Origin: Nitzschia sp. DOCU1
Lineage: Eukaryota; Bacillariophyta; Bacillariophyceae; Bacillariales; Bacillariaceae
Assembly (NCBI GenBank): GCA_951394045.1
Contig: OX595988.1
Coordinates: 310,001-374,000 of the forward strand
Length of the DNA stretch: 64,000 nucleotides
Direction: 5' to 3'
Part shown: piece by piece, positions 1 through 64,000 of the stretch
Layout: each line of letters begins with the position of its first letter
How positions within the stretch are numbered: the stretch's first letter is position 1
Made by a program: the position numbers and the translations under genes
The notes under the pieces: generated by a model
The model's input: the letters and a program-made list of their open reading frames with translations, nothing else
Told to the model about the DNA's origin: nothing
Databases searched by the model: none

Positions 1-1210
1 AGAAGGTTTGTGTCGACCAGGATTTTTGATCATTGGAGCAGGAAAATGTGGGACTTCTAGCTTATACCATTACCTGCTAGGCCACCCTCGAGTGGCACCT
101 GCTTACTCTAAGCAGATTCACTATTTCATTGTAAGTACTATGAAGAAACATCAAACGTGACATGAAGGGCGACTGATCTTCTCACTTGACACAATCTTCC
201 CTTTATAGTATGGCTTGAGCAAGCCCATAGATTGGTATTACTCATGGTTCCCGTTAGCTTCCAACTTTTTGCGCCACGGAGCATTGATGACCGGAGAAGC
301 CAGCCCAGGCTATTTGCCATACCCCAAGGCAGTTCATGCTGCCCGATCATTAATGCCGGGACGCCCCAAACTCATCGCAGTCGGCCGCAATCCTCTTACG
401 CGAATGTATTCCAGTTACCGATACAACTACAAAGTTCCTACACTGGATGCCTATCGCGAGGGACAGCGGAAGGGTATTAAATCTAGGATGGACGACGAAT
501 ATTATGAGCAGTACCTGTTCAGTTTCGAAGAGCTTGTCAAGGCCGAGCTACAGCAACTCAGGGCGTGCTTAAACCATTTTGGTCCAAAAAAGACCCATGA
601 CAAATGGTACGATAGCTACGAATGGACAAGAGCTGAATTCGACAGACGCAAGAAGAAGAAATTGGATCCTTTGATCGACCTTGATCTCGTCTGTTATGGT
701 GGTCGGATCAATAGCACGGTTTTGAGGGAGCAATGGGCAGCATTGCAAATGGCTCATCCAGAGAGATACATTCCATTCAAGAATGCATTTTTGATCCAGT
801 CGTTCATTGGTCGAAGTCTTTATGTGCTGCCACTGGAATGGTGGTATGCGCGGTTTGATCCGGAGGACATTTTGTTTTACTGCACTGAAGAATTGAGCGA
901 CCCCGACGAGCTAAACGATCTATCCATGCAGTTGGGACTGCCCTCGTATAACTATACCGATGTGGTCGCCCAAGGGGCTTTCAATGTCGGCGGCAATCGC
1001 GGTTACGACAAGGCAACAGCCTGGGAAGAGTTGAAAGAAGTTCAGCAAGAACAAGAAGCAGAGTATGGTAACAAGTCATCGAGCGATATCGGAAATGGGT
1101 TCGATGACGGCATTCCACTTTCTCCAGAGACCCGAAAGGAAGTCCTAGAATTTATCCAGCCTTACAACGAGCGTCTCTTCCGCTTGGTTGGGAAGCGCTG
1201 CCCTTGGTAG
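1..1210 (+). CDS. Sulfotransferase-domain protein (5' partial, 2 exons visible)
   Basis: The 5' end lies outside the window. Exon parts are 1-130 and 209-1210, with a 78-nt GTAAGT...TATAG intron in phase 0. The first exon reads [18 protein letters not shown], the PAPS 5'-phosphosulfate-binding loop, followed by HPRV...SKQIHYF. The second exon has [17 protein letters not shown], matching the 3'-phosphate-binding RNP...R.YS.Y motif, then a WYYSWFP segment. This is the heparan/chondroitin/GalNAc-type sulfotransferase fold that moves sulfate from PAPS onto a carbohydrate or similar acceptor, usually in the Golgi. The acceptor cannot be told from sequence, and no signal anchor is visible because the N-terminus is missing. 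The family is common in diatoms, which make sulfated polysaccharides. The stop is TAG at 1208-1210. Confidence 0.87.
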
Positions 1211-2045
1211 TGGTTCGAATACTTTTCAGAAAGTAGTGGCATCCTTGAAGAGGCCCATCGAGAACGCAAGCATCCTCATTGTTCCGAGTATAGTACTACC
1301 GGTAGCGCGCAGCTCAAAATCTGCTGGCTGGTAGTAATAGGTAGATCCGGAATGCTTGCAATAGTAGAAGCTTCTACCTACTCAAGATGGTTCATTCGGA
1401 CATTCGTAATTTAGACGCTGGTTAGAATGTCGCTTCAACTGGTTTAGGGTTTTCTACGCTCTTTATCGCCCCATGCAAGTGTGAGCGGCGAACCTAAATT
1501 CTTCCGTCCGCCCGCGGAGATTCATCGGCATGTTCTTCATCCCACGTCCGACACATTCGAACAAAGTTTCGTCGATCTAGTCGAATGTGCAGCAGGTCAT
1601 AGCAACTACGGCGTAGGAGATCAATCACATCATTGGCAACAGCAGTAATACTCCAAGTAACAAAAAGGTGTGGCCCGATACCTGAAACGGAAATTAATAT
1701 ATCATCGATACGGCATCACTAGTAACAATAGCATCAAGACTTTGGAGCCTCCTTAGACCTGGTTTGAAGTGAGTGAGTAGTAATACTACTATTTATCGTC
1801 AGCTCGATTTTCTTCTCGTAGTACCCCAAACCACACGCGTTGTTCGACGTCGCTCGTTCCTGCCAACCCCGCGTCGTGCAAGAACAGGGCACGCCAACAG
1901 AAGCAGCATTTTGGAGGAGGAACATCATAATGCCAACATCTAATAGTACTTCTTATGCTGCTTTTGTTTTTTGTTCTTGTTGCAGACAGTCTACTGTGGT
2001 GGTCGAAGCCCCTGAAAGCAGCACACGACACTGGCTGATCTTCTT
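1211..2045. other. Intergenic, no gene recognised
   Basis: The space between the convergent sulfotransferase and acidic-protein genes. Short ORFs at 1734-2106 on both strands overlap each other and the 3' end of the minus-strand gene, and look like chance frames. I see no RNA gene or repeat here. Confidence 0.5.
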
Positions 2046-3335
2046 CTACCAGTTTTGATAGCAGGCACTCTTCTTGCTCTGGCGCAAGAAAGCTGAGATG
2101 CTGCATGATTGTTTCGGAGACGCCGCCATTTCCATGTCGTCGGAAGAGGACGTCGTCAGCATTTCTGCGCCAATCAATTTAGTGGAAGGTTGAGGAATTT
2201 TGGATTTGATCCTCGTCGATGAAAATTGATTTGTGCCGCCAGCAGCATCCAAAGAAAAAGGCGCCGCTCGGAGCAAAACTCCACTACAAACGTAATCACC
2301 CCCGTGTCTGATTTTCTTCATGGAATGTTTCAAGCTCCTTCGTGTATTCTTGCGCTGGACTTTTGCCTTTGCTGAGAGACGATTGCCAGATCGTCGAAGG
2401 ATCTTCTTTTGGAGTGATAGTAAAGATCTGGAACCGGAGAGCGTTACTTCTGGTTGGAAAGTAGACGATAATGACGTTATCAGCGACTTGCACTTTTCGT
2501 CGTCTGATTTCGTCACGGCAGCAGGGCTCAGTGAAGGGAGCATGAGATTTCGTACCATGGAACGAGATGCAGCTGTACGTTTCATGCACTCATCCAGCTT
2601 CGCCAGCATGTTCAGCCGTCCCTTTTCGGTCGACATGCCCAAAGGCGAAACAAGTCGAATCGGTGATATTTTCGACCGATTGTCCGACGGGGGAAAGAAT
2701 GCGGCCGTTCCTGACAACGAGTCATCGGCATCCATTTTTTCTTGGTCGTTGTGTCGGGGGAGGATAAGAGCTTCGTAGAACATCGTATTACTTTCCTGTG
2801 AGGAATCCAGGTCGTCGAGCAAGTCCCCGTCGAATAGATCAAACGGGAAGTTTAATGCGTCCAAGGCAAGAAGAAGATCACCGGCTTCTTCGTCGTTCCC
2901 ACCGGAAGAAGACGACGAGGAAGACGAGCAGCTCGTGGAAGAGTCTTCTTCAGCCGTCGTGGCCATAGTAGAGGTTGACGCCGACGAGCTTCGCGACGAG
3001 TCGAGGTCCTCTAGAATCTCGGAGTGGCCGCTTCTTGAAAGGAGCCTGGAGTTGGTCGTTAGCAGCGTTCGAATGTCATCGCTCTCTGCCCCTGCGGGCA
3101 ACTCGTCCAGCAGTTGCAATGCGGCCGAAGTGGCACATGCCCCAAAGTCAAGAACATTCTGGACAAAGTCGCCTTCTTGGTCGTCGTCGTATTCTTCTTG
3201 GTGGTCCTGGAGAAATCGGAGAGACGAGAAGCTATCTCCAAAGTAATATTCGTTGAGCATGGCTGAACGCTTGTTGTTGTTCTTGTTGTTCTTGGGAGAG
3301 GCCATGACGGAATCGATATTGGATAGCACGCCCAT
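2046..3335 (-). CDS. Acidic Ser-rich protein of unknown function
   Basis: The start chosen is the ATG at 3335 (MGVLSNIDSVMASPKN), giving about 429 aa. The open frame extends to 3539, but the extra N-terminus has an unlike composition. A second ATG at 3305 is also possible. The middle is low complexity: acidic (EEYDDDQEGD, FDGDLLDDLD) and poly-serine. Near residue 260 is a short block, LDECMKRTAASRSMVRNLM, like a short Cys-Met-(K/R)-R-(S/T)...SR motif that I have seen in several diatom proteins of unknown function. No enzymatic domain, signal peptide or membrane segment is visible. The C-terminal third is basic (KILRRSGNRLSAKAKVQRKNTRR, given in part). It could be a nuclear regulatory protein, but that is only inferred from composition. 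Confidence 0.6.
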   Translation of the reverse strand: MGVLSNIDSVMASPKNNKNNNKRSAMLNEYYFGDSFSSLRFLQDHQEEYDDDQEGDFVQNVLDFGACATSAALQLLDELPAGAESDDIRTLLTTNSRLLSRSGHSEILEDLDSSRSSSASTSTMATTAEEDSSTSCSSSSSSSSGGNDEEAGDLLLALDALNFPFDLFDGDLLDDLDSSQESNTMFYEALILPRHNDQEKMDADDSLSGTAAFFPPSDNRSKISPIRLVSPLGMSTEKGRLNMLAKLDECMKRTAASRSMVRNLMLPSLSPAAVTKSDDEKCKSLITSLSSTFQPEVTLSGSRSLLSLQKKILRRSGNRLSAKAKVQRKNTRRSLKHSMKKIRHGGDYVCSGVLLRAAPFSLDAAGGTNQFSSTRIKSKIPQPSTKLIGAEMLTTSSSDDMEMAASPKQSCSISAFLRQSKKSACYQNW

Positions 3336-3937
3336 CTTTGATTTACGTAGTGTCGATAAAAATGGAATGCGCTCAAAATGTGAGACCAAGACGCCGACCA
3401 CGGTCGGGAACTTTGGGTGTACGATTTCGAACAATCGGGATAACTTCCGCCTTTGGACGCAGGTTGGGAAAGTGTGAAAATCGCCGGGGAGAACAACCTC
3501 ACGCATTGTGTGAAATATATGCCATCTCACAAGCGGCAAGCGAAGGGCCTACCATCATTTATGACTGGTTTCGCTTTCTTTCACCAGAAGACAGTGCATG
3601 AAATTGGACAAAAAGTCGACTCCATAGTCGGGCGAACCATAGATCGACAAAGGAAAGTTCATCTACCCCGAAGAAATCAAAGGTCGGCCCAATCAAGTAA
3701 GTAACATGATACACAGATATCGATTGAGCCCCCTCCAAGGGCGCGCGGGTGGAAGAAGAACTATGTCACTGTTCCTGGTATTGAACTTGGATCATCACCC
3801 AGCGACTGCTGACTAAAGAATACCGACCCGTTAAACGGCCAATTTAGCGCTCGCTGCTCGGCACTCGATTGCAATACCCTTCTCGCGGTGAAAAGAGGGA
3901 AGACCATTGCATCTGCTGCGCCTATTATTATAACTTT

Positions 3938-6900
3938 GGGCTAAAATTTTTTGCCGCGTTTGCCTGCGAGGCTAGATTTGGGGGGCAATATTTTGACTTA
4001 TTGGAGCGTCAAAATTAATCGAGCATGTCGGACGGCCGGAATAAGTCAGCTTATTGCCTCTTCGGTGACGTCAGCAGCACACTTCCGGATTATTCGGGAC
4101 TCCTTTTGCCTCGCACCACTCCGACAGCCGATGACGTCTATTTAAAGCCCCATTACGTGTGCAATTCTTCCTCCCGTTCGCCAGTGGGTGCTCGATTTGG
4201 GGGCGACTTGCAAAGCGATGGCCGGCACGATTGCATTGGAGGCGGACGATAGCCACCGTCGTCGTCGCCGGGGTTGTCTTTCATCATTCATTGTTTGAAA
4301 GATAACCATGATAGAATATGATGCCAGTATCCCTGAGGACTCTATAGAGCCCCCTATAGTACCTCATCCAGCAGAAAATGCTATTGTTGCTCGTTTGCAG
4401 GCAGTAGCCCACAGTGTGGCGAACCAAGCTGTGCCGGAGAACACTCAGGTGGTGTATGGTCGAGTGGAGAAAGAATGGGAAGCCTACTGCAGTCATATAG
4501 CTAGCAGGGATGATCCATTCCCTACTAGCATGAATGCAAACAAGGTCTATGACTTTATGTTCTACCAAGTCTTTCGCACTAAAAAGGGACAGTCTGGCCA
4601 TGGTTTTGACCCCCTGGACTACAAAGACGTGCTGGATTCATACCAGGCCCACTACCAAAAGAAGGATGATGACCCCAACTATGCAATTCCTCATCCTGTT
4701 AATGGCCTTGGTCCATCTGCAATCCAGCAGTACAGAGCTGGGTTGAAAAAGATCCATGATAGCCATGTAGCCACAGGGTTGACTGGTTTTGGCTGGGAGT
4801 TTGTGTGGAATGCGCACTCAAAAGATCTGGTAAAGATGGCTGAGCAGCGACAGGCCAGGCACAAAAAGGAAACCTATGAAGAGAAAGCTGATAAAATCTT
4901 TGGTCCCTGCAATGCAGTGGAAAGATTTGATGATCTAGAGGATGCTTTCTTTCAGAAGAGCAAGTCTGGGAGATACTGTCTTCAATGGCTCCGCAATAGA
5001 TTTGCGTTGCTGTTTTCAATCGCCGGCCTATTGCGGTGCGAAACGCTGCATAAGTGCGAACTGAGCGACATGATGAAAATTATGGTTAAAAAAGATGAGG
5101 ACGTGAATCCATTGTGTGTGATGATCATGCAATTTGGGGAAGGTAAGCCTATTTTTTCCGCAGTGTTTTTTACTTACAGAATTTCCATCTAAGTAAACCT
5201 CTAATTGAACGAAACTGCAGGCAAAACCAACAAGGGCAGGGTGCTCTATGGCCGTGCTACACGCCATAAGAATGTTCTGCTGTGTCCTTTAGGTGCACTA
5301 GCAATGTACTTAATGGTCAGGTTCGCTCTGACTCAAGAATTTAGTGAGGAAAACTTCGACTGGACAAACAACGCATCTTGGTTCTCGGTGAAGCTCCTTA
5401 TTTCGGGAGTGGGCACCGACTACACTAAGAGCATGAAAACCAGCACTTATGCGAAAGCAGTAAAAGCAATACTACTGCATTTGGGCCTTGCTCTTACCCA
5501 CTTAGCGCACCTCGGCCGAAATATGGGGGCTAAGATCCTGGAAATGCTGGAAATAGAGAGTGAGGAAATTCGTCGCCTCGGCAATTGGAATCCCAGCATG
5601 CAGGCTGCACGATACTCTACCAAGCTTCCAATGAAGGCCATTCGTCGCTTGGGAGGATTTGCTACTGGGAATGGCATTCACTTCAACAAAAGAACTGTAG
5701 TGATTCCCTGCCAAGAACTGCAAGAGCAAACTCCAATTGGGCGATGGGTGTTTCATGGACTGGCGCAAGTTCTCGCAGCCAATGCACAGAATGCCAAGTG
5801 CTACACTGCGCAGCATTTCCTGGAGTTCATGGTGGAGCTTAACATTATCTTCCTACAAGACATGGCAGTGATGTGTAATGAGCACCCAGATCGTCTGGAG
5901 GGGCATCCGATCATTACTCATGTACCATGCTTGGCCTCGACGGCATTTGCGGTAAGCTTACTACCGGTCGCGCGAAATACCTGGTCATTCCTTATTTGAA
6001 ATAACTGGCAATTCCATATTTGCTCACACTAAAAATATCGCTCCTTTTATCTTTTGCGCGAAATACCTGGTAATTCCTGCTATGGTGTTGTTCACTACTA
6101 CCCTACTGCTACAGGCATTCTGTGAGACAATGAAGACAGAGCTTCAGCAGGCGTCCTCCCCACTTGATGCAAGTATTGAAATGATTCTTCCTGGTGTGCA
6201 GCAGCGGCTAGACGCAAATAGACGACAAGTGTTGGATTTGCAGTCGATGCTGCAAGAGTCGCATGAGCAAATAATGCGAGAACTGGAGTCCAAGCATAGT
6301 GCAGTGTTGGAACAACTTGGGGAGTCCATGGTTGTCATGGGGCACTCCCTGATGCAGCAATCTACTTCTGTTGAAGGTGCTCGCGAAATGGAGTTGGATA
6401 TGCCGGTGCCTCTTCCGCCACCACCACTAGCACCAACGACCATGCTCCAGTCCATTGACCATGCGAGAGAGTCCAACATGAGGGCTCAGGACTGCTACCC
6501 AAGCCTTCATGAGTTGTGGGGTCACTTTCATGGGACGAATAGCAGGTTTCCTACTGACGTTGAGGGCGGTATGGCGGCTCTCCATAGCAAGTGGAAGGCA
6601 AGATGGAGGAAGCACCATGCCCCAAAGGAAAACAAGAGGTTCAGCAAGCTACTGCGAATCATCCAGGCCATTGAGAGGAAGGCCACATTGGAAAACATAA
6701 CTAACGACGACGTCATCAGGGATTGGAAATCTATCTTTGCAATAGAATGCAAGGGCAAGCTCTCCAACATGCTTGGCTACTTGCAACAACAAGAAATCAT
6801 CACCAAGGGCAAGCCAAGAGGAAAATTCGCGACTGAATAAGAACTACATGGATTTAAAGAGTTTAGCTTAGCTACTTCACTAACCAGTAGTTTATTATAC

Positions 6901-7503
6901 ATGACTTTGCAAAAGCTTTGATCAGTTCCAAGGTAGATTCGCAAGAAATGCCTTGAAAGAGTCGCATTGTCATGGTCAAGACGCAAAAATAAAGTTGCGT
7001 TTGTGACGGTCATCGGGGCGATCGCGACGATGCCAATGCTGGGCAAAAAGTGGGGGAAGTTAAGTATGGGCACATTTCCACGCGTTTTAGCGTAGCCTTT
7101 CCGCTTCGAAAAGTTTTCGCTTTAACGATGATACGTGTACCAGGTAGTACACTTCCTACACCGAATCGATTTGGGGGCCAGAAAGTACATATTGTTTCAG
7201 ACTGCAGGGGCAGAATTGCTTTGCAAGTTTTCTTACGTGGGGCGCTCGTAAAATGTAGTACAAAAGTGGGAAGGCGTGAAACGCTCTTTTGTCAGGCGAA
7301 CCAATGCAATTATTTAAGGTCCCCCTTTTTTGGCGGCGCGGGAAAACGCATGACATCATCATGTCGTACGAATCGAGGGGACGCTCACATGCAGGAAAAT
7401 TCCCTCTTATTGCCGCCAGGCTAAATTGGGGAGGTTGAGGCAGAATTGGCCCGTCGTGCGCCGTAGGCGCACGTACCCAATGTACGGCGCGAAAATTTAG
7501 CCC
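3938..7503 (+). mobile_element. Crypton-like tyrosine-recombinase transposon
   Basis: The coding core (4308-6840) is a three-exon YR/GCR1_C gene. Its flanks are GC-richer than surrounding sequence and share motifs: an imperfect inverted match of about 13 bp (GGGCTAAAATTTTT at about 3938; its complement AAAATTTAGCCC at about 7492-7503), and four copies of a (C/T)(C/A)GATTTGGGGG-like motif, two on each side (about 3971, 4190, 7165 and 7419; the last is weaker). The outer limits given are those of the inverted match and are approximate. Cryptons move by YR-mediated recombination and usually lack long terminal repeats, so the true ends need an empty-site comparison. Confidence 0.6.
4308..6840 (+). 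CDS. Crypton-type tyrosine recombinase with GCR1_C-like DNA-binding domain
   Basis: Exons are 4308-5142, 5221-5951 and 6115-6840; the introns are GTAAGC...TGCAG and GTAAGC...TACAG. The spliced product is 763 aa with no internal stop. The catalytic set is complete: Arg243 in LLRCETL, a Lys after the splice (KTNKGR, 280-285), H375-L-G-R378, GNW 399-401 and the candidate nucleophile Tyr410 (ARYSTKLP). Residues 650-735 (LHELWGHFHG...ALHSKWKARWRKH...RIIQAIERK) resemble the GCR1_C/DUF3504 DNA-binding domain found at the C-terminus of Crypton recombinases. Residues 530-630 look like a coiled coil followed by a Pro-rich linker. An intact frame and canonical splice sites suggest a young or still active copy. 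It should cut and rejoin DNA through a 3'-phosphotyrosine intermediate. Confidence 0.85.
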
Positions 7504-9543
7504 GGCAGGCGCACGGTGTTGATAAGGTGATATTATGCTTCTCTTTCCGGACCACAAGCCCTTTTAGCGGTAGCTGGCCGCGAACAAGAGCAGGGTCTCA
7601 TTTATTGCATTTCACGTGGTAAGGAACTATTGGCCATACGGTGTCCTCTGTGTGTCGGAGGGAAATTCTGGCCGGCCTGACGTCACAACAAAAAACTTCT
7701 CGCGGCCAAAAAAGATTTTTGTGTATTCGTTGGCAACCACGGTTGCTGGTATGAAAGTGCTCTTCTCTCCAAAGATACCTAGGCAGGTCCAGCGGTACAT
7801 TCCATTGAGATCATTGTCCGCCACGAAAGAGAAGGAAGACGCGGGCGTCCGTCGATGTTTGCGCTTGGGCTTTCGTCCAAAATCCAGAGTGACTGCTGGG
7901 GGTGGGTGCCGTAGAATGCGGGTAGGCGGCACATTGGCGTAACCACGGTGCTTCTGTTTCTATCCGAAACAAGTCGTCGTCGATGGGCCGGTATTACGCA
8001 GCAAGATGAAGCGCTAGACGATTGATGATCCTCGTGCTGGACGTGCACAGTTGACTTTTTCTGTGTGATTGCGGCGAAAAATCCAGCCACAAATCAACGT
8101 CCATGGTGACACCATCTTCAAACGGAACAGAAAACTAATTGGGTGCGGGCACACAAGAGAAAAAGCAAGAACTCTCGCTCGATAACATTGGTACCAGTTC
8201 CATAAAGACCTAGCACGTTTTTGTGGTGACTCAACGAGGACTCGACGGCCCTCGGAATTGTTTGGACGACGTTGACGACGAGGACAAGTTCTTCGAATCA
8301 CTGCACAGGAGACAACACGCGCATCCAGCGCCTGAAAAAGGATGGGAACGTGCGGTAGTACATCATCATGTGGTTCAATTGCGGACAACGATGGTGTGGT
8401 CGCTAGTGCTCTCAGAGAGTGGGCGTCGTGAGAACAATAACGATTTACAACTTCAATTCACAACTACTAGCAAGACGTCGAACATCCCTTTACAAGCAAA
8501 AGAGGTTGTTGTTTGTTCAAGCCGTCGGAAGAGGGGATGGTTGTCTCGACGACGACGAGCGACGCGGCCATACCCCCGGCTCTAGAAACTTTCACCCCAC
8601 CACATGATGCAAATCGATCATTTCTACTATCTGTATTAACATTGCGGGTTTGGTCGAAAATCATCCGCGCACTGGTGCTAGTGGACTCATGAAGAAGAGG
8701 AAGAAGTGTTTCTAGTACTAGCATCCTGTACTAAAAGGAGCAGTTCTAGGGGAATAGGATAGAGTGGGTGTGACGTCCTTGTAGCAGTGTTGAACATTCT
8801 TGTGGAAATGTGATGCGTTTCTGCCCGCGCTTTCACTAGTTTGTGTACGGTACCAGAAACATCAAAAAGATGATCCGATGAGCTATGTTATGGTAACACT
8901 CGACTAAAAGAAGGTGAGTGTAATAGTGGTAGTATAACGGCTGCAGTTAATGATTGCAATAGCCTGATGAACCGTAACGGTTTACTGCTAGTCGTCGTAC
9001 GACTATTACTAGCAGCTACTGCTCATGATGCAACACTCTGTGATACTAGCTAGAGAAACAAAATCAGCGATGTTGCAATCCGTCCTTTGCACTAGAGGGT
9101 AGAGCGGAGAAAGGAAATAGTCGAGAGTCGTCGTCGTTCACCACTAGACCGTACTACCGAACTGATACTAGTTGTGCCGCTGCTACTACTACCAGCTAGG
9201 AAGTGCTACTACGTGGCAGAATCATAAGAGAAAAACTACAAACGAGGCGTCGAGAAGACAGTTCGAGTAACAACAAACTAGGTAGACCAGTAGTGCAAAT
9301 TCAAACGAGAGGATAGGTAATAGAATGCGTGGAGGTCTATGTCTAAACCCCGCGTCCCTCCCTCGCTACCAGAAGTAGGGGAACCCCAACCTTCTGCTGG
9401 ACAACGCTTGTCTACTCTTTAATCACTACGCGTCACTTCTAATGTTTGCCTTGCCTGCGTCACTACTCTACTACTTTCATGATACTTGTTCCGTTTCCAA
9501 TCCTACACAATAATCAATGATAGAATAATATAGACTATTCATT
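6841..9543. other. Crypton right flank and gene-poor spacer
   Basis: The part up to about 7.5 kb belongs to the Crypton flank. From 7.6 to 9.5 kb the overlapping short ORFs on both strands (60-133 aa) have no recognisable domain and read as chance frames in GC-rich sequence. From 8.6 to 9.5 kb there are many stop codons and CTAGTA-like repeats of the sort common across the spacers of this genome. I see no gene. Confidence 0.5.
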
Positions 9544-10536
9544 TTATTGCTCAATGCCATGAATCTGGCACAAGTGTCGTACTACCAGTAATATTCCTGG
9601 AATCCAGTCATCGGGTCGTGGAAATTGCTGTAATTGATGCAATCGTCGCGACAATTTGGCAATGGCAGGCACTTCGGAATAGTCTTGTAACAGCGCCAAC
9701 GGCAAGGCCACATCAAACAAATCAACATCCTGTTCACAAACAAATTCCCATTGTTGATCCCATTCGGTCGTTGCTACCACTTGTGGAAGTACTTGATCGT
9801 AGACGGACGCTTGCATGAGTTGTCGTAGATCGAATCGCGACACCTTGACGCGTACCAGCTGAATGCTGTGACAAAGCTCATCCGCCAAGGGATCCTCGCA
9901 ATTCATCAAGCTATAAACCTGATCGGCATTTGGAACTTTTGATGCATATAACAGCACGACCTTGACTTGCAACTCGGATTGAATCGCATCGCAGGCGAAT
10001 TGTCCAAAGGTCAGAGTTTCCTCAGACACGGCGGCGCGGGGGATCTTCTTTGGCACGACGGGGACAATCTCGTCCCCGTAGTGATCCGAGACACTGGTTG
10101 TATCAATCGTCGATGCAATAGTGGCAGCTGTATCTTGTTCGCTCTTCAAGTCGTCGTCAGGATCGTAGACAGACGGTGATGGCAACGAGTCCTGCGAGTG
10201 GATCCACGGCGCGGGAGGCAACGACGGCATCATCGCGGTGCGTTCCTCCGTAGGCGAAAAGTTAATCTTGCCTGCTATCGGAGTCATCTGACGGGGGCCA
10301 GCCCCCAGGCGCAATGGCGTAGTCGGCATCGGCATGGTGTTGCTTCGAGGGGGGCGTTGCCGACGGCGTTGACGGCCGCCGGGACTTAGGAGCGAGACGC
10401 TGTCGCCAGAGTAGCTCGACGTCAACGCCTGCCTAGGGCGGCCGTGCGAAGAACCCACATCAAGCGAGGTGCACGTGGACGGGGGTTCATGAAGAGGACT
10501 GGATTGTTCGAGCGGTATTGTTTCATTGGTCCTCAT
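9544..10536 (-). CDS. Protein of unknown function
   Basis: The 330-aa frame starts at the ATG at 10536. The N-terminal half (to about residue 165) is low complexity: Pro/Ser/Arg-rich with RRRQRPPRSN and an acidic YDPDDD stretch. The C-terminal half is ordered (FGQFACDAIQSELQVKVVLLYASK...ADELCHSIQLVRVKVSRFDLRQLM...IPGILLVVRHLCQIHGIEQ), with amphipathic helices and a mainly hydrophobic end. I do not recognise a family. A possible upstream exon at 10561-10808 joins in frame through a 62-nt GTAAGC...CCAG intron (10499-10560), in which case the first 13 residues here would be intronic and the protein longer. Confidence 0.65.
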   Translation of the reverse strand: MRTNETIPLEQSSPLHEPPSTCTSLDVGSSHGRPRQALTSSYSGDSVSLLSPGGRQRRRQRPPRSNTMPMPTTPLRLGAGPRQMTPIAGKINFSPTEERTAMMPSLPPAPWIHSQDSLPSPSVYDPDDDLKSEQDTAATIASTIDTTSVSDHYGDEIVPVVPKKIPRAAVSEETLTFGQFACDAIQSELQVKVVLLYASKVPNADQVYSLMNCEDPLADELCHSIQLVRVKVSRFDLRQLMQASVYDQVLPQVVATTEWDQQWEFVCEQDVDLFDVALPLALLQDYSEVPAIAKLSRRLHQLQQFPRPDDWIPGILLVVRHLCQIHGIEQ

Positions 10537-10560
10537 GGTGATGATGTTGTTGGTGCTTAC

Positions 10561-10808
10561 ACGACTTCGACGGCAAAGATGGGTTGTTGTTGAGATTGTT
10601 GAGAAGGTTGAGTGGTAGTTTGTTGTTTCAAGTAGCGACGCGCCGCCCGGAGTACGATATTCGGATTAGAGTTCCTGCGGCTGCACAGCGCTTTTACGCA
10701 ACGGCCTCTTTCTATTTTTAGGAACACTTGGACTGGTACTATTTCGTACGATTCCGGCTCACCTTGCAGAATTGGACTAAAGAACACCAAGATACATTCG
10801 GCATTCAA
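10561..10808 (-). CDS. Possible 5' exon of the unknown gene at 9544-10536
   Basis: The open frame (EITISIKYLNAECILVFF, VFLKIERGRC, AARRYLKQQ, then Gln-rich) stays open upstream of 10808 to a stop at about 10871 and has no ATG, so a further 5' exon would be needed. It ends at a GT-AAGC donor (10560-10555). Splicing to a CAG acceptor (10501-10499) restores the frame of the downstream ORF. The intron would be 62 nt, short but possible. The alternative is an unrelated chance ORF. Evidence is frame compatibility only. Confidence 0.35.
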
Positions 10809-11335
10809 ATACTTAATGCTGATCGTGATTTCACGAGTGGATTCCGTCTCGGTCGTGAAATTTGCTTATAATGAGTTCACAGGGTTAAATGTGTCAATCG
10901 GAAAACTTTAAGTATGCGGTCATTCTCAAGGCAACCAAGATATTGATAAAAGTGAATTTGTTTATTGAATGCGACATGATATTAATATGCACGGCGTTTC
11001 GCCCTTGCTTCTTGGGAGAGCGAAGGGGAATGTGATTACGTTCACAAAGTCGGAAAATTGAGCCGTACCAGGTATGCGTCATTCCAAAAAAGTCGATCTA
11101 TTGGACCAGATGACCGACGATTTTGGCGGGAAAAGGATCTCCGTTTGGATGACGCGACGGCAACGATGACAATTCCAAAGTGGATCGGAACATCCTTCTA
11201 CAGGCACGAGAGCACCATGCTGTAACGGGGCAGGCTATCTCATGGTCCTCTGCATAAGCAACCTGCTATAGCATGTGCAAATGATAGCTAGTGGAATGCG
11301 GGAATGAAGATCATCTTGTGTCATCCACAACGAGG

Positions 11336-14143
11336 ATGAAACGTTTGGTGCGTCAGAGATGGCCGATCGCGATGCAGCGACGGGCGGCTTGTCAAGGCAG
11401 GTGGTATCGGCATGGACCTGTTATCACGGATCCTCGTGGCAGACTTTCTACACTACAAACTCCCCACCGCTTCTTTGTCTCTCAGTCAACGTGTACGTTA
11501 TTTCCTTCCCGAGGATCCTCCTCGTCGTCGTCCCTTGACGTTAAATGGCAGGAAACGACACAATCCTTGTTGGATCCTTCTATTACGAGCAGCTTGACCC
11601 CACGCACAATTCATCAATTTCAAGAAACTCTTAAATACTACATGGGCGAGGAGCGACAAGACTTGGTGACCTGTTGGAATCTTCTAGATGCTTTAATGGA
11701 AAAGAAGCTACGATCCTCGTCGTCCAGCAGGACTCCCTTGATTCCAAGAAACATTATTCAACCCATTGTGCACATGTGGCAACGGCAATGGAAAGATTAT
11801 CTGGAACGACGACGAGAAGATGAACCAAATAATACTTCAGCGCCCGATCCCCAAACGACGGGCTTGTACTTGCCATCCCAATTAGCAAAACGATTAGAAG
11901 CTTTGGAGCAAGCCAAAGTTATCCCTTTGCTCTATGGTGCCGATGCGCAACAGCAACACATTCCAGCCATGATATTGGATGTGGCAAGTCATATTTCATC
12001 CTCAATCAATGTGCATAAAGAGGGTGTGTATTTTGCAAATGACTATTTGCAAAGTTGGATCCGCCGAGCCGCTAAAGAGGATACTAGCGCTGCATTTCCA
12101 GATGTGGTGGCGGTCGGGACTGTCCTACAAGCTTGGGCGACGAGTGGATTGCCCAATGCTCCAGAACGGGCCGAAGAATTTTATCATGAAATTCTACAGC
12201 AGCAACCCCACTTGAAACCCAATGCCTTTTGGTACAACTCATTAGTGGCGGCATGGGCACACGAGGGAAATGCCGAAAAGGCCATGGAGTGGGTCGAGAG
12301 GATGCAACAAGAAACCAAGTGCCAACCCGACTTGGCTACGTGGAATTCATTACTAAGTGCCTGGGCGAAGCAGGAAGGTGATAATGACGGAACAACGCAA
12401 CAACAACAACAACTTTCTACCAGGCATCAGCATCGTCGTAAAAAGCGTCGCGATCATTATCATCATGCACCACCAAACTCGGCAGAAATAGCCGAATCCA
12501 TCTTGCAACAAATGCAAGAACTGCATCGTTTCGGACAACTTGCCAAGCCTCCCGATGTAGTATCGTATTCAATTGTATTGGATGCATGGGCGCACAAGGC
12601 ATCAGGAACGTATCCCTATGCTGCAGAACGGGCGCAACAATTGTTGGAGCAAATGAAGCAAAGTGGCGTCCATCCTAACCGTGTATCGTACAATACAACG
12701 ATTCGGGCTCATGCGCGTGCAGGAAATCCTCAACAAGCCGAAGCACTCTTACTCGAGATGCTAGAAGTATCGTCGTCGTCGTCGTCGTCTAATACGGAGG
12801 ATCGGGCCGGTACTACTCACGATTTTGCGAGTAGTGATATCCGCCCAAACCATACGACTGTTGCGGCTGTCTTGACGGGATGGTCTCAAGTTGGAACGTG
12901 GGAAGCAGCCGAACGCGCCGAACGGATTTTGAACGAATTCTTGCCCCAATTAGGCATGAAACCAGACCTGGTAGCCTATAGTGCCTGTTTGGCGTGTTGG
13001 GCCAAAATTCCTGCTCCCGTGGCGGCACAAGGAGAAGGAGGACGACGCCAAAGGCGCCGCCAAGGCCAAAACAACAAAGAAACGGCCGCCAACCGGGCTC
13101 AAGCCTTGTTTGATCAGCTAAAGCAACGCCCGGATCTTCAGCCGGATGTCATTGCATACACCAATTTGATGAATGTGTTCGCAAAGGACGGTCAAGCAGG
13201 ACGAGTCGAAGAACTCTTGCAAGAACTTATCCAGAGTGGATTGAAACCCAATGTCCATACCTTGTCGGTCGTCGTATCGGCTTGGGCACGTTCCCGGCAA
13301 GCCAATGGTGCCGAACAGGCAGAAGCGTGGCTAGATCGCATGGCAGAGGAATTTAGAGTAATGCCCAATGTTGTTTCATACACGTCCGTTTTGCAAGCCT
13401 GGGCACATCGCGCCACGACAGATCCACAAGCACCCGATCGAGCCCGGGCCTTGTTGGAACGCATGGAGGCTCTAGATTCCTTGAAACCCAATGGAATTTC
13501 TTATTCGACTGTACTGAAAGCCTATGCCGCGCAGGGTCGCTCCCAAGACGCCGAGGCTTTGCTCAAAACAATGCTGGATCAACCTCATTTGCCCACTCCA
13601 GATGTGTATGCTTTTGCCACCGTCCTGTATGGTTGGTCCAGGACGACTCAATGCGGTGCCCAAGAAGCTGCTCAGTCTGCAGAAGAACTTTTGATGCGCA
13701 TGCACGACCTTTATCAGTCTTCTATCTTATCGGAACCTCCCAACGTCCATTGCTTCGCTAACGTCCTGTTGTGCTGGTCTCGAGTTCCCGATCCGAAGCG
13801 TGCCGAGGCTGTACTTCGAGTCATGGAGCAGTATGGAGTAGCAGCCAACATCTACTGTATCAATATAGTCATGAATACCTGGGCCAATCAAGCTTATCGG
13901 CAGCCAGAGGCGGTCGAACGAGCTCGATCCTTGCTAGACCATGCTTTGAAGTCGAAAACGTTGCAGCCCGACGAATATACCTATCGGGCCATGTTCAAAG
14001 CACTTTATACGAGTTCCAGCCCCAACCGATACGAACGGGTGCACGCTTTGGTGGAAGAAATGAGGGGGCAAGGCATAGCTCCAAGCTCGTATATTGTCCA
14101 ACGACTGACCGATCTGGAATCCGTACGGGGAGATGCCAATTGA
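11336..14143 (+). CDS. Organellar pentatricopeptide repeat (PPR) protein
   Basis: The first ATG in frame is at 11336 (MKRLVRQRWPIAMQRRAACQGRW), giving 935 aa; the frame is open further upstream without ATG. The N-terminus is rich in Arg/Ser/Thr and almost free of acidic residues, as expected for a mitochondrial or plastid presequence. From about residue 260 on there are roughly 15 PPR units of 34-38 residues with the typical core V.(S/T)Y..(V/L)L.AWA...(A/E)RAE.LL..M, for example VVSYSIVLDAWAHK, VSYTSVLQAWAHR and ISYSTVLKAYAAQG. PPR proteins bind single-stranded organellar RNA, one base per repeat, and act in its processing, stability or translation. Several loops carry Gln/His or Ser inserts. 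No SMR, DYW or RNase domain is present at the C-terminus. The RNA target is unknown. Confidence 0.9.
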   Translation: MKRLVRQRWPIAMQRRAACQGRWYRHGPVITDPRGRLSTLQTPHRFFVSQSTCTLFPSRGSSSSSSLDVKWQETTQSLLDPSITSSLTPRTIHQFQETLKYYMGEERQDLVTCWNLLDALMEKKLRSSSSSRTPLIPRNIIQPIVHMWQRQWKDYLERRREDEPNNTSAPDPQTTGLYLPSQLAKRLEALEQAKVIPLLYGADAQQQHIPAMILDVASHISSSINVHKEGVYFANDYLQSWIRRAAKEDTSAAFPDVVAVGTVLQAWATSGLPNAPERAEEFYHEILQQQPHLKPNAFWYNSLVAAWAHEGNAEKAMEWVERMQQETKCQPDLATWNSLLSAWAKQEGDNDGTTQQQQQLSTRHQHRRKKRRDHYHHAPPNSAEIAESILQQMQELHRFGQLAKPPDVVSYSIVLDAWAHKASGTYPYAAERAQQLLEQMKQSGVHPNRVSYNTTIRAHARAGNPQQAEALLLEMLEVSSSSSSSNTEDRAGTTHDFASSDIRPNHTTVAAVLTGWSQVGTWEAAERAERILNEFLPQLGMKPDLVAYSACLACWAKIPAPVAAQGEGGRRQRRRQGQNNKETAANRAQALFDQLKQRPDLQPDVIAYTNLMNVFAKDGQAGRVEELLQELIQSGLKPNVHTLSVVVSAWARSRQANGAEQAEAWLDRMAEEFRVMPNVVSYTSVLQAWAHRATTDPQAPDRARALLERMEALDSLKPNGISYSTVLKAYAAQGRSQDAEALLKTMLDQPHLPTPDVYAFATVLYGWSRTTQCGAQEAAQSAEELLMRMHDLYQSSILSEPPNVHCFANVLLCWSRVPDPKRAEAVLRVMEQYGVAANIYCINIVMNTWANQAYRQPEAVERARSLLDHALKSKTLQPDEYTYRAMFKALYTSSSPNRYERVHALVEEMRGQGIAPSSYIVQRLTDLESVRGDAN

Positions 14144-14227
14144 CGCGAGCGAGTTTTTGGCTCTTCTGGCTACTTTTGTACATGCTTGGTGGAAAGTCTA
14201 CTAGTTGCTTTTACAACCTGCTCTGAT

Positions 14228-15065
14228 CTACTTCCCAAAAAACGGCTGATCGTCCCGCCACTGGCCTTCATGTCGAATGGTGCCATTCGGATACGTCTCC
14301 TTTCCATAGCCATTTGCCATGCTGTCGCGCCATTCTCCGCGATAGTGCCTCCCGTCCTCCCAAGTAAGCGTGCCGAATCCGTCATAGCGTCCATCTTTCC
14401 ATGAGCCGACATACTCTCCGCCATTGGCAAAGGTGTATTTCCCATGGCCTGCGCGCTCTCCCTTGACGAAATTTCCATAGTAGACTGCCCCGTCTGGCCA
14501 AGTAAAGGTGCCAAGGCCATGGCGGAGGTCTTCCGAGAAACGCCCAGTGTAAACTCTGCCGTCGTGCCACCTATACATTCCTTGCCCATGTCGGTGGTCA
14601 AATTGGTATTCTCCCTCGTAGCTATCGCCATTGGAGAAGTCCGCACGTCCAAATCCATGCCATCGGCCGTGGCACCTAGTAGAAGGAGTAGAAGTATAAT
14701 ATGAAAAGTGAGTGGACGAGTTTGCCGAATAAATTGGAACGGATTCATTCTCCGTTTCATTCCAACAACAACCAAAACTGGTGCAAGTGGCCCGAAAAAA
14801 CTCACCATTCCCCTTCATACCCTCTTCCTCTGTCCTCCTCATAAATCATACAACCAATTCCATGTGGCATTCCCGTCGATCGTATAATGACGCCGGTATA
14901 AATTCCCTTGTCGCCATAGGGGTCCAGCAAGGCTCGGGACTCGACTCGTTCTAGGAGACCTTCTTCTTCATTGACGGCTGACACGTCCTCCACCTCATGT
15001 TGGGTAAAAGGACATGGAGCCTGTCCTCGTCCTGTCTTTTGTTTCTTCGCGGGGTGGTGACACAT
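14228..15065 (-). CDS. MORN-repeat protein (2 exons)
   Basis: Exons are 14806-15065 and 14228-14675. The 130-nt intron (GTGAGT...ACTAG) splits a Trp codon and joins GYEGEW to CHGRWHGFG in register with the repeats, which supports the model. The start at 15065 (MCHHPAKKQKTGRG) is chosen; an in-frame ATG at 15149 is the alternative. The spliced product is 235 aa. The C-terminal two thirds are about seven MORN units, with the pattern (Y/H)xGxWxxGxxHGxGxxxxxxG, for example GDSYEGEYQFDHRHGQG, GRVYTGRFSEDLRHGLG and GGEYVGSWKDGRYDGFG. MORN repeats bind phospholipids or act as scaffolds at membranes and the cytoskeleton. No kinase or SET domain is attached. The Lys-rich N-terminus may be a nuclear localisation signal. 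Confidence 0.85.
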
Positions 15066-15812
15066 GGTGTGATAGTTTATGGGTAATGTTGTTGGTGCTG
15101 GGTGGAAATAGTAAAGTAGCTGATTTTTCAAATTGTGTGCACCATGCAAAGCTCGAGTCGATTTGTGGTAGTCTGGCCCATCATTCAGACCCGCAGCAGG
15201 TGCGATCAGTCCAGAATGGCTTAGACAGCACGATTCATTTCATTCATTCTTCCAATCACGACAGCATAATAACGATGACGATACAAGATCTGTTGTTGCC
15301 AATAAAAACAGCTCGGGCAACAAGTGATAGTAATCGCAACGAGACTGCAAAAACAGGTTCCGAATTCGGTTGCTCCCCCGCGTCTAGTCGACTCGATTCT
15401 TGCTTGTCAAATCCATCCATCCATCCATCCATCCATGTGCAATGATGAGGATGCCAATCCCAATTGATAGCAGCAAAACTCGACAGGTACGTAACACCGA
15501 AAAGTTAGACACTGTTGTTGTGTGGTGAATGATGATGGATTGGCTTTAGTGAGGACATGTTGTTGTTGTTGTTGTGGGGTGGATCTCGGGATTGTGTACA
15601 GTAGTTGTCGGCGCGACAAACGACATACCAGGTAGCGCAGATAGCAGGTGAAGATGTGTAATCCTTTTAGTCGTCTTTCTGATCTTCCGTCCGTCAGCCC
15701 TCCCTCCACCCTCTCCCTCCAAGCACAAAAAAGTGGGTCGGGAACCGAGACAGGTGCGCCATAACGAGACGAGAAAAGAACGATCACATGATGATCCATA
15801 GCATCAACGACA
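15066..15812. other. Spacer between divergent genes with simple repeats
   Basis: This region contains the upstream regions of the MORN gene (minus) and the 15,813 gene (plus). A CCAT microsatellite of about six units lies at 15411-15436, and a GTT-rich tract at 15557-15577. The long minus-strand frame here is low complexity and overlaps the real plus-strand gene. Confidence 0.5.
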
Positions 15813-16616
15813 ATGAACAATCCAAACGACATTGACCAGCACAAAATGACGACTAGAAGAAAGCAGCAACAGCAACAGCCGCGGGCAGTACCACCAAGAT
15901 CGCTGCTGCAACCGACCAAGCAACTCAGTGGTTCCATCCGAGGGTTGCCGACAGAAGAAGGTGGAGAATCCACATCCAATCCGAAACGCCAAAGAGTAAA
16001 CAATGGCAGCAGCACCAAGAACGACATCAATCGAAAGGACGACTCGTACTACAAGGAACAGCAACGGCAACTGCATCAAGCGCTTCAAACGTCACCTTTT
16101 GGAGACTACAAATTTCATGGAACCGGCAATCCCTTGTATGTTCGTTCTCCTACCGTTGCCAAAACGCTGGCAGTGGATACGCTAGCCCGTATTATTCAGT
16201 CGGGTCATTTGGGGGGTGCTAGTACTGGTAACGATGGTGGTAAAAGTGGTACTGTACCTGCCCCACCACCACCACCAGACTCGGATTCGCCTCCCACGCC
16301 TCACTTGCGAACCGAACGTGGCTTCTCGGATTCATCTTTTTGGGCGGATCGATTTCGTTTGGCGGGACAATATGGATGGACGGGAGTGATTTTGTTGCCC
16401 GATGCGGACACGTCTCGACCTCTTGCCATTGCCAACGTCCCCTGGTTTCTAGTCGAAACGCCCCAAGATAAGGAACGCCTGCATGAACTGGTGGTACGGC
16501 AGGGGGATATGAGCGAAGCCACGTGGCAAGAATCCTTGGAACAAAAGGTACTTACGGTCGAGGAATTTCTACGAAAGCTTATGCATGATACTACAAAGAA
16601 GCAAGAAGAAGAATGA
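15813..16616 (+). CDS. Protein of unknown function, 267 aa
   Basis: Single exon, ATG at 15813. The N-terminal 90 residues are basic and Gln/Ser-rich with a likely nuclear localisation stretch (NPKRQRVNN). The conserved-looking part is residues 91-260: FGDYKFHGTGNPLYVRSPTV, then a Pro-rich loop, then a hydrophobic block (WADRFRLAGQYGWTGVILLPDAD, RPLAIANVPWFLVETPQD) and a helical acidic C-terminus. I do not recognise a family. It could be a nuclear protein, judged only from the basic patch. An upstream in-frame Met is not seen; a second Met at residue 12 (MTTRRK) is an alternative start. Confidence 0.6.
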   Translation: MNNPNDIDQHKMTTRRKQQQQQPRAVPPRSLLQPTKQLSGSIRGLPTEEGGESTSNPKRQRVNNGSSTKNDINRKDDSYYKEQQRQLHQALQTSPFGDYKFHGTGNPLYVRSPTVAKTLAVDTLARIIQSGHLGGASTGNDGGKSGTVPAPPPPPDSDSPPTPHLRTERGFSDSSFWADRFRLAGQYGWTGVILLPDADTSRPLAIANVPWFLVETPQDKERLHELVVRQGDMSEATWQESLEQKVLTVEEFLRKLMHDTTKKQEEE

Positions 16617-16619
16617 TTA

Positions 16620-17230
16620 TTACAATACAGGACATTTCGGACGAGCGACACTCTTTTTATCAACGCGCCCTTAAAGCCTTGGAAGAACGTTTGGTGGGGC
16701 GATCAGATTGTCAGTCGGCAACAAAAGTCTTGGGCATTGTATGAAGCATATATTGTCCAACATTGTCCAATGGAGAAAAAAGTGAATAACCTCTACATAC
16801 TTGGCGTGGATTTATGTGGCGGCTCCTACCAGGAACTACGACGGCCAATATGTCTGAGAAGACGACGGTGCTTGACGTTGCAGCCCATCAATCTATCGGC
16901 ATGGACCGCACTAGGATACTGCTGGCATTTGAGTGGAAATTGGACCAATCGATTGATGCCTACCATCAAGCCCTTGGCACAAAAACCAGAAGATCTCGTG
17001 GCCTCGGAAATGTTGTGATGTGCTCTACAACATGCACTGGAACAAACCACGGAAGTTTTTGAAAGCATTGGAATTGGCGGCGCAAACAATGACGATGCCG
17101 AGGCGGCACAAGTCCTTCAAAATGTCGGGGCAAGCAGCAGCAGCAGCAGCAATAACTACAAAACCATTAACCGCAGCCAAGCCGCATGCGGATCAATCGT
17201 CGTTCGTGACCGATGATGGATTGTCTCTAT
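16620..17230 (+). pseudogene. Degenerate fragment of CDC16/APC6 (anaphase-promoting complex TPR subunit)
   Basis: Pieces in different frames together match the end of the TPR superhelix of APC6. One frame reads FYQRALKALEERLVG; another reads TLQPINLSAWTALGYCWHLSG and PEDLVASEML; the frame between them supplies KLDQSIDAYHQALG; a third frame continues LLQHALEQTTEVFESIG. In real APC6 proteins these form one run, with an ALGY.HHL.G unit, a (A/S)(I/V).YYHKALG helix and a DD.F..EML end. At least two frameshifts within 200 bp, and no upstream TPRs nearby, make this a broken 3' fragment. Frameshifts caused by sequencing error cannot be ruled out, but the missing N-terminus argues for a pseudogene. 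Confidence 0.55.
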
Positions 17231-17398
17231 CGGCCGAGGCTACGGGTGATGTCGACATGGGCAAGCGAAGAAACCTACAACAGAATAAAGGAATAGTACA
17301 AAGAACGAATTAAAACCCGCTTAATGTAGACTGCCTCCCTGGCGCAGAGTGCATGGAGGCGTTTACGGATACAACCCATACAACGCGTTCGCACTATT

Positions 17399-19645
17399 TC
17401 AAAACGCCATTACAACGCAACTATTAAATGTATCGTCTATCTATTCATCGAACCGATTGGCTGAATTTGTTCACGCAACAAATTACTGAGCCCCACCGCT
17501 ACGTCAAAGCTGTTCGATATGGATGGGGTAGGCCACAGCTGCTCCGCCCGGAGGAGAGCTCCCTCTACCCACATAAGGGAGGGAGATCCGCCTAATAGAG
17601 ACAACAATCCACTTCACTCGACGGCGTACAGCCGATTCCAATCCTCCACGCACCAGCACAGGTTACACTTAAACTCTCCGCGACGAGACACGTACGCGAG
17701 TGGAGGACGTTTTAAAACCGGAACCACAAACCGGTTGCGTTGATCAGGCTGTTTGTGTGCGGGGAGAATTGGAATCGGGGTCGAGATCAGGGATCAGGAT
17801 CGTTGCTCTGGAAAATATTGGTTTTGTCCTAGAACAAAATCAGACGCCTGCAACAGGAGAAAAGAACAAGGTGAGTAGCACTGCGGAAAAGAAATATGAT
17901 CAAACGGCACTGTCGCCAGACGATGCCCACTATACTGAGCCAGTCTTACCACAAAGACACCGAATGCACGAACAAACACATCCACCCACACCACAACCTA
18001 CCTCCAAAAGGGGGAAAGAACAGGGTATAAGTAGCACTGCGGGAGAGAAATATGATCAAACGGCACTGTCGCCATACAAGAATGCGCCGCACTAGACACA
18101 CACGGACTTACCATAAAGACACGGAATAAATAAATGCGCACATACATCCACCCACACCACAACCAACCTGTAAAACAAAGAAAGGACTCAACTTTCCAAC
18201 AACAGATCCGGCCAACAAAGTAGCTGTGATTGCAAGGTGAAGCCTTTGCCGTCACGCCAATGTCTTCGTTCTCGCCAATCTTCTCCACTTTCCATTCTAG
18301 CCGTCGCAAGCAAAACCTCATCCGACGACTCCTAAGTAATCCTCGTCCATTCCCTTGGAGGCCAATTTTTTCTGATGGAGTCCAATCATTGGGGTCATGG
18401 GTGTCTGCGTTACCATGTTCGGGACTAGAACATGCCACAGCATCCACTCATCCGCCAACTTGCTGCATCCAACGTGGGAGGGGGGGTTCCGGGGTCAATG
18501 GTGTATCACTGGCTTTGCCCCCAGTGCCCCAAGCCATGCCGGTTGCCCCCCTTCCCACTCCTCTTCTTTCGGCTGTTACCTCACAAATTACATATATTTT
18601 TCATAGCCAGGCGGGGATGTACCTGCACACAAGGGAATGAAAAGAGAACGCTTTTGGAGCCGTGGTCGGTAATACTTGCAACAGCTAAAATAGAAAGAGG
18701 AAAATCTTGTGAGAACAAAAGAACACCAGCACGACAGCAAAGATTTCACCTCGAATCAAAGCGCCTCGGTCGACAATCAACCGATCTTTCCCGGCGTGCT
18801 ACCGCCCCATGCCACGAAATCGTGGGAGGATGATACGATAGCTTTTAGGGTCCCACCCACGGGGACCCCAGGAACAATCGACACGACCTGGACTGCCACC
18901 ACCAGAGCAATCCACAGATCTGTTGAAAGAAAGAGAGAAACAAAAGACAGAACACGAGCAAGGATCGATCCCGGCGTGCTGCCGACGGAAGCTTTTAGGA
19001 TTCCACCCGTGGGAACCCCAGAACATTGTTTCACAACAAAACATCCAGGCGTGCTATCCATCGGAGCTTTTCAGGTCCTACCCGTGAGGACCTGAGGATG
19101 TCATCTCCACACTTGATGAATTGCCGGCTTTCCTATGAGACAAACAGCAGCAGGTGGCGCCACTGTAGCACTGTCATCTTCATCATCGTCGTGAAGTTCA
19201 CGGCGACGATGAAGAAAGGAGCAATCCTTCATAGAAAAGTGACCTCGATTGAGTGAAAAAGTGAAGGATTTGTTGAAGGGAATGCCGAGATCCGAGTGGT
19301 TTCTGCTGTGGTTTGCGAGCAGTTTCGTGATGTTTCCCACGATGAAGCTTCCACGTTCGCTGAAAGTAATCCACATTCATCATCACCCAGTTCGCCAAAT
19401 TGCCTCCAAGTCCACACTAGCTTCGATTGTTGCGTCTACATGCTGATTGTTGTTGCATTACTCCTCGCCATGGTCATCGATTGATCGTTTTGCTTGCATG
19501 GGTCATCCATCAACTGCAGGGTTTCTTGCTCGAGGCGCGCTAACTACCTTACCATTGACACGCTTCTGTTCCCTTGGTACACACTTCTACGTTTGAAATG
19601 ACTGCGCGCGCGTCGGCCCACCGACCGTTTCGCGGACGTTTGATG
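17399..19645. repeat. 2.2-kb interspersed repeat, copy 1 (direct repeat of 55,035-57,298)
   Basis: From the AAAACGCCATT... motif near 17,400 to CGGACGTTT(G/C)ATGAC near 19,645, the sequence aligns in the same orientation with 55,035-57,298, with scattered substitutions and short indels. Potential ORFs in it (for example 17700-18095 and 18230-18640) are not conserved in length between copies, so I see no constrained gene. Near 17.86-18.17 kb there are imperfect internal repeats of about 130 bp (AGCACTGCGG(G/A)A(A/G)AGAAATATGATC...). Near 18.8-19.1 kb are three stem-loop units. No clear terminal repeat or flanking duplication was found by eye. Confidence 0.8.
18791..19094. repeat. Three tandem stem-loop units in repeat copy 1
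   Basis: Each unit has GGCGTGCT, then a spacer, GCTTTT(A/C)(A)GG and a hairpin. The hairpins are GGGTCCC/GGGACCC at 18848-18868, GGATTCC/GGAACCC at about 18998-19018, and a perfect CAGGTCCT/AGGACCTG at 19072-19094. Loops of about 6-7 nt share ACCC. The matching units in copy 2 lie at about 56,482-56,723. Confidence 0.65.
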
Positions 19646-20014
19646 ACACAAGGCTAGTGCGGTCGAAGGGATCGACGATCTAACCGCATCATGGCGAAAC
19701 ACAAAAGGAATGAATCCATCAGCGGCCAGGATTCACACGAGAGTCCAAAAGATGTGATACTAGAGAAGAAACCAGTCGACGTTGATAGCGACGACAGATA
19801 GTAGATAGTCAAAGCAGCATCGAGTACGCACTATCCAGTAAAGCTCGGTAGTACTGCTAGAGACTACGATTAGCTTGGTTCCAGATCAATACTCTACACT
19901 GAGGTGGTCTTAGACGAATCGTTCGAAAATCTGGCTTGTTAGTAGTAGCTTTCTAGACGTTAGCTAGCTATTTCATTTCCAATGATCCGCCCCAGTCGTC
20001 TCTTTGTCGTGTTC

Positions 20015-21454
20015 CTATGGGAGAAGTTCGTCTTCTTCGTCGTCGTCATCAAACTCTGCTTCATAAAACGCTTCTTCTTCCTCGTCTTCTTGTTTCTGTT
20101 GTTGACCTATAGGGCGTTTCGACGACGACGATGACGATTCCTCTTGTCGTTTCTTGTTTCTTCGACGATTATTCCGTTTATTGCGCCCCCGTCCACTGCC
20201 TTCTTGTTCGTCTTCTTCGTCTTCGTCATCATCATAACCTTGTTTTCGTCGTCTACGTGCCCGTTGTTTCTTTTCATAGGCCGCTTGACGTAAGAATTCT
20301 TTGAGTTCCTTGCGGGTATGCCATAAAGTTTGGGCGAGTTCTTCGGGGTATTCCCATGCGGCAGGAATAGTAGTGACTTGCACCGTAGGGGCAAAGCTTA
20401 CGTGAAGATTACACAAATCCTCAATCTCGGATTGACTTCGTGCCTTGCGATGCAAGGCTAATAAACTCGATCGACGACGAGGCAACGTCGGAGGACGTGC
20501 GGAAGGAGATAATAAAGTCGAAGCAACCGAATCTTGACGACGCTCGTCGTGATCACGGAGTTTTGCAATCTGCACCTCCTCTTCACAACTAGCAGTACTC
20601 GCCGTCGACTCGGAATCATCCTCCTGAGTACTAGTCTTGTTTTTGCTGGGAACAGGATGATGGTGCATCATATTCTTGGTCGAGACTACTCCAGCATAGG
20701 AGCAACGTCGCATGGCAGGAAACAGAGGTTGATGATGATTTATTGTGTGGAATCGATCCACCTCGACTCGTTGTGGTAACGATGCTGGTACATCCAAACT
20801 GTTATGATGATCCGCATGAGCGTCTCGAGAACTTTGTTTCGAAGGGCGCAAACAAGAAGGCAATGGCAAGTCATCCAATTCCTTCCGTAGTAGCCAATAC
20901 GGACGATGACCACTTGTAGGACGATGCTGATGATTCATTGCAGTCACACTGGTGGGACTGGATGCATTCCTCGATCCGCTCTTTTTCTTCTTGGACGCAA
21001 AGACAAAGCCCCCATTGCCTTGCTCATGCGCCGCATAATACAATTCACATTCGACAAGATCCATTCCATCTTCAAAAAGAATCGGAACTTCATAGTGGGA
21101 ACAAAACTCTTCTGGAAGATACCACTCGTGATATTGCTGATCCGCATTATCGTCATCCTCATCCTCATCCGCATCGTCGAAACAGTACGAGGACTCGGAC
21201 GCTTCCAACAAATCGTCCTCATCAGGGAGACTCGTCACAAAGTCTGAGTCTGGTTCGAGTTCGGCTGTTGCTGCTCCCTTCATCTGCTCCATAGTGCTGA
21301 TGCTATTAGTCGCAACAGTGTTGTTGCGACTTATAATCACCGGAGAAACTCGGACTGTGCCTTCCTCCGCCAGCGGTGGTAGCAGCGTTTCACTACTATT
21401 CCCACGATCTACCAGCATCTCATCATCGGATAATGATCCAATAGAAGCCGTCAT
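20015..21454 (-). CDS. Low-complexity acidic/basic protein with a diatom-type conserved block
   Basis: The start is taken as the ATG at 21454 (MTASIGSLSDDEML), about 479 aa; the frame is open to 21613, but the added N-terminus is unlike a protein start. The N-terminal third is acidic (DADEDEDDDNAD) with an ordered patch, YHEWYLPEEFCSHYEVPILF. Residues near 375-425 (LHVSFAPTVQVTTIP...YPEELAQTLWHTRKELKEFL) follow the pattern VxFxPxVxVxxIP...Y....LW....E that I have met in many diatom proteins of unknown function. The C-terminus is strongly basic, then acidic (RARRRRKQG, DDDEDEEDE). No catalytic domain is recognised. A nuclear location is plausible from the basic tracts. Confidence 0.65.
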   Translation of the reverse strand: MTASIGSLSDDEMLVDRGNSSETLLPPLAEEGTVRVSPVIISRNNTVATNSISTMEQMKGAATAELEPDSDFVTSLPDEDDLLEASESSYCFDDADEDEDDDNADQQYHEWYLPEEFCSHYEVPILFEDGMDLVECELYYAAHEQGNGGFVFASKKKKSGSRNASSPTSVTAMNHQHRPTSGHRPYWLLRKELDDLPLPSCLRPSKQSSRDAHADHHNSLDVPASLPQRVEVDRFHTINHHQPLFPAMRRCSYAGVVSTKNMMHHHPVPSKNKTSTQEDDSESTASTASCEEEVQIAKLRDHDERRQDSVASTLLSPSARPPTLPRRRSSLLALHRKARSQSEIEDLCNLHVSFAPTVQVTTIPAAWEYPEELAQTLWHTRKELKEFLRQAAYEKKQRARRRRKQGYDDDEDEEDEQEGSGRGRNKRNNRRRNKKRQEESSSSSSKRPIGQQQKQEDEEEEAFYEAEFDDDDEEDELLP

Positions 21455-22275
21455 GGTGATATTGATATGATGAAGTGTATAGTTGTAGGAGGGGGGATGA
21501 CAATCGCTACGTTTTTCGCCGGAGGGGGGGTCGATCGCGGTCCAAGGGAGGAAAAGCGAATGAAAATTTGATGAGTTGCATGGTGGCAGCAAAGCGAAGA
21601 GTGTGTGGCACAAGCCTTACGCAAATGGCGCGTACGCGAGCGAAACCATGAACAAATCCCGTTCACTATCATTTCCAAGCAGAGATGCATGCGCCACAAT
21701 TCGCGGAAGAACAATAAGAGTTCGCAAAAGTCAAAAGCCTGGGTGGTATATCCAAATTCTTCTTTCTCTAAATGTAGCCTTCTAATTTTGCTCAGTACGG
21801 GAACCAAGTTCGGAAAACATTAAGCTAAATTCTTCCCTCTAGACATTTGTAAATGACATTGTGCCTCATTTTTGGATTCTCATAACTAGACATTTAAGCC
21901 TTATGCCTCGACACTCGAGACTGTGCACGGTTCGGGTGGTCTGTGCTGCCGATGGAAGAAAACGCCATTTCGGGGGGGGGGGGGCGACGCGGGGGAAGGA
22001 TTTTATTTCCACTGGTCCCCTTCAATGCAAAATTTGGAAAATGCCATATCGTCGAACAAGACACTATGCTCCTAGTAGTAGTCAAAGCATTGTTTGGAAG
22101 TTAGTGCTATTGAAGTACATGGCTGGACGAATAGAAACGTTGCTGGCACAATATGATTGGGATCTGGTCTAGTAGGTGCACGACGGGAGGTGGACAGCAA
22201 AGCAAGACCTTGCCAAGAACATGGTAGTAGGCCATTTTGGATGATTCCACCGACTTGAAAAAATGCTTCCAGAAA
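21455..22275. other. Spacer, no gene recognised
   Basis: Upstream of the acidic protein and downstream of the flavin-reductase-like gene. A run of 14 G lies at about 21974-21987. Short ORFs on both strands have no recognisable content. Confidence 0.45.
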
Positions 22276-23061
22276 CTATTTTGGACGAGGCATTGACAAG
22301 GTTTCGGTTCCTGGATCCGTAACACCCACGGGCCAATATGTAATATCACCAGCCCGACCGACCGCTTGTAATTTGACTAAATCCACCAAGGGAGGCATTC
22401 TGGGATCGTCCCCATCTCTTTCTTTCAACACGCTCGAGTCCACATGAATTCGGACGACTCGACCCATGACAATAGTAGTTGTATGCACGCCTTTATCGTT
22501 CTTGACTTCTTTCTTGTCCCACAGTTTGCATTCTAGCGCAATGGCAGCTTTCTCCAGTCGTGGCGCTTTTACAATATCACAATCCATGGTAGCCAAGCCA
22601 TTCAATTCTGCTTCGTCTTGATCGGGCGGTAACGTCGCGGCACATTCGTTAGCCTGCTTCAAGTACGATTTCGTCAGGACATGAAAGACCCATTCTCCAG
22701 TGTCCTCAATATTTTGAAGCGTATCCTTCTTGCGGCCTTGACTGACCGCAATACCGTGGGTCACAATTGGTGGGTCATGCGACGATAAGCTGCTGTAGGA
22801 GAAGGGCGCGCAATTGACAACGCCATTGGAGGATCGCGTGGTAATGACGGCCACGGGACGTGGAGTCACGGCTGAAATGAAAAACCCATACCTCTCTCCT
22901 ACCGACAGGTCGTTGGGATCCAACGAAAGCCAATCCGTCTCTTGTGAACAAGTGGCGGCATGTCTTGACCAAAAGCGACGACCGTCGGTACTTCGTTTAA
23001 CCGGCAGCAAGGCCGAAACAAACGGCGCCGACAAGGCAATCGGCAGCAGCAGCCTTTTCAT
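22276..23061 (-). CDS. Flavin-reductase-like (FMN-binding split-barrel) protein, probably secreted or organelle-targeted
   Basis: ATG at 23061, 261 aa. The N-terminus MKRLLLPIALSAPFVSALLP is a signal peptide with a possible cleavage after VSA, followed by a basic Ser/Arg-rich stretch (KRSTDGRRFWSRH). A signal peptide plus a transit-like segment is how diatoms target plastids, though the +1 residue is Leu rather than the preferred Phe. The body matches the flavin reductase domain: RYGFFISAVTPRPVAVITT, NCAPFSYSSLSSHDPPIV, DTGEWVFHVLT, AAIALECKLWDKKEV and TTTIVMGRVVRIHVD. This family binds FMN and often reduces it with NAD(P)H. The substrate is not known here. The C-terminal DITYWPVGVT is also family-like. 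Single exon. Confidence 0.82.
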   Translation of the reverse strand: MKRLLLPIALSAPFVSALLPVKRSTDGRRFWSRHAATCSQETDWLSLDPNDLSVGERYGFFISAVTPRPVAVITTRSSNGVVNCAPFSYSSLSSHDPPIVTHGIAVSQGRKKDTLQNIEDTGEWVFHVLTKSYLKQANECAATLPPDQDEAELNGLATMDCDIVKAPRLEKAAIALECKLWDKKEVKNDKGVHTTTIVMGRVVRIHVDSSVLKERDGDDPRMPPLVDLVKLQAVGRAGDITYWPVGVTDPGTETLSMPRPK

Positions 23062-23988
23062 GATATTGCTTGTCGGCGTAGCACTCGAGCGGTCATCTCA
23101 GGGATTCGGCGGTGGGATCGATCCAGACTGATGTATCTTTGTCCGATCATGGTGACGCGGCCATTGGAAAAATGTTCTGGGCGAAGCATTGGCAGACCCA
23201 ATCAAAAAGACCGTACGACTGATACGATTTTAAACCGAGAGTTTTTATTAAACTTTCGAAGGAGATTTCGACCGAAAATCACGAGAGATAGAGAGAGATT
23301 GAATGAAAGAAGGAAACGATGCGATAATACGAGGAAATAGCTACTAGTCTTTCCAGTTTATCTTTGGTTAGGAAACGATCAAACCCATGGTAGCTACTCG
23401 TACCGGTACCTTCTTAGATCCATTTTCATTCACGGATTGAGACTATCGTATCGTGTGCAACGTTGATTAAATGCGCAATAGAAGTGTGCGGACGAGCAAA
23501 ACATCATGACATCATCGATCGTCTTCAAAACGCCTCTCTACCGGTAGTAGAGTAGAGAAAAGTATAGTAGAAGAGACGAGCAAGAAAGAGAACATCCCTC
23601 CACCACTCTATGGACTTAATCGTATTGTTGAATCATATTTTTCTGCGAATGATTGTTCAGTTGGCTCATAATTCCGGTAAAATTGATATTATGCCCTCAT
23701 CGGCCACGTAGGCACAATCGATTAGCACTTTCGGCAATAATACGATAGTAGGAAACGAGTAATTTGCGTTTACGAAGGAGGTAGCAAGTTCTCCCCCCGA
23801 GAGGTGCGCGTGCGTAGGTGAATCAGTGATGCCGAAATGCGTCGTCGCGAATAAAACATCAGTTGGCTCACGACGTTCTCCTAGCTAGAGACCAACACCA
23901 TGAGTTGACTTTCCCATTTTTTAAGGCCATCTCTGGCAGTTTGGTTGTCACCAAGGAAGACTATAGCAACAGGCTCATTGAACTTACC
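23062..23988. other. Spacer between the divergent flavin-reductase-like and heliorhodopsin genes
   Basis: No ORF with recognisable content. It should hold both promoters; I could not identify a defined element. Confidence 0.4.
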
Positions 23989-24894
23989 ATGGCTCCTCAA
24001 GGCTCCATTGACATGACGGGCGAAGTCGTCGTTCGAGAAGAAGCTCCAGCTGACTCCAAGGAAGTTGAAAGACCGCACTACTTGGAGGTAGAAAACCTCA
24101 ATCGCATCCCCTTGTGGCTAGCCCCATGCCACCTTGTCGCAGCGCTGTTTCAGGGCATGCAAGCTCTGTTCTTGTTTGCCTTTTCTACGCAGACAGATCT
24201 TCAATGGCTAGTCTACACCAATTATCCCTCGCGAATTGAGGGCTACGTACTTGAAGACGAATATGCCCGACCCGACCCAAATTTGCTCGGTCACTATCCC
24301 ATCACATGGTATGCCGGCCTTTTTATCCTCTTTTCTTGTATCGACCACCTCTTTTGTATCCTCCCTCGATTCCGTCAACACTACGAGTACTACATTGAAC
24401 GAAATCAAAGTCCTTCTCGCTGGATCGAATACAGTCTTTCCGCATCGCTCATGCGCATGCACATTGCCCAAGTTGCCGGTGTGACCGATGTTCATCTCAT
24501 GTTTCTGATTTTCGTGTGCGCACATTGCTCCATGTACTTTGCAATGCTTCACGAACAAATGAATGCCAAGGCACGAGCAGACGGCTACAAGCAAAACTGG
24601 GTTCCCTTCTTTTTGGGAACGGTTCCCCACTTGGCTTCATGGATTGTGATTTTCTTTTATTTCTTTAGTGGTTTGAACCGTGGTGATTCACCTGGTTTTG
24701 TCTGGACCATTGTTTTGTCCTTGTTCTTTTTGGACATGACCTTTCCCACTTGCTTTTTGTTGCAGTGGCTCAAGGTTGGGTACTTTGAAGATTATTTGGT
24801 CGGGGAATTTGCGTTGATCATGATGAGTTTTACAACCAAGACATTTTTGGCCTGGATCACCTTGGCCGGTGCCAATGGATATTCTCGTCAATAG
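23989..24894 (+). CDS. Heliorhodopsin (retinal-binding 7-TM photoreceptor)
   Basis: The start is the first true ATG in the frame (23989, ACCATGG context), giving 301 aa. The open frame upstream to 23863 has no ATG. Seven hydrophobic segments can be drawn. The signature RWIEYSLSASLM in TM3 carries the Glu (E147) that serves as Schiff-base counterion in heliorhodopsins. TM7 contains MMSFTTKTFLAW with Lys284, the expected retinal Schiff-base lysine. Heliorhodopsins have inverted topology (N-terminus inside) and a slow photocycle; a signalling or regulatory role has been proposed rather than ion pumping. The long first loop (WLVYTNYPSRIEGYVLEDEY) and the hydrophilic 35-residue N-terminus are also visible. 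It sits alone, with no obvious partner gene beside it. Confidence 0.88.
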   Translation: MAPQGSIDMTGEVVVREEAPADSKEVERPHYLEVENLNRIPLWLAPCHLVAALFQGMQALFLFAFSTQTDLQWLVYTNYPSRIEGYVLEDEYARPDPNLLGHYPITWYAGLFILFSCIDHLFCILPRFRQHYEYYIERNQSPSRWIEYSLSASLMRMHIAQVAGVTDVHLMFLIFVCAHCSMYFAMLHEQMNAKARADGYKQNWVPFFLGTVPHLASWIVIFFYFFSGLNRGDSPGFVWTIVLSLFFLDMTFPTCFLLQWLKVGYFEDYLVGEFALIMMSFTTKTFLAWITLAGANGYSRQ

Positions 24895-25617
24895 AAAGGA
24901 CTGCTCTACTACTTTATGAGCGACGACTGACTGACGACTGCTTTATTTATATTTTGTCCTTGCTTCCTGCAACGAAGCTACCTGGAGCTGCCATGAAACC
25001 GACACACGGGGAGGGGGCGTCATACTCGCTATACATATAAGATGTACATTGAGAAATGAGATTTTTTGAAAAAGACTATTGTCGCCTCGACTAGGTAGTA
25101 GAAGTAGCTCCTGGGATGCGCGTGGTTGTCGGCGGCGGCAGAACCATCGAATTCTGCACTGGGTCTAGTACCATATTGTTGTACTTTTCATAATCGATTC
25201 AATGGTAGCGGTAATTGGTTATGCGTTGTCCGAGACAGCATGGAGCTTGGGGCTTGGGTCTCTTTTCGCCTACTTTCACAATCGAATGCTTTCCTCCTAC
25301 AGCATGTGGGCGCGGCGGCTGTTATTCAGCAGCGGAGTTCCATTTCCTTTATTGCTTACCATATAGCAACAACAAGCAAGAACCGGTGTCTGATACTAGT
25401 AGCTATTAACAATGGCTGGCTCCCATCTACTTCAGAGTAGCTGTTGACGATCGATACCGTGTTAATTGTTTGCAGGTTTATATCGTCGTAGATTCTGACT
25501 CATTAGACCCACAATTTCGCCACGTGGAGAAGACCCCTGTCACATATTTTCGTCGTACGACCCATTTACGTAGGAATCAGCAGATGATCTACGTTGACTC
25601 ATGAATGACGTCATGAA
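24895..25617. promoter_or_regulatory. Spacer and 5' region of the transporter gene, with CRE-like TGACGTCA
   Basis: A perfect palindrome TGACGTCA lies at 25606-25613, five bases before the ATG at 25618; an ATG at 25613 out of frame overlaps it. No gene is seen in the rest of the spacer. Confidence 0.35.
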
Positions 25618-27927
25618 ATGGCACAGAGTCACACCACCACCGACCAGCACCGATGGCATGTGGGTTCCTTTGGCATCGCCACCCGCCCATCACATATTTC
25701 ATCCGACAAAACACATCACACTCTATTCTACCTTGAAGAAGTCGTAGAGTCGTCGCCATTGGATTCGACGACATTTTTGCGCAAGGGAGTATTGTCAGCG
25801 AAGTTCTTCGTTACGATCTCGTGCTTTGTTTGGATGAAGCGTCGCATTGGATCCCACCAGAGTTCGAGCATTTCTTCCTTGGCTCCTCTTTCCGCCACGG
25901 ACATTCAAATGGGCAACGACGAAGCTCTCCTTGCGGCTACGACGACTCTTCGGGGCGGTAGTACAAGTAGTCATGCACATCATAATCATCATCATGAATC
26001 ACAAAATCATCGACCACGACGAATTCATCGTGCTCCACCTCAATCGACAGGTGCCAAGATTTCTCGTTTTGTCGCTCACGCCACAGAAACGACGGTTCAA
26101 AAAGTTCAAGTCCAAATTCGTACCATTTTCAATCAAGAAGACAACCGTGCGCTTCCTGTCGAAGGAGAAGCAGAAGGACACAATGATCGATGGAACTATG
26201 CTCTATTGATTCTCTTGTATACACTTCAGGGCATTCCCATGGGATTGTCGGCCAGTATTCCGTTTTTATTACAAGAAAAGATTACCAAATTAGCAGCTGC
26301 ATCGTCTACGGCAGCCGTATTGGGAGACGTGGCAGCATCGGTGGCATCCTCCTCCTCAGCCGCAGCAGCAGCCGCCACTCGAGCCAGTTATAATGCCAAT
26401 GCTATTTTTGCTCTTTGCAGTTGGCCCTTTTCACTCAAATTATTGTGGGCACCCATAGTGGATGCCATATTCTTTAAAAAGATTGGAAGACGCAAATCAT
26501 GGCTCGTGCCAGTTCAAACTTTGGCAGGTCTCATTATGGTGGGAGGGGCCAATTTTGTCGAAGGGCAATTGGGATTATCGGGCACCAACAAAGGGACTAG
26601 TAGTATGAATGTTCGTGGGGTGACAAGCTTCTTTTTTGTCCTGTATTTTCTCATGGCCACTCAAGATATTGCCGTCGATGGATGGGCTTTGACCATGTTA
26701 TCCAAACAAAATCGTGGACGAGGCCCCATTTGTAATTCGATTGGACAAAATATTGGATACTTTTTGAGTTTTGTGGGATTCTTGGCATTGAATGACGTGG
26801 AAGCGAGTGAAACATTGTGGCGGCCTTTATTGAGATTGCCCAGTAATCCAACACAAGGTTTGGTACGATTACGAGGCTTCTTGCGATTCATGGGCTTTCT
26901 CATGTTGGGAACGACTTTGGTGGTGGCATTGTTCAAACGAGAATTGCCGCCGGTGTCTACTACTAGTAGTACAGCGTCGATTGGAGGAACGGGCGGAGCC
27001 CTACTAGCATCGACAACGTCATCCCAATTAGACGACGAGGATGATGATGATGCGGAATTGGATGCATCGACGATTGGGCTGCGCGAAACGTATCATCGAC
27101 TTTGGGCCGTTTGTCAATTGCCGGCCGTACGGACATTGTTTCTAATGTTGGTAACCTACCGTCTTCCCGTCGCCTTGTCCGACAATGTCAAGTTTCTCAA
27201 GGCTGTCGAATATGGTTTGAGCAAGAGCACAACCGCTCTACTCTCTCCCACTCTTATCCTTCCTCTTGGTATTTTGGTTCCCATTGTCGCTCATAAAGTT
27301 TGGCACAAGGCGCCGCTCCAACAATTCACGCGAGCCTATCAATTCCGAGTCACTCTCATTCCACTTTTGGATCTGTACATGTTACATTTGCTGAAAAGCA
27401 ACTATCCGCATAGTTCCTTGTGGTTTTGGGCCGCCGTCATTGCTTCCACTGCGGGTCAAGCTATTTGCAATTCACTCCAATTCAATGCCCAAATGATTTT
27501 CTTTGCCTCCCGAGTCGATCCTGCTATTGGCGGATCGTACATGACGTTGCTGAATACAGCCGCCAATCTGGGGGGTACGTGGCCATCGAGTTTTGTCATG
27601 TGGTTGATTGGAGTGTTGACGAGAGAAGGAGATGGTAGTGGAGGAGGAATGGTTGGAGGCAATGATCCCTATTTGTTCCTCCAGGTGATCTTTTCTGCCA
27701 TGGGCATTGCCTGGCTCGTATACTTTGGACCCAAAGTGCAACGGCTTGCAGCATTACCGGGTGATGCTTGGAGAACCCATTTGTTGGACAATGTCCCCAA
27801 AAGCACCACCACCACCAGTAGCAGCATGGTGAAAAGGCGAGCAGGCGACGATTTGGAATCGGGCGATGCCTTCATAAGCGCTTGGCAATTACAAGAACAA
27901 CAGCAAGATACCGAAAAGAACAAATAA
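25618..27927 (+). CDS. Acetyl-CoA transporter-like MFS protein (SLC33A1/AT-1 family)
   Basis: 769 aa from the ATG at 25618; a later start at about 25834 (MKRRIGSH) is possible because the first 70 residues are poorly ordered. The body has about 12 membrane segments with the family's most typical strings: LLILLYTLQGIPMGLSASIP in TM1, YNANAIFALCSWPFSLKLLWAP, then VDAIF...GRRKSWLVPVQ, FFFVLYFLMATQDIAVDGWAL and GPICNSIGQNIGYFLSF. The C-terminal half ends near WLVYFGPKVQRL. In animals AT-1 carries acetyl-CoA into the ER lumen for protein or glycan acetylation; the same role here is inferred. A long Ala/Ser loop after TM1 and an acidic loop (LDDEDDDDAELD) are expansions. Single exon. Confidence 0.85.
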   Translation: MAQSHTTTDQHRWHVGSFGIATRPSHISSDKTHHTLFYLEEVVESSPLDSTTFLRKGVLSAKFFVTISCFVWMKRRIGSHQSSSISSLAPLSATDIQMGNDEALLAATTTLRGGSTSSHAHHNHHHESQNHRPRRIHRAPPQSTGAKISRFVAHATETTVQKVQVQIRTIFNQEDNRALPVEGEAEGHNDRWNYALLILLYTLQGIPMGLSASIPFLLQEKITKLAAASSTAAVLGDVAASVASSSSAAAAAATRASYNANAIFALCSWPFSLKLLWAPIVDAIFFKKIGRRKSWLVPVQTLAGLIMVGGANFVEGQLGLSGTNKGTSSMNVRGVTSFFFVLYFLMATQDIAVDGWALTMLSKQNRGRGPICNSIGQNIGYFLSFVGFLALNDVEASETLWRPLLRLPSNPTQGLVRLRGFLRFMGFLMLGTTLVVALFKRELPPVSTTSSTASIGGTGGALLASTTSSQLDDEDDDDAELDASTIGLRETYHRLWAVCQLPAVRTLFLMLVTYRLPVALSDNVKFLKAVEYGLSKSTTALLSPTLILPLGILVPIVAHKVWHKAPLQQFTRAYQFRVTLIPLLDLYMLHLLKSNYPHSSLWFWAAVIASTAGQAICNSLQFNAQMIFFASRVDPAIGGSYMTLLNTAANLGGTWPSSFVMWLIGVLTREGDGSGGGMVGGNDPYLFLQVIFSAMGIAWLVYFGPKVQRLAALPGDAWRTHLLDNVPKSTTTTSSSMVKRRAGDDLESGDAFISAWQLQEQQQDTEKNK

Positions 27928-28299
27928 TAGAAGAGTAGAATTAGAATTGATTTTTCAATCTGTGCTGCACTCAACATAGCTTCTCTTCTCTAGCCAAGCT
28001 ACGATATTCTACATTCCCGAGTGAAAAGCAGAAACCAATCACGGCGGCACTGTTTTTATCTAACGACGGCGCATGTGCTGTCAAGGAAACACGTCATCGG
28101 ACGAGCCTGTCATCCGCTATCTTCCACGTGGAGAATAGATGCAGACTACTCCACATCGTCGGCGGGTCATCGACCATGGATGACTTTCTGCATTGCTCGT
28201 GGAATAGTCAGCGCATTTAAGCTCGACGCGTCTCAATCGTTTGCCTACGTATTTCACTCTTCCTTGTCATCATTGGCATTTCAGAGGAACCAAGCAACC

Positions 28300-29032
28300 A
28301 TGGTGGGTCTCGTTTCGGGGATGGAAATACGATTGTGATTGTTGGGGATTGGATGTCACCGGCGGGGGAAATGATGAGAACCCTCCCTTCCGACCATTGG
28401 ACGTTTACAACTCGACGAGTGTGGGGCGAGGGCATGGGTGGATCGCGTTGTGCAGAGAGGAAATGCCTGGCATTATCAGTGCTTCCTGTTCAACGAATTC
28501 CGAAAGGATCCCTGATCTTTGCCCAAAGCCTCGCCTCTCGTCTTTGGAGGACCGTTTGCGCGCCAATGATGTTGTTTGAGATTTGTCAAGAATTGACCTC
28601 TTACGTCGGCGCCCTGGGTCTAGTCTTTGCCTTGTCTTTGAGGTCTTTCCGGGGCTTTGTGTGCGGGGTTGTGTTGGATAGTTCAGAGTCTGCCTGGCTG
28701 AGAATCTATTTTGTCATTTTCAAGCCCAGTCGTCATCATTGGCATGACTGATGCATCTAACGTTTTTGTTTCAATTTCTCCCCCCCCTCCCCCCTCCCCA
28801 GGCTCTTCCACGAAACATTCGCAATCGTACCAACAAATTTGATAAAAACATCACCAAGAGGGGTCAAGTTCCAGTCGGGAAAGCTGCCGAGCGAAGCGAA
28901 GAATCGCACGTCCCCAAGACGTTGATATTTTTCTTTTTGTTTGTGGTCGTTGGATCGTCCTTGGTGCAAGTCTTTAATCTCTTTCGAGGCGGTAATGGGC
29001 CTCCACCTCCGATTATGGAAGAGGAGCCATAA
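28300..29032 (+). CDS. Stress-associated ER protein SERP1/RAMP4
   Basis: Exons are 28300-28302 (the ATG alone) and 28802-29032, with a 499-nt GTGGGT...CCCCAG intron. The product is 77 aa: MALPRNIRNRTNKFDKNITK followed by RGQVPVGKAAERSEESHVPK and one C-terminal membrane segment (LIFFFLFVVVGSSLVQVFNLF). The pattern N.(K/R)F.KNI.(K/R)RG.V plus a tail anchor is that of RAMP4/SERP1, a small protein of the Sec61 translocon that stabilises membrane proteins under ER stress. The C-terminal tail GGNGPPPPIMEEEP is lineage-specific. Without the intron the ORF would need a start inside intronic sequence, so the split start codon model is preferred. Parts of exon 2 recur at 30,992-31,070 and 37,415-37,640. 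Confidence 0.83.
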
Positions 29033-29911
29033 AAATAATATTGTTGGGAGTGGCAGTATTATAGTTATATAAAGAAGGGACAGAAAAAGACGAGCCTCGT
29101 CTCGCCAACGACGCCGTGTCCAAAGTGGAAAGCTACGCTCTACTAGAGAGAGAGAGAGTCAAACCCCACTTCGGCTGGAGTGTGCGTATAGTGTTCTACG
29201 TTTGACTTTTGATGTTGTATTTCTCCAATTTCTTCATATTCTAGCGTACCTTCTCGTCATCCGATTCCATCATCAACTGGGATGAAAGGATGTATCGTGC
29301 AGGTAATAGATACTGCATTGTTGGCTTGACCAGCACGATGTTAGTTCCTTGGGTGCGGTTCTTTATCTAGCACCATGAGATTTGCACTCACGCGGTCACT
29401 TTTGCACTCTACTATTGTGACGTTGCCTCCCATAGTAACACCCCAAAGATATACTGCTGACAGAATGGCCCGCACTGTTGTCGTATCGGTTGTTCCCCAG
29501 TTGAAAGAATAGTTGCCGGAGCAGCGGTGTGATTCGACCACCAAGAATGGTCGTATCCAAACCGACCGGGTAGTAGTAGTCCGGCATTCGACAAGTCAAC
29601 TTCACGAATAGTAGTACTAGCCAGAGGAACCTGTTTTTGTCGTCATGGTGAGAGGATACTCGTATGGCATCAGAGACCTACAATGTGGTCACCAGCGTCG
29701 TTTCGGAAGTGCCATGATAATCCGACTATTAGAACATGCTGTTACAGATGAGCAAAAAAATAATATTCATTCGCTTTTGAGTACTTCATAAAATTTACTA
29801 GCTCCAAATCATTGTCCTGCCAGGCACGATCCCCGCAGTCCGGCGAATGATTTAGCATTGTGACCCGCTTGCTAATAAAGCCAATCGGAGCTTTATTGGA
29901 AAGCAAAGTGC

Positions 29912-30867
29912 CTACCACATGAGTTCGTCTTGCTTGACACCCTTGTTGTCGTACAAGTCGAAGTGCTTGGGCCAGTAGTAGTCCTCCATGTCAGGGGGGG
30001 TGCTGATTTGGACACCTCCCAAAACAGCGATCATACCGTCGGCAACCGAGCTGGCTCCGTTCTTGACGATTTGTTCGATCATCTTTTGCTGAGCATCTTG
30101 GAGCGAGTAGGAAAGCTCAACTTGAAGCATGTCCTCACTGGCAGCGGCCAAACGGTCGCCATAGGGCATCAACAAAGTTTCGACATTGCCCTGTTGGGCG
30201 TCGATGATTCCGGGGCCTTCCTGGGGGTTGGCACCTCCACGGACCGACAAAACATGCCCGCAGGCAGCGGTGGCAGATCCGCAGCAAGGTCCACCGCTGG
30301 CACGTCCTCGTCGCTCAACGGTACCGACGGTACCCTTGGAGTCAATACCGACGTGGGGTCCGTAAACCAACAAGCAGTTTCCACAGTCGGGAATGTGGGA
30401 GCACATGGCTCCGAAAGAGGTTTGACCTCCGTGGGGGAAACCGGCCAATCCTCCCATGCTGAAGTGTTCTCCGTAGTAGTCCAATCCAAAGGCCTTTTCC
30501 AAAGGACGAGCCAACTCATCACAGCACAAAGATGTGGCAACAAGGGTGTTGGACTTGGTGAATCCAGCCTTGGTCAACTTCTCAGTGACCTTACCAACCA
30601 AGACGCTGTTGGGCAAAGACTTGGGAAAGACCTTGGCAATCTTAGCCTGAATTTCCATGATATTAAATTGACGACGGAAAATGAGAAAAATTAGAGATAG
30701 ACACAGGCTATGACGAATTTGATTTAAAAAGAGATGGAAAGTCAACCGAATTCACAATGGCCCGGTTCAAAACCGATGCGCAGTAGTTTACTTACAACAG
30801 TAGCAGCCATTTTGGGTGATGATTGATTAGAACTACCGAAAGAGAAAAGTTGTCGCAACAAACTCAT
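29912..30867 (-). CDS. LCIB-type (theta) carbonic anhydrase, copy A
   Basis: Exons are 30796-30867 and 29912-30646; the 149-nt intron is GTAAGT...TTCAG. The product is 268 aa. The splice is supported by copy B, where the same exon ends are kept while the intron differs by indels. The LCIB_C_CA domain is clear: SLCCDELARPLEKAFG (Cys66-Asp67-Glu68, Arg71), FSMGGLAGFPHGGQTSFGA, VYGPHVGI (His122) and PCCGSATAACG (Cys146). A Cys-His-Cys zinc site is expected in this family. Members interconvert CO2 and bicarbonate; in diatoms they belong to the CO2-concentrating mechanism. The N-terminus MSLLRQLFSFGSSNQSSPKM is short and not a clear signal peptide, so the compartment is uncertain. The TGACGT elements upstream suggest CO2/cAMP control. 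Confidence 0.88.
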
Positions 30868-30919
30868 TTTATGAGAAAAGGAAACGACGAGATCCTTTCG
30901 GGCCACCTTGATGGGAGTG

Positions 30920-30992
30920 TGACGTAATTTCCAAAAAGTGGTGGGGAGGGTCATCGGAATGAAGATGCCGGATCTTTCGGAATGTGACGTCA
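30920..30992. promoter_or_regulatory. Paired CRE/CCRE-like elements upstream of theta-CA copy A
   Basis: TGACGTAA at 30920-30927 and TGACGTCA at 30985-30992, centred about 55 and 120 bp upstream of the ATG. Diatom CO2-responsive carbonic anhydrase promoters are known to use repeated TGACG(T/C) elements bound by a bZIP factor. The same pair with nearly the same spacing is in front of copy B. Confidence 0.55.
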
Positions 30993-31070
30993 AAGCTGCC
31001 GAGCGAAGCGAAGCAATCGCACGTCCCCAAGACGGTGATAATTTTTCTTTTTGTTTTGGGTCGTTGGATC
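30992..31070 (+). pseudogene. SERP1/RAMP4 exon fragment (left piece of unit B)
   Basis: Matches SERP exon 2 from KAAERSEESHVPKT to the end of VVVG with several substitutions and small indels, then stops at GGATC where the inserted element begins. The right-hand continuation is at 37,415. It is not a functional gene. Confidence 0.8.
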
Positions 31071-31257
31071 TTCGCCTTTTTCCGGTCACCGCACGATATT
31101 CTTCGTGGTATTTGTCGTCCAGTTTGGCCGGAAAATTCCAAGTTTCGCGCGCAGCGCGAAACTTTCGGGCCGAGCGAAGCGAGGCCCGCCACGGTTGAAA
31201 TGACGAAACTTCCGAAACTTCGACCGTTGGGCCGTCGCGCGCGGGGACCAATCGACG

Positions 31258-31905
31258 ATGGCGCCGAAACTCAAACGAGCTACGACTCCTTTCGACAAAA
31301 CAAGTTTGCTTCCAAACGACTTGGTGGCCATCCACCAACAAGGCATTCAAGACAAGATGAAACAACAAAGCAACAATCATCAAGAAGAAGAAGGCAACAT
31401 GAATGAAGCGAGAATCCACCGCACCGACCGCAAAGAACAATCCAACAAGCGACACACCAAGCGCAAGCAAGTATCCTTCTCATGCAAAGGGGACGATGGT
31501 ACCTTCATGGCGAATAGCTATCAGTTTGCTGCCACAATTTATGGGCACCCACGCCCATACAAACGTCCAGGGTATGGTGTCGCCAATGGCAGACGGTATA
31601 ACCCCAACAATGCCGACCAAGTTGGCTTCATCAAGGCTCTTGAAACCCTCTACAAACAAGATACTGCGACATCATATTTTGGATCTGTGGAGGTTCAGAT
31701 TACGGTTCTATTTTATGTTTCGAAAAAGAAGAATGCTGATATTGACAATCTGCTAAAATTCCTGCTTGATGCACTACAAAAAGCGAGGCTTTATGACAAT
31801 GATATCCAGATTAGTAAAGTTTTGGCTGAAAGACGATCCGTGCAGGATGAAGATCTTGCAAGGACATACTTTATTGTAGAGAAAAGAATAATTGAAATAG
31901 ATTAA
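31258..31905 (+). CDS. RusA-family Holliday-junction resolvase
   Basis: ATG at 31258, 215 aa, single exon. Residues 1-70 are a hydrophilic extension. The domain starts near 90: AATIYGHPRPYKRPGYGVANGRRYNP matches the N-terminal G.P.P..RPR......Y segment. The catalytic block is ADIDNLLKFLLDALQ, with Asp161, Asp163 and Lys167, followed by LYDNDIQI with Asp180/Asp182, the acidic set that binds the metal in RusA. RusA cuts four-way junctions symmetrically; it is a phage/prophage protein in bacteria and rare in eukaryotes. Its stop lies 51 bp from the stop of the convergent YR-like gene. All catalytic residues and the frame are intact, so it is probably functional or recently so. Confidence 0.82.
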   Translation: MAPKLKRATTPFDKTSLLPNDLVAIHQQGIQDKMKQQSNNHQEEEGNMNEARIHRTDRKEQSNKRHTKRKQVSFSCKGDDGTFMANSYQFAATIYGHPRPYKRPGYGVANGRRYNPNNADQVGFIKALETLYKQDTATSYFGSVEVQITVLFYVSKKKNADIDNLLKFLLDALQKARLYDNDIQISKVLAERRSVQDEDLARTYFIVEKRIIEID

Positions 31906-31956
31906 ATGACCTAGATTGATGATTATAGCAACTTAGTAGTGTTAGTGTTCTAGTGC

Positions 31957-34308
31957 TTACTTGCTGGGCGACATCACACTCTTGACGAAGTAGGATAGCA
32001 GTGTGCCAGCACAAGCGTTGGCATCCTTGCTATTGGTGGTTGCAACCCCACCGGCTGCCTCTCTTTGTTTCTTTTCTGCCAAATAGCGAGTACCCAGGCC
32101 AAGGACATTGCCCTTTAGTTTACCAATGGATTTTACATCACCAATAGGGATTCCATCCATCATAGCCCTCATCGCAACTAACACCGTGTACTGGACATCG
32201 TCGGTTAGCTTTTCCAACTCCTCATCGTTCAAACTATTACCAATGGAAAGCTGCTTTTCCTGATCAGGTGTCCAGGAGGCTTGCAGTAGCTCCATTGCTG
32301 CACGGTACTTGGACTGATCTTTGTCGCTGAAAATGGAGAGGTGCAGCTTGTGCAGTTGACCACGATGCCTCTGCAACCTCCCGTCCCCATACATGTCTTG
32401 TAGTACATGCTTTAACTCAACTCCGGACCCTCCCTTTTTAGCAACAAGTGCTGCCTTTGATCCATATACCAGCATTGCCTTCATCTTGTTGCTGGGAGTA
32501 ACAGCTTTTGCAGCAACACTAGCCATCAATCCACTTTCAGGGCTGGTCACATGCGACGCCGCTGTCGGTAGGTTGTTGACAGAATCTTCATCTGAAACAT
32601 CGTCAATCTCAGCCAATCTGCGTTTACTGCCCAATAGTTTCATCAATTTCTCGTTTTGTTTGATGATCACAGCATTCTGTGCCATCAATGCACTGTGCTG
32701 CGACAGCACTTGACTCAACAGCATGGATTGTTGCTGCTGGATCGACTGTTGCTGCTGCAGCATTTCTGTATGTTTTCCCACCACAGGTACAAGATTTTGA
32801 CGGTTCGCATACTCGATGCCAACATTATTGCGGCTCCTGAAATCGTCACCAATCGCTTGGCTCCATTTAGTCAGAAGCTCCATTGCATGGTTTGTGTCTC
32901 TTGCAATATTCTGCTCCAACATAACACGGATCAATTTTTCATTCATGGGATTTGTCGTGTTGTACTTTGCCAACGACTGTGGAAAATATAGAATTGCAGA
33001 AGCAGTGCACGTCCATAAGAAGGGAGTCAAAAAGATGCTGTAGTCCAAGCCAACAAACTTTGGACCCGAGATAATGTAGAGATGGTTGTGAAACTTGCGA
33101 ATTTTCTGCAGGTCGTCTTCTGGCAGTGTTGGCGGAATGCGCATTGGTAGATTGTTTGCATTTGGATCAAACCAACCTGCCAAGGAGCAGAAAGGAGGAT
33201 AAGTCAATGCTGGCGCCACATCACGATATGCGGGCTTGTCTGCTGTATCGCTGGGTGCCCAGCAGCCCCTTGTTACTCGTTGCTCACGAGTTATGTCACG
33301 ATTGTTGATTGCAAGAAAATTGTTGGACCCCATGCGCAGACTTTTGGCTGTAGTGCTTTTGCGATATGATTGGTCACAATATTGACGCAGCCACTTAGTC
33401 GTTTGAGTTGCAACTGATGCATCAGAAATGGCATGCAACGAGGGGAACATGAATTTGGCAATTTGTGCATCGCGTTCCGAGCGATACAGCCCATTCTCAG
33501 CTGCAAAAAAGCAAGCAAATGCATGGTAGAGGTCTGTCTCCAAGTCTGAATCCGGGGGATTGCTCCCAAAAGTAAGGGGTGTCTTCTTCAACACCTTGAG
33601 TTGACGCCACATGGTTTCAAAATGTTCAAAATTGGTGTCCCACACACAGTCGTCATACCGTAGAAACTTGGGCTCGCCACCACGACCTACTCCATAGTAT
33701 GTCATCATAATGATGGCTCGCTTCTCAAAGTTCTGATTTGTTCTTGTTGCTTCCTTTATAATCATTGACATGATGGAGTGCAGGTCCCTTCCCTGCTTTG
33801 AACTCCAGTTAGAATTGCTTCGTTCCTTGAAACGAACATACTCAGAGCGTACAACACGATACAGTGGTCGAGTATTTGCGTCCTGTGAGTCTGTGCCCTT
33901 GTCAAACTGACTTCGTTTTGCAATGTTTTGGAGCCGGTCCACAACGTCTTTGGACCATTCTTCATCATTCCAGGCCTCGTGACTTGGAAACTTTGCTTTG
34001 AGGGCCTCTCGTACATTCCCCCAGTACTTTGCCTTGGACGAGGCCTCCAAGAATTTTCCACTTGTATTGTTCTGTAGAATCTTTGATTCAGCATACCACT
34101 CTCCAAATGATTCTAGAAGAATTTGCATGTTATCAGCTTCGACGTAGACTTCAGTGATGTCATCCAGAAGTGGGTCACCACGGTCCTCTTGGAATCGATT
34201 GAAGGATGCGATGCCAGAATTACGCAGAGCCTTGGTTGCCTTTGCACGACCATACATCGTCTTGCGTAGGCTAACATTGTTCGTTGCAAGGTTGAGCTGA
34301 GTAGACAT
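31957..34308 (-). CDS. 783-aa tyrosine-recombinase-like protein of a mobile element
   Basis: ATG at 34308, single exon, no internal stop. Residues 195-365 look like a YR catalytic domain: YYGVGRGGEPKFLRYDD (Arg209, then Glu), AKSLRMGSNNF (Arg325, with Lys322 where His of HxxR is usual), TRGCW (347-350) and a candidate nucleophile Tyr361 in DKPAYRD. The loss of the box-II His is unusual but is seen in some YRs. Residues 50-190 would be the helical core-binding domain. Residues 510-560 are a Gln-rich coiled coil (EMLQQQQSIQQQQSMLLSQ), as in many algal YR elements. The C-terminus (640-783) is unknown. The gene is convergent with RusA and divergent from the zinc-finger YR. The YR assignment rests on motif order and context, not strong identity. 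Confidence 0.62.
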   Translation of the reverse strand: MSTQLNLATNNVSLRKTMYGRAKATKALRNSGIASFNRFQEDRGDPLLDDITEVYVEADNMQILLESFGEWYAESKILQNNTSGKFLEASSKAKYWGNVREALKAKFPSHEAWNDEEWSKDVVDRLQNIAKRSQFDKGTDSQDANTRPLYRVVRSEYVRFKERSNSNWSSKQGRDLHSIMSMIIKEATRTNQNFEKRAIIMMTYYGVGRGGEPKFLRYDDCVWDTNFEHFETMWRQLKVLKKTPLTFGSNPPDSDLETDLYHAFACFFAAENGLYRSERDAQIAKFMFPSLHAISDASVATQTTKWLRQYCDQSYRKSTTAKSLRMGSNNFLAINNRDITREQRVTRGCWAPSDTADKPAYRDVAPALTYPPFCSLAGWFDPNANNLPMRIPPTLPEDDLQKIRKFHNHLYIISGPKFVGLDYSIFLTPFLWTCTASAILYFPQSLAKYNTTNPMNEKLIRVMLEQNIARDTNHAMELLTKWSQAIGDDFRSRNNVGIEYANRQNLVPVVGKHTEMLQQQQSIQQQQSMLLSQVLSQHSALMAQNAVIIKQNEKLMKLLGSKRRLAEIDDVSDEDSVNNLPTAASHVTSPESGLMASVAAKAVTPSNKMKAMLVYGSKAALVAKKGGSGVELKHVLQDMYGDGRLQRHRGQLHKLHLSIFSDKDQSKYRAAMELLQASWTPDQEKQLSIGNSLNDEELEKLTDDVQYTVLVAMRAMMDGIPIGDVKSIGKLKGNVLGLGTRYLAEKKQREAAGGVATTNSKDANACAGTLLSYFVKSVMSPSK

Positions 34309-34700
34309 GATGATGATGGTAGGTGAAAAACAATGATGGATGGAGACTTAGTAGTACAGTACTTGCAGCCGACCTGTGAGCAATGACAATGACGACGAGT
34401 TGAGTCTTATTGCATCCACAATTTTGTCGCCGACACGATTCATAGGTGAGCACATGATTACAGTACATACCTAGTACATACCCCGAAAGTTGTACGAAAC
34501 TTGTACGAAACTTGCCTCATTTAGGGCGGAAAAAGGCAAAAGAGACTGGGCTCCCAAGCCCCCTTTTTTCCAGGAAAATCACGCAAATTATTTTTTCAGC
34601 CAAGGCTCCTTCAGTTTTGTCGGCCATCCGGGACGACATTATTATCCTGCACTCCTTTTGGCGCATTGGCCACAAAACAATTCGAGCCCTCCTTAAAAAA
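34309..34700. promoter_or_regulatory. Shared intergenic region of the two divergent YR genes
   Basis: 392 bp between the start of the 783-aa gene (-) and the zinc-finger YR (+). It contains a short tandem repeat (TTGTACGAAACTTGTACGAAAC, 34,491-34,514, quoted in overlap) just beside the plus-strand leader. It could be a two-way promoter. Confidence 0.3.
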
Positions 34701-37245
34701 ATGTCAGAAGAACCACGAGGCCCACGCAATGCTATTTGCGCTCTAGGGGATGACTGCAAGCACCCAACTACAAAGCAGGTGACAAATAACGAGCGATGCA
34801 TTGATTGCCACCAGAATGTCCACGCCTGCTGTGGTGTATTTGTTGGGGACCATCCTGACCATTTAAACCACAAGTGCTATAAGTGCGTCGTGGCCAATGC
34901 AGCAGCAGTAGCCCAAGAAAATAACGAGGATGCCGATGACGATGCCGACGACGATACCCACAACGATACCGACGACGACGATGCTGACATCGATGCAAGA
35001 GACAACAGAACTCCTCTAAGAAGGTCTAGGCAACCACCGCCTGCTGACCAGCACAATGAAGATCTGAGGCAGGCGATTCGAAACAACATGAATTTGGATC
35101 ATGTGAAAAGCAACTCCCGTGCCCCAGCTACATACTACAAGCATGGGAAAGAGAACGAACGCTTCATCCTGTGGCTCTACCGGAGTGAATACGTCAATCC
35201 GTGCTTAACTGCAAATTTCAATCTCTTATTGGAGGAACATGAAAAGGACATCGAGTACCCCAATAAATTGTTGAAAAAGTGTGAAGGATTATCACAGCCT
35301 GAATGTGATATCCTTCAAGAAGAATTCCGCAATGTTGAACTTAAAAAGTTCATTGGTGAATGTCTTGGTGTAGGAGGACACCCCCTGGGTCAGCAGACAG
35401 TCTACAAGAGCGGCGATATGATGTTGATATGAGTAGAAAGTTTACCATGGGCGTGGGGGAAATTCTGAAAGGTGTCCAGCGAGTATCAAGAATAGCTAGA
35501 CAAGCAGGTGAAGGTAACATAGAAGAGGGCAAGCGGGAGCTTCCATACAATCTTTACTGCAAGTTCAATGAATGGTGCGTCAATGAAGGGTCAAAAGAAG
35601 CAGCATTTGAACGGGCCTACAGTGTACATACTTGGAACCTTGCATGTCGTGGTGACTCTACAGCTAGGATTCATACAAAGCACTTGATCTTCCGTGCAGA
35701 TTCAACTGGAATTCCATTTGCCCATTCAAAGGAAGATCAAGAGGGAGAGGACCGGCGAAAGAAAAAGCCACAGCACGTGTATGCTAATCCTTTTGATTAT
35801 CGTGCTGACTACATGTCAGCAACGTTTGAATATTTGGTCTGCTTTCCAGGTGTACTTGCCGACCGGGATGGCCCACTCTTTCCCACTCAGGGAAAAGGCG
35901 AGTTGGTTAAAAGCCGCTTCTCCAAGATTATGGGTAAGCTTTTGACTAAGCACAAGGAAGAGCTGGGGCAATTTGGCTATGAGGTGGAGGATGTAGGAAT
36001 ACATTCATGGCAGCAAAGGCGCAATATCGTTTATGAGTTCCGGGTCAACCGCTGGTCCAAGTGCAGCAGCCACTTGTATTCGTGGTGGGCACACAATGGG
36101 GGCTGTAAGGGATGTCTATGTGCTGCACGAGCGAGCTGGAGACCACTATTGTGGCCATGTCTTGAGTGGCCTCCCTATCAACCAGCCCGAGTTTGCAGCA
36201 TCCCACCCTGATTTTGTGCCTGTGAAGGACGGGATGACCGACACTGAGCTGGCTACAGAGAAAGCCAGGGTGGACTCTAGAGTGAATGGGGCTCTAGACT
36301 TATTATTTGGAAAAGCTCAAATTGATGCCATCCCCATTGTCCGAGTGTTTCTGAGAATTGGCCTTGCGAGCCATTTGAAACATCGTAGTGCAGTTGCAGA
36401 GTCCTACCCTCTCAATTTGCCTATCCGCAATAGTCCCTTGTTCACAGCCATTGTCAGAGTTTGTGAAGATATCACTGCCCTGGGAGAATGGTGGACAGGC
36501 ATACGCAACTGGAATCCCTCCCCATGCTATGTTGCTTGCTAGGAACGAAGAGCTCAAAACGTTAATCAAGGTGGTGATCCCGGAAATGGAAAAAATGATG
36601 GATGATCAAACAATGTGCGGGAATCTATCTGAGTCCAGGATGCACCAAGTGGTTCAGACCGAACAATTCAGCATTCAACAAGAGCTGCAGAAACTCAAAG
36701 ACCTATTCTTGGCTACGCAGCAAGGCCAGCAACAGGCCATTGCATCAATTGAAGGTGGGCAAGCAACAGCATACCAGTGATGGCTTATTGCAGGGGAATT
36801 CCGTCGTGTGCCACTGGACTGGATATTTCCAATGGGATCTCTTCTTCATGTGTACCAATATTGACACCATGGGGACGAGGAAAAAAAGATCTCTCCATTG
36901 AAGAAGCTTGAGCGTAGGGATGTTTCATGTTTCAAGGGGGATAAGAAGTGGTATGTGAAGAATCTTGTGGAGGTGAAACGGATCTTCCACCTCTTGGATG
37001 CAACAGCTGCTGAGTTGGGTTTGCTGAAAACAAACCCAACTCGGGAGGACACCAACAATGCATTTTATGGGGCCAGAGAGGCTGCGTTTGGAAGCATCAC
37101 AAACCAGACCCCGAAAGGTAGAAAGCAAAACTGGTCCAAAATTGGATGGTCCACCATGGTGAGGTATATCCTCAAAAAGAGCAAAGGGGATGGTGATGCA
37201 GAAGAAAGGAGTATCAATAGCAATGGCAGTGTCATCAACTTTTAG
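34701..37245 (+). pseudogene. Zinc-finger tyrosine recombinase, multiply frameshifted
   Basis: The ATG at 34701 opens MSEEPRGPRNAICALGDDCK, with a Cys/His cluster (CALGDDC...CIDCHQNVHACCGVF...HKCYKC) that looks like a treble-clef or PHD/RING-type zinc finger, then an Asp-rich linker. The frame breaks near 35,430 and continues in the next (35,438-36,010): LACRGDSTARIHTKHLIF with the catalytic Arg, IPFAHSKEDQEG, HVYANP and VGIHSWQ. It shifts again near 36,020 to AAATCIRGGHTMGAVRDVYV (candidate Tyr) and AGDHYCGHVLSGLP. More shifts follow near 36,500 and 36,800, ending at 37,245 with WYVKNLVEVKRIFHLLDA. The order is that of a large YR family common in diatoms and other algae. At least four frameshifts mean it is inactive. 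Confidence 0.7.
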
Positions 37246-37414
37246 TAGTGAATATTAATGTCCTCTTGTCGTCGACTTGTGCAAGCAAATATTTATGTGA
37301 AAATATTTGGCTCTCTGGACTTGCCAAAAGTTGTCGAGTAAGTCCATGACCCCTACCAGGGGGGTAGTAGTGTAAATGTCGGCCAAAGAAGACCGGAAAA
37401 TTCGCCAGATGTTA

Positions 37415-37640
37415 GGATCGTCCTTGGTGCAAGTCTTTAATCTCTTTCCAGACCATTAGCCATAAAAAATAATATTGTTGCGAGTGTCAGTATTATCTTT
37501 ATACAATAAAGAAGGGACAGAGAAAGACGAGCCTCGTCTCGCCAACGACGACGTGTCCAAAGTGGAAGGCTACGTACGCTCTACTAGTAGAGAGAGAGAG
37601 AGAGAGAGAGTCAAACCCCGCTGCAGCTGGGGTGAGGGGT
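37415..37640 (+). pseudogene. SERP1/RAMP4 3' end, right piece of unit B
   Basis: GGATCGTCCTTGGTGCAAGTCTTTAATCTCTTTC-like sequence (SSLVQVFNLF in SERP) followed by a deletion of most of the Pro/Glu tail, then CCATAAAAAATAATATTGTTG and the 3' spacer as in unit A. It continues the piece that stops at 31,070. A GA microsatellite lies at about 37,590-37,608. Confidence 0.78.
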
Positions 37641-39439
37641 AAGTTCGTATGACGAGAGAGAGTGTGTGTGCGCCTCGTAGTTTAGGGGTGCCATTCAGTT
37701 CGATGAGTAGCAGTAGAGACTCTATCAATAGCGACTGACTCTAGCTAGTATCGCACCATGATTGGTAGCTCCCATAAATCTGACCCGTTTGGACCGCTTT
37801 AGAGCACGGGCTATCTCTCGCGGTCAGACTGCGTGTACAGATTCCATTTCTGTACGTGGTTTCTCGGTCAAACTAATCAACCGACCATGATTTTTTGTCC
37901 CATAACCTATTAATTTGAATGAGGGCGTGCAGGGGCTATCTCTTTAGGGGATGTGGATACCCCCGTATCCACATTTGCCTATCTTTGTTACTACCGTAAC
38001 CACCAATCAGACTAGAAACCTTTTTTGTGACGCACACCAATGTATTTGGCGTAGCCAGCACTTTTCTTTTTGTATGGGCAGCATCGGCCCAATTGCCTAC
38101 CTTTACCACTTACTACTTGACGGAAGATGGTGAGCCACATTTCGACAATACTTTAAACAGCTCGTCATCCTGCACAGACCACTCATTCTGTTAAAGTAGA
38201 TATACTGTATTGTTAATCAGGACATTCTTGAAGCATTTGTTGAAGTAAACTGTTGCTAAAGCTGCTGGTTACGTTTCTTTCCCCTGTAGTTCTGTTGCAC
38301 TTCCCTTTGTCTTGATCTCTGGTCTTGCTACTTGCTCTTCATGTAATTGCGGAGGGCAATATTGCATTCTTTGATGCAGTTGAGGATATCTTGTTTTGAG
38401 TCAGGGTCAATGTCAAACTATGCTGGTCTTTTGCAGGCCTCTGTTTCGATAGTGCTGGTTGCTACACTATGAATGCCATTTGCTGGTTTGGAGTAGGATT
38501 AATGCCATGCATGTAACAATTCTTTTTTATTTATGCAAACACAGACCCATTGTTGAGCTTGGATTCCTCAGTTCCCCTTAAGTATGAAAATATCAACTTG
38601 CATTATGTATATTTATTGCATTCTCTTGTTTTGCATAGCAAAGAATCCTTTGCTTGCAAATACATAATGAAAGATTCCTTCATTTTCCTTTATGCATCTT
38701 CTGTTTGTGGTTAAAAAATCATAACAAGAGAATATTTGTTATAATTTTTTTAAACGCAAGATTCCATTTTTAATCTCGCAACAATGATTTAATGAAGAGA
38801 AGGACTCTAGGTTCCTTTTGAAGAAATATCAGCAATTTTGAGGGCATTTCAGATTTCTATTTGCTTTCCTCCAGCATACGGAACATTTGTTGCTCATTAC
38901 TAATGGTCAACCAAGATGCAAAATTGAAAATTGGCAGCATGATTCAACATTGAAATCCACGACTCCTTCATCGATGGCAAAATGATACCCACAACATCAC
39001 CGTCAAAATGACGACACTTCAGATGCCACCTGTCAATTATCTTATCAAGGATAACGATGATTCACCAAATACTCCAGGTGATGGGAGGCTCTACCATGGT
39101 TACTTCAATGACTCTAGTGCTGCTGGTGATTATGTTCTCAGGCTTGTAATGCTCAATTCCCACAATTGATTAGGGCTGACATTATGGGAGAAGTGACCCC
39201 CAAGCTCAACATGGGCTTAGAAGCAACAATTTTCTTCAATGGCAGGGTCCTGGGCATCTTAGACAGCAACTCCAAGAAAATGCTAAGTCGCTCTCGGTGG
39301 TCTCGGTTCTCCTCATGCCACATCATACGTGGGCCTTTATCCATAAAAGAGAAGTATCAAAACTTTTTGGCTCGTGGACCAACTTGTTAATGCCACCTCA
39401 CGCACGGCTCTCCAATCTGCTCCACAAGCTTGTCGGGGC
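37641..39439. other. AT-rich gene-free part of insertion 2
   Basis: Within the sequence that interrupts unit B (about 37.64-44.10 kb). No ORF has recognisable content. A perfect hairpin lies at 37951-37974 (ATGTGGATAC, CCCC loop, GTATCCACAT). The 38.2-38.9 kb part is unusually AT-rich for this window, which suggests foreign or old transposon sequence. Confidence 0.45.
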
Positions 39440-39675
39440 CACAGAAAAGGCTGAGATTGCAAAATTACTCCAGAGGCACAAGCTCCCAGGCCAAACACAA
39501 AACTTAGAGTTTTGGGACCTTGTGGTTGGAGAACTGCCACCAAGAAGGCATATATTTTCAAGCAGGGCTGACTTCTCTGGCCATCATCCACAGAGAGAGT
39601 GAAGCTAGTAGCATAAAGGAGCATTACAACAATCTGTTTTATGGGAATGAGAGTGACATATAGTGACATATTTTT
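39440..39675 (-). repeat. Left arm of a long inverted repeat
   Basis: Its reverse complement aligns with 42,675-42,745 (TATGTCACTATATGTCAC, then CAAAACAGATT) and, after an interruption of about 840 bp, with about 43,590-43,735 (ATGCCTTCTTGGTGGCAGTT, CCAACCAC, CCCAAAAC...GTTTTG). Similarity is moderate with indels. Confidence 0.65.
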
Positions 39676-40420
39676 ACACCATTTTGAGATATTTTTCAGT
39701 TAAGTTGCCAACAGTGCTTCCCCTTCGGAGGATGGGGGCCATCTGGCTTTGGCTTACAATGTGATTCGATTCATGAATCTTTTCAGTAAACTCCAAATGC
39801 TCACAGAACTGGGTAAACTCATCCAAGGTATGCTCAATCGGCTCGAAACCTTGCAGGATCATCTGTTGACGCCAACTGCTTGGGATAGCAAACTCTGCAT
39901 GTTCAATGATTTTGTCATTCGGATCGAACATCGCCAAATAATGGTTGAGGTGTTGGAATTCGCTAATGTACTCCTTCATTGTCATCTCCGACAACTTGCC
40001 ACACAAGCGGCGCATGTAACATTTCTGAGTCTGCAAAGCTTGAGCCGGTAGAACGTAGTTAGTCACTCCTTGGAGTGTAACTTTTAGGTTTTGAATCGAT
40101 TTGTTCCCAGTGGTCACTGCGGTCTCTTCGAACCTAGCAATAGCCTTTCTGGTGAGGATACGACGGTAGAAATCGTACCTCTGTGGACCTGTGGTCAAGT
40201 TCTGACCTTTGCTCACTTTATCCACCTTATCTTGCAGATGGAACCAGGTCTCGGCCGACTCATCGCCGTTGAAAGGAAGAATTGAGAGTTCAAACTGAGT
40301 CGAGTTGGGATCATTGGGAATGTTGTGACACTTGAAGGTGACAAGCTTCTCTTTGTTTACCACCACTTCCGCCTCACGTTGAATTGGGATTGGGCCCCGT
40401 TGGAAGCCCTTACACATCAT
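39674..40420 (-). CDS. Gag-like protein of an LTR retrotransposon (pol missing)
   Basis: 248 aa; ATG at 40420. The string AETWFHLQDKVDKVSKGQNL, then GPQRYDFYRRILTRKAIARFE, QALQTQKCYMRRLCGKLSEMTMKEYISEFQHLNHYLAMF and IPSSWRQQMILQGFEP follows the order found in Gag polyproteins of diatom retrotransposons (retrotransposon gag domain, PF03732-like). No zinc knuckle, protease, reverse transcriptase or integrase follows in any frame; the ORF ends exactly where the inverted repeat begins. It is therefore a captured or truncated fragment, although its own frame is intact. Gypsy-type is more likely than copia-type, but I cannot settle it. Confidence 0.65.
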   Translation of the reverse strand: MMCKGFQRGPIPIQREAEVVVNKEKLVTFKCHNIPNDPNSTQFELSILPFNGDESAETWFHLQDKVDKVSKGQNLTTGPQRYDFYRRILTRKAIARFEETAVTTGNKSIQNLKVTLQGVTNYVLPAQALQTQKCYMRRLCGKLSEMTMKEYISEFQHLNHYLAMFDPNDKIIEHAEFAIPSSWRQQMILQGFEPIEHTLDEFTQFCEHLEFTEKIHESNHIVSQSQMAPILRRGSTVGNLTEKYLKMV

Positions 40421-41465
40421 GTCATTTCAAGGGATAGTGACGCCGGCCGCAACAGTTGAGTTTGCAATCTTCATTTGGAATGTCTTGGTCTTGATCACAA
40501 TGATTGTGGTGGAATGTTAACACTATGCACTACATCATTTGTAGGATTGAAATAGTTATGAAAATTATGACTAGCTTTAGAAACAAACATGTTCATCATG
40601 TAGAGTTGTCTCGTAGCCTGCCGTAGCTCTAGTAGGCTTGAGACACTTGACATGTACCGGCACCAATGCGAACAGGGGGTCTATCCAACATGTGGTAGAC
40701 TAGCTATGATGTTCCACTAGTGTTCCTTGGAAGTCGTCATCTACTCTGAAATAAAGTATAGTTGTTTCAATGTCATTGAGATGCCAGATCTTAGATGGCA
40801 TTGACACTAGGATTGCATCCGCATACGACTAGCTGGAATTGCCTGTGATGCTTCCATCGCACAACATCACATCTTTGGTGACATCAATAGGTAATGGGCC
40901 TTGTCCGACAACGTCCATGTCTGGCCTGGCGTCCGTGTTAGTGTGGGATGCCTTTGTCGTGCTACGTCATCACATATGACTAACTAGACTAATAATATTC
41001 GTTCCAACAAGTGGACGTGTAAAGAAGCAGTGTACTGCAATAGACCTGAACTCCAGATAGTGATAAAAACAGGGTCTTTTTGGACTCTGTTTTCTGGGAA
41101 AAGTGATGTTCTTTCTTGGCATTGATCGCTGCCTTTTGCCTTTGGTTTGGTGCGTTGAGCCATCCCCATCAATACTTTTGGCAACTCAATGCATTGTTCC
41201 AACGCATGAGAATCATGTGTTGAGAATGAAGTGCTGGAATTCATGTCGATTCTTTGCTTACCAGGTTCGTACATTCAACTCTTTCTACCATATTATCTAC
41301 CATAAAAACAGCAATCATATATGTCGGAGGGATTCGCATCACATGCATTGTGTTCATTCGAGTCAACTTCGACAAGTTGTCACGTGGCGGCACAAAGTCA
41401 CACAATAAAGTGGCTATTGCTATTGTTGTCATTGGTTTTAACTTTGACGTTGTTTTACACATGCA
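40421..41465. other. Gene-free interior of insertion 2
   Basis: Between the gag-like ORF and the YR remnant. No recognisable ORF, LTR or RNA gene. Small ORFs (96-101 aa) overlap each other. Confidence 0.4.
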
Positions 41466-42683
41466 CTAAGTGATGTCTTGCAATGGCAGCTCTCTCCTTT
41501 TGCATTGCGTGCAGAATAGTACTGACACTTTCACCTGTCCCACCGCAAGCATCATAAATTTTATCAATTGCAACCAATGCCATCTCACCACTCCACACCA
41601 ACTTACCACTTTGTCCCAGAATATCTTTCTTTTACTGAAGACATGTTTCACTCGCCCTCTTTCTCGAGCTGTGAAAGATCTTGCTGCCTTGTTTCCACTA
41701 AGGCCATTCATCCACTCGTCCCACAGTTGATGCAGTGTTTTGGGGCATCGACTGAGCCTTGCATTATTCCCTTGTTGTAAGTGGTCTTCATGAAGTGGCT
41801 GACCATCATCATCTGCCACAACACGCCGGCCTGGCTGGCCTTCAATTCTATTCAGGTGTTGGAACACTCTATTGAAGCTTGCTGTCCATTCAGCCTTCGT
41901 CTGATCTTGCTGGGCTTTCAAGGCAGCCAGATGGACTTTCAACTCATGAATATCACATCGCAGAGCTCGCAGTGCCCCTCTTTCATCCTCGTTGTTTCTC
42001 ATTTGTTGCTGAGCAATATTTTCTGTAGGGTCACCAGTGCTGCCATCATCCAGGTCTGCCACCATCAGCACACCCTCTGTCTCATACAAATCAATTAGGA
42101 TTCTTGACACTGGATTCCAGTCTGCACCAAGACTGCCTTGAAGTACAACTCGGTCATTTTCATATGCTGATTGGATTGGCCGTAGTATCCCAATGGGGAT
42201 CATGTCGGCAACAGTGACTTCAAAAGCTGCCCAAAGAAGTGCTGTGCCTAGCACTCTGGGGACTTCCCGGTGAAATCCGTCTGAAGCAATATTTGAAACA
42301 ACATGCTAAAGTATCCAGTCTGTAGTAAAGCCACTACCGGTCTTCACTACATACCGAATTGGCCCTCCGACACGCAACCTCACAGCAATGTCCCCATCCG
42401 GCCATGGTAGATCTGCATTTGTATACCGATCTTGTTGTTGACTGTTCTGACCCCAACGTGCACGAAAATCCACATTAGCAGGCGTCCCACCTCTGCGGTG
42501 TGCTGCTGTAGTTCCATATTTGCAATTGGAGTGGGTACCAAGCTTCCCATCTTCGCAAGACATCAAATCAATAAACTCAGCATTTAGAATCTTCCTTAGT
42601 GCCAAGCTAACAAACAACGAGTTGGCCTGCATGTCGACAACATAAGTGAAAAATATGTCAAAATCATGTCGAAAGTATGTCAC
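41466..42683 (-). pseudogene. 3' half of a tyrosine recombinase with GCR1_C-like domain
   Basis: Read right to left: GTHSNCKYGTTAAHRRGG and FRARWGQNSQQQDRYTNADLPWPDGDIAVRLRVGGP (42,683-42,306; each piece is the YR box-II to Tyr region, with HS..K in place of HSxRK), a stop, then VLGTALLWAAFE, a coiled coil (LKVHLAALKAQQDQTKAEW) and a GCR1_C-like domain, PKTLHQLWDEWMNGLSGNKAARSF followed by ARERGRVKHVFSKRK. Near 41,600 a frameshift moves to VWSGEMALVAIDKIYDACGG, the rest of the domain. The N-terminal half is missing: the sequence stops at the inverted repeat at 42,683. It is distinct from the other three YRs here and inactive. Confidence 0.65.
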
Positions 42684-43735
42684 TATATGTCACTTTCGTT
42701 CCCCCAAAACAGATTCTTGTAGTGCCCCTTGTTGCTAGGTCCACACTTGCTGGAGCGACGACGAAGAGAACCCTGAAACCAGAAATAGAGAACTATAATA
42801 GAACCCCATTAAATAGAAACAACACGATGGCAAACTTGCTGTGATATGGATCTAACAAAATCATGGAGGGGTGGTCGTTGAACCATAATTGGGATTGGAC
42901 TCCGGGAATGGACTTTTCCCAACGGTTTTGGACTTTTCCAAGTTGTTCGATGCGGTTTTGAACTTTTCCAACCCCGTATTCCAATACAGCTCTCTCGACT
43001 GCGGGCATTAACTGTGTCAGTACCCACAAAACATCCATATCGTACCTACCTATTCAGCTAGAGTGGGGTCGCCCTGCCCCCCCCCCCCCCCCCCCTCTTC
43101 CATCTTCCCTTGGTTTTGCTGTTTTGGGTCCATCAAGCCTGAATCCAATCATCCTCCGTGTCTCAGAAGATTAAGAATATCATCATCAATTTTCATGTCA
43201 AGCAACAAGGCCAATGCCAAAGAAGCGATGAGGGAATGCATCAGCAGTGTTCGCAGGGACGAGAATTTCGGAGTGGGGGCGCATGGAAGTAGCAAACGCT
43301 CCAGGACACACAGTAGGTATGAACGACCAAAGCGGTTTTGGAATTCGGCGATGGAATATTCCATCACACAAAAGCCGTGTTTGGAAAAGTCCAAACACTG
43401 GTTTTGGACTTTTCCAACAAAAAACTCTCTCTCTCTCAGTCCCGCCTCTCCCCTAAAACCATGGAGAGAGGCTCGTTTAAGCAATGTTCGCTCAAATAAT
43501 TAGCAGACTTGGGCGAGTTTGCCTTTATCACGACTTACACTGGCACGAACCTCTAACCGTCACCGCTCCTGTAATACGAAAGAAGTGGGCCGTCCTTAGA
43601 AATATACCAGGTATGCCTTCTTGGTGGCAGTTCACCAACCACGAGGTCCCAAAACCTTTAAGTTTTGCGTTCGACCTGGGAGCTCGTGCCTCTTGCGTAT
43701 TTTTGCAAGGAGGCAACTTTGTGCGTCTACTACCT
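42675..43735 (+). repeat. Right arm of the long inverted repeat, interrupted
   Basis: 42,675-42,745 and about 43,590-43,735 match the complement of 39,440-39,675. Between them sits about 840 bp that is absent from the left arm and contains repeated GGACTTTTCCAA motifs, so the right arm was hit by a second insertion. A run of C lies at about 43,077-43,095. Confidence 0.6.
42750..43585. mobile_element. Small insertion with GGACTTTTCC motifs (MITE-like)
   Basis: Near the left side, three tandem versions of TTTTGGACTTTTCCAA occur (about 42,909, 42,926 and 42,957). Near the right side is a perfect 15-bp inverted repeat, TTGGAAAAGTCCAAA / TTTGGACTTTTCCAA (43381-43395 and 43403-43417). It has no coding content that I recognise. 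Its limits are inferred from where the inverted-repeat arm is broken. Confidence 0.45.
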
Positions 43736-44756
43736 CTACCGTAATTTACGGAAAGATGTAAGCGTTATACGTAGCCAATAACTTGGCTTTAAAATAAGTT
43801 ACTTGATAAACTCTTCATCCCATAAGGTACTTTGATAGTATGGTGTTGCGGGCGCGCAGTTCTAATTTATTTAGCATTCTCTATCATGTCGTTATTTATG
43901 AAGATTCGGTAAGATTTCCTGCTTATATCTTTCCGTAGAGATCAGCGAAGTCCTTCGCCATCGCATCTGGGGACGGCTCCACGACTGGGATCCTCTCGTA
44001 ATCGCGATTTCCAACCGAAATTCCTTGCGGGGAGAAAACCACTCTTCGGTTCTTTTTTTTTTTTGACTTCCGAGCCACCGGAGTCTTGTCATCGCTCCCC
44101 TCACTATTCAGCGTACCTTCTTGTCATCCGATTCCATCATCAACAACTGGGGGGATGAAAGGATGTATCGTGCAGGTACTAGTAGATACTGTATTGTTGG
44201 CTTGAACAGCACGATCTTAGTAGTTCATTGGGCGCGGTACGTTGTTATCTACCTAGCACGATGAGATTTGCATTCACGCGGTCACTTTAGCACTCGTCTA
44301 CTATAGTGTCGTTGCCTTCCATATACAGCCGACAGAATGGCCTGCACTCTGTTGTCGTATCGGTTGGTCCCCAGTTGAAATAGTTGCCGGAGCTGTGGTG
44401 TGATTCTACCACCGCAAGAATGGTCCGGTATTCGACAAGTTAACTCCACGAATAGTAGTAAAAAGAGGAACCTGTTTTTGTCGTCATCGTGGGAGGATAC
44501 TCGTATGGCATCATACCTAATTAACCGATCATGTGGTCACAAGCGTCGTTTCGGAAGTGCCATGATAATCCGACTATTAGAACATGCTGTTACAGATGAG
44601 CAAAAAAATAATATTCATTCGCTTTTGAGTACTTCATAAAATTTACTAGCTCCAAATCATTGTCCTGCCAGGCACGATCCCCGCAGTCCGAATGATTTAG
44701 CATTGTGACCCGCTTGCTAATAAAGCCAATCGGAGCTTTATTGGAAAGCAAAGTGC

Positions 44757-45709
44757 TTACCACATGAGTTCGTCTTGCTTGACACCCTTGTTGTCGTACA
44801 AGTCGAAGTGCTTGGGCCAGTAGTAGTCCTCCATGTCAGGGGGAGTGTTGATTTGGACACCTCCCAAAACAGCGATCATACCGTCGGCAACCGAGCTGGC
44901 TCCGTTCTTGACGATTTGCTCGATCATCTTTTGCTGAGCATCTTGGAGAGAGTAGGAAAGCTCAACTTGAAGCATGTCCTCGCTGGCAGCGGCCAAACGG
45001 TCGCCATAGGGCATCAACAGAGTTCCGACATTGCCCTGTTGGGCGTCGATGATTCCGGGGCCTTCCTGGGGGTTAGCACCTCCACGGACCTTCAAGACGT
45101 GTCCACAGGCAGCGGTGGCAGATCCGCAGCAAGCTCCACCGTTGGCACGTCCTCGTCGCTCAACGGTACCGACGGTACCCTTGGAGTCGACACCGACGTG
45201 GGGTCCGTAAACCAACAAGCAGTGTCCACAGTCGGGAATGTGGGCGCACATGGCTCCGAAAGAGGTTTGACCTCCGTGGGGGAAACCGGCCAATCCTCCC
45301 ATGCTGAAGTGTTCTCCGTAGTAGTCCAATCCAAAGGCCTTTTCCAAAGGACGAGCCAACTCATCACAGCACAAAGAAGTGGCAACAAGGGTGTTGGACT
45401 TGGTGAATCCAGCCTTGGTCAACTTCTCAGTGACCTTACCAACCAAGACGCTGTTGGGCAAGGACTTGGGGAAGACCTTGGCAATCTTAGCCTGAAATTC
45501 CGATGATATTAAATTATATTGACGACGGAAATAGAAAATTAGAGACCGACAAGCAATGACGAATTCATCGGAGCAAGATGTAAAGCCAAGAGAATCCATG
45601 GTGCCCAAGCTCAACCCGACTCGATGTTATTACTTACAACAGTAGCAGCCATTTTGGGTGATGATTGATTAGAACTACCGAAAGAGAAAAGCTGTCGCAA
45701 CAAACTCAT
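44757..45709 (-). CDS. LCIB-type (theta) carbonic anhydrase, copy B
   Basis: Exons are 45638-45709 and 44757-45491; the intron is 146 nt (GTAAG...TTTCAG). The product is 268 aa and differs from copy A at about eight positions in exon 2, most of them conservative or away from the candidate Zn ligands: Ser to Ala and Asn to His around IPDCG, Ile to Val after GPHVG, Ser to Asn and Pro to Ala before CCG, Ser to Lys, Glu to Gly and Ser to Asn. Cys66, Asp67, Glu68, Arg71, His122 and Cys146 are all kept. The intron is more divergent than the exons, which points to purifying selection or gene conversion on the coding part. The stop is TAA rather than TAG. Function and pathway are as for copy A. Confidence 0.88.
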
Positions 45710-45779
45710 TTTATGAGAACAAGGTACGACGACGAAATTTTGCAACGACGAGATCCTTTTGGGCCAGCTTGATGGAGAG

Positions 45780-45848
45780 TGACGTAATTTCCAAAGTGGT
45801 GGGGAGGTTTGTCGAAAGAAAATGAGGGATCTTCGTGATGTGACGTCA
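45780..45848. promoter_or_regulatory. Paired CRE/CCRE-like elements upstream of theta-CA copy B
   Basis: TGACGTAA at 45780-45787 and TGACGTCA at 45841-45848, about 70-140 bp upstream of the ATG. Both elements are unchanged from copy A although the sequence between them has changed by indels and substitutions. Confidence 0.55.
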
Positions 45849-45859
45849 GCAATAATTGG

Positions 45860-46351
45860 AAGATTCAGACGCCACCGGAAGCTTTCCCGTTGAACGCCAC
45901 CAAGTCAACCAATCAACATCGAATTTGAACTGACAACAATTGCCATCTACTTGCAGTTTCCAACAGGACTTTCCGAAGAAGCGAAGATCGCAGTTTCGTG
46001 AATTGGTTTTCCAATGATGTCTCATCGTTTGATGCTTGTTTTGCTTCTGAAAAAGGGGGACAACCGGTATTCAGAATCCAACCAGACCTCTCCTACGTCA
46101 CCCAGGAAAGGGTCTTGGTGACGACAGAGTTTCCGGGTCTTGAGCTCTTGCGGAATGCATGCTTGACGACAAGTCAACAACAATCTAAACAACAAGCGGT
46201 CTCTCTCTAGACTTAAAATGATGAGGGACGCCGGTCAAGGACAGCGACTCCGGCAGCATCAAAAAGACAGTCGTTGCCAATAGCCCCGCATGCAAAGTTG
46301 GGAATGACCTTATGGCAGAAGGCAAGATACTGAGGCGTGTGCACCACATTA
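45860..46351. other. Spacer, no supported gene
   Basis: A 70-aa plus-strand frame (45998-46210) has no recognisable content. Nothing else is seen. Confidence 0.4.
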
Positions 46352-46720
46352 CTACGCTTTGCTAAACACGTGTTTGGCGACAAACTCTCCCGTGATGAAA
46401 ACGACGGCCGACAGGAGAGTCCCCAAGTTAATCAAGAAGAGGCATGCTGCTAGAACAACTTGGTCCCACGGTTTCTTTCCTCCCGCTTCAGAAGGATGGT
46501 CCTCCTCATCATGGATATCGTGGTCATCACCATGATGCTGGTGGAGGTCCTCGTTATGATAGTGAAACTCGTCTTCATCGCCGAGGTCCTCGGTCTCCTC
46601 GTTTTCAGCAGCACCGCCAAACTCCAAGAGGAATTTTCGGCCCAAAACGAGAACCGTCTCTTGGATCTCTTGCTCGCCGACTACGTAGCTGTACCGCATC
46701 TTTCGTTTGAGCCAAAGCAA
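46352..46720 (-). pseudogene. His/Asp-rich fragment with one membrane segment, possibly from a ZIP-type metal transporter
   Basis: 122-aa frame. The middle is a His/Asp/Glu loop (HYHNEDLHQHHGDDHDIHDEED), then KPWDQVVLAACLFLINLGTLLSAVVFI, a membrane segment. Diatom ZIP transporters often have such a metal-binding loop before a W..V..A...N..TL segment, so a fragment of a ZIP is possible. Nothing downstream completes the transporter. A similar 30-bp string (CGGCCCAAAACGAGAACCG) recurs at 47,199, suggesting local duplication and decay. It could instead be a small real protein of unknown function. Confidence 0.35.
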
Positions 46721-46929
46721 AAGTGCCCGACAAGGAAGCGAGGCTCAGCACCAAGATGGCTAGGTGGGAACACTTCTTACACATGATCGTTCTTGAATAT
46801 GTGATCAGAAGAAGAAAAAGAAGTAGTAGTAGCGGCGAGGACGACGAAAAACAACCTACGCGAGCGATTCGGAATGTAAGCGATGGGAGCGTTAAGGCAA
46901 ACTTTCCTCTCTAGGAAACATCCGTAATA

Positions 46930-48309
46930 CACCAAGATCTCGAAGACGACGAACGCCAACGAGTTCAATTTTATGAACTGTTGTTGTAAGAGATGTTGTG
47001 ATGCGAACTTTTTCTTCCGCGCTTTGCACTTTTGCTTCCAGACCACGTACGACGACGCCCGTGTACGATGATGAAGAATGTCATCTCAGAATCATCTCTC
47101 CTCTACCAGTTGATTTCTTCCTTAGTCTTCATCGCCCTGATGGTCAAGAAGTCTCGTTGTCTTCGCCAAGCTCCAACAAAAAATTCTTGCTGCGGCGGCC
47201 CAAAACGAGAACCGGCTCTTGAAGCCCGCGTACCTTCCTAGGCTCAGGCGGAGCTTATCTTCTTTCGACCATGCCAAAACAAACGTTCCCGGCAACAAGG
47301 CAGCGAAGAAGAAATGTCCGCGACGAGGACTTTGGCGGACGATTCGGAATACTGGCTGTTGGTGGATCATTTATTCAGGAGGGAGCTCAATAATGCGTAC
47401 TAGAATGACGCGCAACACTGAGCTCGAAAGTCGTAGCTAGCTAGTAGAACCAGTTCTGGTGCGGTGGCGGGAAGAAGTACTACCGGTACATAGTAGGATG
47501 CTGCTTTAATAGTGGTACTAGTAGTACTAGCGGCGACAGTCCTTGCAGTGATCGTGGTGCTGGTATTTTCTTGCCGTCGAGGAGACCAGTCTCTTAATAA
47601 TCATAAGTCTACTAGAGAGAGAGAGTGCGTGGTTCATCCATGACAACCCTGTTTTCGGTCGGGACCGTACCTATGATAGTTGTCTCGGATCGCCACTCTT
47701 GTTCTTGTCGCATCAAAAGACGAAGACGCAGCAGCACCCTTCTTTCTTCGGCAGAATGTGAGAGATCTGAAATAGAGGCTCGGTGTGGAGGGCTTATGAA
47801 AAAGGCTACATCTGCCGCTACTTGACGGTTCCCTAAGTATTGTGATTAACAGGTTAATGGTGGGAGCTTGTAGGCATTGTTTGTGGACATTTGTTCTCTG
47901 AAATATAACAATTGCGCTGTGTACCTCGCGTTTCATTCGACAAAACAACATCTGTTAGGGAACCTAAGGTCATACTCGCCTGGCATTTAAAGGTTGCAAG
48001 GCAACTATGTACCACATCCGACGTTGAAGTCGACGCTCTTAAGAGTGACAGTTATTCCCCCGCGCAAGGTCGGCGGCCCCTCTACTACTTTCATAGATAG
48101 TGTGATGCATGGTTGGGCAAACAGCTCGTCAGTCTACTGCGCTCTACGGAGATCCACGTACAGAGAGCCCCAGAGCTTTGCCCTGTGAAGCAACCATTGT
48201 TGCCATTGCCACTTTTGCAACCCAACAGAGAACTACGTATTACTGTTGTTGTTGAAAGCTATTAGCATTATGCATTGCTGATAATTCGCTCATCAGCCAT
48301 AGGATCACC
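46930..48309. other. Spacer, no gene recognised
   Basis: Short ORFs on both strands lack recognisable domains. The 47.2-47.3 kb part shares a motif with 46.64 kb. The end of this stretch should hold the promoter of the 48,310 gene. Confidence 0.4.
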
Positions 48310-51300
48310 ATGAATAACAACCAATACGATTCCGGCCAAGGAAATGGCGGAGGAGGGCGTCAGAGATTAAACCCCAATCCGCTTCAGAGACCTCAAAGCT
48401 CAGCGCCTTCAAATCCGCACCTGGCACCATCGGGCTTTGGTAGTCATCCTTCTGCCATGCCCGAGACGAATCCCACATCAAGCAAAACCCCAGATCAGAT
48501 ACAAGGCTATGGGGGTGGCGGGGGAGGTGGGACAGAGAGTCGACATCCGTTAGGATCGCTTAATTCAACTGCCCCGGGCCCCCCTCCATCGGCGGCATTC
48601 CCCGCAAACAACCTTCTGGCTTCATTGTTTAATAACAGCTCCAGGACTCAAGGTCAGACCAGTTTACCGAATGCTTTCATGGTGTCCCAACAACAGCAGT
48701 CAAGGGGTAGTATCGGGCATCTTCAGCAGTTTGGAAGCATTCAGCAGCTGCTGGCTAACCTACAGCATCAGCACGAGCAGCGGCAACAACTAGGAGGAGG
48801 AGGAGGTAACAGGCCTGCTAGCCAGCCAATTCCACCTACTCTCCACATGAATGCGGCTGCTCTACTAGGTCCTCTGCTTGGTCAATTTGGTGGGCCCTTA
48901 TCTTCCGGGGCGTTACTCGGTTCATCAAGCCTAAACACCGCTGGTGGTGCGCGAGATGATGATTCTAGTACTAGTGTGCCTCGTGGGGAACAAGGTCGTG
49001 CTGCTGGCACGATGGGGGAGTCTCAGAGAACGTCGTCCGGAAGTCAGGATCAGCTTTTGGAAGAACTGTTCCGTCTACAGCAAAATCTGGGTAGGCAGAA
49101 CCAGCAGGAGCCGGGTGGCAGCAATTTGGCAGCTTCGACTTTGTTATCTCTCTTTGCTGCCGGTCGTGTTGGTGCCGCCACTGGTGCTGGCGGCGGGGGG
49201 GGAGCTTCTGCTTCTCCCCTTGTTGCAGGTGGCAACACTTCAGAACATGATGCCCGCACGACTGCTTCTTCTAGTATTGACAACACTACACAGCATAGAT
49301 CAAATGTAACAAGTACTGGCCGCGGTGGCCACAACCAAGGAGATCCGGAAACAGAGGAGGAGCTTCCAACTTCCGGCCAGAGCAACGCCGCCACAGCGTC
49401 CTCCATCGAGACAGCGAGCAGCAGTGCTGAAGGCGGTGAAAAGAGAAGTAACACAGTTTCAAACTCGATTTCAAGAAGTTCGGCTGGTATCGTGTATGGC
49501 ACTAGTCAAGCAGCAACAGGCGGCGGCAGCGGTCGACGGGATAACGAGCCGAACAACATATTAGCCAGCACTGCTGGCAACAACAGCACCACTGGCGCTC
49601 CTCCATCAAGTGTTTCTGGTCCACTATACAAGAATGTCCTTCCTTGTCGCGCAAGAGGCATGCCCATGGACCACAACTTCAAGAACGCTTACTTCGTCGT
49701 TACTCAAGACACCAAGCACGGGGATCAACTTATTTGCAGCTTCCCTCAGTGTCGCAATGGGGGAGTCAAGTTCCGTTACTGTGTTGTTTGCAGAATGCCG
49801 GTAGCACAACGAAATTTCCACAAACGGCATGCACACGAGGACGCCCTGGAACAGCCACCGGGCCAAATAGCACCTCCTCAGCAGCAATGGAGCCAAACAC
49901 CGCCGCCGCTACAACGACGGAAAAAGACGCCAGCAAGCAGTCGTGCTGAGAGCCCTGCATTATCCACTGCAGCTTTGGCTTCGATTCCTCCTCTCCCGAA
50001 GCATACTTCTTCTACTCGATCATCTTCCTCGGCTCTTCTTGGTGCTGCGTCTTCTTCTGGTGCCGACGCTGAAGCAACAAGACAAGTTCTTATTTCCCAT
50101 GTTCTGAAGTCGTTCAATGCATCTACTCCTGGTGCGTCCTCCTCCGCACCGGCGAATGATCCCCCCGTTTCCTCGAAAAAGAAGAGCATGAAGCGCCATC
50201 GTCGATATCGCGAATCCGTGGAAGAAGAAGAACCAGAGATGAGAAAGAGGAGGAGAAAACATCGGTCTCCTGGTTCTTCCCTGGACAAACATGCTGAGAG
50301 GGGTTCTTCGTTGCCCCACTTTTATGCGCAAGAAGAAACATTGGACCAAGACCGACGCCGAGCGTGGACACTTCTGTTACTTAACCGTCCGGAGCCGGAC
50401 GACGACATGGGCATTTCTGCCTGGCTAATGCGTGTCATGGCAGTGAGTGACAAGTCCAAGCCTATCAACCTCGCCTCAATTGAAGCCGCCTATCCCACTA
50501 CTTCTGAGGACCTTGTTCTTTCCGCTGCCGCATTTGCTGCGCGTTCGTCTGAGAAGAAAGCTTCTAGAAGAGCCGAAAAGAAGCGCAGTAGCAGTACTAG
50601 CACTACCAGCAGTGGCAAGAAGAAGCAACGACGCCACAGGACGAAAGACGACGCAGGTGCCAAGAAGGAAAAGAGAAAAAAGGAGAAGGAAGACATTACC
50701 CCTCCGCCATTCGCCGACACCTCGGATAAAGACCACGGCGGCGTGTTAGAGGAGTCTTCGTTGAGTGACTCTTCTCCGGCTGCAGACGAGGACGCCACAC
50801 TTGGCGGCAAAGGCGATGACAGAAACGAGGGTGCAAAGACCGTTGGCGGAGACAAAGCGCTTGTCCTCGCCCGGGCGGCGGCTCCCCAAGAAGGAAAAAG
50901 GGCAGTCATCTTGGATCCTAAGCTGGTGGCAGCTTCCTCGAAGCTACTGGGGGCATCAGGTGGCGGGGTTCTTGTTGGTACGGTAGGGCGACCGGAGTCC
51001 ACGAAACAAACGAAAGAAAATGGGGCTGACCATCATGGTGCCAAAATGCCTGCGAAAAGCAAGAAGAAGAAGACTAGCTATCCCTCCACCGGGCGCTTCG
51101 GTAAAGCGGGGGCACTGAACAGCAGCACTGACACCAGCAGCCATTCATCTGCTGATACCACCTCCTCCAGCAGCCCCGTCGTCAGTGTGGGAGAACTACG
51201 TCGGAAGAACCTTGTTTTGGCGGGTACAAATGCTCGTACCATCCTTAGCAAAGCAGATCGCGGTGGCCCGGGGCAACTACTTGTAGTCAACAAACCAAAA

Positions 51301-51948
51301 ACGACCGTGGCGGAAGTACCCCAACCTCTTCATCTCGTCGTCGCCTCCATTCCGCCATCGCTACAAGGAGGAGGAGGTGTCACCAGCAGCGCTGGAGGTA
51401 CACCAGGAATACAACAACCCCCAGATCTGTCCTTTTTGCTAGGAGCGAAGACAACGGCAGACGGTGGGAAGAGTCGTGACGAAAATGACAAAATACAAGG
51501 ATTGAAGACAATCGAACAAAGACGACTAGATCTTCTAGCACAAGACAAAAGCGCAGCAGCTGTTGGAGTACCGCCGCCGGTGGAACAAGCCGAAGCAGGA
51601 CAACCAAACGGCCCGGGCATCATCGCCGCCGGAGCAGATAAGACGACTGCTAACTTGGAGACGACAGGACAAAGGGCGACGAAAGGAGGTGGCGAACAGG
51701 ACGCAACAACTTCAAAATCATACCAACAACCTCATCATGATCATCCAGTACCCCCCGGCGCTACCACAGTCTCGAGTTCAACGACTAGCATCATGACCAA
51801 TCGTGGTGCTGGTGGTGCTGGTGATAGTGCATTATCTGAAGACGATACCACCCCCGCCTCAACACACGAGAAGCAGGAGCAGCAGCAGCAGCAGCAGGGC
51901 TCTTCCTCAAAAGGAGAAGAAGCAAGTCCTGTGATCTATGAGCTCTGA
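48310..51948 (+). CDS. 1,212-aa low-complexity protein with a diatom-type Cys/His domain
   Basis: ATG at 48310, single exon. The N-terminal 430 residues are Gly/Gln/Ser/Asn-rich. An ordered block sits at about 440-515: LPCRARGMPMDHNFKNAYF, then a Cys/His array (LICSFPQCRNGGVKFRYCVVCRMPVAQRNFHKRHAHE, quoted only for its Cys and His: C..C then C..C and H.RH.H). I have met this block repeatedly in diatom proteins of unknown function; it may bind zinc. A second short block near 690 (DDDMGISAWLMRVMAVSD) is also of that kind. The rest is basic/Ser-rich (KKKSMKRHRRYRES, RKRRRKHRSP) with Ala/Gly tracts. Nuclear location is likely from the basic clusters. No enzyme is recognised. Confidence 0.78.
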   Translation: MNNNQYDSGQGNGGGGRQRLNPNPLQRPQSSAPSNPHLAPSGFGSHPSAMPETNPTSSKTPDQIQGYGGGGGGGTESRHPLGSLNSTAPGPPPSAAFPANNLLASLFNNSSRTQGQTSLPNAFMVSQQQQSRGSIGHLQQFGSIQQLLANLQHQHEQRQQLGGGGGNRPASQPIPPTLHMNAAALLGPLLGQFGGPLSSGALLGSSSLNTAGGARDDDSSTSVPRGEQGRAAGTMGESQRTSSGSQDQLLEELFRLQQNLGRQNQQEPGGSNLAASTLLSLFAAGRVGAATGAGGGGGASASPLVAGGNTSEHDARTTASSSIDNTTQHRSNVTSTGRGGHNQGDPETEEELPTSGQSNAATASSIETASSSAEGGEKRSNTVSNSISRSSAGIVYGTSQAATGGGSGRRDNEPNNILASTAGNNSTTGAPPSSVSGPLYKNVLPCRARGMPMDHNFKNAYFVVTQDTKHGDQLICSFPQCRNGGVKFRYCVVCRMPVAQRNFHKRHAHEDALEQPPGQIAPPQQQWSQTPPPLQRRKKTPASSRAESPALSTAALASIPPLPKHTSSTRSSSSALLGAASSSGADAEATRQVLISHVLKSFNASTPGASSSAPANDPPVSSKKKSMKRHRRYRESVEEEEPEMRKRRRKHRSPGSSLDKHAERGSSLPHFYAQEETLDQDRRRAWTLLLLNRPEPDDDMGISAWLMRVMAVSDKSKPINLASIEAAYPTTSEDLVLSAAAFAARSSEKKASRRAEKKRSSSTSTTSSGKKKQRRHRTKDDAGAKKEKRKKEKEDITPPPFADTSDKDHGGVLEESSLSDSSPAADEDATLGGKGDDRNEGAKTVGGDKALVLARAAAPQEGKRAVILDPKLVAASSKLLGASGGGVLVGTVGRPESTKQTKENGADHHGAKMPAKSKKKKTSYPSTGRFGKAGALNSSTDTSSHSSADTTSSSSPVVSVGELRRKNLVLAGTNARTILSKADRGGPGQLLVVNKPKTTVAEVPQPLHLVVASIPPSLQGGGGVTSSAGGTPGIQQPPDLSFLLGAKTTADGGKSRDENDKIQGLKTIEQRRLDLLAQDKSAAAVGVPPPVEQAEAGQPNGPGIIAAGADKTTANLETTGQRATKGGGEQDATTSKSYQQPHHDHPVPPGATTVSSSTTSIMTNRGAGGAGDSALSEDDTTPASTHEKQEQQQQQQGSSSKGEEASPVIYEL

Positions 51949-52153
51949 GGAGGTCCTTTTCTTGTAGCTAGGACCACCAGCCCCGCCCAAAATCCTGCTG
52001 GGGGACTAGTAGGAGTACATGTACTACAACACTTCTAGTATAACTTCTTTTAGCTATTACGGACAGCTCTCTAAAGTAGTGGATTACTAGTAGTTTGTCC
52101 TTTGCTACAACCTTTAGCATTGCTGTTACGATGCTAAGCTATTTGGAGGCAAG

Positions 52154-54843
52154 ATGATGGCCCGGCGAAGTAAATTGCTATTGGGCGCGGTATACTGTTT
52201 CTCACTAGCATGTGTACCAAGGGTACAGTTGAGCATAGGTACCGTCTCACAGCTTACGCGGAGATACACCCTTTCGACAATGACAATGCTCGACGGCGGC
52301 TCTATTAGCTCACTCAAAAGCAACGTTTTCCTATTATGGACAACCAGCAGGCAGTGCAATACGAAGATGAGTGCTAGTGGTGGTGCTGCTTGGATCTGTT
52401 CTGCGTGTACGTTTGAAAATGTCAAGTCGACTGCGGCGAGTTGTGAAATGTGTGCGACGCGGCGAGCGTCAGCGGGTTCAAGCAACAGCACAAAGTCGAC
52501 GACGCAACAAACCACTCTCTTTGGATATCGCAGTAGTACTGCCACTGCTGGTAGAAATGTTGCCAAGAGTTCTAACGAAACCATTGATTTGTTGTCTAGT
52601 GGCGATGAACAAGAAATGACAAAGCCGCCGCCGAGGAGAAAGCGAAAAGTTGATGCCACTATGAGCGCGGCAAACAAAAAGCCAGCAGCAACAGCAGCAT
52701 ATTCGTTCTTCACCCCCGTCTCGCAACAACAGCAAGCAAAGCCGACCTTTGCCCTCTACACGGTTCCTCCTGGAACCAAATTCACCCCCCACGACATTCA
52801 GTCCGCCTTGAAACTCTTCGGCCTCCACTCCTTGCGAGAAAATCTACAACCGCGTGCCATTGCGAATGCGCTAGAGCAGAAATCGCAATTGTTGGTCTTG
52901 GCCACGGGAGGAGGCAAATCTCTGTGTTATCAATTGCCTGCCTGCTTATTGGGGGGTGTCACCATTGTCATTTCACCTCTTATCGCGCTGATGCAAGATC
53001 AAGTGCAATTTCTCAAAGGGCGAAACATTCCCGCGGGGCTCATCTCGAGTCTAGAAACGCCCAAACAAAATGAACAAGTTTTGAGTCAAGTCCTGGATAC
53101 ATCCGCATCTTCATCCTCAACAACAATGCCGTCTACTAGCAAACTTACTTTGCTGTATATTACACCAGAATCGATTCAGGGGGAACGTATGAAAAGCGTC
53201 CTCAGCAAACTACACGAACAAAAGCGTCTGGCCATGTTTGCCGTCGATGAAGCACACTGCGTATCCAGGTGAGTACATATCGAATGTTGCTATCAATCGT
53301 TATTACAAAGATTGCTCAATACTTCTTCTCCTTTGCATCTTCTACTTTTCTTCTATCAAAAAGTTGGGGACACGACTTTCGACCCGCTTACCGAAATTTG
53401 GACTATCTTCGGTCCAAGTATCCCAAAGTACCATGTTTGGCTTGCACGGCAACGGCGACACCCCAGGTCATTCAAGATATTCAATCGGTATTGCGATTGC
53501 AAAAGGCACCGCTTTTGTTAGGATCATTTGATCGTCCCAATATTTTTTACAAAGTCAAGTACAAGGAGAGTTTGACGAGCGGCGAGGGCGCTTTGCAAGA
53601 AATGGTGGCATGGACTGTACAACAACATGCCAAAAGTCAGGACAAGAAGTGTAGTGGTATTATTTATGTTCACAAAAAAGACGACACGGACCACATTGCC
53701 AGGTTGATTCAGCAACGAGCTTCCAAAGAACAAGTCTCCATGAGAGCCGCATCCTATCACGGGGGGCTGAAAAAAGATCAACGGAACCTAGTGTTACATG
53801 AATGGTCTACCGACAAGATTCAAGTTGCAGTCGCGACCATTGCATTTGGAATGGGAATCGATTTACCTCATGTGCGTTATGTCATTCATTGGACCATGGC
53901 ACAAACTGTCGAAGGCTTTTATCAAGAATCGGGACGAGCGGGACGGGATGGATTGCCGAGTCATTCTATTGTATACTACAGTCCCGACGATGTTTCGAAA
54001 TTTCGATATTTGATTCAAGTACAGTCACAAGCGAGTATTGCCAAGAAACAAAAGAAGGGAGATACAAAAGCAGCAGCGGCAGAGGAAAAGCAATGTGAAC
54101 GTAAATTGCAATCTCTCAATCTAATGGAACAATACTGTACGAAACCGCAGTGTCGGCGAAATGCCTTGATTCAACATTTTGGTGGCCAGGCGATCGAATG
54201 TGAGAAGACATGTGACTTTTGTCGGAATCCCCAAAAAGTAAAACGTTGCATTCAATCCGGTCAAATCAGGAGGGGCGATGTATTTGGAACCAGCAAGGGG
54301 CGCAATCGAAATCGCAAGGCTTTCTTAGACGACAAAGGATTGGCATGGGATAACAATCATGGACTCATTGACGTTGACGAAGACAACGAGGATAGGATTG
54401 CTCAAGATTGGGGGGAAGGCATGGTGGGGGATTTGCGAGTAACTGATGGTGGCAAGGGGACGTCGCCCGGCTTGGGTGGTGGCTTTGTGAAGGCATCTAG
54501 TTTGCGTCTTGGTGGAAGTGGTGTCCACAAAGGGGGATTTAGCAAGGCTTCGGATGTTTTGGCCAAGTACGCCAAGTTGGAAGAGAAATGGGATGGGCGC
54601 GGGGGCGAAGCGAGCTTCTCCGTGGCCGATCGCTCCAGCAGCGCCAGCATGGTACAAATTCCCGAGCACTTTCGTCAGCTCCCCGCTCCACAAATTGTGA
54701 GCAGCAAGCCCAAGGCACCCCAACTAACGAGCAAAGATTATGGGCAGAAAAAGAACGACGTGTGGCAAGAAATAGAAGCATTGGAGGCGCAAAAACGCCG
54801 CATGGAGGCTTTGATTGCCGCCAAGAAGCAACAGTCCAAATAG
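52154..54843 (+). CDS. RecQ-family DNA helicase with N-terminal RanBP2-type zinc finger
   Basis: Exons are 52154-53268 and 53364-54843; the 95-nt intron (GTGAGT...AAAAAG) splits the Ser codon of the motif DEAHCVS-SWGHDFR. The product is 864 aa. A RanBP2 finger lies at about 80-100 (W-x-C82-x2-C85...C97-x2-C100). The helicase core follows: LQPRAIANALEQ, Walker A ATGGGKS (250-256), ISPLIALMQDQV, DEAH (365-368), ACTATATP, FDRPNIFY, SYHGGL, ATIAFGMGID and QESGRAGRDG. The RecQ zinc domain (QYCTKPQCRRNALIQHFGG and CEKTCDFCRNP) is complete. No HRDC domain is seen; the C-terminus is a Gly-rich linker and a coiled coil. RecQ enzymes unwind 3'-5' and suppress aberrant recombination. The N-terminal 45 residues look partly like a targeting sequence. 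Confidence 0.9.
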
Positions 54844-55034
54844 GTAGTACTGCAGCAGTACTGCGTGCTATCCAGTTGGCAACTACCTTGACGAGAGTAG
54901 TAGAAGACTAAGAACCAGATACAGCAGATGGAGATTACTGTTACTAGGTAGGGTAGCTACTAAAGCAATCTGGCGAGCTGTATGACTTAGAGAGACCGCG
55001 TTATTACAACTAGTAGCTGGGTATACGCTACTAG

Positions 55035-57298
55035 GGAAAACGCCATTGCACCGCGCTTGATTTATCATCTATCTATTCATCGAACCGATTGGCTGAATTT
55101 GTTCACGCAACAAATTACTGAGCCCCACCGCTACGTCAAAGCTGTTCGATATGGATGGGGTAGGCCACAGCTGCTCCGCCCGGAGGAGAGCTCCCTCTAC
55201 CCACATAGGGGAGGGAGATCCGCCTCTAGTAGAGACAACAATCCACTTCACTCGACGGCGTACAGCCGATTCCAATCCTCCACGCACCAGCACAGGTTAC
55301 ACTTAAACTCTCCGCGACGAGACACGTACGCGAGTGGAGGACGTTTTAAAACCGGAACCACAAACCGGTTGCGTTGATCAGGCTGTTTGTGTGCGGGGAG
55401 AACTGGAATCGGGGTCGAGATCAGGGATCAGGATCGTTGCTCTGGAAAATGTTGGTTTCGTTGTAGAACAACACCATACGCCTGCAAAAGGAAGAAAGAA
55501 CAAGGAAATGAGTAGCACCGCGGGAAAGAAATATGATCAAGCGGCACTGTCGCCAGACGATGCCCACTATACTGAGCCAGACTTACCACGAAGACACCGA
55601 ATACACGAACAAACACATCCGCCCAAAACACCACCAGACGCCTGCAAAAGGAGGAAAGAACAGGGTATAAGTAGCACTGTGGGAGAGAAATATGATCAAA
55701 CGGCGTTGTCGCCATACAATGCCCACTAGACACAAACGGACTCACCATTAAGACACTGAATACACACACAATCAGACCCCCACTCATACCACAACCGACC
55801 TGCAAAACAAAGAGAGGACTCAACTTTCCGACAACAGATCCGGCCAACAAAGTAGCTTTGATTGCAAGGTGAAGCCTTTGCCGTCGCGCCAACGTCTTCC
55901 TTCTCGCCAATCTTCTCCACTTTCCATTCTAGCCCTCACAAGCAAAACCTCATCCGATGACATTCCTCAGCAATCCTCTTCCATTCCCTTGGAGGCCAAT
56001 TTTTTCTGATGGAGTCCAATCATTGGGGTCATGGATGTCTGCGTTACCATGTTCGGGACTGGAACATGCCACAGCATCCACTCATCCGCCAACTTGCTGC
56101 ATCCAACGTGGGACGGGGGGTTCCGGGGTCAATGGTGTATCACTGGCTTTGCCCCCAGTGCCCCAAGCCATGCCGGTTGCCCCCCTTCCCACTCCTCTTC
56201 TTTCGGTTGTTACCTCACAATTAACATATATTTTTGTAACCAGGCGGGGATGTACCTTTCACACAAGGGAAATGAACGAGAACGCCTTTGGAGCCGTGGT
56301 CGGTAATACTTGCAAAAGCTAAAACAGAAAGAGAACAATCTTGTGAGAACGAAAGAACATTAGCGTGGCGACAAAGAACTCACCTCAAATCACAGCCCCC
56401 TCGTCAACAATCAACCGATCCTTCCCGGCGTGCCACCGCCCCGTGCCACGAAACCGTGGGAGGATGATACGATAGCTTTTAGGGTCCCACCTTCGGGGAC
56501 CCCAGGAAGGATCAACATGACCTGGACTGCCGCCACCAGAGCAATCCACAGATCTGTTGAAAGAAAGAGAGAAACAAAAGACAGAACACGAGCGAGGATC
56601 GATCCCGGCGTGCTGCCGACGGAAGCTTTTAGGATCCCATCCATAGGGACCCCAGGACATTGTTTCACAACATCCAGGCGTGCTATCCATTGGAGCTTTT
56701 CAGGTCCTACCCGTGAGGACCTGAGGATGTCATCTCCACACTTGATGAACTGACGGCTTTCCTGCGAGACAAACAGCAGCAGGTGGCGCCACTGGAGCAC
56801 TGCCATCTTCATCATCGTCGTGAAGTTCACGGCGACGATGAAGAAAGGAGCGAAGCAGATTGCTCCTTCGCAGAAAAGTGACCTCGGTTGAGTGAAAAAG
56901 TGATGGATTTGTTGAAGGGAATGCCAAGATCCGAGCGGTTTCTGCGGTGGTTTGCGAGCAGTTTCGTGATGTTTCCCACGATGAAGCTTCCACGTTCGCT
57001 GAAAGTAATCCACATCATTCATCATCACCCAGTTCGCCAAATTGCCTCCAAGTCCTCGCTAGCTTCGATTGTTGCGTCTACATGCTGATTGTTGTTGCAT
57101 TACTCCTCGCCATTGTCATCGATTGATCGTTTTGCTTGCATGGGTCATCCAGCAACTGCAGGGTTTCTTGCTGGAGGCGCGCTAACTACCTTACCGTAGA
57201 CATGCTTCTGTTCCCTTGGTACACACTTCTACGTTTGAAATGACTGCGCGCGCGTCGGCCCACCGACCGTGACACCGACCGTTTCGCGGACGTTTCAT
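55035..57298. repeat. 2.2-kb interspersed repeat, copy 2
   Basis: Direct repeat of 17,399-19,645, starting about 190 bp after the RecQ stop and ending about 250 bp before the EF-hand gene. The internal 130-bp repeats and the three stem-loop units (hairpins at about 56,482-56,503, 56,632-56,653 and 56,701-56,723) are kept. It has a small extra duplication at the right end (CACCGACCGTGACACCGACCG, near 57,265, quoted in part) and an insertion near 56,850 relative to copy 1. Confidence 0.8.
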
Positions 57299-57548
57299 GA
57301 CGTGATGTGGTGGCGGGAGGCATCAGCATGCATCGCGCATCTTCAATGTCTCTTTCGACTTGTTTGACCCCGCGGTCATTATGCAGAGTCATTAGCCCCA
57401 AAAGATCGCTAGCGACCATGACGGTTTTCGGCGGGAATATCACCGAGTGCGAAAAGCCTCACACTCTCGGACGCATCGCCTTCTATTAGCACTAGACAGA
57501 CCCCTTTTCAACACAGCAACTACTACTGCATAGACTCACATATTCAAA

Positions 57549-58545
57549 ATGGCAGGAAAATTTAGCGAAGAAGAAGTCACTATGTACAAGGAACAGTTCG
57601 ATCTGTTTGACATGATTGGAGAGGGTGAGTGATCAATGGATTCGTCGCCGTGTGGCCGTGGTCCTGAGGAAACTAGAGTGCGGTCCTTTTCCCGTCCTTT
57701 ACATCCCAATGTCCTATTGTGCCATTTCCCCAAGATTCGCCTAGTGTAGGTTTGACTTTTTCGATCTCTTGGCATTTATCTTGTTCGGGCACGTTTTTCT
57801 CTATGATTGGCGACATTTGGATTGGGTGTTGCTGATCGTTTGGTCCTTGAGGCAAGGGAGAAGCCACCCCACAAACAAGCGAAAAGGCAGTGGTCGCCCT
57901 TACCTTGACTTGTGTAAACCTCATTTGGAGATCTCATCGTAATACTTGATTTTTCGCAAGACGAATCTGGATCTTATCCCTTCCTTTTCTTTTTCTCGTT
58001 TGGTATCAGGAAACATTCCTGCCAAGGATATTGGTCTCGTGGTCCGATCACTGAACAAGTGCCCCACAGAAGGGGAGCTCAAAGAAATCATGAAAAAGGT
58101 AAGAGTGATTGGTTGATCATGTCGGCGGCCCAGTGTTTGGCTTCTAGAGGTAGCATTGCTGTTCCCTGGTTGTGCCCATCGAAAGCCTACTGCACGGCCG
58201 ACAGTCATGCGCGTTCAACTCGTCTCATTGTTGCTCTTTTCAAATGGCACCATCGACTAGGTTGGAGCTAGTGATCCTGTTACTTTTGATGAATTCTTGG
58301 AAATCATCGGCCACAAGATGAAAATGGTGGATCCAGGGGAAGTCATTGGTTGCCTCAAAGTCTTCGATAAGGAAGGAAATGGAAAGATTGCCGTCGCGGA
58401 GCTCAAGCACCTTTTGACGAAAATGGGAGAGAATTTGACGGACAGAGAAGTCAATGAGGTTTTGGCAGACTTTGAGGCCGACAAGGATGGTATGATCAAG
58501 TACGAAAAGTTTGTCGCTGCTCTTTTGGAGCAATATGTTGTGTAA
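57549..58545 (+). CDS. Four-EF-hand protein, calmodulin / myosin essential light chain type
   Basis: Exons are 57549-57624, 58010-58098 and 58261-58545, with GTGAGT...ATCAG and GTAAGA...ACTAG introns in phases 1 and 0. The product is 149 aa, calmodulin length: MAGKFSEEEVTMYKEQFDLF, DMIGEGNIPAKDIG, SLNKCPTEGEL, VFDKEGNGKIAVAELKHLLTKMGENLTDREV and DFEADKDGMIKYEKFVAAL. The EF-1 loop (DMIGEGNIPAKD) lacks several Ca ligands, EF-2 is degenerate, and EF-3 (DKEGNGKIAVAE) has most ligand positions. The string FDKEGNG...LGE is also typical of essential light chains, so a myosin light chain is as likely as a calmodulin-like sensor. It is soluble and has no targeting signal. Confidence 0.82.
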
Positions 58546-58899
58546 AGAAGGTCAATATAGAGTGACAGCATTACTAGATTACTATGCATCATCATATATG
58601 GAAATAGTCAGCTGATATACAATCGACAAGTTTCATGGAGGCGTACCGATCATGTCGACAGTAGGTAGTCTCTCGATCGCGACGGTTAGTCGTCTTCTTT
58701 GTTGATCCTCCAGGAGGCCCACAAATCACCCATAGCCAGAACAACGTTCAAATTTGGGGTAACTACTTAGTAGACGAAGCAAGGGTCATAATCGATCCCT
58801 GATCATTACTGTACACTATCGTTATGCAGCGCAATGTATTTGATCGCCCCATGTAAGACATAAATTCTTCCCGCTTGCCCTACCTCAAATCCGAATGAA
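58546..58899. other. Intergenic between convergent genes
   Basis: 354 bp between the EF-hand stop and the CRAL-TRIO gene stop. Nothing recognised. Confidence 0.4.
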
Positions 58900-59925
58900 T
58901 TAAAGGCCAGTGGAATCATTGTCAGATCTTTGCGTCACGGACGCACCACCATGGGCGCTGAAAGTGGAAGCCGCTTCAATCTTTCTCTTACGCATGGCAA
59001 AGCCTATAAGTGGGCCCCGTGCAAAGGCCACTTCAGGCTCCTTTGTGTGCGGAACAGCTTGCTCCACAGCTTGTTGGAAGATAACAAAGTCGCGAACTAG
59101 ATTTCCCGTATCCACTTCCCCACCCCTGACTTCATCAGGTAGGTAATCTTCAAAGTCACCTGTCAAGGAGAAAAATATATTATCTCCCTTGATAATGGCC
59201 ACTCGTTCTCGAAATTTCGCGGAAAGCATCGTCTTCATAATGGCCCATACGTTTCCGAACCAATTCGGCGGGTTCAGGATAAGGAATTGCGAGACTTGAA
59301 CGGGGAAGTCGTTTCCTTGAATGACACTCATAAACTTTCGGCAATACTCCATACTAAAATTTGTCATGGTCCACCCTTCCATATTGGCAAGAAGAGCAAT
59401 ACCACTCTTTGGGTTCTTCCGTTTCATCTTGTCCATAACATAAACAAGGTTGTCAATGATAAGAGATATTGGGGTTTCATCAGGATTGAACCTGGAGGGA
59501 CGCATGTACATAATGTTGCAGCCTTCTTTCGTCTTGAGGCCAGGGCATGGAAAAAGAGTGCGTGTTCGGATCTGTCCACCCAGGTCCGCTATTGACAGCC
59601 TGAAGAGTCTCGCCTCCATCGTTTTCATAAAGGCCAGCGTGCGGCGGCGATTGAAGTCGCAATAGAAAGCTATACGAAGAATCTCACAATCCGTGTAGAG
59701 CTTCTCCGCACAGTCCTTCTTGTATGCACGTTCCCATGACCTCTTGATCTTTTCAAACTTGGCAAGTTGGGCATCTGAAAGCGCTCGAGATGCCACTCCA
59801 AATTCAATAGCACAAGCCAGGCGAACGGGCCCAAATCTCATCGGGCCTTGGCCCAACTGATTCTCGAGCTCCCTTTGGAGCAGGGCGTCGCTTCTATTCT
59901 TCCGATCGGTCACTTCCTCGGGCAT
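58900..59925 (-). CDS. CRAL-TRIO (SEC14-like) lipid-binding protein, array gene 1
   Basis: ATG at 59925, 341 aa, single exon. An N-terminal helical part (LRIAFYCDFNRRRTLAFMKTMEARLFRLS) precedes the CRAL-TRIO fold: LFPCPGLKTKEGCNIMYMRPSRF, then SLIIDNLVYVMDKM, IALLANMEGWTMTNFSMEYCRKFMSVIQGNDFPV, FLILNPPNWFGNVWAIMKTML and DYLPDEVRGG. SEC14-like proteins carry phosphatidylinositol, phosphatidylcholine or other hydrophobic ligands between membranes; the ligand is unknown. The same string order recurs in the next two genes, which makes a tandem family. No GOLD domain or signal peptide. Confidence 0.85.
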   Translation of the reverse strand: MPEEVTDRKNRSDALLQRELENQLGQGPMRFGPVRLACAIEFGVASRALSDAQLAKFEKIKRSWERAYKKDCAEKLYTDCEILRIAFYCDFNRRRTLAFMKTMEARLFRLSIADLGGQIRTRTLFPCPGLKTKEGCNIMYMRPSRFNPDETPISLIIDNLVYVMDKMKRKNPKSGIALLANMEGWTMTNFSMEYCRKFMSVIQGNDFPVQVSQFLILNPPNWFGNVWAIMKTMLSAKFRERVAIIKGDNIFFSLTGDFEDYLPDEVRGGEVDTGNLVRDFVIFQQAVEQAVPHTKEPEVAFARGPLIGFAMRKRKIEAASTFSAHGGASVTQRSDNDSTGL

Positions 59926-60678
59926 GGTTGTTGTGTTACGTTGTTTTTATAAAATGATGCTTCGTCATAACCTCACACGAATGATCTCGGAACTCTCGTG
60001 ATCCTGTTTGAGGCGAGAGCAAATAGCTCTTTGGTTGCTTCGATTTCCGAGTCCGAAACGACGAAGTTGACTTACCGCGAAAGATCCGAAATAAGCCCCC
60101 CGTGCGCTTTATATAAAAGCGATGACACATCACGTTTTCTACTACAACCCTTCAATAATATAGCCTTCGATTCCCACACGAACTTTACAGAATGAGGCGA
60201 AGGAACTGGCATAACGAAACATCAACCATCTCAGATTTCCGAAAGGCCCCTTTTGCGGGAACAACTGGAAGATGTGTGACGATGGGACCGTGATTCGATG
60301 AGTTATGGAGTCAAAAATTCCCTCCACCTCCCGCCGGACAGTGTGACGAGATGATGGATGATTTGATGCACCGGTCATACTGAACGAAGTTAGCAAAAAC
60401 AGCTGTCGATCGCGAGATCTTCTTGATCAGGATAGCATGACGATGTAGTAAGAAGGCTTGCCCCGCCGGATTAACGACCAACAAAGGGGGCCGATTCATT
60501 CCTACTGTCTCTCGTCGGATTGGAATGGAGCCGCTGCCACCCTAGTGAAACCAGGAGAGGGAAAAACCTGCTATGGAGTTGGTGGTCACAACGACAAAAA
60601 TACAGTTTCATTTTGGTATACTACTGTCATTACTATAGCCTGCTCCCCCTCCCCGGCCGCTTCCCATCATATTGAAAT
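59926..60678. other. Spacer between array genes 1 and 2
   Basis: Should hold the promoter of gene 1. No ORF of recognisable content. Confidence 0.4.
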
Positions 60679-61845
60679 TTAAAGCGAAAAAACGGATGAC
60701 GTCGTGCAAGTGTTTTCCGACTCCGAAGGTTCGTCTTCTTCCTGATGTTGCCCCCCGCGGGGATGATGGTTTCGACTTTTCCACAAAGAACGAGAAGGCT
60801 TACCACCAGAGGCGACCTCGATCTTCTTGCGACGCGCGGCATAGCCCCGGAGGTGGTCCCTGCTATTACCATCACCAAACGGCGTTTTGCTCTGCGATTG
60901 CTGATGAGTTGCCTGCTCCAGCGCTTGTTGGAACAAAACGAAGTCTCCGACCAATGTTCCAGTGTTGACTTGGCCGCCGGAAATCTCATCTGGAAGGTAG
61001 GCTTCGTAATCCAGCTCCATGAACTGAGGTAGTTTATCCTCTTGAATCATGTGAACCTTTTTTCGAAAGTTCTCCGATAGCATGGGCTTCATGATCGCCC
61101 AAATCTTGCCAAACCATGACGGTGGGTTCAAAATCAGGAACAAATCAACTTTGGCGGGGAAGTCGCGACCTTGAAGGACATTCATGAACTTGCGGCAGTA
61201 ATCGACACTAAAGTTCGACATGGTCCAGCCGTTCATATTGGCGATGAAGGCCACGCCTGAAAAGGGATCCCGTTGAACCATCTTGTCCATGACGAACACA
61301 AGATTGTCAATGATGAGAGACACTGGGGTCTCATCAGGGTGGTATCTCGAAGGGCGCATGTAAAATACGTTACTTCCCTGACGTGTTCTCAGGCCTGGAC
61401 AGGGGAAGAGGGTTCTGGTCCGAAGTTGCCCTCCCAGCTCCATCGCAGAAAGCCTGAAGAATCTCGGGTCCATTTTCTTAAGGTAGTCCAGAGTGCGACG
61501 TCGATCAAAGCTGCAAAAGTAGGCTATTCGAAGAACGTGGCAATCTGTGAATGCATTTTGTCCCGAGCATTCTTTCTTCATGTTTTTGTGCAACGACGAC
61601 GACAGCTTCTCTTCCCAGGCTACCTTTATCTCCGTGAAATTTTCAAGTTGTTCCTCCGACAACTGGAGCGCTTGGGCCGCGGCTGACAAGTCACACCCCC
61701 GCTGCTGGTGGACAACAGACACAGCAGCGAATCTCATAGGACCTGGACCAAGCTGCTCTGAAAGTTCTTGCTCGAGCTGCTGAGTGTCATCGACCCTCCT
61801 TCTTTGGGCCTCGACCGCAGTAGGAGTTTCCAGCAACAATGTCAT
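60679..61845 (-). CDS. CRAL-TRIO (SEC14-like) lipid-binding protein, array gene 2
   Basis: Start at the ATG at 61845 (MTLLLETPTAVEAQRRRVDD), 388 aa; the frame is open to 62004, but the added residues look like leader translation. The family strings are all present: LRIAYFCSFDRRRTLDYLKKM, LFPCPGLRTRQGSNVFYMRPSRY, SLIIDNLVFVMDKM, VAFIANMNGWTMSNFSVDYC, FLILNPPSWFGKIWAIMKPML and YLPDEISGG. The C-terminus is longer than in gene 1, with basic and Glu-rich tails (NHHPRGGQHQEEDEPSE). Its closest relative in the window is gene 3 (shared PSWFGK(I/V)WAIMKPMLSENFR). Confidence 0.85.
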   Translation of the reverse strand: MTLLLETPTAVEAQRRRVDDTQQLEQELSEQLGPGPMRFAAVSVVHQQRGCDLSAAAQALQLSEEQLENFTEIKVAWEEKLSSSLHKNMKKECSGQNAFTDCHVLRIAYFCSFDRRRTLDYLKKMDPRFFRLSAMELGGQLRTRTLFPCPGLRTRQGSNVFYMRPSRYHPDETPVSLIIDNLVFVMDKMVQRDPFSGVAFIANMNGWTMSNFSVDYCRKFMNVLQGRDFPAKVDLFLILNPPSWFGKIWAIMKPMLSENFRKKVHMIQEDKLPQFMELDYEAYLPDEISGGQVNTGTLVGDFVLFQQALEQATHQQSQSKTPFGDGNSRDHLRGYAARRKKIEVASGGKPSRSLWKSRNHHPRGGQHQEEDEPSESENTCTTSSVFSL

Positions 61846-62426
61846 GGTCGTGATGTATTTGGATTGTTGATATTTTAATAAAATGTGTTGCTCACAAATT
61901 GTGGGAAAGATGTTGAATAATAAGGTCGTACGAAAAACAATTATCCATCGTGTCCGGTAGCTAACCGCGGCCCCGGGTTCCCCATTTATCCGAAAACGGC
62001 ACACTATTGTTAAATACTTCCCTGCATACCGGTATATTGTTTCCCAGGAAGCAACAGGATACTTGGCTTATTTCCCCGATAAAATAGCGCAGGGTGTTCT
62101 TCAATTCATTGGTAGAAATCTATCTGACCTTGTGAGAGATTTCAATTCTCCCGAGCAAATGTAATGGAGATGATCAATCGGGGATGCCAAAATTGGAAGC
62201 GCACAATATGCCCTTAATTCAACCGGAAGACTATCATTTCATTCCTTTGTGGATATGATGCCACCGGGCGGCTAGCAGGATCCTACAAATGGAACACATT
62301 CCACTCGTAGCTTCATTGCGAGGAAGAACGATTGCGCCCCGTAAGGAGATTGGATTGATCGGTACTGTGCATGGAGGAGGATGTTGGGGTCGATGAAGAA
62401 CAATCAGCGAACTTCTCGACCCCGCG

Positions 62427-62477
<51 letters not shown>

Positions 62478-63062
62478 GAGGACAAATGAGCGGCCGAAAA
62501 TGAAGAAGTTTCAACACCCTTCTTATTCCTCTTGGTCTTCTCGTCCCAACCCGGATTAGTAGGAACAGGAGCCACTAGCACGGATACTGCTGTGTATTTC
62601 AAGCCTTGTTTGTGTCGCATGAAGAACCAAATTGCCCCACCATCCTCCAGGCGAGGACAGCCGAAGAAGACACAAGCACCCCCTACTACCTAGCTACTAC
62701 TTGCAAACGACGAGGTGCTGTAAGAACGCTGTCATTTGAAAGCGGATGCGGACCCGTAGAACTCTGCTATTAGCATAAGGACAATGACGAAGGTTTGATG
62801 GCGACCGGTAGACACATAGCTGCTCCTTCTTTTACAATCTAGTAGTACTATCGTAGTAGTAGCAGCTAGTCTAGTGCTTTCACCCTGCTGCTACATGACA
62901 TGCCAATCATCCTTTTGTTGGTGTAGTACTAGTACTATGACCACAGTAACACGAACAGCCAACTCGTCTAACTGCATCCCTTCAAAGTAGGCTAGGATAC
63001 AAACGCGATCAAAGAATTCATGCAGGTAGTAGTACTATCGACCCCAGTTCGTGTTATACAGT
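61846..63062. other. Spacer with (ACT)n microsatellite
   Basis: 1.2 kb between array genes 2 and 3. A perfect ACT/TAC trinucleotide run of about 16 units lies at about 62,427-62,476. No gene recognised. Confidence 0.5.
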
Positions 63063-64000
63063 TTACTGCTGTTCAACCACCGGCCAATGATTGCTATCCG
63101 AAAAAGAAGTGGTTGAATGCTCTGAAGCTCCTCCCAGGGAATTTCGACGGCTGTTCTTAAACCATCCGCGACGTTTGGTTTCATTCAAATCCTTGGCCTT
63201 CTTGGATACATCGATACCAAGCTTGGGGAGGCCACCAAACAGGCTTCGCTTTTTGCGGAGAGGATTGGTGGCGCGCTCCAAGTGTTGATGGAATCGCACA
63301 AAGTCTTTGACAAGGGCGTCTGTGTCCACTTGACCGCCCCGAACTTCGTCTGGTAAATATTTCTCAAAATCGAGTTCCATGAAGTAAGGTAGTTCGTCCT
63401 CTTGAATAATATGGACCTTTTTTCGAAAGTTTTCCGATAGCATGGGCTTCATGATCGCCCAAACCTTTCCGAACCACGAAGGAGGGTTCAAAATTATGAA
63501 CAGATCGACCTTGGCCGGAAAGATTCGCCCTTGAAGGACATTCATGAACTTCCTGCAGTATTCGGTGCTGAAGTTGTACATGTTCCAGCCCTCCATATTC
63601 GCCAGAAAGGCGATGCCTTGCTTGGAATCCTTGGCCACCATCTTGTCCATAACGAAGATGAGGTTATCAATCACATCCGAGACAGTAGTCTCTTTTGGGA
63701 AGTATCGAGATGGACGCATGTAGAAAACATTGCTCCCGTCGCTTGTCTTGAGTCCAGGGCATGGGAAAAGTGTCTTGCTTCGAAGTTGATCCTCCATATC
63801 GATGGCAGAGAGCTCAAAGAGACGGCCCTTACTTCTTCGCATCAGGCTGATAGCACGACGTTCGTTAAACTCGCAGTAGATAGCAATGCGCATAATCTGG
63901 CTGTCAGTGAATGCCTTTCTCTTGCACTCCGTCTTGAAGTCGGTTTCCCACGTGGCCTTTATTGTGGCAAAGCCCAAAATATCTTCATCGGAAAGGCCTC
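63063..64000 (-). CDS. CRAL-TRIO (SEC14-like) protein, array gene 3 (5' end beyond window)
   Basis: The frame is open through the window edge at 64000 (GLSDEDILGFATIKATWETDF before the first Met), so the N-terminus is missing. Present: MRIAIYCEFNERRAISLMRRS, LFPCPGLKTSDGSNVFYMRPSRY, DVIDNLIFVMDKM, IAFLANMEGWNMYNFSTEYC, FIILNPPSWFGKVWAIMKPML and YLPDEVRGGQVDTD. It has a basic C-terminal tail (SKKAKDLNETKRRGWFKNS). Stop at 63063. Confidence 0.83.
   Translation of the reverse strand, partial: GLSDEDILGFATIKATWETDFKTECKRKAFTDSQIMRIAIYCEFNERRAISLMRRSKGRLFELSAIDMEDQLRSKTLFPCPGLKTSDGSNVFYMRPSRYFPKETTVSDVIDNLIFVMDKMVAKDSKQGIAFLANMEGWNMYNFSTEYCRKFMNVLQGRIFPAKVDLFIILNPPSWFGKVWAIMKPMLSENFRKKVHIIQEDELPYFMELDFEKYLPDEVRGGQVDTDALVKDFVRFHQHLERATNPLRKKRSLFGGLPKLGIDVSKKAKDLNETKRRGWFKNSRRNSLGGASEHSTTSFSDSNHWPVVEQQ

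Follow-up and report, generated by a model that had tools for sequence, protein, structure and literature searches.

To our knowledge, the way in which Cryptons and other eukaryotic tyrosine recombinase (YR) elements complete integration into targets sharing 4-6 bp with them has not been worked out. RusA, a Holliday-junction resolvase, is known mainly from bacteria and phages. In a 64,000-nucleotide stretch of contig OX595988.1 of the diatom Nitzschia sp. DOCU1 (the window), a RusA gene and a YR gene lie side by side in a 3.4-kb unit, referred to below as the inner element. According to the available passages of Kojima and Jurka (2011, PMC3212892), the CryptonS elements of oomycetes and a diatom are likewise compact, have a YR as sole recombinase and lack long inverted repeats, and their 5- or 6-bp terminal direct repeats are comparable to the CGGAAA of the inner element. 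The same passages describe Cryptons with one accessory gene, coding for a C48 peptidase; in the inner element the accessory gene is RusA. Most, but not all, CryptonS have TATGG termini, which are not a defining feature of Cryptons overall, whereas the core found here is CGGAAA.

A YR and a junction resolvase have been found together on a mobile element before. As far as the excerpts of the two reports tell, the giant-virus elements of Ectocarpus (PMC13236599) and the polinton-like viruses of Oxyrrhis (PMC12721341) carry both, but these are large genomes with an A22-like or PF04848 resolvase, whereas the inner element consists of two genes in 3.4 kb, one of them RusA. Integron integrases, as portrayed in the accessible part of PMC4792948, provide a case in which a YR junction can be completed by another route than the second strand exchange, as we propose here; in contrast to our proposal, resolution is by replication and the sites are folded, single-stranded and bacterial. 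Among the literature matches listed (titles, abstracts and passages, with many unrelated uses of the letters), no report described a RusA gene within a Crypton or within any other YR transposon. Our reading of the inner element is Crypton-like transposition with an added resolvase gene, and the presence of YR and RusA side by side in a small eukaryotic element suggests an undescribed two-enzyme mode of movement.

Nested arrangement of the two elements

The original prediction took a 6.3-kb block of the window for one insertion, made up of either one element or two nested ones. In the first case RusA, a 783-aa YR and a zinc-finger YR would be mobile together between GGATC ends; all three genes do lie inside the GGATC repeats at this locus. 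Comparison with other genomic copies showed that the block is two nested elements, the RusA-YR unit being located inside a zinc-finger YR element (Table 1). In the RusA-YR copies elsewhere the common sequence spans 31129 to about 34532, and the outer sequence beyond the unit was absent from all copies examined. Eight outer copies are devoid of the unit and run uninterrupted through its unfilled site. These observations rule out a single 6.3-kb element with GGATC ends for this window, and we regard such a composite as extremely improbable.

Table 1. Positions of the features of the nested elements in the window
Feature	Position	Strand	Remarks
Duplicated stretch, preserved empty site of outer element	28880..28985	+	95% identity, 108 columns across joint
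Outer zinc-finger YR element	31066..37419	.	Split by inner element; both parts match other genomic copies
GGATC, left repeat of outer element	31066..31070	+	One copy in empty site 28880-28985; at head of other outer copies
TTTTCCGGTC, left inverted end of outer element	31078..31087	+	Present in other outer copies too
Inner RusA-YR element	31129..34532	.	3,398 bp plus second core; unit common to copies; site unfilled in eight outer copies
CGGAAA core, left, inner element	31129..31134	+	Comparison of copies
Four CGAAACTT motifs, left end of inner element	31140..31220	.	31140 on -; 31157, 31204, 31213 on +
Two inverted repeats, left end of inner element	31140..31187	.	31140-31164; 31167-31187
RusA-family endonuclease, 215 aa	31258..31905	+	Pfam RusA E=1.4e-10; 42.3 bits, cut-off 22.8
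Tyrosine recombinase, 783 aa	31957..34308	-	Open ORF; tail-to-tail with RusA, 51 bp apart
Two CGAAACTT motifs, right end of inner element	34495..34513	+	34495, 34506
CGGAAA core, right, inner element	34527..34532	+	CGGAAA in 4/5 right ends, CGGGAA in fifth
Broken zinc-finger YR gene, outer element	34701..36542	+	Overlapping ORFs; open in copies on C15, C7
GACCGGAAAA, inverted partner near right end of outer element	37391..37400	-	Read in sequence
GGATC, right repeat of outer element	37415..37419	+	One copy in empty site

The GGATC repeats and inverted ends are present as first read, but they belong to the outer and not to the RusA-YR element. The duplication reported around the insertion is real: when the flanks of the outer element are joined, they match the empty site across the joint, with a single GGATC. 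As described earlier, the zinc-finger YR gene of the window copy is broken, with ORFs at 34701-35432, 35360-36211 and 36033-36542. Copies on C15 and C7 have an open frame that measures about 970-1016 codons from one stop to the next; some of the C7 copies are in tandem, with a spacing of 3,157 bp. The same window also holds a YR element without RusA.

Ends and genes of the inner element

Two copies of CGGAAA flank the inner element and one is present in the unfilled outer copies, which corresponds to a short terminal direct repeat within the 4-6 bp range of Cryptons. All six CGAAACTT motifs of the inner element are located at its ends, compared with a mean of 0.13 and a maximum of 2 in 2000 shuffles, values to be read with the fact that the motif was chosen after inspecting the element ends. 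Eight were found in the whole window, a number equalled in 1/100 whole-window shuffles. When folded as DNA, the left end (31129-31250), which contains two inverted repeats, yielded a z-score of -3.0 (1/200 shuffles equally stable), and the structure of the right end was not unusual (z -0.34).

The only long ORFs within 31129-34532 are those of RusA and the 783-aa YR, and Pfam recognized RusA and nothing else. As in Cryptons, there is a YR and neither a reverse transcriptase nor a DDE transposase, and no capsid, packaging ATPase or polymerase gene was found among the long ORFs. All examined copies retaining both ends are bounded at 3.4 kb and contain two genes. In its structure the inner unit is very probably a two-gene Crypton-like YR DNA transposon.

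The 783-aa protein, previously described as intact and YR-like, is encoded by an open frame, and fold comparison together with invariant catalytic residues identifies it as a tyrosine recombinase. The top rows obtained with VIA-align were all YRs. A protein search returned ten relatives plus one that was 99% identical, and the residues R209, K238, K322xxR325 and Y361 occur in the order of the catalytic set R-K-[H/K]xxR-[H/W]-Y and are invariant in 11/11 aligned rows; position 350 is W in nine rows and H in two. Neither a YR domain nor any other family was assigned to the protein by Pfam, NCBIfam gave no match, PHROGs only weak rows and Foldseek nothing significant for either model. Across the aligned rows PF00589 matched two of 11 (best E 0.014), and when the alignment served as a profile against solved structures, the six rows obtained had E values no better than 0.31 and included no recombinase. 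The premise that box II is degenerate turned out to be weak: the YR retains R-K-KxxR-W-Y, and since K-x-x-R is invariant in all rows, it is a conserved variant and not decay, which rules out a decayed, degenerate enzyme.

The RusA-type resolvase, in agreement with the original prediction, is encoded by a whole ORF. Its catalytic D-x-D-x3-K...D pattern is kept, with D161, D163, K167 and D182 invariant in 4/4 rows and in a spacing that we take to be that of D70, D72, K76 and D91 of E. coli RusA. One 99% identical protein, two others and ten distant ones were found by protein search. The bacterial and phage enzymes share the RusA fold family and the acidic/lysine pattern with it, but they are distant: one of 50,697 phage records matched at E<=1e-3 (38% over 47%), and two viral contigs matched at 28-33% identity.

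Linkage of RusA with recombinase genes

RusA is whole in all six genomic copies that retain the 3' end of the YR gene, and in three of these six both genes are full-length and open. The only YR copies found without RusA are two fragments, which have also lost the 3' half of the YR gene. An additional RusA fragment (residues 1-59) is located on C14 near a full copy. RusA was also sought at host loci unrelated to mobile DNA, and there is one host-like locus (L049 on C3), but the RusA there is extended at its N-terminus and comes from another lineage; no YR was recognized by eye at this locus in ORFs of 120 aa or more within 10 kb, nor was one recognized by eye at a RusA locus on C16 (L052). With high confidence, we consider RusA an integral gene of the inner element.

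The predicted pairing of YR and RusA in a eukaryotic element was encountered a second time, in an unrelated 3.9-kb element of the same genome with a GAAGG core, in which a different RusA (26% identical) lies tail-to-tail with a probable recombinase. The gene of the latter is on the minus strand of locus L051, at about 5318-7854. The protein was recognized weakly: its sole supporting profile match is NDC10_II (E 0.14), the NCBIfam match to MobC is below cut-off (E 0.0029, 16.9 bits vs 200), and no recombinase was matched when pieces of the protein were searched against solved structures.

Possible roles of RusA in the movement of the element

The explanation that we favour as a whole, with a probability of roughly 0.45, is Crypton-like transposition with a dedicated RusA completing the YR reaction. 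The YR would bind the CGAAACTT repeats at both ends and excise the element as a circle by recombination between its two copies of CGGAAA, giving the predicted circle junction TTTAGGG-CGGAAA-ATTCC. The CGGAAA of the circle would later be recombined with a chromosomal CGGAAA. RusA, dedicated to this reaction, would cut the Holliday junction that persists once the first strands have been exchanged. Since the target side consists of the core only and has no binding repeats, the YR may finish the second exchange poorly, and for this reason cutting of the YR junction appears the most likely task of RusA. That RusA resolves the YR-made junction is nevertheless a tentative assignment, somewhat less probable than not. 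The broader proposal of a two-enzyme pathway, with the YR making the first exchange at the 6-bp core and a dedicated RusA cutting the junction, to which two unrelated Crypton-like lineages would have come independently by acquiring different RusA genes, is rather unlikely.

The absence of RusA from the outer YR element of the window speaks against the favoured explanation. So does the 783-aa YR itself, which looks catalytically complete and may therefore not need RusA. It could excise and integrate the element alone, and RusA could serve the extrachromosomal circle by resolving dimers and replication or recombination intermediates. The algal viral YR elements would offer a parallel, inasmuch as their resolvase, which is of another type, is discussed in the available excerpts in connection with such intermediates (PMC13236599, PMC12721341), but no replication gene is present among the ORFs of the 3.4-kb element, and we consider this role possible though on the unlikely side. 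A viral origin of the whole unit, as remnant of a larger YR-bearing virus of polinton-like or giant-virus type, would account for the combination of YR and junction resolvase, which such viruses join according to the same excerpts; however, every examined copy with both ends has two genes in 3.4 kb, the resolvases described there are A22-like or PF04848 and not RusA, and pattern-based searches of viral contigs and of genome contigs revealed no relative of the YR. RusA matched the two viral contigs and one phage record mentioned above. We rejected the viral relic as very improbable.

RusA may also be a passenger, captured without a role in movement. Cryptons are known to carry other accessory genes, such as the C48 peptidase gene in the passages of PMC3212892, and the copies are all young, so that absence of decay says little. 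On the other hand, RusA is whole wherever the 3' end of the YR gene is retained, its catalytic pattern is kept in relatives at 60-68% identity, and in the second element, too, a RusA, though a different one, lies tail-to-tail with the other gene. Moreover, all amino-acid changes among the genomic copies are N-terminal of the domain, which itself does not vary, although the numbers are small (four silent differences and six that alter an amino acid, not enough to test rates). These observations make a passenger improbable, more so than a RusA serving the circle.

The finding that an element of this kind encodes a Holliday-junction resolvase of its own points to junction resolution as a limiting step. 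The inner element, with copies that are young and open, is a 3.4-kb test system for junction resolution, and it would give RusA a place on mobile DNA of eukaryotes.

Two nested elements at the insertion site

The window does contain all three genes of the original prediction, namely RusA with its ORF intact, the 783-aa protein in an open frame and a zinc-finger tyrosine recombinase (YR) whose gene is broken, as well as the GGATC pair (31066-31070 and 37415-37419) and the inverted TTTTCCGGTC at the ends. They do not constitute the single 6.3-kb insertion that had been proposed; instead, two elements are nested. When window 29001-39500 was aligned with the fetched copies, one common unit was found, from approximately 31127 to 34536, with no match beyond it, and this unit is separate from the outer repeat. 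The segments 31066-31128 and 34533-37419 together make up another repeat, which has its own copies in the 52 Mb genome searched, including two in tandem on contig C7 (spacing 3,157 bp). Eight outer copies run without interruption from the left into the right part, reading CAGTTTGGCCGGAAAA; here the insertion site of the inner element is preserved unfilled. Thus, the GGATC and TTTTCCGGTC ends, previously assigned to the whole RusA-YR block, are those of the outer zinc-finger YR element. The empty site of the outer element lies within the window: its joined flanks are 95% identical to 28880-28985 over 108 columns spanning the joint, with a single GGATC. The zinc-finger YR gene, broken in the window copy, is open in the C15 and C7 copies. 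Short repeats bearing outer-element ends recur at about 1,336-bp spacing on C10 (C10:1747601-1756881; fetched stretch L038); these are possibly tandem non-autonomous copies.

The junctions of the inner element are GGC-CGGAAA-ATTCC (left) and TTTAGGG-CGGAAA-AAGG (right). All five exact left ends begin with CGGAAA, partly by construction as the search pattern began with this hexamer, and are preceded by GC (two ends), TA (two) or AA (one); four of five right ends have CGGAAA and one CGGGAA. The C7 copy is devoid of the left inverted repeats, and the rest of the element still directly adjoins CGGAAA. A short direct repeat that is constant and present once in the unfilled site is consistent with a YR recombining a circle into a short target of matching sequence; duplications made by staggered cuts would differ between sites. 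One of the left ends seen, that of the C8 copy (stretch L020), carries the 21-nt inverted repeat of window 31167-31187, GGGCCGAGCGAAGCGAGGCCC, in exactly flipped orientation, with the same flanking bases.

The octamer CGAAACTT, picked after inspection of the element ends, occurs six times in the inner element (either strand); every occurrence is no more than 110 bp from the left end or 60 bp from the right. In 2000 dinucleotide shuffles of the element the count averaged 0.13 and never exceeded 2. The whole window contains eight, these six included; since at least eight were reached by one of 100 whole-window shuffles, it is the clustering at the ends, not the window count, that carries weight. 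We regard these octamers as putative recombinase-binding repeats.

Copies of the RusA-YR pair

The RusA protein (215 aa) scores 42.3 bits with the Pfam profile (cut-off 22.8). Residues D161, D163, K167 and D182 are invariant in all four aligned rows, and their spacing matches that of E. coli RusA residues D70, D72, K76 and D91. Two relatives with 68% and 60% identity show a conserved family; phage relatives are distant.

The 783-aa protein matched ten genomic places and RusA seven. The ten YR places represent eight copies, as two on C8 belong to one insertion-split copy and two on C1 (5.34 Mb) to one damaged copy. Six copies retain the 3' end of the YR gene, and every one of them has a whole RusA: three with full-length open YR (C4, C11, C7), the C1 4.7-Mb copy, whose YR is without its first 65 residues, the split C8 copy, and the C14 82-kb copy with YR residues 385-783 only. 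The C1 5.34-Mb and C14 0.57-Mb copies are fragments having neither RusA nor the YR 3' half, and the remaining RusA match covers residues 1-59 only and lies close to the whole RusA on C14. RusA belongs to the inner element.

Relative to the window, the C11 copy has a single difference in 3,410 bases and the C1 4.7-Mb copy has seven in 2,985, indicating recent movement. Among the six RusA genes the amino acid differences (K33R, M34T, T56P, N63S, K70N, A85V) are all N-terminal of the Pfam domain (96-193), and silent differences affect codons 51, 122, 137 and 162. Over its 784 codons, the C7 YR shows 17 silent changes against 9 that alter the amino acid. The insertion splitting the C8 YR is 5.4 kb long (stretch L019, ~3628-9034), has inverted ends CTGGACCCCC/GGGGGTCCAG and is flanked on both sides by ATGCGCAT, like an 8-bp target duplication.

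Crypton-like anatomy and the proposed role of RusA

The inner element is inserted at CGGAAA, has two genes and carries end repeats. Like Cryptons (PMC3212892), it has a YR as its only recombinase, short direct repeats and no long inverted repeats; it is thus Crypton-like by anatomy, not by clade placement. Unlike Cryptons it carries a RusA gene, and no report of RusA in a Crypton-like element was found among the matches listed in the open-licence literature.

Most likely, the YR excises the element as a circle and reintegrates it. We propose that RusA resolves the junction left after the first strand exchange, because the CGAAACTT repeats are on the element side whereas the target, e.g. the unfilled outer element, presents the core alone. 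Integron integrases provide a precedent: where the second exchange is blocked, the junction made by a YR can be resolved in a different way (PMC4792948). Two points speak against this role: the catalytic set of the YR looks complete, and the outer zinc-finger YR element of the window lacks RusA. Nearly as likely as junction resolution is that RusA acts on the circular form of the inner element, for which viruses pairing a YR with a resolvase of another type (PMC13236599, PMC12721341) offer a precedent.

RusA lineages in the genome

When the genome was searched for members of the RusA family, ten places were found: six belong to the family of the inner element (family A), two to a different family (B, on C5 and C6), and one each is on C3 and C16. 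The two family B proteins are identical to each other and 26% identical to family A. Family B RusA is tail-to-tail, at a distance of 79 bp, with a gene recognised by eye as a probable Crypton-type recombinase; it matches the NDC10_II profile weakly (E 0.14), a domain of Crypton origin, and searches of solved structures gave no recombinase. The family B element has an empty site on C9 and GAAGG at both ends of its C5 and C6 copies. Both copies are damaged, that on C5 by an insertion that splits it and that on C6 by a stop in the C-terminal part, which is open in C5.

The C3 RusA is apparently an ordinary host gene, and its extension possibly a targeting peptide. Near the C16 RusA no recombinase was recognised, and the adjacent 437-aa ORF matched no Pfam or NCBIfam family above cut-off. 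The C16 contig begins with ~1.1 kb of short tandem repeats. Another C16 segment (L052 4570-5863), which overlaps a 391-aa gag-like ORF, is 79% identical to window 39716-40979, probably a retroelement.

Locations of the elements and genes (window positions, or positions in fetched stretches L049, L051 and L052)
Feature	Location	Strand	Remarks
Outer zinc-finger YR element	31066-37419		GGATC repeats
Inner RusA-YR element	31129-34532		CGGAAA cores
RusA gene	31258-31905	plus	family A
783-aa YR gene	31957-34308	minus	
LCIB_C_CA (carbonic anhydrase family) ORF	29912-30658	minus	profile match E 2.3e-66
Family B element, C6 copy	L051 ~4360-8295		
C3 RusA gene	L049 4768-5610		long N-terminal extension
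C16 RusA (fourth RusA, 146 aa) beside 437-aa ORF	L052 1799-4419		near contig end

Taken together, eight of the ten RusA places, or two of the four RusA lineages, are inside a repeated element where the tail-to-tail neighbour of RusA encodes a recombinase or a probable one.
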